From the NCBI RefSeq assembly GCF_039555335.1, contig NC_092635.1:51046052-51110051 (forward strand): a stretch of 64,000 bases of DNA, read 5' to 3'. Below the pieces are notes generated by a model. It was not told the DNA's origin and did not search any database. It saw only the letters and a list, made by a program, of their open reading frames with translations. Both the position numbers and the translations under genes were made by a program. Numbering within the stretch: the stretch's first letter is position 1; each line of letters starts with the position of its first letter. The stretch is from Amphiura filiformis (taxonomy: Eukaryota; Echinodermata; Ophiuroidea; Amphilepidida; Amphiuridae). This document shows positions 1 to 64,000 of this stretch, in pieces.

Positions 1-1068
1 ACCCACCAAATATATATCTGTCGAGTTCAACAAAATTCAACTCCCACAAATATATTTCCGGTGAATACTTTTTTCATTGGCTGATATCCGCTTGAGATCG
101 GTATCATCAAAGTAGTATTGCTCTCATTTCATGATTCATTGAGCAATCAATTTTGGCATTCGACCGAAATACGCGTCAAAAGATAAAAAGTCTCGTTCCG
201 AACTTGTGTAGGCCTACATTGCTAGGGCCTAAGTGTGTTTTAATGCCTGATTCACAAATTATAGAAATAAACAAGAACTTATTTTAAAAGAACACGCAAT
301 GATAGGGTACCAACCCTCGTGGTTTTGGTTGTTCTGCATAGTTTATGAAGAGATTCATTGCAAAGCGCTACATATCCATTCCTACATATCACTTATTTTG
401 CCCTCTTAATTATTAATTATAATTATGAATTTGACTGATAACAACGCATTACATCTTTATTCGGCCCAAAATAACAAAAATGGGTGAACTTCCATGGCAA
501 ACGCATTTTTATATCAATAACCAATGATTTACCACCCCGGACCCTCACACGTCCTCTGCCAGGGGCAGATGCATATGGGGACCTAGAACTGGGGCCAAAC
601 ATTATTTATGTAAAACCGGGGTGGAGGCATAAATCTGAATTTGGAGTTAGACTTTTTTCTGCATCAGTCGATTTAAATAGAGCTACGTTAATATGGAAAC
701 ATTCACTTGTACATTTAGGTTATGTTTGTAAGCCTAAATATCATATTATTTGCATAAAACATTACTAATCATATAAAAATGGGTACTCTTATACCGCACT
801 AATACGGGGGCACACCACTAAATCAATGCGCCATTTGTGTAACCCTAATGAGTTCCGGTAAAATACAGAAACTATTTGAGGTATTTTGGGCTGGTCTTTA
901 GACTTATTAATCAAAAAGAGTGGCGAATTATAGCTTAAATAAAAGTGGAAAGCCTATACATAAATTTGAGTCACCAAAAAGTAGCATTTTATAATTATTG
1001 AGAAAATAGGTCCGCGAATTAAAAATGGCAGAATCGGGTTTGCAGTCTTGAGACTGAGAGCATGTCAA
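1..1068. other. Intergenic, no gene seen
   Basis: AT-rich DNA with no reading frame that resembles a protein family. A frame open from about 484 to 768 has no recognisable domain, and I regard it as chance. Confidence 0.5.
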
Positions 1069-1290
1069 AAACAGTGATATTTACTTCGAGGACTGTTATA
1101 ATATGTGAAAAATATCACATTCTAATAATTTGTCATAAAATTTGTATTATATCGTGAATTTCAAAAAATGAAAATTATTTGATATCAGAAAGACATTCTT
1201 CGTATTCATAATGTAATTCGATATGTCTGATGTGCTCTCATGTCCCACAAAAATACTGTCGAAACGCTCAAAACGCTCATTCCAGATCCT
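1069..1290. repeat. Half copy of palindromic family A element
   Basis: This matches the right arm of the complete family A copies at 5938-6596 and 58079-58737: the ATTTACTTCGAGGACTGTTA start, the GATATCAGAAAGACATTC block and the TGTCCCACAAAAATACTGTC block. It ends at a TTAA (1291-1294), the same terminus as the full copies. The left arm is missing. Confidence 0.7.
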
Positions 1291-1517
1291 TTAATTTTCA
1301 TTGGGGATTTTTGAAATCATCGTTCATCGAACGATATTCAGGTGACCTCGAGCCTTTCATATAAATCAATAGTATCTCGCTATCAGTTGCGCGATATTTA
1401 ATCCGGTTCAACTCATATTTTATTCGTTGCCGTATATATTTTGACGTCACAAAAAGTATTCGAAGCCGAATATTCGTCTTCGAATATGCACTATGAACCG
1501 ACCCTTACAATAGTGAC

Positions 1518-1572
1518 CCCTTTTGTAATGTCGAATGCAAATATTTCGATGGTCTATATTTTTTCACAGGTG
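1518..1572 (+). repeat. Direct repeat, copy 1 (partner at 2823-2877)
   Basis: About 55 bases containing GCAAATATTTCGATGGTCTA recur almost unchanged at 2823-2877, about 1.3 kb away in the same orientation. No coding sequence lies between them. The pair may mark a local duplication or the edges of an unrecognised element. Confidence 0.6.
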
Positions 1573-1889
1573 AATTAATCTGAATGAGTCTTACTTTTGA
1601 CGAAGTCTGTCGTATATAGGTGGCGTACTTTCATATCACCGTCAACTTGACATGTTTGAAGACTATTTACCAGACATGTGTAATAAAAATTCCCTTAAAA
1701 AGGAATGGGGCGCCCAATGGGAGCTATGATATTGATAATGATGTGCTGAAATCCGGGGGGCACTCCCACTTTGGACGTGACGCGTATCCCCTTTTCACCA
1801 TCGCTGTCACCCAAAGACCCCATTGCCAGCACATGCTCTGTCACCCAATGACCCCATATCATAATGGGTCGTTTATCCTTACGCCACTG

Positions 1890-2200
1890 CCCCCCCCCCC
1901 CCCACACACACGCTAGTCTCTCCCCGAGTCCCTCATGTAATATTGCCATTGAGATATTCGTTGTCCTGTTTTTAAACAGACAAAGCTACCGGTATACTGT
2001 TGCCCCTCCCCCCCTCTCGATCCGTGCCTGTGTCTTAGTAGGTTTGTGCCCCTCCCAGAAGCTGAAGAAAATTGCAATTTTGTAACTTAATTTGCACGAT
2101 TTAGCCCCTACCTTTTGATGAAAAATTGATTCCTCTTTTTCTCTTTCTTTTCTCTCTCACCCCCGTCTCTCTCTCCCTTTCTCCACCTCTTTCTGTCTCT

Positions 2201-2233
<33 letters not shown>

Positions 2234-2460
2234 TTGCGATTCATACCCCGGGGTGATGCAGCCACCAAAGCAGCTCCACCCCCCCGCATGAACTGTTATC
2301 AATCTACTCCACTCTCGAGCCCTCCTCTCCCCATTATTTCCTTTGCACTTCCAATGCTCTCTCAAATCTGTTTCTCTTTCTCCTCTCCTATCCCCCCCCC
2401 CCACCCCACCACACACACACCTTCTCTCTTTCCCCCTCTATCTTCTAATTCATTTTCCAG
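1890..2460 (+). repeat. Pyrimidine-rich low-complexity tract
   Basis: Poly-C runs, (CT)n and (TC)n stretches and CCCTCTCTCTC patterns dominate the plus strand. Long open frames on both strands across this tract are compositional artefacts. Confidence 0.85.
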
Positions 2461-2507
2461 TAAAAATTGTTTCAATAAAAATCACTAGCCTATATCGGAA
2501 GTCATAA

Positions 2508-2745
2508 GGGGAGAAACCAAAAGATCGACGACGTCCTATAAACGTAACTAGTTTCGTTTCTCAGCCGACCCCCTCCCTCCCTGCCAGAAACGTAATAATG
2601 AAATGTTGACAATTTAGACATAATAATTATAATGACACATTCTTCAGACCGATGTTTTGTACAAACGTAATCGAGTATTTTTACCCCTCCCCTAAACGAA
2701 ACTAGTTTCGTTTATAGGACGTCATCGATCTTTTGGTTTGTTCCC
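2508..2745. mobile_element. PIF/Harbinger-like MITE
   Basis: Inverted arms of about 50 bp begin GGGGAGAAACCAAAAGATCG on the left and GGGAACAAACCAAAAGATCG on the right (reverse complement). The element is flanked on both sides by TAA (2505-2507 and 2746-2748). A 3-bp TWA duplication with ends starting GG is the known pattern of PIF/Harbinger elements. The element is 238 bp and has no coding capacity. Confidence 0.75.
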
Positions 2746-2822
2746 TAATGGCCTTCCATCGATTGTCGTATATACATTCGATCATAACATGAATCGATTT
2801 TGTTTATAACACCTGCGTGGGC

Positions 2823-2877
2823 GCCTTTGTAATGTGGAATGCAAATATTTCGATGGTCTATATATTTTCACAGTGAA
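2823..2877 (+). repeat. Direct repeat, copy 2 (partner at 1518-1572)
   Basis: Second copy of the roughly 55-bp block described at 1518-1572. Confidence 0.6.
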
Positions 2878-4195
2878 ATCAGCTTAGGCTTATTTCGTAG
2901 TCTCTTGTCAATGCTTTCAAACTAAATCAATGCTTTCAAATGTAGACTGCTTTGTTCGACTTCTCTGCTCGTGAATATTGCACTGCGAAATTTAAACATT
3001 TCTTTTGTATACTTAGATCAGGTAACTCGAAAATCCTGTAATTTTATTTGTCACACCACTTATAAGAAACTGAAACCAAAACCGAAACTACCTGCCACAA
3101 ATGTTTAGTTTTAAACAAAAGGTAGAAACAATGAGTTCGATATCTTGTGATTCAAGTGGTTAGGCAGGACAATAGGAAACCACGTGACCAAAACCAAAAC
3201 CAAAACTAAAACTATATATTTGAAATGAGGCATTGTACATGTTCAAGGTGTGTGGCAGGTCAATATTTTGTAGCCATTGGTTGGTTGGTTATTAATCAAT
3301 GCTTGTGGTCATTATTACGTTAATGAGAGGTTAACAGTTTTGATATCCAAAAAGGACATTGACACTTTTGAGTACACAATTGATGTAAATGAGATGTTAA
3401 CAGTCTTGATCTCTAAAAAGGTCATTGACCCTTTTGAGTACCCTTTTGAATAGATATTATTGACATTGATTTATTGTCAGCTTGACAAATAATAAATCGG
3501 GGGGTATGTCTGGAGGTGTCCCTGAATTGATGCAGGGACCGGCGTATGAGACAAAAAAATAGTGTACGATTGAAAATTAGAAAAATATGGCAACCTTATT
3601 TTGGTTCGAAAGGCCCTGCCAGTGCTTTTGAAACTACTTAAAGGCCCATTCAGTGATTTGCTCATCCGGATGATCGTAAAAATCATCAAAATTCAGAATT
3701 TGGTACATTTGTCATTTTCATAGATGTGCTAACATAGCCTGTGAGTGGCTCAGCCAAAAGCCGTGTATTTAAGACAAAATAAGACAATTTATACGAATCT
3801 GTAATTTATAGACAGTATCTAAATTAGCTACATGTATTTGAATGGGGCCTTGCAAAAATTGCCTTCCCCCTCTCGGCCTGTCAAAAAATTACCCCTTTGA
3901 ACATGCGAACTGTAGTGTTTTTCTAAGCCTTTTTAAAGCGTGTTATTTAAAAGGTGCCCTGTAAATGTGTGCCAAAATGGCTTGCCCCTCCCCCTCTTGG
4001 CCTGCCAATCATTGCTTGCCCTCCCTCTCGGCTTTCCAAAAAATCTTTATAAATCTATACACTAGTCCTGTCTGCTGCCTTAAATTACCCCGGGTGGACC
4101 GTTGCAACGATGTGGCACTTGCTAGTTTAACAAGCTGATTTTGTTCGTTTGTTAGTTAGTCTGCAACAAGATGATTTTTCCAATTTGTCATCTTC
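2878..4195. other. Intergenic, no gene; 66-bp tandem duplication inside
   Basis: Within this stretch a 66-bp unit is duplicated head to tail at about 3318-3383 and 3384-3450 (GTTAACAGTTTTGATATCCA versus GTTAACAGTCTTGATCTCTA). A CCCTCTCGGCCTGCCAA-like motif recurs three times at 3856-4046. No gene is seen. Confidence 0.55.
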
Positions 4196-4300
4196 CAAGA
4201 GAGAACTACACCAGGAGTGCTCATCTTAAGAAGGGTGAAATTAGACTCGGAAGATGACCGCGCTGGTGATCTACCAATGAACTACCCCTCCAACTGATAG
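4196..4300 (-). repeat. tRNA-related (SINE-like) fragment, copy 1
   Basis: On the minus strand GTAGTTCATTGGTAGATCAC resembles a tRNA A-box region. A related segment recurs at 4869-4945 (GTAATTCATTGGTAGAGCAC), with a shared flank reading GGAGTGCTCATC on the plus strand. No matching acceptor arm or clear B box was found, so this is at most a SINE fragment. Confidence 0.4.
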
Positions 4301-4521
4301 TAAGACTAGGTTCCTGTGTCCAGTCATTGTCCGTAATGACATTGCACATCCCAGTTCCAGCTGTTCAAGCTCTCCTCAGCTGATCTAGCTCAAGGGTCTG
4401 CTGGGTAATATAGGGGCATTGACTTAGCACGCTGGATTACGCCACTCATACCAGCTGTTCCTAGCCTGAAAGTAGGATGGAGTGCCCAATCTCTGATGAT
4501 GGTTTAATTAAATCTATCTCT

Positions 4522-4806
4522 GAGGAAAGCGGGATGGTTGGATCCTTAAAACCGGTTTAATCCTCCAGAGTCTGGTCCTAAGTCCAGAGACCTCAGAGAT
4601 TCCCGCTTCGTGGACACAACGTCTGAGGATGTCCTTTTGAGCTCGCTACACTTGAGCTTGTGTGTACGCTGGTGCTCGGGATCATTTCGGCCGATGGAGT
4701 TCATGTCAGCACTGGAATTATGCTATGAGGGAAGCGGGATGGTTGGATCTTTAAACCGGTTTAACCCACCAGAGTCTGGTCATAAGTCCGGAGACCTCAG
4801 AGAATT
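4522..4806 (+). repeat. 80-bp direct repeat pair
   Basis: The block starting GAGGAAAGCGGGATGGTTGG at 4522-4601 recurs at 4727-4806 with few changes (TCTTTAAACCGGTTTAACCC). The two units are separated by about 125 bp. No coding assignment is possible. Confidence 0.7.
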
Positions 4807-4868
4807 GATTGATGCCTACCCAAGACAAGGAGATATGCAGAAATACTTCCCAAGACACCTTCAAAGAG

Positions 4869-4945
4869 GCATTATAATGGAGTGCTCATCGGTATAAGGG
4901 TGAAATAAGGCTCCGAAGGTGACTGCGCTGGTGCTCTACCAATGA
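4869..4945 (-). repeat. tRNA-related (SINE-like) fragment, copy 2
   Basis: Second copy of the A-box-like segment at 4196-4300, in the same orientation. Confidence 0.4.
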
Positions 4946-5084
4946 ATTACTTCTTTGGCAGCTATTGCGCTTACCCACTTCTGGCACTGAGCAGTTGAAT
5001 TCTGCTCATAATAATAGTAACCGAAATGGTAACATGAGCTTTATTCCTTTTTTTATTTGAAACCAATCCTCTTTCATCCCACAG

Positions 5085-5430
5085 ACTGTAACAATGAAAA
5101 TTATACCATTGCAATTTCGCTTTTTAGAAAAACAATAAAAGAGATCATGGCAACAAATATGTTATATCATTGTTATGTTGAATCAGTAACATCTTGGTTA
5201 ACAGAAAAAAATACTTGGTTTCTTTATTCGCTCAGGCTCAGTTAGACCACTTTTGACATTTTCGCGCATATCAAGCTTGCATTGTGTGAAATTTATTTTC
5301 ATGATTAGCAATTGCATTTTTGCTTTTAAGAAAAAAAAATAAAAAGGGTTATGGCGTAAATGTGATATACAGTAGAATCAGTAATATCTTGGCTAACAGA
5401 AAAAAACTTGGTTTCTTTCGTAGTTCAGGG
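5085..5430 (+). repeat. Diverged tandem duplication, unit about 200 bp
   Basis: Segments at 5085-5245 and 5300-5430 share ordered blocks: a T-rich start, then AATCAGTAACATCTTGGTTA versus AATCAGTAATATCTTGGCTA, then ACTTGGTTTCTTT. The frame at 5057-5245 lies in this repeat and is not supported as a gene. Confidence 0.6.
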
Positions 5431-5444
5431 CTGTTGGTTCTAAA

Positions 5445-5840
5445 GCTGTGCTCAGTCTTAAGTAGGAGAGACAAAACAGTCTATTAAAGCTCGCTTTAAT
5501 CAGCACCGGAGAGGAACTTCTAACGAAAACCAGGACTCCGCTGTCTTCACCCACTCAAAACTCTCTGGCCACCAATTCAATACCGACGACATCATAATCT
5601 TTGACAAGGAGGAGAGGTGGTTTGAGAGGAGAGTGAAAGACGCCATCCGGGAGAGAGCTGAACAGCTAGCACTCAACAAGAAGGGGTTCTCCGTTTCTTG
5701 CTATCGCACGCCTAGGACTCCACCGTGAAACTAGTTCCTCGCCGATTACCATCACGTGACCAAGCCATCAGTCAAGTCTCTGCGCAGTCTGATGACGACC
5801 CGGTGAACAGGTCGCAACGTAACTAGAAAATCGTTGGTGA
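5445..5840 (+). mobile_element. Penelope-like element, 3' part (GIY-YIG end plus terminal region)
   Basis: An open stretch at 5465-5728 reads GETKQSIKARFNQHRRG, later HSKLSGHQFNTDD, and ends EERWFERRVKDAIRERAE and a short basic tail. This order, with a GET-x-R-like start, a GH-x-F/I and a final WF-x-RR-x-K-x-AI block, is the known C-terminal GIY-YIG endonuclease region of Penelope-like retroelements. About 60 bases after the stop lies CTGATGA (5789-5795), then a perfect 5-bp stem (CGACC 5796-5800, GGTCG 5810-5814). This resembles the hammerhead-type motif known from the terminal repeats of these elements. The element is 5'-truncated: no reverse transcriptase is present. Confidence 0.75.
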
Positions 5841-5937
5841 GTCTAGAATTTATTTTATAATATTATCAACTTTCATGCTTATTGTCAAAGATTTCAAAAA
5901 CAAAAGCCAAGAGCTTTCCTTTTTTTCTTTCACTTAA

Positions 5938-6596
5938 GGGATCTAAAATGAGCGTTTATTGCGTTTCGACAGTATTTTTTGTGGGACATGAGAGAACCTC
6001 AGACCTATCGAATTGTATTCTGAATACGAAGCATGTCTTTCTGATATCAAATAATTTTCATTTTTGAAAATCACAATATAATACAAATTTTATGACAAAT
6101 TATAAAAATTTGATATTTTTCAAATTTTGATATATAACAGTCCTCGAAGTAAATTATATAAATCTAATGATATATTCTTAAAGTGTATGTAGCAGGGAGG
6201 AAAAGCCGACGGTCAAATGAAAATTTTGACCTTTCATATTGAAGATATGGATTTTTTTCCCAAAAGGACCAATTTTTTTTTTGTGTTTTGGGACAAAAAA
6301 TCCATATCTTCAATACGAAAGGTCAAAATTTTCAATTGATCGTCGGCTTTTCATCCCACCTACACACACTTTAAGTATAAATCATCAGATTTATAAAGTT
6401 TACTTCAAGTACTGTTAAATATCAAAAATATCAATTTTAATGATTTGCCATAAAATGTGTATTAAATTGCGAATTTCAAAAATCAAAATTATTTGATATC
6501 AGAATGACATTCTTCGTATTCAGAATGCAATTCGATATGTCTGATGTGCTCCAATGTCCCAAAATAAATACTGTCTAAACGTTCATACCCCAGCCC
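5938..6596. mobile_element. Family A palindromic element, full length, TTAA-flanked
   Basis: The element is 659 bp with TTAA on both sides (5934-5937 and 6597-6600). The two halves are long inverted repeats of each other. The arms contain GACAGTATTT, GATATCAAATAATTTT and a strong central hairpin around GAAGATATGGATTTTTT. There is no coding capacity. TTAA duplication is known for piggyBac-like and Kolobok-like transposons, and I cannot choose between them. Another 659-bp copy lies at 58079-58737; partial copies are at 1069-1290, 21901-22381 and 26598-27028. Confidence 0.8.
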
Positions 6597-6711
6597 TTAA
6601 TTGAAATAGATAAATTTCAAATTTATAAATTAGAATACCACTTCAAATGCCCAATTGTTAAAAATTACACATCTTAAGAACACCGACCAGATGGTTCATG
6701 ATTCAACTTAA

Positions 6712-7932
6712 AGCCATATTATAACATTTGCTGTTGAAGACGCCCTCACTGATTTTTTAAAATTCATTTTTTACACGATTATATTGTACTTTATTAAAGG
6801 TCCGTAACCCGATCGACAGCATCATCCCCCCGATTTTTTTCATTGTTGATGAGGTTTTGTTATCACATAATAGATACTATTTTTCTCATTACTATCCTGA
6901 AATTTGACGCTCCAAGTCGATGTATTTCCGGAGAAATCATGAAACACAGCGGTTTTTACAGGTTACCAGTTTGTAAATACTAAAAATTACTCCGGAATTC
7001 TGGGGCAGGGAATTATGAACGATCATCAGTCTCCTCAACAGCTACTTTGGTTTCGCGTCATACACATTCTGTGAAAAAAGCGAACCACACTAACTGCTGA
7101 GGAGACTGTGCGCCGTATTTAATTATAGAACTTCCACGCTTCACGTAGTGGGCTGTTTAGCTCAATGATTAGCGCGTTTGTACTTACCCGAGAGGTACCC
7201 GGTTCTAAACCCGGTACCGGAAGGTTTTTTTTCTCTCCATTTTTAACCCAAACTTTTTAATATTCATTTGAAATGTACATATTGCAAGGGGAAATATATT
7301 TTGTTTCCTTTTTTTCTGAAACGGTACGAAAAAAACCAAATATTTTCCGTTGAATACGGCCCGGGCATTGTACGTCATACGAACGCGAATAAGCCCCGTT
7401 GTTGCTTGCCTGCCCAGAATGCAATTCACGTATACCAAGGTATTGGAATGCAAATTTGGCTATTTATTCACATTTACGCTGAAAATGCTCTCGTTTTTTC
7501 ACAAAGCAGCATAAAGGGGGCGATATTTGATATTATTATGTAATTTTAAAGACAATCCATATCCAAAACCAATAGGGTTACGCCCCTTTAAACCAATATA
7601 CTGTAGTTTTGTCAAAATCCAAGATTTTGAATAAAGCGCCGGAACCGGCGTCTTATTATTACGATGGAATTATTAGTCGAACACATACACGATGTTCATA
7701 ACACACAGTACGTACACGGCGTGCGGGACGGTGATCTACACAAAGGGTCGTACCATAACATGACCGAAGGAGTGGTACGTATTGGCGACATACGCGCTGG
7801 TAGTAAATTCCAATTTTCTTTGCTTTGCCGTAGTTGTTCGGTTCAAAAATAAAAGGGGGTATATCTGACAGTAAAAACTTACATTTTATGGCAAAGAAAT
7901 GCTAATCTATATGATAATGTTATAATATGGCT
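6712..7932. mobile_element. Family B element, TTAA-flanked, with a tRNA-like insert
   Basis: Perfect inverted ends AGCCATATTATAACATT are flanked by TTAA (6708-6711 and 7933-7936). The 1221-bp body contains a tRNA-like segment at 7148-7222 and no transposase that I recognise. A 394-bp internally deleted copy lies at 27050-27443, and an end fragment lies near 57614-57735. Frames open inside it (7205-7543, 7664-7852) carry no known domain. Confidence 0.75.
7148..7222 (+). repeat. tRNA-like segment (SINE head or tRNA fossil)
   Basis: TTAGCTCAATGATTAGCGCG fits an A box and GGTTCTAAACC fits a B box, at tRNA-like spacing. The acceptor ends (GGGCTGT and GTACCGG) do not pair and the T stem is irregular, so it is not a working tRNA gene. 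It sits inside the family B element. Confidence 0.55.
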
Positions 7933-7936
7933 TTAA

Positions 7937-10185
7937 TTCAGTCACTTTTTCTACACAACGACACGAAAGTGGTCCAAGCTGTTTTAGGACTATTTTACAC
8001 AATTGGCCATATTTTTGCTTGCAGACCATACTGCAGTTACTGTCCGTTTTCCTATACACAATACACAGTGCTCTTTCCCATTGACGCGTGACCTCTACAA
8101 ATAGCCCTACGTTAAAAGTATGGGGATATGACTAGTTAACGTCGCTGTGTGAAAAATAACCGGCCAATATTAAAAGTACTCTTCTAAACTTCTAGACAAT
8201 ATAGTTTTGTAACATGTCCTAAATTTTTAGCTAATTTAGGTGTTTGGAGAGGGTCGCACTTTTGTGTTTTAGTAAGGATATGTAAACGACAGATAACACC
8301 AAAAATATGAAGAAATTATTTCCAAACCGTGTTAAGTCAACAATCATTTTCAAGAATGCTGGTTTACAAAAAGCAGACCATTGTCTCATTTCGTGAACAA
8401 AGGTACACATACCATTGTTTCCTTTCGTTTCCTTTATAATCGGTTACCCAACTGAAGCTATAATACCAGCTTTATTGCGATATCGCACATGAAAACAGAC
8501 ACTTGTACACAACCAGAGAAGATCCGATTTAATCAGTTGAACTGTTTCAATGAGTGTTATCTTGGTTTAATAGCTTTTAATGGGGTTAAGTCCTGCAAAG
8601 GTCCAGATGAATTCTACTGTAGACATGACTGCATCATGCCACTGATTTTACTGAAACAAAGCTGAAGACTTTACCTTGATGACCAAGTAAAACTCAATAC
8701 AATCAATAAGTGACCTGTTTGCCTAAAACTATTTTATTTGTTACAACCTGCATGCAGTACCATTTTACACATCGCCCACTTCAGCAATATATCTGCTTTG
8801 CATTTCATAATCTTTCTTTGATTACTATGCTAATGATGTCATTGATTTAAAGAAGTAAATGTTATCCAAACGGTTACATTCCAAGCTATTTCAGCACACC
8901 ACATCAAAGCTCTCCTTTTTTAAAGGAATTTTATTTTACTTCCAAAACAAGAAGAGTCTTTCAAAAAGACACAGTTCACGGATCAGGTGTATAGTAACTT
9001 TCCATTTTCCATCTTACAATAAATTAGTGATTTGAGGCAAAATGATACCTACATCCTGACCCTGGCTTTTAACTCTCCAGCAGATACAAACTTCAAATCA
9101 TTTTAATATCACAATAGGCCTATTGAAATTCAATTATACCATGTAGGTGATTATACCATGCAGATTAGGGTTCCAATTAAGATAAGCAAACATTACTGCA
9201 TTTACTGGGTAGATATAACTAAATTTTGTGGTTGGAAGTACCTAATTGAGGTAATCGCCTGTATCTAAATATGCAGTGTATTTTTCATATATGCAGTAAT
9301 ATGCTCAGCCTTATCACAAAATAAACAATAGCATTGACCACCAATCAGTAAAGCCTATTATAATCATGTGATGGCTCAATCCAATAGCAAACATGCTTAG
9401 AAAAAAGGCAAAAAAATAGTCCTGGCTGTCATTGTCTCAATACAAGATTTATGTGCTAAAAAGTCCTTGTCATGTGGGGCAGGATTAGATAAAGGGGTAC
9501 AGACCTGGGTATGAGACTTTGGGAATTATTTCCTAGCCTCTTAATCACAGGGTTGATGTGCTACAATAGCTATTCAAGACACAGTGTATGTAAGGGATAA
9601 ACTGTGCATATGAGATATGGGTTCAAGTAGGGGAAATTAAACAAAAAAGGGTCATTCAATGTGGATCCAACAAAATGGGGTTCATTCAGTGTATGGGACT
9701 GCTAAAAATAATGCTAGCATGATTAATGGGAATAATTGGTATTTAGATTCCTGATCCCAGTGCAAGGTTCCGAAGTAAATGTTTGTTTTGTCAAATTGAA
9801 TTTGCAGAAGCTTGCAGAGTACATACGGTATCATGTATGTAATACTGTGTCAGCTTTTTGTAGACGTCAGTGGTTTTCGTTTGGAAAACCCCGAACAATA
9901 ATTATATTAACCTTGTTTAGGACTTTGAACCACAAAACGTATACAACATTGACCTGGCAATACTAACTAGTAGTTGTTAGCTAGCCAAGTTAATCAGTGA
10001 GTGTAAACTGACGATATAATTGTGTTGTGTTAGGTCCAATGCTATCATTAGTAGACAGCACATGGTAATAGGCTATGAATATCTTCTTTGCACGTTTATT
10101 GTTCGGCTCTGCTGGGTCACACCATCGCCACCGTTCATCGTATGCTGTCTATAATAGACTCAACGTTTTGTACATTTTCTTATAG
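7937..10185. other. Intergenic and 5' flank of the ALDH gene, nothing recognised
   Basis: AT-rich DNA without repeats or coding motifs that I could identify. The ALDH promoter and any non-coding first exon should lie here, because the first coding exon is preceded by a splice acceptor, but I could not locate a convincing TATA box or donor. Confidence 0.45.
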
Positions 10186-10224
10186 CTCCGTCACTTCGAA
10201 GAGGAAGTAGGAATAAAATCAGAC

Positions 10225-10254
10225 ATGACAGTTCCAGAAGTCAAATACACACAG
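10225..10254 (+). CDS. ALDH1A: ALDH coding exon 1
   Basis: Encodes [10 protein letters not shown] and ends at donor gtacga, phase 0. The exon probably begins at 10186 after a TATAG acceptor. In-frame codons LRHFEEEVGIKSD precede the ATG, so translation could begin in an unseen upstream exon. I chose ATG 10225 as the first in-frame methionine. Confidence 0.8.
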
Positions 10255-13200
10255 GTACGAGATGGAAAAAAATTATTGAGGCCTTTTGACATTGAAATAT
10301 TTTAATTCTTAATGTGAATTGTTAATGGCAAAACAAACATTTTGACACCTCGGAGCATTTTTATAGTTTTGACCCGTATGAGCCAAAAAATTGACCTTTA
10401 ACTTTTTGGAAAATAACTCAAAACTATACATCCTATATATGTCAAACTATTCATTTTCTTAACTTATGACTAGAGAAATAAATTGGTATATTTTCAACAC
10501 AATATAAGCAAGTTTGAAATTGATCCTGTATAAAATATTGATGAACCTTTACTGAAAATTCGAAACATTTGGGACTGTATAGAGGCAATTATATAGGGAG
10601 AAAGTACCATGTTATGCCGATTCCAATGGTACCAAGAAACCTCTGGTCATAATTGTTACAACAAACAGCCTATAGTGGAATTATTCAGAAAGGAAGAGAA
10701 CCAAGTCTAATAATTCGTGAACCATTAATTTGACGCCTTTTCTTTTTCAGATTTTCATTAACAACAAATGGGCGAATTCGGTAAGCGGTAAAACCTTTGG
10801 CACCATTAATCCAACGATTGGAGAAACGATATGCGATGTTCAGGAGGGTGACAAGGTAAGTATATCAATTTGTAAGCAAAGTCATAGTTCATTGAATTTA
10901 CAACCGTATGACAAAACAGGCGAAATTAGTAACTTTTTGCACAAGATTTGCAATTAAAAGAGAATTGGCCAATGCTCATTCTAATGACGCTAGTATATGG
11001 ACAATATAAGTGTACTTTTTCATTTATTGACATAAAATTTGTAAGGAACACTTGAGGATAGCTAGTTTTCAACAGATTGACCACATTCGCCTTGCTATAA
11101 CATTGACCAAATGACGAAAAGTGTTAGCTTTCGTTCGATATATAAAAAAATCTGATTGCATGAAGGGAACACTTGAAGTTTCGAAAAAACCAATCAATCA
11201 CAGAGGCCCATTTTCCAGCTAAAAGCTCCACAGCTCTTACGATGCTATGCACTCAACTGCGTAGTGTAATGCTTGCTTGAGAGCTCTTGGACAAAAATGT
11301 GTGCTCAGGTGTATCGAGGTGGAAACTGTGCGTAGATGGTTTATAAGAGAATCGTTTTTATATAGAAACTTTTCCATATGAATTAGGCAAGGTAATGTTT
11401 TTATACAACAACAACAATAACAACAACAACAACAGTATCATCATCAATTAATCATCATTAACAACAACCATGTAATGTGTCTTGAACGTAACTGTAACTG
11501 GTATGGCGTCCAGTGTTCACTTCAACTCTGGCATGACGAAAAAGTGAGTCCAACGGAGAAAGACACAAAACACATTAAGTCAAGAAGTTTAACAACTTCA
11601 GTTTTGGGGATGGCTTGATAATGATGATCAATTATAAGATTTTAAGATGTTCACGAAGATGAAGATTGTGGCGATGATGATGAGGAGGCGAAGGTGAAGG
11701 AGGTGGAGGAGGAGGAGGAGGAGGCGGAGGAGAAGGAGGCCACGACAACGTTGATGATGATCATCACTATTATGGTGATGGCGACAGTGAATGTGATAAT
11801 GATTTTTTTAATCTTTGAACTTTTTCATCTGTTCCATATTTTTTCACACTTGTACATTAAAGGCTGACATTGATCTGGCTGTGAGAGCTGCAAAGGACGC
11901 CTTCAAAATTGGTTCACCATGGCGCCGCATGGATGCGTCTCAGAGGGGACGTCTTCTGAATAAGTTAGCTGACCTGGTAGATCGAGACGCTGATTACCTC
12001 TCGGTATGGTAACAAGTCACCGTTAATATTTCATCTGATTTGAAAGCATAAATCAAAATATAAAACATTTGGTAAATAATAGTTAGAGATAACTAAAAAT
12101 AAAACACGTCATGCTTATTAACCATCGTGTATTTTGATATAATAATAAGATGAATTAATTTTGATGTTTTGTTCTAATTTGTTAATTATTTTGTATTCTA
12201 CAGTCTTTGGAGACATTGGATAATGGCCTGCCATATCACACAATGTCTCGTCCATTTACTGGTTGGTCGGCAAATATGTTGCGATATCTTGCAGGATGGT
12301 CAGATAAGATTCACGGCAAAACTATTCCAATAGGTAAATTATCACAATTATTGTGGTCGGCAATGTGATTCGTCACACGACTTTATTTAATGGAACGAGT
12401 ACAAGAAGACAATGCAAGAAAAATTGCTGGGCAAAGATGTCATTAGCCGTCTAATCTGTTCCCGGCCTCTGTTCACCTACTGATTTACCATGCTGTTTAC
12501 TGTGAAGCTCGAATACCTCTATCATATCTAAGAAATACAGGGTGATTAAAAAAAAGTGCAATAGAGAAAAGAATCCATTTTTATTTAAGAACCGAGTTGA
12601 ATCTTTTAGGTTTTAAAACATTTTATACATAACATACCCGTTAGAGATCATGTGTGAAAAAATCAAGGAATTAGCATTTACCGTTTTGTTTTTATGACAC
12701 ATTTTATAGCGATACCCAATTTTAATGTTTGTCCAAGAGACATCTAAAATTTGAATGTCAGCCCACTCTGTGTAAGGTAGATTTGGAACAACTGCCATTT
12801 TCTTAACCTCATTGGCATTGAAATAAAATGAAGCACCGAAATTGTTATTGTCCTTGGTCTTGTTTAAGGAGAAGAAACATTATTTGATGTTATTTTCATT
12901 TTCCCTTTACTTTAACGATGTTTATTCATTATCAAAAACATATAAATTTGTAGGCGGGGTTTTCAAATGAAATGCGCGCAAATTGATGTGGCATGAATAA
13001 AAAAAATATCAAGTGAGTTGGACATATTGGGGTTAAAAAAACTGGAGTTGGAGTCGAGTGAGGTATGAAGGACTTAAAGTAATTTTAGAAAGTTTGTTTG
13101 AACAGAAAAAAAAAATAAAGTAACCCAAAAATCAACCTTATTTAAGTTAAAGTAAGTTTCAGAGCTGGTGCTTTTATCGTGCATTGTGTGCTCTCATTCA

Positions 13201-16200
13201 AAATACATGGTACCTCGTGGACAAATAATGAAATTGGTTATCGCAGCAAAAGCACTCACAAAAATTTAACGGTAGTAGCTCGTCACCTCATTTTTTCACA
13301 GAAGGTGACAATTGAATGTGGCATTTATAAAAACTTTCAATAATGGGAAAGTTCAACTTGGTTCTTACATAAATGTTGATTCTTTGCTCTATGTCACTTT
13401 TTTTGACTCACCCTGTATAAATCAGTACCATCCGCTGGTTTATCACCTACCGCGGGTTGCCGAAATTGTTGGGCTTCTATTTTATGTCTCTCCTCTTTCC
13501 GACTCATTTCTCTCTCTTGTCTACCATAATCATCCATTGTACTTTTATCCATTGTGGCAACTTTAATTTGTGCAACTGCACAGGTTTCCATTCATATTTG
13601 CCTATATTATATTATATCAATATAATATTGGTCCTGCGCATTTTCGACCCGCAAATTTTAATAATTATTGTAGATGGTGATTACTCCTGCTATACCAGAC
13701 GCAAACCTATCGGCGTCGTTGGTGCAATAATTCCCTGGAACTTTCCAATATACTTCACGGCGATTAAACTTCGGAAAGATATTGATCTTAAAACTGGCTG
13801 AACATACCAAATTCTTCTTGATACATTGTAATTCGTCAGTTTTACTATCAATTGTTGCAGACGGTGATTACTTCTGCTATACTAGACGCGAACCAATCGG
13901 CGTAGTTGGTGCAATTATTCCCTGGAATACTCCTATAATCCTCACGTTAATAAGATTGGGAAATGCACTCACCTGCGGAAATACATTGGTATTGAAGCCG
14001 GCTGAACAGACACCATTGACAGCACTCTATCTGGCTTCTCTTGTAAAAGAGGTAAGCAAAATGTGTTGATTTTTACTGAAGTGTTAAAATAATTACTATA
14101 AAAAACTAACATAGCGCCAAGTCATAGCAATATTGTAAACTACTATTAATAGTATACACCAGGACTGACAGGCTGACCTGACTGACTGACCGGACCGACT
14201 GACTGACCGGACTGACTGACTGACCTGACTGACTGACTGACTGACTGATGACTGACTGACTGACTGACTGACTGACTGACTGACAAAGATGTGCGATTTT
14301 TAAATGCCACCAATTGTACATGACACTAATTGGGTTTTCCTATCCAACATTTTCTGTCCAAAATGGAAAAGGCACTCAACATAACCACCCAGATTCTCAC
14401 TTAATTCTCACTCCCATGAAGAAAGAACTAAATAATTTTTGCTATTTGAATCTTAACTGGTATTTATGATATGGTAATCTATTCAATTCTAGGCTGGTTT
14501 CCCACCTGGCGTTGTAAATGTAGTACCAGGATATGGACCGACTGCCGGGGCAGCCATAAGTGAACACATGGATGTCGATATGGTTACATTTACTGGATCA
14601 ACAGAGGTGGGTTAAAATATTTGGTGTACCACAGGGTTCGGAATTGAGGCCTTTATTGGTTACCATTTTAAATGCGTTTATGCCATTAAACAGCCAGATT
14701 CGGACACAAATTTAAGCAGTGTGTTTAACAAAATGTTTCTGGGAACTAAACGCATACAAACATTGAACCATTAAAAAAGTACTATACATATTATAATGTA
14801 CCTGATATTACAAATAAATCTATACATATTCCTTTTATCATATTAACATTTCATATGCATACACTTATTTATAGGTTGGAAGAATAATTCAGCAGAGCTC
14901 TGCCAAAAGCAATCTGAAGAAAGTAATCTTGGAAATGGGTGGCAAAAGCCCAAACATCATATTTGCCGATGCTGACTGTAAGAGCACAAACATAATACAT
15001 TGTCCTATGGACGCAATAACTAGACCAAACACGATTATTGCCGCATACCGGTGCTTTATCATCCGAATCTTTTATTTCCTTTCTTTTACACGGTTGATCA
15101 AGTGTCAACTGTGTTCTTCATGCTTAATTTAATATCACCTCAGACAGCTATATCATCTGAGATTCTTACATGTATTAAAGTAGATATTAATTCAAATGCA
15201 TCAGACAGCTACATTATCTGATACCTGTCCCATTCTCCAGATGAGCATGATTTGGCTAGGACCTAAAATTACTCATTTAAGCAATGGATATCCAAATCAT
15301 TACTTATTGCATCATAAAGCTACATCATCTGATGCCAATTCCTGTCCCAGTCTCCAAACAGCATAATTTGGCTAGGACCTAACAATTATTCAATTTGAAT
15401 ATAAAACAATTACTCATTTCCGGAATTAGGACAATCCAATTCAATTTCCAAACAGTCTAATTTGGAACGGACATAAAACAATTACTTATTTTACCGGGAT
15501 TAGGGCAACCCAAATCAATTTCCAAACAGCCTAATTTGGAATGGACCTTACATATTAAGTATGAGACAATATTCCCAATGACTTGCCCAAATGCAGCAAT
15601 TTATCTCCATTTTGATTCATATATTGTTAAAAAAATGGTAAAAAGCAAAAGAAACAATGCCATTCACCCGTATATTTTTCAGAAAGGGAGTGGTGGGCGG
15701 GTTTTAATAATTTTCCTGACCTCTCGGGATGATATCGAAACAGCTTATGAAATTTCCCGGCAATAACTTCCGAGAGAACAGCCAACGCCCCCAGAACCGC
15801 TGCCTTTGATTGGCTATTGGCACGCGATTTGTTAAATTACGTAATAATATAATAGTTGACATAAGCAGTGTAACTGAAGCGTTTACTATTTTGCTTTCTT
15901 TAGTGGAAAGTGCTGTTGAGTGGAGTCACGTGGGTTTGTTTACTAACTCCGGGCAGGTTTGTATTGCCGGTTCCAGAACTTTTGTACAGGAAGAAATCTA
16001 CGATGAATTTGTCAAAAGAAGCGTAGAAAGAGCAAAGCAAAGATCCATAGGAGATCCGTACGATCCGAACATACAAGGTGGCCCTCAGGTAATTACTCTA
16101 CTTGAAACATGTCTTTTTTTCAGCTGTCCTGTTAGTTTTGCTGTATTCGTTTTGGCGTGCTTCCTCTGTATTTTGTGTCTCCACTGCAAACACAAAAATG

Positions 16201-19200
16201 GTTCTTGAAACGTTATAAACGTGTCATAAACACGTTTTGGTTTCATTTCATTCAAAATGTTACATATAAGTCATGAAAACATTTTAAAATTTTAGCAAAA
16301 TATTTTGTCCACTCTTTGATAACATGTTAAAATGTTTTGCACATAGTTTTCAAAAAGTGTTTTCTGAGCGTTATTGAACGTTTTATACTCTGTAGGAAAC
16401 GTTTGTTAGTGAATTTTGATTATTTTATGAATAACACAAAACTTAGTGCAATCAAATCTGTCAGAGACCTTGGTGTTGATGTCACATCCAAACTTGATTG
16501 GAACGACCATATTAACAGATTGGTAAAAAAGTGCAATAAAAAAAATGGGTCTCATCATGCGCACAGTTGGTTTTAAGGCACCTGAAAAAATCACCAAAGC
16601 CCTGTATAATTCATTGATCAGGAGTGATCTTGAATTTGGTAGCTGCCTTTGGAGTGGTACATCCAGACACAATAGTCAGTGTCTCGAAAGTGTTCAAAGG
16701 CGAGCTACCAAGTTCATCATGCACTATCCTGATCTGGATTATCGGGAGCGGTTGTGCCATCTGGGTATGTTACCCCTCACGCTTCGTAGAGAGCAACTTG
16801 ATATTTGTTTATTTTACAAGTCCTTGTCTGACAATTACGATCTGGATGTTTACAAGTATGTCAAGTTTTACAAGTCAGAGATTGGGCAAGACCGTCCCAA
16901 CACAAGATCAACATGTGACACCTTGCGCCTTAGGATCCCCTTCTGCAAAACGGAAGCTTTTAAGTCCAGTTTTTTAACCGCATTGTGCCAATTTGGAATC
17001 AGCTTCCCCTTAGTGTTAGGTCCTCTTCATCTTTTTCTGTTTTTAAAAGCAATGTGGTTAATTTTTTGCATTCTCATTTTGAGTTAAATTTTCGGCCGGC
17101 TGACATTTGTACGTGGGTTTCCGTATGCAGCTGTGCTATTTGTAGGGTGTCTTAATTAAATTTTTGATCTTGAGGTGGGATGGTCTTAGAGGTGATATGC
17201 ACCTGTTCATCCCAATCCTCTACACTGGTATCTCTCCTACATGTGCTGGATCCGTGGTGCGTTTTATTCACATGTATATATAATATGTCTTTACAAGCCG
17301 ATTACAAGCCGACGACGGATGTCGGCTTGTTCTGTCTCTTCTCAATTCTTCTTTCTTTCTTCTTTCCTCTGGCAACCGCAATCAACTGCATCTAGCTTCG
17401 CAAGGATTGACAGATTTCAACCAAACTTGACCTAAAAAGACCACTGGGCTAGGCCAAACCTTCCATTTGACTTTGACCTTGCTGTGACCTTTGACCTAGC
17501 TATAATGGTCAAAAATGTGATTTCACAAAAATGCTACTCCTTCCACAAATTTCATGCGATGAGGACATGGTTATATCATGTGACTCGACTTTAGTCGGTG
17601 TCTATAGGGTGTGCTCAGATAAGGGTCAAAGGTCATTAAGGGGTCATTTCGGTCAAAGTCTAAAAAATATTCAAAAAATCACTGTCTTTACAAATTACAT
17701 AGCAGAGAGTCGCCATTAGCACACATGCATCGCTACTAGCCAGGGTCTTTAGGATGCCTACAGTTTGGGGGTAAAAGGTCATTAAGGGGTTACTTCCGGT
17801 CATAAACCAAAATTATCAAAAATGTTCAAAAAAATTTTATCTCAAAATGTAAACAGACCAGAGTAATATAATCATCATACATGAATCAGTGTTCCCTGAT
17901 GCATGCATGGTATTTTTATTTAGGGGGTCAAAGGTCATTAAGGGGTCACTTCCTGTTTTTAGCTAAATAACTTCAAGAATTTTTATCTCAAGAACTAAAC
18001 ATGTTAGAATTTTTAATTATAATTAAAACAATGCATTTTGTCGGTGTACATAAGGTTTTTTTTCATTGAGGTCAAAGGTCATTAAAGGGGGTCAAAAGGT
18101 CAATCAAAATTTTCAAAAATCAAAATCCATGTATAAGTTCCGATTAAGCTGAAATTCACCAGGAATATTTCTTATGACCTCCTTAGCACAATGCAAGAGC
18201 AGTTGACCCCATCCGTAACCCAGGGGTCAAGTTATAGGGGTCAAATTGCGGCTTGTATCAGCGTCTGTTGACTCTAGTTTATACTTTTACTTTGTGCAAT
18301 ATATTTATCCATCTTTTATCTAATTTTGTTATTTGAAATTGTAACCAGTGTATGAAACCAAATAAATAAATAAATAAATAAATAACCCGACAATAAAACG
18401 TTTTCTGTAAAATGTTTTGTGTTTGCTGGGTCTTGCGCATTTAAACTTAATCTATGCGCGACATATAATTGTATGTTAAACAGAATCAGAAGTGACGAGT
18501 AGACTTTCGTTGATTGTTGACTTTAGGGAGTGGCGTAGCCAGGATTGTTTTATGAATCATATCTCCCACACCTCGTCATTTTTACTCATATGATATCTTA
18601 TTCAGATTGAACAGGTACAAGTGGACAAAATCATGGATTTGATAGAGAGCGGGAAGAAAGATGGCGCCAAATTAGAATGCGGTGGTGGTCGGCATGGAGA
18701 CAAAGGTTACTTTATTGAATCTACTGTCTTCTCTGACGTCAAAGATCACATGAGGATAGCAAAAGAAGAGGTAATGAGAAATATTTCCCAAATAGTAAAT
18801 CAGTCTGGAAATTATTGATACCAGTGTCGTCACATACCAAATTTTCTCAATCTTTGATGCACTTAGTATTTTAGTATTTTTAATAATTGTCAATTTGTAT
18901 CATTCAGATTTTTGGACCTGTACAAAGCATCTTTAAGTTCAAAACTATTGACGAAGTTGTCGAAAGAGCTAACAATACAAGTTATGGTCTTGGTGCAGCC
19001 GTATTTACGAATGATATCAACAAAGCTCTTACTATTGCCAACACAATCCAAGCAGGATACGTTTGGTAAGTAAAATGTAGGTTCTCAGTCGAAGAAAGTA
19101 TGCAGTTCATAGTAAAATGAAAAATAAAATTTTAACGTGAGTTTTGTGAACCTCAATCCATTTTATGCTAGGATATAAGCAGTCCAAAATGCTCCGATTT

Positions 19201-20818
19201 TTTATATAAAAGTAGTCTCAAATTGTTCCGCTTGTTGAGTTTAAACAAAATAATAAGAGTTTCCTGGTTTTATCTGAGTAATATCACAAGGTTCAAGGTT
19301 AACATGATTCAATGGGCTTTGACTTTTTCGCCCTGTTACCCTGGTAACGAAACACCTGAGATAAAACGAACTATTCTTCAGTTAAAATGTTTTCCAACCG
19401 GAACAATTTGAGATCTGAACATTTTTGATCTTCTATCCTGTGGAGACCCAAAATTTGACCTTTTTGCCTATAACTCAAGAACTGCACATCGGAGATATAG
19501 CACACCTTTTTCTAAATCATATCCAGATTTGATAATTCCCATATGTCCCCTTTTAAAAATCTACAAAACCATACAAGGGAGTAGCAAGAGCATCAGGGGC
19601 CCATGGATAAGGAGCAGTACGGGCCCTTTTAACCATGGCGGGATTTACCTTATGGGGGCCCTAGGCCAGGGCAAAATTTGGAGGCCCGAACTCACATGCC
19701 GAGGAAGGCATGCGCACTCAAGTCAGAGGCCAAGTTTTGGTTTACGTATAATATAGAGGGACACTAACATACTTTGTTCCGATGTTGCTAGAACATTTGC
19801 GCGCAAAGTACGTGAAAAAATTAAATTTCAGACTATTTTAGCCCCAGATCAAAATTAATTTTGCTATTTGAATGTCCGTGAAGCGCGGAAAATTTTACAA
19901 TTTTGCCCTATTTTGGTCAAAAAACATGCTGTTATTGGGGTTAAAAGAAAGATGCATAGGGCAATTTTGGAGCCCCCAAATTGTGGGGCCTTGGACCCGG
20001 GTCCATCTGGCGCAATGGTAAATCTGTTATCATTATCTCCATTATCAGCCCTTATTTAATTTTTGTTTTTGTGCTCGGGGCCTCTGAACCCTTGGGGCCC
20101 ATGGACTTCCTGTCCCCCGCTTGCTACGCCCCTGAAACCATAAAACTGGTCTCTTATTTCATTTAATCAGGGTGAATGTTTACGCAGCTTTTGCAATGCA
20201 AGCTCCTTTTGGTGGCTACAAGCAGTCCGGCATTGGACGTGAGGGGTAAGGATTATAGACAATCATTTAATTGTACTGATTATGAAAAAAGATGTAGGAA
20301 CGCATCACAGATCTACTAAAATAGGCTTATGGGATTTAACGAAAATACGGTAAAATAAGCTTGATCGTTTTTTGGGAGATTATCTCAGCCAACCCCACAT
20401 AACTAATGAATATTAACTTTATTATCTCTCTTTATTACTTAGTGGTGAGGATGGAATTGATGAGTATTGCGAGATCAAGACGGTAAGATATTGATCATTT
20501 TACCTTTAGTTAACAGAATACAAAATAAATAGAGCCTAAAGTGTTAAAATTAATAAAAATATATTGGTTGCAATGTTCACACACACAAAAAAAGATTTTT
20601 GTTTTTCTTGTTACGTACTAACACGACTTTTAACTATATGGTTGCAATCAAAACAAACTCTGAAACTAACAAATAAAGTCAAGTCGGCTGTTAAGCACAC
20701 ATAAATTTTTTACCAAGCTTTCCCGCCCTTTTTTCCTGTTTACATATTAAAGCTATATATATGACTATTTCATTCTTTTTCTCAGGTTATCGTCAAAATT
20801 CCAGAAAAGAACTCTTAA
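10225..20818 (+). CDS. ALDH1A: Aldehyde dehydrogenase, ALDH1A/ALDH2 clade, 13 coding exons
   Basis: NAD(P)+-dependent oxidation of aldehydes to acids; ALDH1A members make retinoic acid from retinal in the cytosol. The 13 exons (10225-10254, 10751-10855, 11863-12003, 12204-12333, 13861-14051, 14493-14606, 14875-14977, 15904-16088, 18606-18770, 18908-19065, 20171-20245, 20443-20482, 20786-20818) join in frame with GT/AG borders to 489 residues, close to the usual 500. Catalytic residues are present: Asn158 in PWN, Lys181 in KPAEQTP, GSTEVG, Glu257 in EMGGKSP, Cys291 in GQVCIAG and Glu388 before IFGPV, each exactly 11 below human ALDH2 numbering. GAKLECGG and RIAKEEIFGPVQ favour ALDH1A over ALDH2. 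No mitochondrial leader is seen, but the frame stays open upstream of ATG 10225 to an acceptor at 10185, so an extra upstream exon is possible. Thr159 and Ile166 replace the usual Phe and Trp of the substrate tunnel. Confidence 0.93.
10751..10855 (+). CDS. ALDH1A: ALDH coding exon 2
   Basis: Follows tctttttcag and ends before gtaagt, phase 0 at both ends. Its 35 residues run from IFINNKW to CDVQEGDK, the N-terminal ALDH1/2 signature. Confidence 0.93.
11403..11470 (+). repeat. (CAA)n microsatellite in ALDH intron 2
   Basis: Imperfect run of CAA/ACA triplets followed by ATCATC triplets. Confidence 0.8.
11640..11765 (+). repeat. Purine-rich GAT/GAG triplet tract
   Basis: Imperfect GATGATGAGGAGG and GGAGGAGGAGG repeats just upstream of ALDH exon 3, with a purine-only plus strand over long runs. 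Confidence 0.8.
11863..12003 (+). CDS. ALDH1A: ALDH coding exon 3
   Basis: Begins [14 protein letters not shown] after an AG acceptor and ends RDADYLS before gtatgg. It has 47 residues and phase 0, and includes the conserved [15 protein letters not shown] block. Confidence 0.94.
12204..12333 (+). CDS. ALDH1A: ALDH coding exon 4
   Basis: Follows attctacag. It encodes [11 protein letters not shown] through KIHGKTIPI and leaves one base (phase 1) before gtaaat. That base joins AC of exon 5 to make the Asp codon. Confidence 0.93.
12538..13415. mobile_element. Tc1/mariner-like non-autonomous element in ALDH intron 4
   Basis: The ends CAGGGTGATTAAAAAAAAGT and CAGGGTGAGTCAAAAAAAGT (reverse complement of the right end) lie inside TA dinucleotides at 12536-12537 and 13416-13417. 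The inverted similarity runs for more than 60 bp. No transposase reading frame is recognisable in its 878 bp. Confidence 0.75.
13674..13813 (+). pseudogene. Decayed duplicate of ALDH exon 5
   Basis: After an intact-looking TAG acceptor the sequence reads [25 protein letters not shown], nearly the same as the start of exon 5. It then diverges, loses roughly 30 bases that encode LTCGNTLVL in the good exon, and meets a stop after ACTGGC. It lies 48 bases upstream of exon 5 and is out of phase for splicing to it. It keeps the family-typical Phe after PWN, which the live exon has replaced by Thr. It is best read as a tandem exon duplication that has decayed. Confidence 0.85.
13861..14051 (+). CDS. 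ALDH1A: ALDH coding exon 5
   Basis: Follows attgttgcag and ends KE before gtaagc. It encodes residues 136-199 with catalytic Asn158 and cofactor-binding Lys181. The tunnel residues Thr159 and Ile166 are unusual for the family. Confidence 0.94.
14162..14284 (+). repeat. (CTGA)n microsatellite in ALDH intron 5
   Basis: Imperfect then near-perfect CTGA/ACTG tetranucleotide repeats. The serine/glutamine-rich frame on the other strand is an artefact of the repeat. Confidence 0.95.
14493..14606 (+). CDS. ALDH1A: ALDH coding exon 6
   Basis: Encodes [20 protein letters not shown] through FTGSTE (38 residues, phase 0), including the start of the GSTEVG nucleotide-binding motif. Flanked by ttctag and gtgggt. 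Confidence 0.94.
14875..14977 (+). CDS. ALDH1A: ALDH coding exon 7
   Basis: Encodes [20 protein letters not shown] then [14 protein letters not shown], with general-base Glu257. It ends in phase 1 before gtaaga. Confidence 0.93.
15178..15560 (+). repeat. Short diverged tandem repeats in ALDH intron 7
   Basis: Two units share TCATCTGATGCC-like, CCTGTCCC and TTTGGCTAGGACCTAA blocks (about 15190-15275 and 15308-15390). Two further units share CAATTTCCAAACAG and TAATTTGGAA (about 15419-15480 and 15490-15550). Confidence 0.65.
15904..16088 (+). CDS. ALDH1A: ALDH coding exon 8, catalytic cysteine
   Basis: The split codon gives Leu272, then [19 protein letters not shown] with nucleophile Cys291 and [20 protein letters not shown]. 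Ends GGPQ before gtaatt. Val290 replaces the usual Cys next to the nucleophile. Confidence 0.94.
16195..16410. repeat. Family C (AACGTTTT) MITE, left part
   Basis: Repeated AAACGTT/AACGTTTT motifs with TCATAAACACGTTTTGG match the family C elements at 28775-29408 and 38961-39661. The matching right end (AACCCGACAATAAAACG to TTTGTGTTTGCTGGG) appears at 18387-18430, so the LINE between them seems to have landed inside this MITE. Confidence 0.55.
16411..18386 (+). mobile_element. 5'-truncated non-LTR retrotransposon (CR1/Jockey-like) in ALDH intron 8
   Basis: Reading frames at 16424-16576 and 16545-17087 show the C-terminal reverse-transcriptase region: [20 protein letters not shown], then [20 protein letters not shown] and VQRRATKFI. 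They lie in different frames, so at least one frameshift is present. A 3' untranslated part with four roughly 150-bp diverged units follows, and the element ends in an (AAAT)n tail at 18361-18386. The clade is not certain. It lies in the sense orientation of the host gene. Confidence 0.8.
17485..18102 (+). repeat. LINE-borne cluster of nuclear-receptor-like direct repeats
   Basis: A roughly 150-bp unit containing GTCAAAGGTCATTAAGGGGT recurs at about 17623, 17770, 17925 and 18069. It creates AGGTCA-type half-site pairs. 18069-18081 is a perfect DR1 (AGGTCA-A-AGGTCA), 17485-17497 is a perfect DR1 on the minus strand, 17623-17635 and 17925-17937 are one-mismatch DR1s, and 18089-18102 is DR2-like. 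Binding is not shown; only the motifs are seen. Confidence 0.7.
18606..18770 (+). CDS. ALDH1A: ALDH coding exon 9
   Basis: Encodes [20 protein letters not shown] through MRIAKEE (55 residues, phase 0). The final Glu388 is the deacylation and cofactor residue. Flanked by ttattcag and gtaatg. Confidence 0.94.
18908..19065 (+). CDS. ALDH1A: ALDH coding exon 10
   Basis: Encodes [20 protein letters not shown] through NTIQAGYV. It ends with TG of a split Trp codon before gtaagt. Confidence 0.94.
19574..20134. mobile_element. hAT-like non-autonomous element in ALDH intron 10
   Basis: The ends are CAAGGGAGTAGCAAG and CAGGGGCGTAGCAAG (reverse complement of the right end). It is flanked by a perfect 8-bp duplication AAACCATA at 19566-19573 and 20135-20142. 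An 8-bp duplication with CAGGGGCG-type ends is the hAT pattern. No transposase is present in its 561 bp. Confidence 0.85.
20171..20245 (+). CDS. ALDH1A: ALDH coding exon 11
   Basis: Completes Trp, then [20 protein letters not shown] and IGRE. It ends in phase 2 before gtaagg. The two Phe residues that line the far end of the active site in ALDH2 are kept. Confidence 0.93.
20443..20482 (+). CDS. ALDH1A: ALDH coding exon 12
   Basis: A 40-base exon after ttacttag. It completes Gly and encodes [13 protein letters not shown], matching the family GE-x-G-x-x-x-Y-x-E-x-KT block, before gtaaga. Confidence 0.9.
20786..20818 (+). CDS. ALDH1A: ALDH coding exon 13 with stop
   Basis: After tttctcag it encodes [10 protein letters not shown] and TAA. 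KIP-x-KNS is the standard C-terminus of ALDH1/2 proteins. No AATAAA is seen in the next 170 bases. Confidence 0.94.
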   Translation, partial: VIVKIPEKNS

Positions 20819-20938
20819 TTTGCTTCCCAGGAATTGATGCTCGAAGAAGATGAAGAAATAGAATAATCATGTTCAAAATGAATTTTGACGAAATGGGTGG
20901 GTGTGCCGTGTGGTATGTCGGGCATTGGTGCATGCCAT

Positions 20939-20987
20939 GCAGTGGCGCACCTAGGGTAGAGAAGGGGAAGCTGTCCCCTGTCAGAAT
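20939..20987 (+). repeat. hAT-type end remnant
   Basis: CAGTGGCGCACCTAGGGTAG resembles a hAT terminal repeat. No partner end was found. The foldback element begins a few dozen bases later. Confidence 0.4.
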
Positions 20988-21761
20988 GGTGACATCACGC
21001 TATCTCTAAGGTCCGCTATCTCTAAGGTTCGCTATCTCTAAGGTTCGCTATCACTAACGTGTAAAGTCTATGGAGATCAGAATCCCGCTATCTCTAATAG
21101 ATAAAAAGGTTCGCTATACCTAAAAAAAGGTCCGCTACTTCTAAGGTTCGATATCACTAATTTAGAATAAGGTTCGCTAGTTCTAAGGTTCGATATCACT
21201 AATTTTAAATAAGGTTCGCTATCACTAATTTAAAATAAGGTTCGCTATCACTAATTTTGAATAAGGTCCGCTATTACTAATTTATTGAAGGTTCGCTATC
21301 TCTAAGGTACGTTATCACTAATTCCAATAAAGGTCCGCTATACCTAAGGTTCGCTATCACTAATTTTGTTTCAGGTTCGCTATCCCTAATTAATTAAGGT
21401 TCGCTATCTCTAAGGTTCGTTAATACTAATTTCGATTAAGGTTCGTTATCACTAATCTTAAATAAGGTCCACTATCTCTAATTATAAATAAGGTCCGCTA
21501 TCTCTAATTTCAAATAAGGTCCGCTATCTCTAATTTTAAATAAGGACCGCTATAGCGAACCTTATTTGAAATTAGAGATAGCGAACCTTATTTAAAATTA
21601 GAGATAGCGAACCTTATTTAAAATTAGAGATAGCGAACCTTATTTGAAATTAGTGATAGCGAACCTTAGAGATAGCGAACCTTAGAGATAGCGAACCTTG
21701 TAGATAGCGGACCTTATTTAAAATTAGAGATAGCGAACCTTAGAGATAGCGAACCGTAACC
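20988..21761. mobile_element. Satellite-like foldback element, copy 1
   Basis: About 560 bp of short monomers (AAGGTTCGCTATCTCTAA, AAGGTTCGCTATCACTAATT and variants), followed after a centre at 21549-21556 (GCTATAGC) by about 210 bp of the same monomers inverted. The outer ends GGTGACATCACGCTATCTC and GGTTACGGTTCGCTATCTC form imperfect inverted repeats. The flanks GTCAGAAT (20980-20987) and GTGAGAAT (21762-21769) agree at 7 of 8 bases. A near-identical copy lies at 34253-34982, and its perfect 8-bp flanks fix the element's borders. The element has no coding capacity and its superfamily is unknown: 8-bp duplications occur in hAT and P, and 8-9 bp in Merlin. Confidence 0.85.
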
Positions 21762-21900
21762 GTGAGAATACTTTCCTCATTGACCTTATTAAATAGCAAG
21801 CTGAATATTTTGGCGCACTTGGGACACTATAACGCTGTAACAAGGCCTTAGTAAAGCAGTACGGAAACGCTTAAATATGCATTTTAGGGGCTTTACCTGC

Positions 21901-22381
21901 TATTTAACAGTACTCGAAGTAAACTTTATAAATCTAATGATTTATACCTAAAGTGTATGTAGGTGGGATGAAAAGCCGACGATCAATTGAAAATTTTGAC
22001 CTTACGTATTGAAGATATGGATTTTTTTCCCCAAAACACTAAACAAAAATAAGGTCTTTTTGGGAAAAAATCCATATCTTCAATATGAAAGGTCACAATT
22101 TTCAATTGACCGTCGGCTTTTCCTCCCTGCTACATACACTTTAAGAATATATCATTAGATTTATATAATTTACTTCGAGGACTGTTATATATCAAAATTT
22201 GAAAAATATCAAATTTTTATAATTTGTCATAAAATTTGTATTATATTGTGATTTTCAAAAATGAAAATTATTTGATATCAGAAAGACATGCTTCGTATTC
22301 AGAATGCAATTCGATAGGTCTGAGGTGCTCTCATGTCCCAAAAATACTGTCGAAACGCAATAAACGCTCATTTTAGATCCC
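21901..22381. mobile_element. Family A element, left end missing
   Basis: Starts inside the left arm (TTTAACAGTACTCGAAGTAA) and continues through the central hairpin to the right terminus AGATCCC, followed by TTAA at 22382-22385. Confidence 0.75.
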
Positions 22382-22762
22382 TTAAGTTGCCAGGATTGCC
22401 ACTAACTGTAAGCTACATATTGCACCTTATTTCAAAACATTATAGTAACATAAGATCCCTTTTTAAAATATCTACGTTTGGTTGTTTTTCTGTCATATTT
22501 ACTCTATCCGTTTGTCTAACCGTTTAAACGGACCACAATCCGGTCGGTAAACCGTGTAAACGTATGTAGCCTATTTAAAAAAAAGTTGTACATTTTAATT
22601 ACTGTTGCTTCTATTGAACAGCCAGGGACATAATTGACATAATTAACATGCATTGCTAGCTGTTCAAAAGGAGATACAAAAACGATAACATTGCCAAGCA
22701 TGATAAGCACGATAAGAGTAGATAAAAAACATACGTTTTTTTTTTGTAACAGTCCTGATGAA

Positions 22763-22768
22763 TTTATT
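22763..22768 (-). terminator. Poly(A) signal of the zinc-finger gene
   Basis: TTTATT on the plus strand is AATAAA on the minus strand, about 55 bases beyond the zinc-finger stop codon. Confidence 0.5.
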
Positions 22769-22823
22769 CAAGAAACTTGATAATATATAATTTCTGATTA
22801 TAAGCTTTTCGTCAGATTTAGTT

Positions 22824-23825
22824 TCAAGTCGGATAGTTTTTCACCTTTTTACTTAGTCCCAGAGGCACATCCTCACCCAAACTAAAGCTGAGACCCTCCA
22901 TCACCGGGTGTGAATCTGATTGTGCCGCCTCTTGTTTGTCAATATCGTTAACCAACTGATACTGATCGGGAGACTGATGAGATTTCTTTCTTGTATGAAT
23001 CTTTTCATGAATCTTCATGTTTGACAATATGCTGAATGATTTGTTACAAAAGCTACAGTGGTGAGGTTTCTCTCCTGTATGACTCAATTCATGTCGTTTC
23101 TTGTGGTCCAATTGACGAAATAATTTGTGACAATAACTACATTGATAAGGTTTCTCTCCTGTATGAACCCTTTCATGTCTGTTCTTAGTTTTCGATCGGC
23201 TGAATGATTTCTTGCAGAAGCTACATTGATACGGTTTCTCTCCTGTATGTATCCTTTCATGCTCTTTCTTGTATGACACTCGGCTAAATGATAAATTGCA
23301 GTACATACATTGATGGGGTTTCTCTCCTGTGTGAATCAATTCATGTTCTTTCTTGTCTTTCAGCCGGCAGAATGATTTGCTGCAATATTTACACATATGT
23401 GGTTTCTCTCCTGTATGAATCATTTCATGTTCATTCTTGTGCCACACATATCTGAATAATTTATTACAATGGCCACATTTAAAAGGTTTCTCACCTGTGT
23501 GAATCATTTCATGTCTATTCTTGCTTGCCAATGTCGTCAATGATTTGTTGCAATAGCGGCATTGATAGCTCTCTTTTCTATGAATCTTTTCATGCGTTTT
23601 CTTGTGACTGTCTCCTCTGTGAATGTTTTCATGCGTATTCTTGTTTACCAATTGACGAAATGATTTGTTACAATAAGTACATTTATAGGGTTTCTCTCCT
23701 GTATGAATCATTTCATGCCGTTTCTTGTTACCCAACTGGCTGAATGATTTCTTGCAATAGCTGCACTTATGAGGTTTCTCATCTCCCTGTGTCTCGTCAT
23801 CCCATTCTCGCTTAGGGCTCAACAT
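22824..23825 (-). CDS. C2H2 zinc-finger protein, terminal coding exon
   Basis: Encodes 333 residues. Nine complete C-x2-C-x12-H-x3-H fingers lie at about residues 19-41, 47-69, 87-109, 115-137, 143-165, 171-193, 199-221, 227-249 and 255-277, joined mostly by TGEKP linkers. This is typical of nuclear sequence-specific DNA-binding proteins. Between fingers 2 and 3, residues 70-86 keep only the His half of a finger (HKKTHEKIH); the Cys half is lost without breaking the frame. Upstream of the ATG, a cttgtttcag acceptor at about 23830 suggests earlier exons, so the start at 23825 may be internal. The C-terminal 56 residues carry no domain I know. The family member is not identifiable by eye. Confidence 0.85.
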   Translation of the reverse strand: MLSPKREWDDETQGDEKPHKCSYCKKSFSQLGNKKRHEMIHTGEKPYKCTYCNKSFRQLVNKNTHENIHRGDSHKKTHEKIHRKESYQCRYCNKSLTTLASKNRHEMIHTGEKPFKCGHCNKLFRYVWHKNEHEMIHTGEKPHMCKYCSKSFCRLKDKKEHELIHTGEKPHQCMYCNLSFSRVSYKKEHERIHTGEKPYQCSFCKKSFSRSKTKNRHERVHTGEKPYQCSYCHKLFRQLDHKKRHELSHTGEKPHHCSFCNKSFSILSNMKIHEKIHTRKKSHQSPDQYQLVNDIDKQEAAQSDSHPVMEGLSFSLGEDVPLGLSKKVKNYPT

Positions 23826-23880
23826 GTTGTCTGAAACAAGTTAATAAATAAAAATACATAAATAATGCATAAATAAATAA

Positions 23881-24154
23881 GGGACCGTTCACAAACACTT
23901 GTAAGGGGGGCCTGATGCAAAAAAAAATTATCGCGAAAATTTTTCGGGGCCCCCTTTTACAGACCTCGAAAATTTCAGGCCCCCCCTTTTTGACATGAAA
24001 ATTATGGGTCAACCCCATAGAAAAGCATAAAAACTCAAATTTTTCGAGGAAAATTTGTGGTCATTTTTTTCAGGCCCCCCTTAGGAGGGTCAAAAATTTT
24101 CAGGGCCACCTTTTTTGCATCAGGCCCCCCTTACAAGTTTTTGTGACCGGTCCC
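23881..24154. mobile_element. PIF/Harbinger-like MITE upstream of the zinc-finger exon
   Basis: The ends GGGACCGTTCACAAACACTT and GGGACCGGTCACAAAAACTT are flanked by TAA (23878-23880 and 24155-24157). The body is rich in GGGGGGCC and AAAATTTT blocks arranged as inverted repeats. It is 274 bp and non-coding, and lies within the putative intron upstream of the zinc-finger exon. Confidence 0.75.
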
Positions 24155-24234
24155 TAAACCCTAACAAGCAAAAATCTTCTGCGCATGTATACCACGTGTT
24201 GGCATGACGCAATCAATCAACCTACGTTCGCATT

Positions 24235-24500
24235 GACGGACTGAGTGAAAAACTCACTCGTCAAAAGAGTGAAAATCAGTTCAAAACCAAACGAGTTAAA
24301 ATCACTACCAAAAGAATGGACACCACTCATTCAAGGTATGATATTACTCGAATACTGTCCTTTATATCATACTTGGAATAGTGGTTCCACTCTTTTAAGA
24401 GTAGTTTTCAATCTTTTAGGAGTGATTTTCACTCGTTTGGAGTGATGTTCACTCTTATCTCTCTTCTGGAGAAAGTGAGTTTTTCACTCTTTTACATTAA
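24235..24500. repeat. Foldback repeat of GAGTGAAAA motifs
   Basis: Left arm blocks AGTGAAAAACTCACT, AAAAGAGTGAAAATCA and AAACGAG reappear inverted at 24390-24498 (AGTGATTTTCACTCGTTT, AGTGAGTTTTTCACTCTTTT). Arms are about 110 bp and diverged. No terminal duplication was recognised. Confidence 0.6.
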
Positions 24501-24699
24501 AAGACTACGGCGAGTGGAAAATTGCTCACGAGTTTAGGCCCCGGGCCCGGGGTTTGGTCGAAGGCCTGGGTGACGGGGTACGGGGTTGATGGAGTAAATA
24601 TTGAATGAGTCGCATGTGACATATTCTACAACCCCAAACCACCTCCATTAAAGAATTTCTGAACACTTTCATACTTACTCAGCTGTTAAGCTTCCTTAA

Positions 24700-24975
24700 C
24701 ATTTTGATAACATTTAAATGTTTGTGTTGATTGGCTCTTAATATCTAAGACGTGTTTTATACACACGTTTTGGTTATAAAAAGGTCATAAAATCGTTGTT
24801 TAAACGTTTTATATGAAAAAATCCACTACAATAAAATTTCAAAAAATGTTGTAAAAATGTTAAACATCTTTAACAAACATTGTGCAAAATATTTTTAGAA
24901 GGTTTCGCATCAAGTTAAAAAAATGTTTTTGGAACGTTGTAAAAACGTTTTATACACTTACATACTTTCTGGGTA
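24700..24975. repeat. Family C (AACGTTTT) MITE fragment
   Basis: Ordered AAACGTTTTATAT, TAAACATCTTTAACAAACATT and GTAAAAACGTTTTATA motifs are shared with the complete family C element at 38961-39661. Confidence 0.6.
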
Positions 24976-25001
24976 CAATCTCGAGTCTTTAACATGTTTA
25001 A

Positions 25002-25301
25002 TTACCAAGGGTAATTACTTCTTACGTATTTTAATTTACTCAAGTATGCTCTTATAACCTTCTGTGATTTAGTGCCAAAATTCATTTTCTCTAAAGTTAA
25101 ACTTAGCAGCAACATATGATACTTCTTTTTCATGGCCACATGTGAACTTTGACCAGCTAAATTTAACAATACATTGCCGATTTCTCGTGGTAAGTTCATG
25201 CAGGGAACCTGGTTCATGCAATCGCCACGATAACAATGCATTAGTACACTGCATGTAAACTGTCCACCTTTACTCATGGTAAATCGTTTTATACACACCA
25301 C
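25002..25301 (-). other. Uncharacterised 99-codon open frame
   Basis: A methionine-started frame with several Cys residues (FTCSVLMHCYRGDCMNQVPC) and a basic C-terminus. I recognise no family. It lies upstream of, and on the same strand as, the zinc-finger exon, so it could be an earlier exon or chance. No splice evidence links them. Confidence 0.2.
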
Positions 25302-26597
25302 TGAACTTAAAAATGGTTTCTTTATATAGTGTTTCTGATTTTATTATACAAAACAATGACGCCAAATTAAATAACAATATATTTAAGATATTATTAGCTT
25401 TATTGGTTGAACATATTACATACCTGCACCTGTAAACAGACTGACCAAAATGAAATTAGAAATAATCTTCAGCTCCCGTGTATCCACTTTGGTTATACAG
25501 ATCCTTTCCAGGATATGGATATGTGGTACTAGACTAGTATACCAAGGGCAAAGGAGGTCATCACTTCCTGTTTCCAATGTTTATCATGGCCATAGGTATT
25601 AAAAATATTGTTTACTGTATGTATTATGGGTCAAATTGGGCTATGCTAAATTTTATTTGACTTTAACAAATGCGAAGTTAAAAAGGATGTTAACCTTCGG
25701 AAAATCAATGCAGGTATATTGTTACGAGTCATTAATGACTCAAGGCTATAACACCCTTTACCCAAATTCACTTATGCACAACAAAACACACTGTTAGTAT
25801 AAGTTAACAAAAGTTTTATGATATGACAATGAATCTGCACATACAATTTATAGATGACACTAATAATTACTACTTAAAGGAGCAGCTGAAGGAGTATTTC
25901 GTGATCCTAGCACCTTCTTTTTATGACACATTTCAGTAGATATCCACGGAAAAACGATGTGTTAACTGATAACATTTTTTTGGCTAAGGATGCAGATCTA
26001 GAATCAGTAGTCTTCAAGATATAGAAACCATCATCAAAACCATTGTGTGGACAGCAAGTTTGTTTCAAGCCCTAAATCAGCGTTTTGTTCTGCCAGACTA
26101 TATGTCGTTAACTCCCATAAGAAACTTATTCTATGGGACACATTACACAATTTTCCAGTTCACTGGTTTAGAGAAAGTACTAAGTAGTCAATCACACTCA
26201 GCTACACTCAGTACATGTTGCTCACTATCAACAAGTGAGCTCAAGTGTTTGCGAACGGTCCCTATTGTTGTGATGTGGCGGGAGTTTTAAATGTACATGT
26301 CCTGAAAAAAATATGATGCTCGCGCATACTGCCAGGCAAGGCACAATGGGAATTGTCATGATGCCAGCTCATGCGTACTGCCAGGCAATGACGTCACAAG
26401 TCATCTCATCTATAGTATTATATTCTCATTGAAAGACGACGGTTAGAATTGTCAAAAGATTTGCTCCTTATTATAATTAGAAAGAGTGGTCACCCTTAAT
26501 CACTAAACTACCTGTAAATTCTAAATGAGAAAATATATTGATTATGAGCAAAAGCAAGGTGTCAGTTAAAATGTGCCATAGTTCGGAATAGAAACGT
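25302..26597. other. Intergenic, possible TTAA-ended repeat at about 25873-26470
   Basis: TTAAAGGAGCAGCTGAAGG near 25875 and TGCTCCTTATTA near 26460 look like short inverted ends. The body has no coding motif. Nothing else is seen here. Confidence 0.35.
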
Positions 26598-27028
26598 GTG
26601 CACAGTATTTTTGCGAGACCTGAGAGAACATCGGACACACTAAATTTTATGGTAAATTATTATAAATTATTATAAATTATTAAAATTGAGGTTAATATTT
26701 TGATATTTAACAGTCCTCGAAGTTAAATTTATAAATCTAATGATATGTACTTAAAGTGTATGTATCTGGGAGGAAAAGCCATCCATCATTTGAAAATAAA
26801 CTTTTTTCCCCCAAAGACCTAAAATAAACTTTCCTTCGAGGACTGTTAAATGTCAAAAATAATAATTTTTAATAGTCTGCCATAAAATGTGTATTATATC
26901 GCGAATTTCAAAATATCAAACTATTAAATATCATCAGGACATTCTTCATATTCAGAATGCAATTTGATGTGTATGATGTGCTCTCAAGACCCACAAAACA
27001 AAAAGTGCAAACATTGCTATTCGATCCC
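26598..27028. mobile_element. Family A element, diverged and shortened
   Basis: Contains ACAGTCCTCGAAG, GGAGGAAAAGCC and GAGGACTGTTAAATGTC and ends ATTCGATCCC, followed by TTAA at 27029-27032. The central hairpin is reduced compared with the 659-bp copies. Confidence 0.65.
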
Positions 27029-27049
27029 TTAAATCATGGTTAAACTTAA

Positions 27050-27443
27050 AGCCATTTTATAACATTTGCTGAGGAGAACGCCCTCAATTTTTTTTAAATT
27101 CTGGTTTTTACACGATTGTAATGTACGTTAGTCAATAAAGATACTCTGCAAAAATCAAGACTTTAGGTGCTGTAGTTTTGTCAAAATCCGAGATTTTGAA
27201 TAACACGATGGAACTGGCGTTTTATTATTACGATGGGAATATTAGTCGAACACACCCCGAGGATCGTACCGTATTACAACCGCGGGAGTAACATGCATGG
27301 GCGCTAGTAGTAAATTTCAATTTTCTATGCTTTACCTCACTTGTTCGGCTCAAAATTAAAAGGGGACATATCTGACAGTAAAAGCTAACATTTTATGGAA
27401 AATAAATACTAATCTATTTTTACAGAAATATTATAATATGGCT
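27050..27443. mobile_element. Family B element, internally deleted
   Basis: The ends AGCCATTTTATAACATT and AGCCATATTATAATATT are flanked by TTAA (27046-27049 and 27444-27447). The interior matches both edges of the 1221-bp copy at 6712-7932. It lies 13 bp after a family A copy, the same order as at 5.9-7.9 kb. Confidence 0.75.
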
Positions 27444-27447
27444 TTAA

Positions 27448-27967
27448 GTGCTCCCAAACAGTATTCGTTTGTGCGCCAGGCCGTATAAGTTACTGTGCAT
27501 GTAGAAACGCAACAAATAAGTTTGAAATGTCAAAAAACAGAAAATGTCACAATCACGTTTTAACTAAAAACGTGATCGTTTCAAGTCTAAAATGGGACAC
27601 CAATGCCTCGGACATGAACAAAAAATAAGTGACTGTATGTTTTTTGTTTCGATATACATGAAAAAAGTAATAATGACACACGGGCAATTCTAAAACAACA
27701 TCTTTTGCACAGACTTCAATGGGATTTGAGAAGTTAAGTAGCAGTTGAAACTCGCGTGATAACACTTTTACAGTGCATGATGGGGCTTCCTTAAATCATC
27801 CGCTGATCTGTCAAAGAGATCATAAAAAAGTCTTTAAACTGTGTATTAGCTTCTTATTGTTTTTTTTAACGGTTATCTGATTGTATGACGTTGTGTGATT
27901 ATCCTAAAGTTCAATAGATATAACACTCTATAGGGAAATTTTAACTCTTGATCTCAATATAAAAATA
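27448..27967. other. Displaced 3' flank of GPCR A1
   Basis: The block CGTTGTGTGATTATCCTAAA through ATATAACACTCT (about 27890-27930) matches 37600-37645, directly beyond GPCR A2. In A2 this block continues straight into the receptor 3' region. Here about 2 kb of repeats separates the two parts. Confidence 0.6.
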
Positions 27968-28215
27968 TTTACCTCATAGACCTTTGGCAACTTGTAACGC
28001 CCTCTGACCTTGTTCAGAGATGATTGGTTGACCCTGATGTGGATGGCTTCTTTAACACCTCTCTCGAACTAGCGGGGCTTCCTCCGGAGGGGACACTCAC
28101 ATGCAAAGGTGCTACTGGTATGTGCGGCGATCAATGGTTCCCTTTTCAGGCTCTTCGGCAGTTCCTTAAGACCCAAGGACCCTTAAGACCTCAAACTTTG
28201 ACAATTGTTGCTCTT
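27968..28215 (-). mobile_element. Penelope-like element fragment
   Basis: On the minus strand FERGVKEAIHIRVNQSSLNK and RGRYKLPKVYE follow each other. This is the known C-terminal end of the Penelope-like endonuclease region (KEAI-x-IR-x-N-x-x-x-LN...GRY-x-LP). It is a short, broken fragment. Confidence 0.7.
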
Positions 28216-28774
28216 TAGTTCAAATTGTGAAAAAAATTGGAATCTTTTAGCTCCGCAGCTTATAATTTGGCCCAATTTGAGTTCTCTAGTCTAGACCTAC
28301 CCCCAAATGTTGAAATTTGAGCCCAAAATTTTGCGATCCGCGCCGCACGCCCTACCAAAATTTAAGTTGAGTGTCCCCATCTATTCGGACTTTGTCCAGG
28401 TCAATGTGATGGCCCTGCACAGCGTCATCATCCCTATATCTTCGTGTCTAAAATTGCCATGATAGTACGATGAATCCTCTCGTTTTTCAACAGCTACGCA
28501 TGGCGATTTTGTTCGAGATAGGCCGAGCAACTCAGGCTAAGCATACCATTTTATGTTTTTACGATTTGCGCATGATCAGTATCCCATATGATATTTCTAT
28601 TACAAGAAAATTTGATTTGTTATCAGGTAAATCCCAGGTTTTATTTTTAATACACTAACTGGGAATTAAATACACTAATTAGTCATGTTAGTGGGGACCG
28701 GTATTTTGCTGTGGATATATTTTACTGCATTTTATAAATAACGATTTTGATCTTCAAAATAAAAATTGTGATAT

Positions 28775-29408
28775 CCCAGCAAACACAAAAAACGTTTTTA
28801 ATAAGTTATATTTTGGCTTTTGGTTTACATAAAAACGTTTTAATAACATTACAATGTCGGGTTATTATAAAGGTCATGAAAACGTTTTGTATGAAAACAC
28901 ACTACAACAATATTTTTAAAATGTTTTCAAAAATGGTATTGTAAACTATTTTTGCAAACATTTTTTGCCAAATATTTTGTCAGAACTTAACATTATGTTA
29001 AAATATTTGCACTCAGCAAACACAGAAATGTTCTTAAAATGTTTTTCAAAACGTTTTAATAACATTTAAATGTCGGGTTATATAAAGGTCATGAAAACGT
29101 TTTTAAAACGTTATTGCAAATATTTTGGGCAAACATTTTTCGCAAAATATTTTTTCAACCAAAATAACATTCTGTTTAGAATGTTTTGTATCAAGTTTTC
29201 AAAATGTTTTTGGAATGTTATTAAAACGTTTTATACCCTTTATATAACCCGACATTTAAACGTTTTGAGTAGATTATCAAAAATGATTTTTAATGTTATG
29301 AAAACGTTTTATAACCTTAATATACCCTTTATATAACCCGACATTTAAACGTTTTCTGACAACCTTTAATAACCTTTTGCGAATGATGTCGAAAACGTTT
29401 TGTGTTTG
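28775..29408. mobile_element. Family C (AACGTTTT) MITE
   Basis: Begins CCCAGCAAACACAAAA and ends near CGTTTTGTGTTTG. The interior is dense in AAACGTTTT and contains the diagnostic ATAACCCGACATTTAAACG on one arm and its inverse on the other. It lies within the insertion that separates GPCR A1 from its original 3' flank. Confidence 0.75.
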
Positions 29409-30062
29409 AGAATTCCAATTCTATAAAGGAACACATGTATTAGAAAATTAAATCACAAGTCATACAATACAAACTATGCCACTTTTTTTTTTATCTGCGT
29501 CAATAATAGAATATCGATTTCAATCGAATTGAATACATCGCTCCATTTTGAGTTTGTAGTTCACCACTGAGCGATCCAGCGATCGATTGCTAGCCAATCA
29601 GATAGAACTCCTTTTCTTTCTTTCGGTGAAATACTACTCGCCCGTCGCTCACCAACGAAGTATTAAGTTTATATTTATAACATAGGGTGTCGACACTGTC
29701 TCCTGTGACTCAATATGGATGTGGTTGGAATCCTCGAAGTTGCCAAAGGTCTATGACCCGATTATTACGTCACACTTCAATGACCCGATTATTACGTCAC
29801 ACTGCTCGATGGGGTCGGATCATTTCGCTGACGAAGGCAAAAGTTGAAAATTACGGAGGTAAATATTTTTGTATAGGATCAAGAGTTAAAATCTTTCTAT
29901 ATATGGATTGCCAATACAGATGGACATTCATGCTAAGATACAACACTGGGTTTTTTCAGAGTGTCTTTTCAAGGTGTCTGCAGATGTGTCTGCAGACAGT
30001 CCAAACAAAAGAATGTTTATACCAAATGCTTATAGATTGACAAAAAATCCTTACTGTCCTTT
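29409..30062. other. Spacer and 3' region of GPCR A1
   Basis: A short direct repeat ATGACCCGATTATTACGTCA occurs twice at 29751-29795. From about 29935 the sequence matches the region just beyond GPCR A2 (GTCTGCAGACAGTCCAAACA). Confidence 0.55.
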
Positions 30063-31114
30063 CTATATTTCCTTCATATCTATGTCACTATGTGACTGGG
30101 AGACTGGATTAGACACCTTTGTCGCAGAATCATCAAGTGGAACTTCAAAGAGCGTATTTTCTTTGTATTTTCGTGATGATCTCAGTGAGGACGGAAGCTG
30201 TTGGCAAATAGCTTCTCGAAAGTTTTTGTTGACAGACAAATAGATAATTGGGTTGACGCATGAGTTGGCAAATGCAAGTACCACGAAGAATCGGTAGAGG
30301 TTACCGAACAAGTACTTGAAGGGTACTAATCCCAAATTGAAAGCAAGGAATGCAAATTGATCAGGAGACCAACAAATGACGAATGATACAATGACAATGA
30401 GCAGCATAATGATGACACGACGACGAGCTCGAAGAACAGACATTGTGGCTAGACATTTTGGACTCCCTTTTTCTTTTGAAAGATCACGTCCCTGTGCTTG
30501 AAGAATTTGAATCGTTCGAACATTTACAATAAGCATAATGATCACCGGTATAAGGTATTCAAGAACGAAAAGGAATGTTCCGATGAAGATCTGGAAACCC
30601 ATACTGGGGAACTCTACAATACATTGTCCTTGATGGAGATGTTTAAACACGTAACCGATGCTATTGATAACGAATGAGGCCAACCAGATGCTGACGATAA
30701 TGATTCTTGTGACTTTCAAAGTGAGTAAGCTTCTAGAGCGCAATGGATAGCGAATAGCGATAAAACGTTCAACTGACACAGCTGTGAGGGTAAAAATAGA
30801 AGCAACATGGACACCCACATGATGTGTGACGAATATACTACTTTACAGTAGAAGTGTCCAGCTGTAGTGTTAGGAACTCGCGACAATAGTGGATGCGGAA
30901 TGATACAGATGGATGTGATGAGGTCAGCTATAGCAAGAGCTGCGATGAGTGTGTTAGTCGAAGATTTGATAAGCTTACGCGATCGAAGATAGACATGGAT
31001 AACGACGGAGTTCCCAATGATGCCTATGATGGCTAGAATGAGTTGAAGGATTAACCGCCAGTCCCACTGAATTGGAACCAAGTAGATTGGTTCTGACATA
31101 GACGTGTTTTCCAT
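30063..31114 (-). pseudogene. Class A GPCR A1, peptide-receptor-like, frameshifted copy
   Basis: Paralog of GPCR A2 (37761-38825), with near-identical sequence through TM1-TM3 (MENTSMSEPIYLVPIQWDWR, LAIADLITSICIIPHPLL) and TM4-TM7 (VERFIAIRYP, CWSPDQFAFLAF, NSCVNPIIYL). Near 30806 one base is missing relative to A2, so the N-terminal frame (31114 to about 30806) and the remaining frame (about 30818 to 30063) do not join. The stop at 30063-30065 also comes four codons earlier than in A2, because ATG GAG has become ATA TAG. All other receptor motifs are kept, so the loss is recent or the single-base gap is an assembly error. Confidence 0.8.
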
Positions 31115-31679
31115 TATAAAGAAGATAATGATGGCAGTAAAATCCTATAAAAAAGAACACAAAATCATAATACGCTTCGGACCTAAACAGCCAGAAATCA
31201 GGAAGAGCAGTAAGCGGTTTTTTAAAAAACCATATTGTCAAAAACAAGTACATATATCATATTATTATTCGCATAGACCGTCAATACTCGGGGTCAATAT
31301 CATTAGTCAACTTGAATCTTCATGAGCGATCAGTGGGTGGAATTTAGAGATGTTTGAACCCAAGACCTCTGTATTACTAGTATTATCGAGTCTGGTGTAG
31401 GTATAGTTGGAAGTATTTGTATTGACCGGGATATTGACCGTCTGTGCAGAAAGTGTAGCTTTATTTGATATTATGTAGGGCTACTGATTAGGATTCGTTT
31501 AGATCTTACTTTAATACCATGCTATTGTCAATGTGGTTATTTCTGATCTTCATGTTGATTCAAACGAAGCGCCTAAGATAGAGTCGTTTGTCTCGAAGTG
31601 TGACTAATAACCCACTTGACCAAAACAAAAGGGAGCAGTTGCTTACACATGCGCCTTTGTGATCGCGCATTGATACATA
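31115..31679. other. 5' flank of GPCR A1, nothing recognised
   Basis: Upstream of the A1 ATG. No clear promoter element was found. Confidence 0.4.
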
Positions 31680-31887
31680 TGTGATGCGATCAAGCAAAAT
31701 CAGTCGGAACTCGGCAACAAAAATTTTTCACTTTCTTATAGGATAGTAAAAACAACCAGTTCCAATGATATTAGCAATTAAAGAGTTTCCAAAACAAGAG
31801 AAAACAAAAAGAAATATTTTCTTCGTTTGGCTATATCTCAAAATCAATATTTCCGAGTTCCGACTGATTTTGCTTGATCGCATCACA
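31680..31887. mobile_element. Tc1/mariner-like MITE (family D), copy 1
   Basis: Inverted ends of about 35 bp start TGTGATGCGATCAAGCAAAA on both strands. They are flanked by TA (31678-31679 and 31888-31889). The second copy, at 50647-50828, lies just downstream of GPCR B1. Confidence 0.8.
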
Positions 31888-31889
31888 TA

Positions 31890-32462
31890 AGTTTAAGCGA
31901 CAAGACGCTTTTGGTGCAGTAAGCAATCAGACGTTCGCGTTGAAGTAAAACTGAGCAAGCAATCCAATCGATATGTGCAGTTGCCATTAAAGTTGAAGTA
32001 AATTTTCAAATTTTATTTCTCAAACGGTGATTATGGGTGTTTTACTGTTTACACTAGGTATGGAATAATGCACGTTAACTTCAACTTTAATAATTCCGCA
32101 GACCTTATCACGTACTGCAGTATGTGGGGTACACGGTACACATAAACAACATGTTCAACTGCGGTAGCATATGTGAACCGGCAGCACAAATGAGCCGTAA
32201 ATTCCCTAAATTGTATTCTGAGTTACGGTGTAAAATGTGTACGAAGGTCGTATTCATCGGTAACTTAAGCTGGCCCGACATCTGTCTCATTTTGATATTC
32301 AAAAACTAATCAATAATCCTATTGTTGAAGTGGATAATAAGCTTCTACCTTAGATGGCTATAGAACTGTTAATAGCTCTGGTCTTTGTTTGCTTTTGCTA
32401 AATCCTTTACAAGTGGTGGGTTACCAGGCATTGTATTTTGTACAGGTATGCATAACCAACAA
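31890..32462. other. Intergenic, nothing recognised
   Basis: Ordinary AT-rich sequence. Short complementary frames at 32108-32309 have no family resemblance. Confidence 0.45.
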
Positions 32463-34030
32463 TTAACAATGAGTCGTCGTCGTCGTGGTCCTATGGGTCA
32501 TGACTGACCCTTTGTGACCCTGTTGATGATGGTATTCCAGCAGCTTCTGTCTTGAGCCAGACGGTGGGCTGCGACGAGAGAAAGGCCTGTTAATTGTTTA
32601 ATTCCATCAGTCCATCTAAGCTTCTGTCTACCTCTTCTACGACTGCCTTCTATGTGACCTTGCATAATTATCTTCTCAATGCTGTCACCATCTCTTCTAG
32701 AAATGTGGCCAAAATACGCCAGTTTAAAACGATCTATTTTTTGGGACACGGAAGCATGGTCTCCAATTTGGTTTCTTACAAATTCGTTGGTCTTATGTTC
32801 TTTCCACGATATTCTCAGCATCTTCCACCAGCACCACATTTCAAACGCCATGATCTTTTTCTTATCTGTCATTCCAACCGCCCACGTTTCACAGCCATAC
32901 AAGGCAATCGGGAAAACCAGAGCATCCATAATATGAATCTTGGTAGCTTTAGAAATACCTCTGTCTTTCCATATATCTGTCAACGCAATTGCCGATGATC
33001 TTGCCATGGCTAGGCGTCTTCTGATTTCCCGTGAACTGCCCCCTGCATTGTCTATTAGTGATCCCAGAAAGTTGAAAGTGTCAACTTGTTCCACATCTTC
33101 TCCATTCACCTTCACTTGCTGATTTGTATCTCCTCCACAGATCATTATCTTTGTTTTCTTGACATTGAGATGCAGCCCAAATTCCTCACTACTTGCTTTT
33201 ACTCTGTCTATAAGGTCCTGAAGCTCATCTGATGACTTTGCAATAAGGGTGGTGTCGTCAGCGTATCTGAGGTTGTTAATCTTTCGACCTCCGACTGACA
33301 CCTGACCTGTAACACCAACAAATGCTCTCCTCATGATGTACTCTGCATATATGTTGAAAAGGTACGGTGACAGAATGCATCCTTGACGAACGCCTTGGCC
33401 AATAGTGAACCACTCACTGTCTCCACTCTCTGTTCTAACGGTGGCTTCTTGGTTGTGATATAATGAGCAAATCAGGTCAGTCACATGCTCGGAGAACCCC
33501 ATTTCTTTCATTATTCTCCACAGCTGCCTATGCTGCACACAATCAAATGCCTTTGAGTAGTCAATGAAGCAAAGGTATAATGGTTGCTGGAATTCCCTAT
33601 TTTCTCCATTAAATTCCTCAAATTGCCAATTTGGTTTCTTGTCCCTCTTCCCTTCTAAAGCCAGCCTGCTCTGGTGGTAATTCATTCTCAAGATGATTTC
33701 TAATTCTCTCAGCAATGATATGGAGGAGGACTTTACTAGCATGTGAAATTAAGGCGATGGTGCGGTTGTTAGCACATTCCCTTGTGTCTCCCTTCTTTGG
33801 TAAAGGTAGGAATACAGCCTTTTTCCAGTCCTCTGGCCATTCTTTACTGTGCCAAATCTTGTTACATAGTCTGTGAATTATTGCAACACCTTCCCCTTCA
33901 CTCTCTTTCAACAGTTCTGCCTGGATGTTGTCAATTCCTGGTGATTTACCATTCTTGAGCCTCTTCATTGCTTGGTTAACCTCACTCAACAGGATCTCTG
34001 GTTCACTGTCAGTGTCTTCGCTTTCGCGAA
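32463..34030 (-). mobile_element. 5'-truncated non-LTR retrotransposon (RTE-like)
   Basis: The minus strand encodes the reverse transcriptase in order: NGKSPGIDNIQAELLK, then LCFIDYSKAFDCVQHRQLW, GQGVRQGCILSPYLFNIYAE, LRYADDTTLIA (YADD active site) and the C-terminal GRQKLRWTDGIKQLTG region, ending KGQS and stop at 32498. The first 120 residues (33618-33989) and the rest (from about 33640 down) are in different frames, so one frameshift is present. No endonuclease domain remains. A short (ACG)n stretch follows the stop. The RTE assignment is from general motif style and is tentative. Confidence 0.85.
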
Positions 34031-34252
34031 GAGAGACCTTTCTTAAACAAGAAACAATGAGAGATCTTTCTTAAACCTCGTTGACTTGGGGATGATTTGA
34101 AATGACCGCCAATTATGACTGTTTGATATTTATTGCCAGCAATGTGGAAAAAGAGACACATGTAAAAACGTAAAAAGCTATAATTTTGTTGAAGGAGCAA
34201 AGTTTAACAAACCATAACCCCGCTTCTGGATATCGTTTGAAGTCAAATGATA

Positions 34253-34982
34253 GGTGATCCCGCTATCTCTAAGGTCCGCTATCTCTAAGGTTCGCTATCT
34301 CTAAGGTTCGCTATCACTAACGTGTAAAGTCTATGGAGATCAGAATACCGCTATCTCTAATAGAGAAAAGGGTTCGCTATACCTAAAAAAAGGTCCGCTA
34401 CTTCTAAGGTTCGATATCACTAATTTAGAATAAGGTTCGCTAGTTCTAAGGTTCGATATCACTAATTATAAATAAGGTTCGCTATCACTAATTATAAATA
34501 AGGTTCGCTATCACTAATTTTGAATAAGGTCCGCTATCACTAATTTATTGAAGGTTCGCTATCTCTAAGGTTCGTTATCACTAATTCCAATAAAGGTCCG
34601 CTATACCTAAGGTTCGCTATCACTAATTTTGTTTCAGGTTCGCTATCACTAATTAATTAAGGTCCGCTATCTCTAAGGTTCGTTATCACTAATTTCGATT
34701 AAGGTTCGCTATACCTAAGGTTCGTTATCACTAATCTTAAATAAGGTCCACTATCTCTAATTGGAAATAAGGTCCGCTATCTCTAATTTCAAATAAGGTC
34801 CGCTATCTCTAATTTTAAATAAGGACCGCTATAGCGAACCTTATTTGAAATTAGAGATAGCGAACCTTTTTTAAAATCAGAGATAGCGAACCTTATTTAA
34901 AATTAGAGATAGCGAACCTTATTTGAAATTAGTGATAGCGAACCTTAGAGATAGCGAACCTTAGAGATAGCGAACCGTAACC
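34253..34982. mobile_element. Satellite-like foldback element, copy 2
   Basis: Near-identical in monomer order to 20988-21761, including the only non-monomer insert (ACGTGTAAAGTCTATGGAGA). It is flanked by a perfect 8-bp duplication AAATGATA (34245-34252 and 34983-34990). The palindrome centre is at 34828-34835. It is 44 bp shorter than copy 1, mainly because one monomer pair is missing in the right arm. Confidence 0.88.
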
Positions 34983-34990
34983 AAATGATA

Positions 34991-35776
34991 TACCATTTTT
35001 AAGTTTATGATGTTTATTTTTTAAACACGAAATAAAACAAAATTGACCAGGGGAGGAATTTACGGCTCATTCGCCGTGAACGGTCACATATACCTACTGA
35101 TAAATTATGCACATTACTGCACATTATGGGTTATTTATGTATCACGTAAAAGTAGAAACCCAACTCAGCTATTAGCATGATTAGTAAAGTCTATGTTTAA
35201 CACGATGCCTACCTGATATTATATAGTATTCCTTAGCTGTGTGTAATCTTCTTTTCGGTTGTTTTTGACAGATACTTGTTTCATAGGGCCTAGTAATGTG
35301 TACACACTCGTATCTCACAAGTCGCTTGTGGTGTAACTCAGACTGATGAGTTCTAGAAAGTGGTGCGTTTTTATTGACGATTTAAGCACATGTTAAGGTT
35401 ATTATGTTAAGGTCTTGAATGGCTTTGCCTGTTGAAAAAATGCTTACCTTACATGTAAGAAAACATGTCTACTTATCATGGGATATAAACAAATGCTGAA
35501 AAAAATATTTGAAAATGTGTTTATAGCTTATTTTGTCAGGTGCTGTAAAGCACTATTCGAGTAGTTTACAAGCACCAAGCTGTGACAATGCGTTATAACG
35601 CTAAATCAGCGACAAGCGATTTGTTTGTAACCAATTAGGTAGTGTGCTTTTTGTTGCCTTTGGACAAGCGCACTTCTACATTGGTCATAAACCAATCGCC
35701 CGTCACTCATTCATGGAGTAGAATCTCCCCCTAAAACCTGTAATACGGCCCTTCTATAATTATATATCATCATATA
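34991..35776. other. Intergenic, nothing recognised
   Basis: No repeats or coding motifs identified. Confidence 0.45.
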
Positions 35777-36726
35777 GGGTCCACAACTTATAAGTTCCCC
35801 CCTAAATACTTTTTAAAATAAATTGAAAAATATTTGACGAAATGCAAACGTGTAAAAAGGTATGGGTAGCCCTATTTGTTTTACACATATGGATCATCAT
35901 GGCGTCAAACGTCATTGCGTTAGGTCACAATGTTTCATTATGTAAAAAAAAGAGACTGTTTTTAACAGTTTTATCAGTGTTAAAAGTTGCATCTGAGTAC
36001 ATTGGAGTCAACTCTCAAACAATACAGTAGGCCAGGAATATTCACGTGTTTGTTAAAGAAAACTTAATCTTTGGTTTTCTTCTTTTTCAAAAGCAAAGCA
36101 GGTTTTTAATTCTTTTCTTTTTAATGATAAATGACTGAGTTGGGCGGGATATGTACTGCAGTGAGAATAGACCATACATCGCCGGTAGTTCATCACATGT
36201 GAAATGTCACATTTTAAAAATGCCACGTTTGCCCGATTTCCTTCGCGGTCGAGCAATAGGTTTGCTGGATGAAAGTGAAAAATCAGCGGAGAGCACCTCG
36301 TGGACGTGTCACGTCTGTTCGTCAGGACATGTCAATAGTGAATTTGGCTGAAACCAGCAACGGATCCGGACTTTAATAAACAGCATGCGCCGACGTTGTA
36401 ATGCATTTGTTAACAGTGTAGAAGGACACATTTCCTACTGAACATCTAGACTTTAAGTTTTATTTCCATTACAAGCACGTGAACAGACCTGACATACTGG
36501 GTTTTTTAATTGACTCCTATGGACTAAGGTGCAACTTTTAAAACTGCCACTTTTTTTTTTACATAATGAACCATTGTGACCGAACGCAATGATGTGTGAC
36601 ACTACAAATTGGTCCAGATTTGTAAAACAAATAAGGTTACTCATAACGTATTACAATTTACATTTCGTTGAATAATTTTCGATTTCTTTCAAAAAGATTT
36701 AGGGAGAACTTATAAGTTGTGCAACC
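35777..36726. mobile_element. Tc1-like foldback element with transposase remnant
   Basis: Arms of about 270 bp at 35777-36048 and about 36460-36726 are diverged inverted repeats sharing CACAACTTATAAGTT, TTATTTGTTTTACA and GGTCACAATG. TA flanks both ends (35775-35776 and 36727-36728). The 410-bp centre carries a transposase N-terminal remnant (36220-36380). Frames in the two arms (35842-36030 and 36453-36644) look alike only because the arms are inverted copies. Confidence 0.7.
36220..36380 (+). pseudogene. Tc1/mariner transposase N-terminal fragment
   Basis: Starts MPRLPDFLRGRAIGLLDE, the helix-turn-helix start seen in Tc1-type transposases. A second frame then reads PRGRVTSVRQDMSIVNLAET, which matches the GRPRVT...R-x-D-x-x-IV region that normally lies about 40 residues further on. 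The fragment therefore has an internal deletion and frameshift, and no DDE catalytic domain is present. Confidence 0.6.
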
Positions 36727-36937
36727 TATATAACGATATAATCTATAATCGCTCATAGCGATATAAGGCGTTAAGCTAATAAGCTTTTAAAGTCCATTTT
36801 ACATATGGAGCATTTTGCACCAAGATTTAACAATGAAGATTTGATTCTAAAATGGTTTAAAGTATAACAAATCTCTAATAACAAAAATGACACAATAACA
36901 AAAAATGACACAATGAAGATTGCGGATTTACTTGAAA

Positions 36938-37337
36938 AAAGAAAAAAAAAAAGAAAAGAAAAAAGCGCAGTGATTTATAGTGCGCTACGCACAGGCACAA
37001 CGCCTAGACGTTGATCCACAAGCCTCAGCACACTTTACAGGTTGTCGCTGACCACTATGGCCCCACATCATTCCATAAACCATTAAACAACAAATCAGGG
37101 ACTTTGCTGCTTCAAGAGCGCACACCCTAGACATTCCACAAATAACCATCGCAACCAGGATCAGCTCCCCGAGTTTCGTACGGGTTACAACGAGACAAAT
37201 TAGCAGTGAGTTCCTTGCCCAAGGGAATTTCAAGCTAACTCAATTTTTCCACGAGAGCATACTAGGCACCACCAGGGTTCGAACTCGCAACCTCTCCCAC
37301 CATAGTCGAACGCCTTATCGATTGAGGGAGCTTGACT
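36938..37337 (-). repeat. tRNA-derived SINE (family E), copy 1
   Basis: The minus strand starts with a tRNA-like head: A box in AGCTCCCTCAATCGATAAGG and B box GAGTTCGAACCC. Then come GCCTAGTATGCTCTCGTGG and a body with TCGGGGAGCTGATCCTGG, ending GTGCGCTATAAATCACTGCG and a T-rich tail. A second copy is at 48567-49127. Confidence 0.75.
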
Positions 37338-37401
37338 ACTTGATGGTTTGAGGTGTAAATGGAACACTGATGTCTTGGACATGAAATTATGAAGCTAATG
37401 C

Positions 37402-37407
37402 TTTATT
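37402..37407 (-). terminator. Possible poly(A) signal of GPCR A2
   Basis: AATAAA on the minus strand about 355 bases beyond the A2 stop. It is the nearest canonical signal seen, and no cDNA supports it. Confidence 0.35.
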
Positions 37408-37760
37408 CTTTTGTACAATTATAATAATAATTACGATTGTTAACATTACAATTGAGCACAATCCATAGGGTTTCACGTGTAAAGGAAACTCAAAATGTTG
37501 CCCATGTATACATGTGATTGATTTGAGAAAGCTAAACACATCATAAAGAAGACTTTTAAAGTTTAAACTCATTTTTACAACAGTATATCTGATTTTATCA
37601 CGTTGTGTGGTTAGCCTAGAATTCAAATAAAATGATATAACACTCTTGGTTTTTTCAAAGCGTCTGCAGACAGTCCAAACAAAAGAATATTTACACCAAG
37701 TGCTTTTAAATTGATAAAAAGTTCCATAAAACTAAAAATGCTTAAAACAATTTAACACGA

Positions 37761-38825
37761 TTAATGTCCTTTCTCCATTTCCTTCATATCTATATCACTA
37801 TGTGACTGGGAGGCTGCATTAGACACTTTTGTCGCAGAATCATCAAATGGAACTTCAAAGAGCGTATTCTCTTTGTATTTTCGCGATGATCTCAGTGATG
37901 ACGGAAGCTGTTGGCGAATTGCCTCTCGAAAGTTTTTGTTGACAAATAAATAGATGATTGGGTTCACACAGGAGTTGGCAAAGGCTAGCACCACGAAGAA
38001 TCGGTAGAGGTTACCGAACAGGTACCTGAAGGGTACTAATCCCCAGTTAAAGACAAGGAAGGCAAATTGATCAGGAGACCAGCAAATGACGAATGATACA
38101 ATGACAATTAGGAGCATGATGATTACACGACGACGAGCTCGAAGAACAGACACGGTGGCAAGACTTTTTGGACTCCCCCTTTCTCCTGAAAGATTACGTC
38201 CTTGTTCTTGAAGAATTTGAATTGTTCGAACATTGGCAATAAGCATAATGATCATTGGTATAAGGTATTCAATCAAGAAGAGGGATGTTCCGAGGAAGAT
38301 TTGGAAACCCATACTGGGGAACTCTACAATACATTGTCCTTGATGGAGATGGGTAACATAGTAACTGAAGGTATTGATAATGAATGCAGCCAACCAGATG
38401 CTGACGATAATGATTCTTGTGACTTTTAAACTGAGAAGGCTCCTATAGCGCGATGGATAGCGAATAGCGACAAAACGTTCAACTGACACAGCTGTGAGTG
38501 TAAAAATGGAAGCAACAATTGATACCCACATGATATTTGACGAATATACTACTTTGCAGTAGAAGTGCCCAGCTGTTGTGTTAGGAACTCGCGACAATAG
38601 TGGATGCGGAATGATACAGATGGATGTGATGAGGTCAGCTATAGCAAGAGCTGCGATGAGTGTGTTGGTGGAAGATTTGATAAGCTTACGCGAGCGAAGA
38701 TAGACATGGATGACGATTGAGTTCCCAATGATGCCTATGATGGCTAGAATGAGTTGTATGACTGGTCGCCAGTCCCACTGAATTGGAACCAAATAGATTG
38801 GTTCTGACGTAGATGTGTTTTCCAT
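37761..38825 (-). CDS. Class A GPCR A2, peptide-receptor-like, intact
   Basis: Seven-transmembrane receptor of 354 residues in a single coding exon. GN in TM1 (34-35), LAIAD in TM2 (60-64), the Cys90-Cys165 disulfide pair, ERF at 116-118 in place of DRY, CWSP in TM6 (248-251) and NPIIY in TM7 (288-292) are all present, followed by NFREAIRQQ helix 8 and a Ser-rich tail. N-glycosylation sites lie at the N-terminus and at NTT (82-84). ATG 38825 is chosen over 38867 because paralog A1 starts at the same MENTS. This motif set fits beta-branch neuropeptide receptors, but I cannot name the ligand. The frame is intact, unlike the copy at 30063-31114. Confidence 0.87.
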   Translation of the reverse strand: MENTSTSEPIYLVPIQWDWRPVIQLILAIIGIIGNSIVIHVYLRSRKLIKSSTNTLIAALAIADLITSICIIPHPLLSRVPNTTAGHFYCKVVYSSNIMWVSIVASIFTLTAVSVERFVAIRYPSRYRSLLSLKVTRIIIVSIWLAAFIINTFSYYVTHLHQGQCIVEFPSMGFQIFLGTSLFLIEYLIPMIIMLIANVRTIQILQEQGRNLSGERGSPKSLATVSVLRARRRVIIMLLIVIVSFVICWSPDQFAFLVFNWGLVPFRYLFGNLYRFFVVLAFANSCVNPIIYLFVNKNFREAIRQQLPSSLRSSRKYKENTLFEVPFDDSATKVSNAASQSHSDIDMKEMEKGH

Positions 38826-38960
38826 TGTAGATAATAACAGCAGAAGATTCCTATGAAAAAGAAGCAATCAACAAACAGAAAACAATATTATACGAGTTAA
38901 AGCTTAATTGGTAAGGGATATGGAAGAGTGGTAAGTATTTTAACAAGGCAAAGGTAGATT

Positions 38961-39661
38961 CCCAGCAAACACAAAAACGTTTTTAAAACGTTTTAAATAA
39001 GTTGTATTTTGGGTTTTGGTTTAGGTAAAAACGTTTTAATAACATTAAAATGTCGGGTTATACAAAGGTCATGAAATCGTTTTAAACGTTTTGTATGAAA
39101 ACACACTACAACAATATTTTGCTTTCGAAATGTCATTGTAAACTATTTTTGCAAACATTATTGGCCAAATATTTTGTCAACACTTAAATAACATTATGTT
39201 AAATTATTTGCACCCAGGAAACACAGAAATGTTCTTAAAATGTTTTTTACAAAACGTTTTAAATGTCGGGTTATAAAGGTCGTGAAAACATTTTACGGTT
39301 ATAAAGGTCGTGAAAACATTTTAAAAACGTTATTGTAAATATTTTGGGCAAACATTTTTTGCAAAATATTTTTTCAACCCCAAAATAACATTCTGCTTAG
39401 AATGATTTGTACCAAGTTTTCAAAAATGTTTTTGGAATGTTATTAAAACGTTTTTATACCCTTTATATAACCTGATATTTAAATGTTTTCTGTAAAACAT
39501 TTGTGTTTGCTGTGCAGTAAATTACCAACAAATGTTATTTAATGTTATGAAAACGTTTTCTACCATTAATATACCCGTATATAACCCGACATTTAAACGT
39601 TTTCTGACAACCTTTTATAACCTTTTGCGAATGATGTCGAAAACGTTTGGTGTTTGCTGGG
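38961..39661. mobile_element. Family C (AACGTTTT) MITE, full length
   Basis: Starts CCCAGCAAACACAAAAACG and ends CGTTTGGTGTTTGCTGGG, giving inverted ends of about 16 bp. The 701-bp interior repeats AAACGTTTT and ATAACCCGACATTTAAACG in both orientations. No clear duplication is seen. It lies just upstream of GPCR A2. Confidence 0.8.
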
Positions 39662-42600
39662 TTGGAGGCAAATCAAAAAATATAAAACTACAAATCTGCA
39701 GTGTACTTAATAAACTATATATTGATCTCGTAGGTAATGAGGTCAGGAAGCCAATGAATTGCACTTGTATTTTTATCGGTCTGGCGGTTCTTGAGTTAAA
39801 GCCAATAATAATATCAAAAAGAATATTTTGAGCGTTTTTCCCTCCATCATTGTCCATAGAAAAATCATGCACATGGGATGGAAATGACATCCCTTAACCA
39901 TTGGGATTGTCTTTTAAAACCGCTTATGAGTCAGCTTTATTTGTGTCAATATTTGAGGCAATGCGCCACTTTCAAGTTACTCTTGGGCAGGGATGATCAT
40001 GATAGATGAAGCTGTACTGATCAAAAAGGTGAACGCTTGTGAAACTAACCGGAACAAATGTGACCCTTTTGTGATATATTTTTTGCAAAATTTAATTGAA
40101 GAAAACTATACGTGAAAATGGGACAGGGTATAAATTAGTGAAAGAAATTACAAAGTGATAAATAGAGACGGAGAAACTGGTAGATATATAACACCGTACA
40201 ATTATTTGCTCATAGTAAAAACAAAATGCAAAATCCTTCTTTAGCATAGATTGATACTAGCCATATCAATTTATTATTTCTGTAACATACGTTTTGGGCT
40301 AGGATCCTTTGGTGGTACCCAATAACAAATATGATATAAAACCAGTGTGACATATTACACTTCCAGTCTATTCGGCCATTTAACTTCTGGAATACGTATA
40401 GTACGTGCCAAACTAAAAATGAAAACATAATTGAATCAATTAGGCAACAATAGATTTGAATCGGGATCAAGCGAGTGGTTTCAATAGCAAGGTCACAAAA
40501 TATAAAGGAATTAATAAATAGAGGTCAACTTGCAAAGACTATGAACAATATAGGTTGACCTCTCTTTCCGGGGGTGTTCTACCTATAAATGGTGTCTTTG
40601 CCTTTTGGTTGCGTTTTCTGTGATTCTGATACAGCTTAGCATAGTGTTCGTTGTAAACATTATAAATAAACTAAGAAATATATGTACACCTATAAGCAGT
40701 AGTGTATCAGGAGGTGGCGGGGCAGCAGCGTGTCCTCGGCGGGAGTCCCACGTATTTTCACGCGTATGGGCAATTTCTCAGGCTCTCAAGATAATAAAAT
40801 TCACGCACTGTTTAAATATCTCACGCATTGTCAAAATATAGTTAGAGAAATTGTCTGCCCCCGCAGGGAGGTTAATAAGGTTAATTTACTGGGTGGGCAA
40901 TTTATTTTGTTTTGCTCTCAGATCAGGGAAAATAATTTACTGATTGGGCAGCTGTAATTAATGGCATCCAAGTGTGTGGATTGTATGTCAGTTTGCGAAG
41001 AATTAGGACCGTATAACATTGGTCAACATTTTTTATTCTTTCTGACCCATATAAAAGGAAAAAAATAAATAGATAAATAAATACAAAAAGTTCTAAAATT
41101 TGAGAAAAGTGTTAGTGGTTTTGTGTCTTCAGATCATAAATATGCAGTTTTCGCTGAGTTGTTATGGTGGTCGAAAAAAAATGGTGCTTTTCTCAAAAAC
41201 TGCTAATTTTTTCAGAAATCTGCTGTGCTAGTTGTTGCATTGCATTTTTTCCTTTCTGAAAATATGTACTTTCATTGTACTTATCTTCATTACTTTTAAA
41301 GATACAAAACAATGACTAAAATTTCACACTTATAGAGTGACCCTGCGTGACCCTTAATCATTTAAAAAACATGGGTTCATGAGGAATGTTGCCCGTTGTA
41401 TTGTTCTATTATCATGATTATCCGATGAACCATGTTCATCACAATCATTCACTGAGGCTTGTTTTTCATTTTTTCAAAGGTTTCCATGGGTACTGGTCGG
41501 GTGTGGTTTCGTGTATTTTTATGTATTTTTCATCACAATGATTCAATGACCCCTATATGACTTCTGTAGCTAAGAATTAATTTCATACAATTATGATCAC
41601 AAATATCATGAACTACAACTGTCATCGCGAACGCGGATCGGGGCATCGCAATCAGAGAGAACTGAGCCAGTTCTATATATTACATTGTGTAGTCTGTGAT
41701 ATTTATTCCTGTACGAAGTTGTAACTGAATAATTGGCATTATGTTATGAAAAGATACACCAATATGACCACAATAGAAACAGTTGATTTCAAGAGATATC
41801 ATAATGATATTAGTTTTATAATAATCATTATGATGCCCAATTGCTTGTGGGCAAAATAATTTACTGGGTGGGCACTTTGGAGCAATGGGCAAGTTAAATT
41901 TACTGGGTGTGCAAAAACATTTCCTGTTATTTACCTCCCTGCCAAACGGACAAATGACCAATACCACTAAAAGGATTTAGTCACGATATTCAAATAATCA
42001 GTTTTGCGAGTCTTGTTGTTGTATGGTATTTAGGGCCTAAAATGGCAAAATATAGACTTATTATCAAGATGCACCAATGATATCGAACAAAAAATAGAAT
42101 ATTATTTAGAATCCCCGGAATTGAAATTATCTAGAGATCGTTGTTGTAAAATGTTAATGATAAGGAAAGCAGGAATAATATTCAAAACATTACATAATCC
42201 CTTTTGCATGATGTATAAGTTCAAATTTATACATTGTTCAATGATCTTTAAAATATTGCTAAGAAACTTTAAATTGCTCATCAAACTTCACCTCAGATCA
42301 CGGTCCACATGTTCTAACCATTGTTTTAAGGTGTCCTAGCAAAGCATAACATTACCGCTTACCTGTTATTGTTGTTGTAAACTTATCCGTAACTTAGCCC
42401 GCCCGGTTTGTTGCTATAAACGCACTGGTATAAACGTACGTGTGAAAGTGAAAAATGAACTGAACCAAAGGGTCACGCTGCGTGCGATCGTCACGTGGTA
42501 TCAAGAATAAACTTAAGAATTATACCAAAGTAGACCATCAAATTGAAAACAGTATAGTCAATTACTAGGAGAGTCAATTATTTTGGCACGTACGTTCTCC

Positions 42601-43111
42601 ACGGTAAATTATTGTAATGAGCTATGATTGTATTGATATTAAAACCGCAGTTACACGACTATCGTATTTCTATGGGGTACCACATGGCTCTGGTTCTCCG
42701 TGGGTACCCTTCCACTAGTACACGTCAGATGTCGGCCAAGATTATTAAGACCATTCAATATAGCCTTCATGTTCTAATGCGGCCCATACACTTTCAATTT
42801 GATTAATCAATATCACACACCGACATCGCCTGGTAAATAATTACATTGTACAGCAGAGAAACTAAAATCAATACCGGGATCGATACCAGTGTATGTGCTA
42901 TGCACGATTTGATATTCAGACGATAAATCTTTGGATACCGGGGTAGAAAATGATGAATATCTCCCATAATTGTTTGATTCTAAAGAAGCTAATTTCAAGG
43001 CTTGCACTTGAATATGTTGAAAGAATATGATAGTCGTTAGCTTGTGTATTGTGAAAGAACCGTGCGTTTTGAACTCAAAAACTGACAAAAATTCTGATTT
43101 TATATGTGCCG

Positions 43112-43112
<1 letters not shown>
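39662..43112. other. Intergenic, no gene; minor repeats
   Basis: A 10-bp inverted pair AGAGGTCAAC/GTTGACCTCT lies at about 40520-40563. ACTGGGTGGGCA-type motifs occur in both orientations near 40880-40950 and 41850-41925, with GCAGGGAGGT at the outer edges (40863 and 41937), suggesting a decayed foldback element. No protein family is seen. Confidence 0.4.

Positions 43113-43142
<30 letters not shown>
43113..43142 (+). repeat. Poly(A) run of about 30
   Basis: Uninterrupted A run after GTGCCG. It could be a retroposon tail, but no upstream element was recognised and no duplication was found. Confidence 0.7.
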
Positions 43143-43144
<2 letters not shown>

Positions 43145-43287
43145 CAGCTGCCCTCATTCGTAAACACTCGGGTCACGGAAGATACACGGTACTATAAAAG
43201 CAGTCTAAAAGCAGATGACGTCATGACGTATACCATGCTCGCTGACATCTACAGAGGTCAGTCACCAGGCTATTGTCAATAGCCTTA

Positions 43288-43514
43288 AGGTCCGGGCATA
43301 TACTACCACCGCATTTGCGATGCGTTGCTTTGCGATGCGGTGCGTTGCCGCACTGCATGGTACTGCAAACAACTGCATTGGATTATCGCAATAAAGTTAA
43401 ATACATTTTAACATGGAAATGCGACGAGTTACGTTGAGTTGCGGCAAAAAGTAATCGATATATCGACATCGCAAAGCAACGCATCGCAAATGCGGTGGTA
43501 GTATGAACGGACCT
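43288..43514. mobile_element. MITE with GCGATGCG-rich inverted arms
   Basis: Arms of about 47 bp start AGGTCCGGGCATA and AGGTCCGTTCATA and share CTACCACCGCATTTGCGATG. They are flanked by TTA on both sides (43285-43287 and 43515-43517). It is 227 bp and non-coding. The TTA flank fits PIF/Harbinger, though the first base is not the usual G. Confidence 0.75.
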
Positions 43515-43517
43515 TTA

Positions 43518-44924
43518 GTCGGATGTCCCTCGGCTCATTATGCGTCTCAAAACTATTAAACAGGTCGTAACAAAATGGCCATGCATGGCTGTGGATTCAA
43601 CCTACCATCATGGCGATTTCTGTCATGACGATATCGGGGCGATGTCACTGTGAATCAAAGACCCATACAAGAGTGACAAAAGCCGGACATTAAATTCGTT
43701 GATTATTTTAAGCGGTGTGGTGGTACATCTACTAAATCAGGGGTGAAGGGGCACAGATTATTAGCATATCCCTGACCTATTCTTGAGGACTTTTGCTGTC
43801 ACGCTGAAAATGGTATTTATCAAATTTAGGAGAATAAAAGCATTTATAATTGTTATTAGAGTCAGTAACAAACTATAGCCTATATTAAAAGTCATCGGTG
43901 TTATATGACAACGCGCCGGAAATTATTATGAAACGTGGATCCGGTATCTAATCTGTGTATTATATAGATTAGTTCTGGAGTTGATATGAAGTTCTTTAAG
44001 GTTAGCAACTATTTTAAACCGTTGGGATTTGTAGTTTACAGCATATTGCGAATGGTAGTGAGCTTTGGCAAAAATTGCACTGATCATTTCATAGCGAGCG
44101 TGTAGAAGAATTAAAGTATCACAGATATACTTTGTAGGTCCTGTGGTTATTGTGTAATGTTATGTTGTAAAGAGGGCTGAGACAACAAAGTATATGATTT
44201 GTAGAATGAACTTTTGCAAAACATCAAAGTGTTATTTTTCAATAATATATTGATTTAGATAATGACAATCGATTTTTTGGCTGCTTTGACCAACAATACC
44301 TCGTGTACCCTTAATACTTAGGTTTTCAATGACCATGGTCGCTGTTTGGTCGATAATAGAAATGAGGAACAGATAACTAGTATTCTTTTGGCATAGATTA
44401 TTGTTATTTCCAGGATTTCCGCCCATTTCCTCCTCCATCAGTTTTAATAGCTCTATGGTGTTCCAAAAGTGTTTTTTCAATAATATTAGGAGACTTGCAT
44501 ACGTAATACTATATAATTTAACCATGGCTAACTTATAAGCAACTGCGCCATCCTTCAATGCACTTGGCACATAAATTGTCTGAATCTGGTAGCAGAGTTG
44601 ATGGTGTTTTTGTTAGATGGTGTTGGCAGTTATTTTTTTATTCGTAGCCAATTATTGCACATTATTTTGGTGGAACAAAATGATATCATTTGGTTGGGCG
44701 TAAAACTGTCGTTGTTGGGCACGGTTGTTTGATGTGGTCATTTATTAAGTTTTCTAAATAAAAAACATTATATAATGTTCAATTCTAGACCGGGACAATA
44801 CCGCTATTGTTTGTTTCTTTATCAAATGATTCATTTTTTTCTAGTTTTTTGTGATAATTTTTATTCTTTAAACTGTACATTTGTGTTCAAATTGAGTGCG
44901 CTATTTACATAGACTTTTTAATTT
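43518..44924. other. Intergenic; one uncharacterised frame at 44232-44570 (minus)
   Basis: The minus-strand frame has 112 codons with a hydrophobic middle (KLYSITYASLLILLKKHFWN) and no recognised domain. Its base composition is like the flanks. I do not call it a gene. Nothing else is seen. Confidence 0.25.
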
Positions 44925-45336
44925 ACCTCATGCACTCATTAGTGCATGAGGTCCCGGGTTCGATTCCCGGCGGTGGCGATTTGCTGGGATATTGACTTGG
45001 AAAAAAAGTCTGAAATTAATTGGCAACTTCTGTAGATTAAATTCAGACTTCCGCTCTCCCCATGGTTCATTTAGAATTGGGTAAATGAATCATGAAAGTA
45101 CTCCGTCCTTCGGCGGGGACGTTAAGCCGTCGGTCCCGTGTACAGAGAGCCATACCTGTACATGTATCTCGCAGCCAGTTTCGAAAAGAGTAGGGTGTTA
45201 ACCCCTGACTGTTCCCAACCCGTCCCGGTGTTCAAATGGACCCCAATGGAAATAAGCTTCAATAGAGGCTTTCTTGGGTTATCCAGGGTTGTCAAAATCC
45301 GAACAAATCAAAAAAAAAAAAAAAAAAAAAAAAAAA
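44925..45336 (+). repeat. tRNA-derived SINE with a MetaSINE-like central domain
   Basis: The tRNA-like head carries GGTTCGATTCCC (B box) but lacks a normal A box. The body contains GGGGACGTTAAGCCGTCGGT, then CCCGTGTACAGAGAGCC, resembling, from memory, the central domain of the MetaSINE superfamily. The element ends in about 28 A residues (45309-45336). An inverted pair CCTCATGCACT/AGTGCATGAGG at its 5' edge suggests a truncated or rearranged head. Confidence 0.65.
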
Positions 45337-46329
45337 GCCAAATATTATGACTTATTCCTTACATTTCATGATAAAAAGTTTTTGGAAAATTTCCTTACCA
45401 TTTTGTTAGTAATTTTTTCTGATGTTCATCATACAAGTGTCTACCCCTTGTAAATATGCAAACAAGATTTAAGATAAATAGCGCCATCATTGTTCAACTT
45501 GACTTTAAAATGACACAGTTTTACATTACATCAAACAACCGTGTGGGCAATTGAAGAATTCCAAGTGTATACATGGGTCAAATTTAAAACATAACACTAA
45601 CCAGAGGCCAAAACTTGCTTTTAGATTACAAATCGAAAACGGTACATCGCAAATAGGTCAAACTATACTTTTTCTGAATCTTTATGACATGAGGAATACA
45701 TTAGTGTATAGGTTTCAACACAGTCTGAGCTTGTAATTTGACCCCTCTATTAGGGCCATGACCTCTCCCCGCAAAATGGCAAGTCAGATTATTGTCAAAA
45801 GCAGACACTTTTGGGCAGGATCGCAAATGGAGAAATAGCCAAAAATCTGCCCGGGGGAGATTTTTTCACAATTTGGGTTTGTTGCGAATTTGTGATGTTA
45901 TTAATGTTTAGAATATTGTCTGATAGTTTCAGACCGGAATATAACTGGCATCATGTATTTTTTGAGACATTTTTCTTGATAATTCCTACTCTCAACATTG
46001 TCAATAATATTTTTAAAGGCCGATATCTCAATTTCCAATTTTATAATACCATAACTTACGAACTCATTATCTTCGATTAGGAATGTCCGATTTCATTGGG
46101 GAAAATGGCGTTATGGAGCAAAATATCTCTATATTTAAGATATGTAAAAACCTCCAAATTTATAACCTGCCCAAAAGTGTCTGATTTTGACATGACACGT
46201 CACAAATCATCCTCTGGGAACATCTATATCATCCATTTGTCTAACTATAATAAAAAGCATGCAAAGACAAAAAATATTGTACTATAGCTCAATATAACGT
46301 TGTCGCCTTTAATTTGGAAATATCTGTGA
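45337..46329. other. Intergenic, nothing recognised
   Basis: No motif or repeat recognised. Frames at 45811-46080 and 46096-46287 show no family features. Confidence 0.4.
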
Positions 46330-46742
46330 TATTATGTATGACACTGTGACATAAATAAACCTTATATTAAAGTTCCGAAATAACTTGTAACCATCGGGAA
46401 CCACCAATGTACAAGGATCACTTACAATATTGTTGGTCTTTTTGTCATTTCCGTAGAAGGCATGTATATCCGTAATACCAGAGAAGACGAGAAAATTCTC
46501 TCTAGATACAAGAAGCATAATTGCACTTTGTACTCTTTAACAATGTGTTTCATTGATTGGTCTTTTTGACGTACGAGGTGAGCATGGTGAGAAATTCATA
46601 ATCCGGTGTTAGTCAGTTCCTTTTTCACTGTTGTTCTTTGAAATCTTTGATATGCGATTTTGGTGAAAGATTCTAGCTCTTCACGGTCATTATTGTTGTA
46701 AGACATTCCATGTGACTTCAGAAGAGAAAGTTTCAATGCCAG
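46330..46742 (+). promoter_or_regulatory. Putative promoter and first non-coding exon of GPCR B1
   Basis: This block aligns with 53745-54143 upstream of GPCR B2, sharing TCATTATTGTTGTAAGACAT/TCATTATTGTGATATGTAGG and TTCCATGT. It ends at a donor-like CCAG|GTACGT (46743). B1 coding starts at a splice acceptor 2.8 kb downstream, so this is the likely exon 1. The position equivalent to the B2 TATA box lacks TATAAAA. Confidence 0.45.
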
Positions 46743-46992
46743 GTACGTTGCGTAGCCGTTTCATCTTTAAGTTAGAATCATTTATTCTTACGTATTCAAG
46801 AAAGATTCCTTTGTAAGGTAAGTATGGTAATATCATTCTAGTACGTGCTGTACCTCAATTTTCATGATTTTGAGTATTGCCACGCGGGTTTTACGTGCAC
46901 AGTTTATCTATGCACGATCCTGGAATCTAGTATTGATCAAAGATAGCAGAACCAGGGATGGTCCCTTCTCTTTGGAATAGTTCTGACACTTA

Positions 46993-47327
46993 GAGTACTA
47001 CACCCTGCCCAATTTTGCCTGTTTTTGCATTTTCTCAAAATTATAGCGCATTGGTGACAAGTAAGATATGTATATTATAGGGGCAAGGACTACAACACTG
47101 GAAATTTTATTTCAGCACAGACAACAGTTGTGGAGTTACAGTCAAAAATGAGGGGAAACCAGTATTTGATCAATAAATCAATAACTTCTTGCCTTGAGTT
47201 GCTGAATTTTCAGTGCAGGAGTTGTAGTCCTTGCCCTATAATATACATATCTTACTTGTCACCAATGCGCTATAATTTTGAGAAAATGCAAAATAGGCAC
47301 AAAATTGGCCAGGGGTGTAGTACCCCC
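46993..47327. mobile_element. Long inverted-repeat element, TTAA on the right
   Basis: Arms of about 100 bp at 46998-47098 and 47220-47323 are near-perfect inverted copies, including TATAGCGCATTGGTGACAAG. The right end reads CCCCC then TTAA (47328-47331). The left TTAA appears mutated (TTAGA). Confidence 0.7.
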
Positions 47328-47526
47328 TTAAAGTGCACAGGGGTGACTCTTGCTGTATACGGGACCATTGGCTAATACGTAACTTCCGAACCACGAGACG
47401 TTGCACATACACTACCCCCAGCACAGACAACAGTTGTGGAGTTACAGTCAAAAATGAGGGGAAACCAGTATTTGATCAATAAATCAATAACTTCTTGCCT
47501 TGAGTTGCTGAATTTTCAGTGCAGGA
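47113..47526 (+). repeat. 107-bp direct repeat pair
   Basis: AGCACAGACAACAGTTGTGG through TTTTCAGTGCAGGA occurs at 47113-47220 and again at 47420-47526, almost identical. The first copy is the spacer of the long inverted repeat. The second lies outside it, so a duplication followed the insertion. Confidence 0.8.
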
Positions 47527-47585
47527 CCTGTAATATGAGAATATAAAGTTCACTTTGACTATCATCAATTATGAAAAATTACTTA

Positions 47586-48254
47586 TTGCGCTCTCTTTTT
47601 CTTCTATTTCTGAAAGGTTGATCAAATATATTTTGGTATGTATCGTTAGCTTTAATAAACCAAAAAAAATATTTCAATCGGCTCACAACGTTTGAAGATA
47701 ATTATGATTTTTTAAAGAAAAGTACCCGTTTTGTCTCTGTCAACGGATAGCAAACAGAGTGGTTGGGATGGGTCATGCTGTGGAGTGGCCTGCAAGATCA
47801 CCAGACCTCACACCACTTGATTTCTTCCTTTGAGGCAAAATCCAAGATCTTCGCAAACGTATTATTGCTGTATTCGCAAGTATCCAGCGCACAAGGATGG
47901 TACGCAACACAATTGATGCAATGAGGACCAGTGCTGATACCTGTATTCGCCAAGGAGGCAACCAGGTAGAGTGCAGACTACAGTTAACTCACTTCAGAAG
48001 AACCAAGTTTTTTTTATCCTAAAAAGAGAAATGACTTATGTTGTAAATAAACAGAAAGCAAGAAACAACAAAGTATGAAAGTAAGAAACACAATAAAACA
48101 AAAAGGCATAAATAACCAAGAAAAAATAAGTAATGGCAAGTATTGCTATTGATTAAAAGTTTTTTTACATACCAAAATATACTTGATCAACTTTTCAAAA
48201 ACAGGAGAAAAAGAGGGCGCAATGAGGGTTCTTTCTTTTTTGGGGGACACCCTG
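47586..48254 (+). mobile_element. Mariner-like element with transposase C-terminal remnant
   Basis: At 47764-48019 the plus strand reads GHAVEWPARSPDLTPLDFFL, then a TGA where family members have W, then FASIQRTRMVRNTIDAMRTS and GGNQVECRLQ. The SPDLTPLDFFLW block contains the third catalytic Asp of mariner-type transposases. The right end CAGGGTGTCCCCCAAAAAAG (reverse complement) lies next to TA at 48255-48256. The inner parts of both arms (TTGCGCTCTCTTTTTC) are inverted repeats, but the outermost left end is lost. Only the C-terminal quarter of the transposase remains. Confidence 0.75.
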
Positions 48255-48256
48255 TA

Positions 48257-48562
48257 CCTAAATATAACCCGACATTTAAGAACATGTCTGTGTTTGCTGG
48301 GTGCAAATATTTTAACATTATGTTATTTAAGTGTTAACAAATATTTGGCAAAAAATGTTTAAAAAAATAGTTTACAATAACATTTTGAAAACATTTTAAA
48401 AATATTGTTGTAGTGTGTTTTCATACAAAATGTTTTAAAACGTTTTCATGACCGTTATATAACCCGACATTTTAATGTTATAAAAACGTTTTTAACTAAA
48501 CAAAAAGCCAAAATATATATAACTTATTTAAAATGTTTAAAAACGTTTTTGTGATTGCTGGG
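48257..48562. repeat. Family C (AACGTTTT) MITE fragment
   Basis: Contains ATAACCCGACATTTAAGAAC, TGTGTTTGCTGGG and AAACGTTTTTGTGATTGCTG. It abuts the right end of the mariner-like element. Confidence 0.65.
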
Positions 48563-48566
48563 CCTA

Positions 48567-49127
48567 AAAAAGCGCAGTGGTTTATAGTGCGCTACGCACA
48601 GGCACAGGTTGTCGCTGACCGCTACGGCCCCCGGGGTAAAAGCAGGGGGCGGCCAAAACGAAGGGGCGGCAAATGAAGGGCGGCGGAAGAAGAAGGGGCG
48701 GCAAAAAGAATTAGTAAAGAAAAAAGGGGCGGAAAAATGTGAAAAGTATAAAAAATTTGTACTAAACATCAAATTGTGTTGCTTTTTTTTTTGCTCTTCA
48801 CTTTTTCAAACGGCCGAAAAAAATTGGGTCAACCTTTTGGGCTGTTGAGGAAGGGCGGCAAAATTGAATTTTCTTCAGCCCCCGGGGTAGGAGCGACCAC
48901 GGTAGGCCACTGCCAGACATTCCACAAATAACCTTCGCAACCAGGATCAGCTCCCCGAGTTTCGTACGGGTTACAACGAGACAAATTAGCAGTACACATG
49001 TAAGTTCCTTGTCCAGGGGAATTTTCAAGCTAACTCAATTTTTCCACGAGAGCGTACTAGGCACCGCCAGGGTTCGAACCCGCAACCTCTCGCACCATAG
49101 TCGAACACCTTATTGATTGAGCTAAAA
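48567..49127 (-). repeat. tRNA-derived SINE (family E), copy 2, interrupted
   Basis: The minus-strand head is TTTAGCTCAATCAATAAGG (A box) and GGGTTCGAACCC (B box). The body and 3' end match copy 1 at 36938-37337. It is split by a GC-rich insert at about 48625-48905. Confidence 0.75.
48625..48905. repeat. GC-rich insert within SINE copy 2
   Basis: Begins GGCCCCCGGGGTAAAAGCAG and ends CAGCCCCCGGGGTAGGAGCG, with repeated GGGGCGGCAAA between. The open frames across it are low-complexity artefacts. Confidence 0.55.
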
Positions 49128-49551
49128 AGAAGAAATTCTACAATTTTATTTTGTAAGTTAACTGAACACAATTGTAGGATTTCTGACCTAACATTTTGGG
49201 AGATCGAAGAAGAGAATTCTCACCTAAGGCAAGCTCAAGTCTCGAACCCTCGCCGTCCGACATACACATGCACAGCGCAACGTCTTTACCGCTCGGCCAT
49301 TTCGCCCTCTTATATCACCGAATCTCATCTACTCGTATTCTAAGGTATTCAAGAAAGTAAATTATCTTTATGAAAGATAATAATGAGTGAAGACGTTTAA
49401 ATTTCTTTTTTAATTTCATTGTAGGCAGTACGGAAAATATAAATAATTTACTATAGACAATAGTTTGAGTATTTGGGTAATTCAATAATGAATGCTCTTT
49501 CTTCTTTTTTTTCCTTACAGAAACCCGTCAATAGTTATATTTGCCAAGAAA

Positions 49552-50607
49552 ATGGAATTTTCGGAGGGAAATTGTACAACAACTCCACCAGCCATTACTG
49601 ATATCCCCAAAGTTTTAGTGATGACTGTAGTAGTTATAATGGTATTTGTGGCCATAATTGGAACCCTGGGGAACACTCTCGTCATTTGCGCTGTTGTGGG
49701 GCATAAGAAACTTCGAAGTATTCATAATATCTTTATTATCAATCTGGCTGCTGCTGACCTGATCGTTACTGTGATCATTATTCCATTCGCTATTGTCGCA
49801 GCGATAAAAGGGGCATTTCTCACCGAACACGATGCACTTTGTGAGACCGTAGGATTTTTTGTTGATCTTAGCTGTGTGACATCAATGATTTCCATCGCCA
49901 ACATAGCTTTAGATCGGTACATTTGTATTTGTCACAAGAACGTCTATCAAAAGATCTACAATAAATTAACTGTTCCATTTATGGTGATGAGTATGTGGCT
50001 CTACTCGTTTCTTGTAGATTTACCAAATTTTGACTTTGTTGGTTGGGGAGCACATGGCTTTGATCCGAAGACACTAATTGTGTGTTCATTTTCGGCATTG
50101 AAGGCAGGAGAATTGGGTTATATTTGGTTTCTATTTGTATTTTCGTGGGGAGTATCGTTTACTATCATATGTTTTTGTTATTCGCGTTTGTTTTTGTTTG
50201 TCCGTCGCAGCCGGAAATCGCTTAAACAAAATCGTCGAATATCTTCGTCAAGAAAGTCCTCAACTGGAATCAAATCGGCAGACAAACGGTTACTAAAAGT
50301 TCTCGCTGTCATTATCATCTTATTTGTTATCATGTGGGCGCCATTTTGCCTCATTAGCTTGCTTTACACATATGTTGAAGTACCTTCTTGGCTGTATTTC
50401 CTATCGGGTCATTTGTGTGTATCAAATAGTTCCATCAATTTCCTTGTTTATGCATTTAATAAAGACTTTCGCGAAGGTTACAAGCTGGTTTTAAAGAAGT
50501 TTACTTGCGATAAAGAAGACACAGATGGAAATGCACGAGTTTGTATGACCATGATGACGAACATAAACACTGATTCGACATCTCAAGGTAGTCACAATAA
50601 AATATAA
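49552..50607 (+). CDS. Melatonin-receptor-like class A GPCR B1
   Basis: Predicted 351-residue seven-transmembrane receptor, plasma membrane. GN (40-41) in TM1, NLAAAD (64-69) in TM2, the Cys97-Cys178 pair, DRYICICH (121-128), LPNFDFVGWG in extracellular loop 2, WAP (262-264) in TM6 and NFLVY (296-300) in TM7. The CICH after DRY, the LPNF loop and a TM7 motif without Pro resemble melatonin receptors (NRY-x-x-ICH, NAIVY), though here DRY is canonical. TM5 lacks the usual Pro. ATG 49552 is chosen because a strong acceptor (tttttccttacag, ending 49520) separates it from the in-frame ATG at 49492, and paralog B2 starts equivalently. Glycosylation is likely at Asn7. Ligand unknown. Confidence 0.87.
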   Translation: MEFSEGNCTTTPPAITDIPKVLVMTVVVIMVFVAIIGTLGNTLVICAVVGHKKLRSIHNIFIINLAAADLIVTVIIIPFAIVAAIKGAFLTEHDALCETVGFFVDLSCVTSMISIANIALDRYICICHKNVYQKIYNKLTVPFMVMSMWLYSFLVDLPNFDFVGWGAHGFDPKTLIVCSFSALKAGELGYIWFLFVFSWGVSFTIICFCYSRLFLFVRRSRKSLKQNRRISSSRKSSTGIKSADKRLLKVLAVIIILFVIMWAPFCLISLLYTYVEVPSWLYFLSGHLCVSNSSINFLVYAFNKDFREGYKLVLKKFTCDKEDTDGNARVCMTMMTNINTDSTSQGSHNKI

Positions 50608-50646
50608 AACATAACATATCGTCGTGATTTCCATGATGACGAAATA

Positions 50647-50828
50647 TCATACGATCAAGCAAAATCAGTTGAACCTTTGAGGTACCGTATAGCCAAACAA
50701 AGGAAATATTTCCTTTTGTTTCCTTTTATTTTGGAAAATCTTTAATTACACATATCTTTGGAACTGCTTTAATATATTGAAAATTTATTATTTCAGAGTT
50801 CCGACTGAATTTGCTTGATCACATCACA
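50647..50828. mobile_element. Tc1/mariner-like MITE (family D), copy 2
   Basis: The ends TCATACGATCAAGCAAAATC and TGTGATGTGATCAAGCAAAT are flanked by TA (50645-50646 and 50829-50830). Homologous to 31680-31887. It starts 40 bases after the B1 stop. Confidence 0.75.
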
Positions 50829-51259
50829 TATTGCAAGACCTAGTCTCGGGCCAGACTGTATGTGGTTATCACAAACATCGTCAGACCAACACAAATTGGC
50901 CGTGTAGGAGACTAGTAACGACCAAGGCAAAAACTCGCCCTCTCTAGTTCAATAACACAAAGGGATGCAGACGGTTTACAGTTGGGTGCAATTCGGCAAT
51001 ATGCGGATGGATATCGTAATAACTAGTATATAGGGTATGTCACAATAAATTCTTTTAAAAACTAAAACCAAACTGGTCTAAAATAATATGCAGTAAATGT
51101 TATTTTGTGTAATTAAAATGTTTCGTTTTAAAGTTATACTCATGGAACTAGCACTATTCTCATATAATTTTATATAACTTTAGATATCGATGTTCAAATG
51201 AGATGGGGATAGAAAACATTATGTTGAGAAGCAGGCATGCCTTCCGCTGATGTAACGTA

Positions 51260-52448
51260 GATACAGCAGTGCTTGAGTCAAAGTCAAGTTTATGAGTCCG
51301 GTAGATTTCGAATCCATTGCAGTCTGAGCCCAAGTCGGTTGCTATCCGTGGTGTGGACTCACAATCTGTTCCTGTGCTTTCTGGAGTTCCCCAGGGCTCT
51401 GTCCTGGGGCCTCTGTTGTTTCTTGTCTATGTTAATGACTTGTGTCTTTCTTCCTTTTCTTTAAACAGTTCTCTTGTTCTTTATGCAGACGATACTACTC
51501 TCTTCAAGCCTATTTCTGCTCCTGATGACTTGGTTGATTTCCAATCCGACATTGATTCCATCCATTCTTGGTGCTCCCTTAATCACCTTTCTGTCAATTC
51601 CTCCAAAACAAAAGTCATGGTCATTTCCACTAAGAAGGACCCTTTTCCGGATCTCAATCTCACTCTTAACAGCCTGCCTATTGAACGTGTGTCATCTGCG
51701 AAATTTCTTGGTGTCTGGCTGTCTGACAAGCTTTCCTGGAATCTTCACATTGATAACATATGCAGAAAAGCTCGCAAAATCATCGGCTTCATTCATAGAT
51801 CTTTCCAATCAGCCCTTCAGCATCCGTCGTTCTTTGTACTTGGCCTTGGTTCGCCCCATTCTGGAGTATGGTTGTACTACTTGGCATCCTCTTAACATAA
51901 CCCTTACCAACCGTCTTGAGTCTACCCAAAGATTCGCCTGTCGTGTCATTCTTCAGTCTTGGAACCTCTCCCATGAGGACCTTCTATTGGATTCCGACCT
52001 GCCTCTTCTTAGTAAGCGTCGTGATGTTGCTTCTCTGTGTCACTTATTTAAAATCTTTGCCAATCTTTGTTCTTCTCCCAACCCTTTCCAGCCTCATCCC
52101 AGACCTGGTCTACGGAACCTCAATTCCCGCGCTGTTCAAGTTCCTTTCCGCCGGCTTTCATTGTCCCAGAGATCATTTTATCCGTTTGCCTCCTCCATCT
52201 GGAATTATCTCCCTGAAGCTATGGTCAATGCTTCTTCCCTCCAGGCCTTCAAATTGGCCATCCAGTCCCACCTCCTCTAACCAGTTCACATAATTTTATG
52301 TTTTGTTTTATTTTATTCTGTATTGATTATATGTATTTTCTAGTAATGTTTCTGATTTCAATGTTAGGGCAATCCTTCAATTTATTGTGTAATCAATATT
52401 GGATCTGCCTGGCCTTGTGCCAAATGTTATAAATAAAAAAATAAAAAA
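51260..52448 (+). mobile_element. 5'-truncated non-LTR retrotransposon (CR1/Jockey/L2 group)
   Basis: Reverse-transcriptase motifs in order: SGVPQGSVLGPLLFLVYVND, LYADDTTLF (YADD), LNHLSVNSSKTK and FLGVWLSDKLSWNLHIDNIC (frame from 51317). After a frameshift near 51820 come SLYLALVRPILEYGCTTWHP, LESTQRFACRVIL and a C-terminus ending at 52280. The 3' end is an A-rich ATAAAAAAATAAAAAAA tail. The endonuclease and the N-terminal half of the RT are absent. AAGTC-rich host sequence lies on both sides. Confidence 0.85.
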
Positions 52449-52940
52449 AGTCCGTCTGGAACCCAAGTCTGGACTTAGATCCAAGTCGTTTGAAGCAAGT
52501 CCAAGTCCTTTAAAAACGGACTGAGGTCCGGGCATTAAGTCTAGCTTCGAAGGAATCTGCTCTGATACCCGCCCATGTTGTGAATCGACATCATATTTTA
52601 TTTTATAAAAAAAAATTACATTTTTCTGTGTTACACACTTTCATACACTTTTGACAGGGTTGTGGTATATATAATATAACTATGATAAAGCAATATTATA
52701 ATTGTGGTAATTACATTTATAATTGTATTTTAATTATAATTGACCACTGTAATTATTGTTCAATTACATTGACAAACTTTGAGGTCTAGATGACTTTGAG
52801 GTTAAATTTGTGCTGTACAAGAAACATAAAAAAATGTTATAATTTTGATGTAAATGATCCTTAAAACTTAAAACTTACTAAAGAATATTTGTACTTCCTG
52901 AAATTGGTTGTTACCTAGATCCACATCAACAATTTAATTA
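52449..52940. other. Intergenic, AT-rich
   Basis: An AAGTCCAAGTC-type direct repeat at 52450-52540, then a TTATAATTGTAATTA-rich stretch. No gene. Confidence 0.5.
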
Positions 52941-53119
52941 GAGGTTAATAACTGCGCATCGGTTATTTGGAGGGTATTGTGAAAAATCTAAACATTTTGC
53001 CTTTGGAACCGAGGAATATCCCGAGGGGCGTAGCCCCGAAGGATATTCCGAGGTCCAAAGCAAAATGTTTAGATGTTTCACAATGCCCGACATATTACCG
53101 ATGCAAAGTTATTAACCTC
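52941..53119. repeat. Near-perfect 179-bp hairpin
   Basis: GAGGTTAATAACTGCGCATC at the left pairs with the right end at 53100-53119. The arms continue inward through TCTAAACATTTTGC to a small GGGGCGTAGCCCC loop region at about 53032. A second, outer inverted pair, AACCTCATTCATAACC (53114-53129) and GGTTATGAATG near 53471, follows. Confidence 0.75.
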
Positions 53120-53744
53120 ATTCATAACCGTCACTTTAATCTCTTCACCTTACAAAATTACACTCAAAATTTTGCTCAAAAGTTTATAAAAATAGATGAT
53201 TTTTACATCTTCCCTTTCCAAAAATCGATCAGGCTAAAACAAGACGACCAATAACAAAAGTGCGTATCACAATCTGTGCAAATATGGTAGCGCGCAATCC
53301 AAACACGGCAGCCAGCGCTCGCACAGTTTGTTCGACGCACAACAACACACAAACGCTGGTCAATTGTGTGCGACATTGGAACAATTACGCATTTTGCGGT
53401 CAATTGTGAGATATTAATGACCTTAATTTGCGTAAATGTAATTGGATCGCACGCATCGTGTTTATTAATGAGGTTATGAATGGGCAATAAACTATTGTGC
53501 TGGTTTTTTTCAAGATAACGAGTTATTCTAGTATTGCAAACTATTCTTTATTATAAACTTTATTATAATTATTATAATGGAAAACAATTTAAGACCACCC
53601 AAATCCGAGAATTTATCTAATTTGATCCCTGTGTAGCCCTGTGTTTGAGTCTAAAAATGTTACATTAAACAATTCGTACTCTAGCTCAATAATAATAATG
53701 CTTGAATTTGATAATATCTGTAATTATGTTGTATGTAAAACAAG
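53120..53744. other. Spacer upstream of GPCR B2
   Basis: Contains the right half of the inverted pair described above and nothing coding. Confidence 0.4.
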
Positions 53745-54143
53745 AAAGTCTATATATAAAATATCGCAAATGATCCGGAACAACTTGAACCCATCGGAAA
53801 TCATAATGGCTCCCAATAATCCTTTTCTAATATCCAAATTGTGACGCACTTCCCTTGGAAAACGATTTACCATGACGGTGACCCTGAATTTGTTCAGCAT
53901 GTGGTGGGGCTTCTTCTGATTTTGGGATGCACCATGTACTATTATGGTGTTTCGCTGAGATGAGAAATGCATACGTAGGCTCATTGGTCAGGGCATCAGT
54001 TTCCTTGTTCTTTGAAATATTTGCTATCGTTTGAATCATATAAAAGGAGTCCGCCCTTCACAATCATTATTGTGATATGTAGGACGTTCCATGTATAGGC
54101 TATACTTATCTGACGTGTCTGAAGAGGATTTGCCGTGTTGGAG
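53745..54143 (+). promoter_or_regulatory. Putative promoter and first non-coding exon of GPCR B2
   Basis: Aligns with the block at 46330-46742 upstream of B1. It carries a consensus TATAAAAG at 54039-54046, about 30 bases before the shared TTCACAATCATTATTGTGAT segment. It ends at a donor-like GGAG|GTATTC (54144), at the same aligned place as the B1 donor. Confidence 0.5.
54039..54046 (+). promoter_or_regulatory. TATA box candidate of GPCR B2
   Basis: TATAAAAG at the expected distance upstream of the conserved first-exon block. It is absent at the matching place upstream of B1. Confidence 0.45.
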
Positions 54144-54934
54144 GTATTCAAGTTAGAATCTCTACTATTTCAACAATTCTAATTTGCAAATTGAAAGAGA
54201 ATAACTTGAAAGCAGCTTATGAAAGAAACGACTCAAGCGGTTATGGGCACCAAATAAGCATACTTCCCGAGTAAGCTACTAGTTTATTAAGTTGATGAGT
54301 ATAAGTGGCGATTTTGTGATTTCCAAATCTAGGTAAGTTATTACATAAGCTTACATAGACTACTAAAGTTACGCAGCTAGTATTCTTGTTTATTTACTCG
54401 GCAACTTACCTTCTTGGTCTCTAGCAGATTTATTCTGCTCCGTTCTGATACTGGCGTACCATAACACAAATCTTTTTGTCTTTATCTGCTAGGCGTAATC
54501 TTCTAAGTATTCTTAATGACAAGACAAATATATCAAGTAACCTCTATTCCCAGAATCACTCCATTCGTAAATAAAATAAAATAATGGAGCGATAAAGCAC
54601 ATTGGCGTTACGTCCGAAGATGTGTGTTACGTCCAAATATCATATGGCTATACCAACTCTGTTACGTCTGGTAATGGCCGGGGATTAGAACACTCGTAGT
54701 GAGGCCATTAGTATTCACGAATGTTCAAATCCATGGCCATTACCCTTTACGTAATGTACAATGTACCATGATTTGGTACACATGTCCGAATATGTTCTAT
54801 AATAATGTTTAATTGCTTTGAGAAACGAAAGCGTTGAATGATGTTTTACTAGTCTAAATCATTAATAAACGTTTCTTCTTCCTTTTCTTCTTTTTAAATA
54901 CAGGAAACCGTCGACAGTGGTATATCCCAAGAAA

Positions 54935-55975
54935 ATGGAATCATCGGAAGGGAATTATTCAACATCTCCAACAGCCATATCTGACATCCCCACAGCTTTA
55001 GTGACGACTGTGGTAGTTATCATGACTCTTGTGGCCATAATTGGGACACTCGGGAACTCCCTTGTTATTTTGGCTGTTGTAGCCCACAAGAAACTTCGAA
55101 GTATTCATAATATCTTTATTATCAATCTTGCTGCTGCTGACTTAATTGTTACTGTGATAATTATTCCCTTCGCCCTTGTCGGAGCTATATACAAAGGTTC
55201 ATTTCTCACCGAATTCGATGCAATTTGTGAGACCGTAGGAGTATTGAGTGTTCTTAGCTGTGCTACGTCAATATTTTCCATAGCTAACATCGCCTTAGAT
55301 AGATACATTTGTATTTGTCACAAGAACATCTATCCCAAGATCTACAATCGGTCAACTGTTCCATTTATGGTGATGGGCATGTGGCTATACGCATTTCTTA
55401 TAGATTTACCAAATTTTGACTTTGTTGGTTGGGGAAAACATGACTTTAACCCTGAAGTACGTGCATGTTCGTTTTCTGGAATGAAGGCTGCTGAATCTGG
55501 ATATATTTGGTTCCTTTTTGTATTTGTGTGGGGGATATCGTTTACTGTCATATGTTTTTGTTATTCGCGTTTGTATTTGTATGTCCGTCGCAGCCGGAAA
55601 GCTGTTACGCAAAATACAGTAACTTTGTCAAGAAAATCCTCAACGGGAATCAAACCAGCTGACAAACGGCTCCTGAAAATTATCGCTGTTATTTTTATTT
55701 TGTTCGTCATCATGTGGACTCCGTTTTGCATCTTTGCTTTGCTAAATACACATGTTGAAATACCTTTCTGGTTGTATTTCTTACCCGGTCATTTGTGTCT
55801 TTCAAACAGTTCCATAAATTTCCTTGTTTACGCATTTAATAAAGACTTTCGTGAAGGTTACATATTGGTTTTAAAGAAATTTACTTGCGAGAAAGAGACC
55901 CAAAAGGGAAACACATGTGTTAATATGATGAACATAAACACTGATTCTACATCTTTAGTTAGTCATAATGAATAA
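54935..55975 (+). CDS. Melatonin-receptor-like class A GPCR B2
   Basis: Tandem paralog of B1, 346 residues. It shares the N-terminal pattern MESSEGNYSTSPTAISDIP, GTLGNSLVI in TM1, NLAAADLIVTVIIIPFA in TM2, DRYICICHKN after TM3, LPNFDFVGWG in loop 2, IMWTPFC in TM6 and SINFLVYAFNKDFREGY at TM7/helix 8. A splice acceptor (aaatacag, ending 54903) lies upstream, as in B1, so the CDS is in the second exon. ATG 54935 is the first in-frame ATG after the acceptor and matches B1. The difference from B1 is concentrated in the N-terminus, loop 3 and the tail. Loop 3 is basic (RRSRKAVTQN). Ligand unknown; melatonin or a related amine is only a family-level guess. Confidence 0.88.
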   Translation: MESSEGNYSTSPTAISDIPTALVTTVVVIMTLVAIIGTLGNSLVILAVVAHKKLRSIHNIFIINLAAADLIVTVIIIPFALVGAIYKGSFLTEFDAICETVGVLSVLSCATSIFSIANIALDRYICICHKNIYPKIYNRSTVPFMVMGMWLYAFLIDLPNFDFVGWGKHDFNPEVRACSFSGMKAAESGYIWFLFVFVWGISFTVICFCYSRLYLYVRRSRKAVTQNTVTLSRKSSTGIKPADKRLLKIIAVIFILFVIMWTPFCIFALLNTHVEIPFWLYFLPGHLCLSNSSINFLVYAFNKDFREGYILVLKKFTCEKETQKGNTCVNMMNINTDSTSLVSHNE

Positions 55976-56015
55976 CAAAATGAAGAATGATATCATCGTC
56001 ATTTGCAATATGCCG

Positions 56016-56021
56016 AATAAA
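56016..56021 (+). terminator. Poly(A) signal of GPCR B2
   Basis: AATAAA 40 bases after the stop codon. Confidence 0.55.
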
Positions 56022-56151
56022 AGTTATTATAAAGCATTCCTAAAATCTAAAAAATGCAGTTTAGGCAGTTTTGCTGTCAGCAAAACTATCGTATATGCTG
56101 CACTTAACATTTATCTATGAGAGAAATGGCGCCGTGGTGTATGTGATCACC

Positions 56152-56568
56152 TATAATTAAAGACAGAGATAAAACGATTTTATCGCGTCTGACGTCACCT
56201 GTCAATCAAATTCGAGCACGGTTTGTTTACAAGTGTCGTGATGATGACTTGCTGAACGCGGTGGTATAACCGGGTGCCTTATTGTTAATTTGCACCTTCA
56301 AACATGCAAACCATCTCAAAAGTTAGGTCTTTACAGTAGGAAACTTTCTTTCGCGAAGGCACCATGTCAACAATGTCTAGAAAAGTTGCTTTTTGCCTTG
56401 TAAAAGTACGTAATTTTTCGCCATTTGCTGCTATTCCTTTTCTCCGATCAGCACCAGATAGATCGGTCTTCCTTTTACGCGCTATTAACCTGTGTAAACC
56501 AATCAAGGATCGTAATTGACAGTGCCATCAGACGCGATAAAATCTTTTTATCTCTGTCTTTAATTATA
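56152..56568. mobile_element. Inverted-repeat element (MITE), 417 bp
   Basis: Arms of about 60 bp start TATAATTAAAGACAGAGATA on both strands and continue through GATTTTATCGCGTCTGA. The interior is non-coding. A duplication is not clear. Confidence 0.7.
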
Positions 56569-57238
56569 AACACGCATAATCACCGCGAGATCAACTTTGA
56601 GAATGGATTGTCGACAACCCCATTATCTGCGCAAATCGGACAATCTAGTAATTTACCTTTGCCAGTTAACGAATATAACATGCAGAACGTATGATGATTA
56701 TTAACTTGAAAACACTTTCTAACATCTAACGGAGCTTTTGAAAATATCCATAGATGCAATTTTGAAAAATATAGGTCACAAACACCAAGCCCCCTATGTA
56801 TGTAGATTGTGTGCACTTGTATACGTAAAAAATGTACTGGAAGTTTTCGGATGCAAGGGAAAGAATGTATGACAAACGTGGACACAACGAAAAGATTGCG
56901 TTGTCGATGTAAAAGTTTGTTTAGACAAAATAGTCAAAATGAAAAACAGGCTTGTCTTACTTGATTCCGTTAGCAGGTGTACATGGAAATATGTGAAGAA
57001 TTTTGCATGCATGACAAATTCTCGAGTAAAAATAAAAAATAATGTTTTAAACGGTTGTTCTGTTTGGAGACACACTTGGGTCCTGATGGGACCAGGCTCA
57101 AACAAAATCTTCAAGCCAGGCTAAAGAGTGAGAAACAGGTTTGACTATCAAGTGAACAATGTGTGTGTAACGGCTGTAACGGACGTAGTCAAGAGACATT
57201 TCCTTAGAAACATGGAGGTGTATAGAGTGTTCTTATAA
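56569..57238. other. Intergenic, nothing recognised
   Basis: Overlapping frames on both strands show no family motif. Confidence 0.4.
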
Positions 57239-57503
57239 TTGGTCCCTTCCAGCCGTTGATGGCGTTTTAACTCGGCTAACTCCAATCAGGCATAGTCTTT
57301 GTCTCGCGGGTAGTAGATCAGTTTCCCAGTCTGTAACACAGACTAATCCAGGCCGGAATTGGCGATGCCAGGCTACACAGTCGTCCTTGCTTTCAGCATT
57401 GACTGCTTTCAGTTTTCAGGCCTTGCTTACAGTTTTCCGCTTCGATAATTCCGGCCTGATTGGAGTTAGCCGAGCCAAAACTCCATTAAGGCGAAGGGAC
57501 CAA
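57239..57503. mobile_element. Inverted-repeat element (MITE), 265 bp
   Basis: The ends TTGGTCCCTTCCAGCCGTTG and TTGGTCCCTTCGCCTTAATG, then CTCGGCTAACTCCAATCAGG on both arms, about 55 bp of inverted similarity. Flanking duplication uncertain. Confidence 0.7.
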
Positions 57504-57613
57504 CTATATATAAGAAAAATCTATAACTTTGATTATATTGTTCTTGAAAGATGACTATTGGTGTGAGATCGAAAAAGAATTTTCCTTACAAATTGTGTGT
57601 GTTGTTTAGATTT

Positions 57614-57735
57614 ATTACAAATTGTATCATTTGCTGAGGAAGACATCCTCAATGTTTTTCAAAATTCTGATTTTCACACGATAGTAATGTACTTTAATAA
57701 ACTAACATATCCTGCAAAAACCAAGGCCTTTTGAT
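57614..57735. repeat. Family B end fragment
   Basis: TTTGCTGAGGAAGACATCCT through CACACGATAGTAATGTACTT matches the left end of family B at 27070-27190. It lies about 340 bp before a family A copy. Confidence 0.6.
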
Positions 57736-58078
57736 GATCGATTCCGGTGATCGATTTGACAGCTCTTTACTTGTTACGTAAGAACTGGATCGCAGACTCT
57801 GAAAACATGTAGCGCCCAGTTCTGAATTCACAAGTCAAGAATCATCAAATCGATCAACGAATTTTATCATTATGCTGAACAAGGATGTAGCTTTAACAAC
57901 CGAAAAATTCAGGTGACCAACTTTTATTTTCTGTGAACAAAAGTTCAATCCTTCATTTAAACATAAGATAATTTTTCGCATGAAAAATTGACAAAATAGG
58001 AAAATGATGTATTAGAAACGTTTTCTATTTCTATTCTCAAAATCGATGGTCAATGTTTATTTTTCAGGCCAATCTTAA

Positions 58079-58737
58079 GGGAAGGGGTATGAACGTTTGG
58101 ACAGTATTTATTGTGGGACATTATAGCGCATCAGACATATCGAATTGCATTCTGAATACGAAGAATGTCCTTCTGATATCAAATAATTTTGATTTTTGAA
58201 ATTCGCAATGTAATACACATTTTATGGCAAATCATTAAAATTGATATTTTTGATATTTAACAGTACTTGAAGTAAACTTTATAAATCTGATGATTTAGAC
58301 TTAAAAGTGTATGTAGGTGGGATGAAAAGCCGACGATCATTTGAAAATGTTGACCTTTCGTATTGAAGATATGGATTTTTTCCCAAACTACCAAAAAAAA
58401 TTAGGTCCTTTTGGGAAAAAAATCCATATCTTCAATATGAAAGGTCAAAATTTTGAATTGATCGTCGGCTTTTCCTCCCAGCTACATCCACTTTAAGAAT
58501 ATATCATTAGATTTATAAAATTTATTTCAAGGACTGTTATATATCAAAAATTTGAAAAATATCAAATTTTAATAATTTGTCATAAAATTTGTATTATATC
58601 GTGAATTTCAAAAATTAAAATTATTTGATATCAGAAAGACATGCTTCGTATTCAGAATGCAATTCGATACGTCTGAGGTGCTCTCATGTCCCACAAAAAA
58701 TACTGTCGAAACGCCATAAACGCTCATTCTAGATCCC
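58079..58737. mobile_element. Family A palindromic element, full length
   Basis: It is 659 bp, the same length as the copy at 5938-6596, and has TTAA on both sides (58075-58078 and 58738-58741). The left arm starts GGGAAGGGGTATGAACGTTT and the right arm ends AGATCCC. Confidence 0.8.
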
Positions 58738-58741
58738 TTAA

Positions 58742-59197
58742 CTAACTGAAATAGCCCATAGCGAACAGGGCAATACAGGGCTCGCAGGTTTTTGTCGCAG
58801 GTGAATAAAAACGCGGTTTTAACCGCTTGGCAAAAACAGTTTTTGCCAGTTTTTACCGGCAAATATGTCAAAAACTAAAAAAAAGTGATTTATTTTTCAG
58901 TTTTTTTCATCTCAAAACAAGTTATCAACTTACAAAAATATTTTCCCGAGTGTAACAAGGCCAGATTTTGTTATTATAAGTAACATAGTAAGAAATTAAA
59001 GGCATGCATTTTCATTGCTCAAGTGCATTAAACCGAAATGTAGCATATATCAAATTTTTTTCATTTTAAGGACTTGATGAGACACATAATTATGTTTCAT
59101 TAAAAGTTGTGTGTTACTGTTTATGAGCTGTGTTACTTTTTAATATTTGAGTGACTATACGTGAATTTTTGCCATTTTTGTCGGTTTAAAACGTGCA
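58742..59197. other. Intergenic, nothing recognised
   Basis: AT-rich, with TTTTTGCCAGTTTTTACCGG repeats near 58830-58860. Confidence 0.45.
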
Positions 59198-59555
59198 AAA
59201 ATACGAACAGTTTACCAACCCAAAGTGTTACAATTAAACATGACAACAAATAAACACAAATCCCGACCAGCACACAACCCAACTTGAAAAAAAAAGGCAA
59301 GGAAATGTGCCAGCATGGGAATCGAACACTCGACCTTCCGATCTCAAGTCGGACGCCTTATTCATTAGGCTACCAGCTTCCACTGATAAACGGTAGTTAA
59401 AACTGGGTCTGATGTTAGCAGTCGTGGGTTCGATTCCCATGCGGGCACATTCACTAGCTTTTTTTTCAAGATGGGTTGTATGCCGGTCGGGATTTGTTTT
59501 TATTTGTTGTCATGTTTAATTGTAACACTTTGGGTTGGTAAACTGTTCATTCCTT
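59198..59555. repeat. Head-to-head pair of tRNA-derived SINEs (inverted repeat)
   Basis: The left arm (59198-59380) is a minus-strand SINE. Its head reads GGTAGCCTAATGAATAAGGC (A box) and GTGTTCGATTCCCATGC (B box). The right arm (about 59415-59555) is plus-strand, with GTGGGTTCGATTCCCATGCG. Both continue outward through CAAG-x-TGGGTTGTGTGC-like bodies to GTAACACTTTGGGTTGGTAA. A clover-leaf can be drawn for the left head, but its acceptor ends do not pair. Confidence 0.7.
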
Positions 59556-59831
59556 CTTATTAAATATATTCAGTTTCCTCTTCTAGCGAGCAATCGTTCC
59601 ACATTGGTGTTTATTTGTTCTTGCAGGATGCGTAGCCTCATTACCTACTTTACTTGTATTATGTTAGGGAAACGAAAGCATCAGCGATGATCTCCTGTAC
59701 TTGCGTTATATTTGTTTGTGTAAATTGTGTAAAATCTCGACTGCTCACATTAGACCCAGTTTTAACCACCGCTTATCAGTGTGAACTGCTAGCCTAATGG
59801 AGCGTCCGTTTAGAGATAGGAAGGTAATAGG

Positions 59832-61329
59832 CAGTGGCGGCTGGTGGTATTTTTTGTACTTGGTTCAAATCGGCGCGAAGCGCCGCCCGGAGCACTTGTG
59901 CGACGCAGGGTGTTGTCTGAGGGGGGATGTCCCCCCTCAGAAATTGAGAAATTTTGAAAAGTAAAGTTAAAATGGTGCGATCTGGTGCATACTTTTAGGG
60001 TAAATTAAAAAAACCACCTGAACATAAATAGGTTAAAAACAAGATCCTTGATTCTTCAAATAAAACTTACCTAATATATATGTGTAGAAAAGCGATTTTG
60101 AAAGAAATAGTCGACAGAAGTCATCTTGAAATTGAATAAATTTGGCTTGCAGAATACTAGTATATCTTGAGCTACACACTAGTCATGCTAGCTGGTATAT
60201 TTATACTAGTTTCAATAGCATTTTTGGTGTAAGATGCATGCATTAGCACACCAAAAATATATAGGGTGCAATAAGTTCTTGCTTAGTGCTTAGTAGGTCT
60301 GCATGAGGTTACATTATTATACAGGTTTAGTTTGAACAATATGTTGACATAATTGTGGCACTGACTAACCCTGAATGATCACACACCATGACACTTCCAT
60401 TAGGCAAAAAAAAATTGTTGTGTTGCCCTCAACCGTCCGGTCCTAAATCGTGAAAAATCAGGGTCGCAATTTTTTTGTTTTTGTTTTTGGAATGATGATT
60501 TTTACAGATTTGTTCAAAAAATCAATGGTTTTTACTTAAAATTAATATTATATTGAAAGACTAGTCTTTAATTGATGTCTAACAGGTATCCAGAAGTCAA
60601 AATTGACAAATGTCCCTAATTGAAGAAGCATTATTTAATATTTGAGGGATTTTTAAAATCTGAAGGTTTAAAAAAAAGAAAAAAAAAAAAAAAAAGGAAT
60701 CCGACCGCCCGACCCAACTTTCCCATTTTTCCACTTGAGGGCAACACAACAATTTTTTTTTTGGCCTTAAACTTAATCCAAAAACCTTGAAACGTATCTA
60801 TGCAATAAACCACAGATATTCCGATATCTGTGAATAAACAAGCTGATGATGTCTAGACTCCACAGAAACCTCAACTTTTTGACTATTGAGTAAGGAAATT
60901 CTTCTTGACTCTGTGGGCCACATAAGATGTTGAACTGTGTTGAAGATTATGAAAAAGTGGAGCGAACCTATTTTCTGCACCACGGTGTAGTGTAGGGGTC
61001 GCATAGAAGCTATTAATGGAAAAGCTTTTATAGTCATTGCATAGTGGGTTTATGTGGGGGAGATAGCAACTATTGGAGCGAAACTGGAATCTGTACCATT
61101 TTGAGGTTGCCAGTTTACTTCTAATTATGCACTGGACAAAAACTTAAAAATCCCTATGATACATGGTTAGGACTCACAGAATAAGCCAGAATAGCCATTT
61201 TTAATGGATTTTGTAGGGTTTTATTGTTTTTAAGTAACATGATAATTACATATATTTGATCACACTATTTTTTGGAATTCTAGGGTGGTGCGCGCTGCAC
61301 CACCATAACCATATCAAGATCCGCCCCTG
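59832..61329. mobile_element. hAT non-autonomous element, 1498 bp
   Basis: The ends are CAGTGGCGGCTGGTGG and CAGGGGCGGATCTTGATATG (reverse complement of the right end). It has a perfect 8-bp duplication GTAATAGG at 59824-59831 and 61330-61337. Subterminal sequence includes GGTGGTGCGCGCTGCACCAC near the right end. No transposase is found. A second element is nested at 60403-60766. Confidence 0.9.
60403..60766. mobile_element. PIF/Harbinger-like MITE nested in the hAT element
   Basis: The inverted ends GGCAAAAAAAAATTGTTGTG and GGCCAAAAAAAAATTGTTGT are each followed by TTGCCCTCAA. They are flanked by TTA (60400-60402 and 60767-60769). It is 364 bp and non-coding. Confidence 0.8.
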
Positions 61330-61479
61330 GTAATAGGTTCGAATCCCATGCCGGCACATTCCTTTGTGTTTTTTTTTCAAGTTGGGTTATGTGCCGATAT
61401 CGATTTCTGTTTATCTATTTGGATTGGTAAACTGTTCTTTCTTTCTTATTAATTATATTAACGCTACTTTATTTGTTCA

Positions 61480-61600
61480 AAATGTTTTAATAAAATTAAA
61501 TGTCGGGTTTTTATAAAGGTCATGAAAACACACTACAAAAAGTTATCAAAATGTTATTGTAAAATATTTTTTGGAAATCATTAGAAAAAGTTAGAGGATA
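61480..61600. repeat. Family C (AACGTTTT) fragment
   Basis: Shares AAATGTCGGGTTTTTATAAA and GGTCATGAAAACACACTACA with the family C elements. Confidence 0.6.
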
Positions 61601-62334
61601 TCTCCCATTCACCCGTGCGTGGTGAATCGACCACGTAATAATCACACACTCAAGGGTATAGGTCAATTGCACGAGTCAACTCCTTTCGAAGGCCGTATCT
61701 TGCTAAACAAATGTATTTAGGTCAAAATATCACAATTAATATTGATTTGAATATGTTATCTTCATATTACATGCAAAAAACTTTGTTTATTCTATATCAA
61801 ATATGCATTATTGTAAGTCATTATTAGTTTCCGATAGGTTCAAGTGGGTCCGGTCTTCTAATAGGGTTTACTGTGTTACAGTGTCATACATTATGTTACA
61901 GATATTCCCAAATTAAATGTAGCAACATTGCACTACAGTATAGTCAGTATTATGTGGATTTCAACAGCAACATGATGCACTTATGGTCCATGGCAAGCCC
62001 GATTCGACCTTTGTGGCATTAAACCCAGTTAACATAGTCCATACAGGACCAACGCAATATTTAGCACCATAATCAACGCCGTCAGGCGTTGGTCCTTACA
62101 CATTAGGTCGCTACCCCCAGCAGCGTCCCTCATTATAATAAACAGTGACCAAAACCAAACCAGTCGATGAGTTACGTCATGAATCCAAATATGGAAAATA
62201 GCCCCGCCCACCATTCAGGCTATCTATTACATAACTGGGACTCTCAAGTCATCTCAAGTACTTGGTATCCCAATCGATTGATTTTGATAATGCAATAAAA
62301 GCAATATACAAACTTTTGAGGTCGCTTACCAGTG
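61601..62334. other. Intergenic, nothing recognised
   Basis: No gene or repeat identified. Confidence 0.45.
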
Positions 62335-62366
62335 CATGGAAATAGTAGATATCTACTATTTCCATG
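62335..62366. repeat. Perfect 32-bp palindrome
   Basis: CATGGAAATAGTAGAT is followed directly by its exact reverse complement. CCAGTG lies on both sides as a short direct repeat (62329 and 62368). Confidence 0.95.
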
Positions 62367-62737
62367 ACCAGTGTAAATCGGGCTAGTATGAATTAAATGA
62401 AAGTTTTATGTTGCTATATCAGTGCAGTTCGAGATAGTGTAGGCCTAATCAGTGTTAACAAAAAGTCATTTGTATGATTCTAGGTTTGTTTTCCTTTTTT
62501 TTTATTTAATATTGTCACATTTGTCAATAGGCCTAACCGCCTAACCGTGATACCATTAAAATTACCATAACTGAACTTTGATTTATTAAAGTCATAATGT
62601 ACAATGTTATGAATTTGGTTAATTTTTTCAAACCTGATTTTTTGGCATATTTGTAATGTATACACATGTCACAACTTGCACCTAAATGGAATCAGCCAAA
62701 TTTGTTGTGTTTGTAGGTAAACAGAGCAAAGTTCGAC

Positions 62738-62769
62738 ATAAAGTCATAATTCAAGAATTATGACTTTAT
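62738..62769. repeat. Perfect 15-bp-arm hairpin
   Basis: ATAAAGTCATAATTC, a 2-base loop AA, then the exact reverse complement. Confidence 0.95.
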
Positions 62770-63500
62770 CATCATATCCTCCTATAGAACTGCGTGTTAA
62801 ACGGCCAAAATAACAAGCAGTGTTTACCTCGTTATTTCAGCTCAAAATGGACAAAACCATTCCCGATAATTAGGGCCTATTACTGGTATTATTTCAGCAT
62901 TTTGAATATATAATGACAAATTTAAAATTTGAAGGAAATCGTACATTAAGCCTTTAACACCTAACTGGAAATAACAGAGTGAGTAAAATAAAATAAAAGG
63001 CGATACAACTCGCAACTTAAAGTACTGTTGATATTTCAAATGCATGTGAAAAAAGGAACGGAAAATTACAGCATGAAAGGGCCTGTGATTACTATTTGAA
63101 TTAGGGGTTTAGATTTAAACTATTTTAATGTCAAATCTTTAAAAAACAACATGGTCTTCTCGTTTCAACCGAGGGGCATGGGATTCACCACTTTTAATTG
63201 ATCAATCGAAAAATTAATTGATGATTTAATAAAACAATATAAATTTAATGTAAATAAATAATAAATAAATATTTTCTTTATATAAATAAATGGATACATA
63301 ATTCAACATATAATTCGAATAAAATGAATAAAAACCATAAGCCTGATAAATGGCAATATATAAATCAATAAACGAATAGAAAATAAATAAATAAATGAAT
63401 AATAAAACAAATACTGATGAACAGAAATAAATATATTAACGAATAATTAATGAATACACATTATGTTAATTCCGTTTCTTGAAAATAATAAGATCAGCAA
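62770..63500. other. Intergenic, A-rich
   Basis: From 63215 to 63440 the sequence is dominated by irregular AAATAAAT motifs. No gene. Confidence 0.6.
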
Positions 63501-63502
63501 GT

Positions 63503-63566
<64 letters not shown>

Positions 63567-63593
63567 TCCTTCTTACTTTCTTTCTTTCTTTCT
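63501..63593 (+). repeat. (TTTC)n microsatellite
   Basis: About 23 tetranucleotide units, with one interruption near 63568-63575. Confidence 0.95.
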
Positions 63594-63716
63594 AAGTATA
63601 ATGGTAATAGCTACGTATACATGTAACATATAATAAGTATACCGGTATAGGCCTATATAAAGGTTGTTTCACAAATTGACATTTTATTTTATTTTAAGAA
63701 GGGGAATGTCATAAAC

Positions 63717-64000
63717 AGTGGCGTACTGAAGGGGGGCAGCTCTTTTGTGAGAGGTCTTGGGAGGGATGAGGGAGGAAGAGGTGGAGGAGGGGACATGGAG
63801 AGTGAGAGGGGGGCGGGGGGAAGAGAGAAAGAGGGACAAAAAGTATGAGGGGGTGGAGAAGGGAAAGAAGAGGGAGTGATACTTTAGCAAGGAAAGAATA
63901 AGTACAGAGAAAGGAAAAGAAAGCAATGACAAATAAATGTAGGCCTTATAATAATTATTATAGAAACTAAACACAGCCCCCCACACACACATAGGCCTAA
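63717..64000 (+). repeat. hAT-type end plus purine-rich tract
   Basis: CAGTGGCGTACTGAAGGGGG at 63717 resembles a hAT terminal repeat. Its partner would lie beyond the window. A GGGAGGG/GAGAGAAAG tract (about 63735-63930) follows. The serine/leucine-rich minus-strand frame across it is compositional. Confidence 0.5.

Follow-up and report, generated by a model that had tools for sequence, protein, structure and literature searches.

Two satellite-like arrays of short repeats lie in the 64-kb stretch of DNA analysed here (the window). The question raised by this locus is whether these arrays arose in place, by growth or by duplication of a larger region, or whether they are copies of an element that moves by itself. 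Our data indicate that they are very probably copies of a non-autonomous, non-coding foldback DNA transposon that moves by cut-and-paste.

Anatomy of the two elements

The window contains two copies of the foldback element. Copy 1 (20988..21761, plus strand, 774 bp) starts with GGTGACATCACGC and copy 2 (34253..34982, plus strand, 730 bp) starts with GGTGATCCCGC, and both end with GCGAACCGTAACC. The first bases are GGTGA and the last bases are GTAACC in both copies, and the left end of the elements reads GGTGA...GCTATCTC. Each element is composed of repeated units. Most of these have a length of 16 bp (GGTTCGCTATCTCTAA and variants) or 26 bp; the 26-bp unit consists of the 16-bp core and an AT-rich spacer of about 10 bp. 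The long arm of copy 1 (20988..21551, plus strand, 564 bp) has 23 units of at least 16 bp, mostly 16 or 26 bp, with an insert in unit 4. The long arm of copy 2 (34253..34830, plus strand, 578 bp) has 24 units of at least 16 bp, which repeat the order of copy 1 with one additional 16-bp unit. The short arms are read on the minus strand. That of copy 1 (21552..21761, 210 bp) has 9 units of at least 16 bp, and that of copy 2 (34831..34982, 152 bp) has 6 and is 58 bp shorter, so that the number of repeats varies in both arms. The insert TAACGTGTAAAG is common to the two copies, at 21055 and 34318, as are the unit order along the array and the centre CCGCTATAGCG, where the long and short arms meet head to head with zero spacer. 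The first-pass annotation had placed two elements at these coordinates and had described a shared order and a unique insert, all of which was confirmed. It had also given the inverted arm as 170-210 bp, which holds for copy 1 (210 bp) and not for copy 2 (152 bp).

The units appear to be confined to the two elements within the window. A 27-base probe of two units, with up to 3 mismatches allowed, matched the window 19 times, and all 19 matches fell within the two elements; the mean was 0.00 matches in 100 shuffles. In the predicted single-strand fold, 183 of the 210 short-arm bases of copy 1 and 137 of the 152 short-arm bases of copy 2 are paired with the long arm. The fold energies were -184.7 kcal/mol (copy 1) and -136.9 kcal/mol (copy 2), compared with about -65 for 20 mononucleotide shuffles per element, which are a weak control. 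By this predicted pairing, both elements have the long inverted arms of foldback elements. The outermost 10-13 bp of the left end (GGTGACATCA or GGTGATCC) show poor or partial agreement with those of the right end (GGTTACGGTT), and the units just inside the tips agree well between the two ends. The tips are asymmetric, GGTGAC.../GGTGATC... on the left versus GGTTACGG... on the right.

Target-site duplications and candidate transposases

Copy 2 is flanked on both sides by AAATGATA (34245..34252 and 34983..34990, plus strand), which is a perfect 8/8 duplication. Copy 1 has GTCAGAAT on the left (20980..20987, plus strand) and GTGAGAAT on the right (21762..21769, plus strand), which match at 7/8 positions at the same boundary as in copy 2. 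In 200,000 draws of random window site pairs 700-800 bp apart, an 8/8 match occurred at a rate of 4.5e-5 and a match of at least 7/8 at 6.3e-4. Because choosing the boundaries after the fact was to be avoided, they were left floating in a joint search of both copies, with left and right boundary offsets of +/-12 and duplication lengths of 6-11. The joint optimum was 8 bp at offsets 0,0, the ends given above, with a score of 13. When the outer flanks were replaced by random window pieces (n=300), the best score was 9 and 0/300 controls reached 13. A 9-bp solution scored 12, because a perfect CAAATGATA is possible in copy 2 alone; the match in copy 1 is 7/9. The perfect and the 7/8 duplications noted at first pass thus withstood the controls, and both elements have a target-site duplication at defined ends, as is expected of a foldback element.

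A transposase was searched for in the window itself. Once sequences built from fewer than 14 residue types had been removed, 152 stop-to-stop stretches with a minimum length of 67 codons were listed. Of these, 130 plus 7 were scanned; the 15 outside the Pfam scan lie inside known reading frames or simple repeats, on the strand opposite to them, or next to them. Pfam detected no transposase (E 0.001 and E 0.01) in these 137 of the 152 listed stretches, and neither DDE_Tnp_IS1595 nor a MULE transposase was among the matches; such a partner would normally lie elsewhere. Weak matches to Orf78 (E 0.0036) and CT47 (E 0.0048) were taken as chance.

The type of transposase was considered from the ends and the duplications. 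Elements of the hAT superfamily have ends of the CA(G/A) type and an 8-bp duplication. The duplication length fits, but the ends here are GG...CC. The ends of the P superfamily start with CA and its duplication is 7-8 bp, and the GG...CC ends do not agree with this consensus either. Merlin elements are described with a terminal 5'-GG-3' and 8-bp or 9-bp duplications; imperfect TIRs and internal tandem repeats have been reported among them, and one family has highly imperfect TIRs (PMC8101967). Both copies have GGT...ACC ends and an 8-bp duplication. The combination of GG...CC ends and an 8-bp duplication fits Merlin best, with Mutator/Phantom as a serious rival. We tentatively suggest that the mobiliser may be a Merlin-type transposase. 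Of the hAT-, P- or Merlin-type mobilisers proposed at first pass, the last is thus favoured by the ends, and the first two are not.

It is also possible that the same anatomy is moved by a different transposase, and that the elements are of the Mutator/Phantom type, as is Tm1. Tm1 arms are described as having variable numbers of units of about 14 bp. Short, asymmetric motifs form its termini beyond the inverted repeat, and its duplications are mostly 9 bp, with 8-10 bp in 45 of 53 complete elements (PMC3169594). Mutator-like elements are reported with duplications of 8-11 bp (PMC6446971), and the Mutator / Phantom duplication is usually given as 9 bp. The tips are asymmetric here as well, and the perfect 9-bp CAAATGATA that is possible at copy 2 would suit Mutator. 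However, the joint optimum was 8 bp and not 9, copy 1 reaches only 7/9, the GG...CC ends are as in Merlin, and highly imperfect TIRs have been reported in a Merlin family too. A mobiliser from another or unknown superfamily is somewhat less likely.

Flanks and divergence of the two copies

If the two arrays were part of a larger segmental duplication, without movement of their own, their surroundings should also be alike. The region does hold duplicated genes, such as the 7tm receptor stretches at 30051-31157 and 37761-38863, which are 89.6% identical. However, similarity between the copies ends at the element boundary on both sides, and the 3-kb flanks gave no significant match (best blastn E 0.87 on the left and 0.24 on the right). 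No longer duplication joining the surroundings of copies 1 and 2 was present among the self-comparison matches listed; this comparison used pieces longer than 60 bp with query starts up to about 31.7 kb, and it covered the surroundings of both copies. A segmental duplication, which the first-pass annotation had named as a finding that would refute transposition, was rejected because the 3-kb flanks are unrelated, and we consider it highly improbable.

The divergence between the copies was compared with that within the arrays. Over 714 aligned bases, the copies differ by 19 substitutions (7 transitions and 12 transversions) and three indels, of 2 bp (left tip), 16 bp (long arm) and 58 bp (short arm). 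The larger indels correspond to whole units (16, and 58 = 16+26+16). Paired long-arm units differ by a mean of 3.5% between the copies (23 pairs), whereas the difference among the units of a single long arm is 17.8% in copy 1 and 17.3% in copy 2. Judged from these sequence differences, the long array predates the separation of the two copies, having been built and internally diverged beforehand. Units within one short arm differ by 5.6% (copy 1) and 4.2% (copy 2). They are thus nearly as alike within an array as are the long-arm pairs between copies, and this test bears on the long arm alone.

These values also bear on a reading in which two satellite arrays grew independently from a common monomer and acquired direct repeats at their edges by chance. 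The units are satellite-like, their number varies between the copies, and the short-arm units are nearly uniform, all of which would suit such growth. However, the unit order, the insert and the centre are common to both copies, units within one long arm are about five times further apart than are homologous long-arm units of the two copies, and such a duplication appeared in 0/300 controls. Independent growth was rejected by the difference between 3.5% and about 17-18% unit divergence, and is hardly credible. A Helentron-type element with central satellite repeats, as in oyster, is very doubtful and was also rejected: satellite-like arrays on mobile elements are documented for Helentrons, but Helitrons are described as making no target-site duplication, and here there are 8-bp duplications and an array that extends to both element ends in inverted orientation. 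The earlier proposal that the arrays transposed as discrete units is supported by the shared ends, the 8/8 and 7/8 duplications, the unrelated flanks and the homology of the long-arm units.

Several other features were observed around the two copies. The sequence adjoining copy 1 on the left (20940-20987) is CAGTGGCGCACCTAGGG, which we take to resemble a hAT-type end, so copy 1 may be nested in an older element. An exact 8-base reverse complement of the CAGTGGCGCACCTAGGG tip occurs at a single place in the window, at 1882, and none was found near copy 1. Another dispersed self-complementary repeat family occurs at 5934-6600, 58075-58741 (reverse), 21898-22387 (reverse) and 1079-1294. Its members are 88-96% alike in the longest self-comparison matches among the matches listed, and the two longest start with TTAAGGGATCT and end with CCCTTAA. 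This family looks like a TTAA-targeting non-autonomous DNA transposon. Its copy at 21898 lies about 140 bp to the right of foldback copy 1, with one end missing in the stretch read. Reverse-transcriptase-like reading frames are located at 32498-34070 (minus), a short way to the left of copy 2, 51305-52280 (plus) and 16527-17087 (plus). Pfam RVT_1 matched 32498-33748 and two further scanned stretches, and 16527-17087 was assigned by appearance only. The gene content of the window suggests an animal host: it comprises 7tm receptors, fragments of aldehyde dehydrogenase divided among several stretches, C2H2 fingers and reverse transcriptases. The duplicated receptor reading frames mentioned above belong to the rhodopsin family, and the one near 30-31 kb is broken across two frames; a second receptor pair (49492-50607 and 54869-55975) is alike as judged from translations only. 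At 59310-59379 (minus) there is a weak tRNA match in Rfam, with 32 bits where the cut-off is 29, and none by ARAGORN, and this is perhaps a tRNA-derived repeat.

Taking the two arrays as copies of a foldback transposon, a mechanism can be proposed. The inverted arms are built from 16-bp units, many of them extended to 26 bp by an AT-rich spacer of roughly 10 bp, and are joined head to head without a middle domain. A transposase made elsewhere and acting in trans would recognise the ends GGT...ACC, excise the element and reinsert it through an 8-bp staggered cut. In Galileo, the THAP domain of the transposase has binding sites within some of the repeats that make up the long TIRs (PMC3688188). 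By analogy, the repeated units here are plausibly putative transposase binding sites, and would probably provide multiple sites for one enzyme. The number of units might change through slippage or unequal exchange. A more specific reading, possible though doubtful, is a Merlin-superfamily foldback reduced to little beyond end-recognition units: almost all of its body would be an array of 16-bp putative transposase sites with spacings of 16 and 26 bp, arranged head to head and lacking a middle domain, and it would spread ready-made inverted satellite seeds through the genome. If it is true that a Merlin-type transposase moves the element, this would be one more superfamily with foldback arms, which are thought to have arisen independently.

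Relatives and comparison with known foldback elements

Searches for sequence relatives were made in several collections. In IMG/VR viral contigs, each of five unit or insert patterns gave 0 matches. In bacterial and archaeal genomes, 7 loci (L001-L007) matched in one scan, and the array was present in 0/7 of these by motif count and short excerpts; they carry just two to five copies of the 9-base core in other sequence. Three of the contigs belong to one Treponema MAG (L005 1177-1215, L006 2127-2150 and L004 2306-2329) and each repeat a 15-bp unit two or three times; this unit is TTCGGTTAGCGAACC in L005 and L006 and a variant in L004. The units are flanked by the inverted sequences GGAACCTCTGGAAAC / GTTTCCAGAGGTTCC in L005 and L006, again with a variant in L004. 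This looks like a small dispersed bacterial hairpin repeat, and beyond the 9-base core it showed no sign of kinship to the foldback element. The 10- or 11-base unit strings found in published text looked, among the matches listed, like chance occurrences as judged by title. The absence of sequence relatives says little, because the collections searched hold mainly viral and prokaryotic DNA. Our guess, from a sequence search of that scope, is that the element is probably a new family of a known foldback kind.

Foldback transposons are described as an established class in Drosophila, rye, Arabidopsis, sea urchin, Chironomus and nematodes, and members that combine tandem-repeat arms with 8-10 bp duplications are already established (PMC4079207, PMC3169594). 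The first-pass view that a palindromic array moving as a transposon is unusual is therefore not upheld. The element is ordinary in kind, and its behaviour is already known from animals and plants. It is a compact, well-bounded example of satellite-like repeats travelling as a transposon, and the differences between its two copies, both single bases and gains or losses of whole units, show how such arrays evolve.

Members of the Merlin superfamily resemble the element in their GG ends and 8- or 9-bp duplications, and internal tandem repeats as well as imperfect TIRs have been reported among them, but the word 'foldback' is absent from the text of PMC8101967, and no transposase was found in the window here. 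Galileo, of the P superfamily in Drosophila, has long, internally repetitive arms in which the unit number differs between arms, but it is described with a duplication of 7 bp, units that are larger (in one subfamily about 210 bp) and a known P-type transposase (PMC3688188, PMC3573991). Tetris of Drosophila virilis is likewise a non-autonomous foldback element with tandem-repeat arms, 8-10 bp duplications and a link to satellite DNA, and its transposase is reported as not found; unlike the element described here, it has a middle domain, units of about 220 bp and arms that reach 1,735 bp (PMC4079207).

Tm1, of the Mutator/Foldback family in root-knot nematodes, shares variable numbers of short, mostly 14-bp, tandem arm units, unequal unit numbers between arms, asymmetric short terminal motifs, 8-10 bp duplications and non-coding derivatives. 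It differs in its usual 9-bp duplication, its tips (CGGTTAA / CCTACCC) and its unit sequence. Middle sequences occur in some members and there is a known coding relative, whereas the arms meet directly here (PMC3169594). The TU elements of the sea urchin Strongylocentrotus purpuratus are also foldback elements of a marine animal, and were compared by description. These elements, which Liebermann is said to have described in 1983, reportedly have outer arms of tandem repeats of about 15 bp and 8-bp duplications, which would make them especially close to the element described here.
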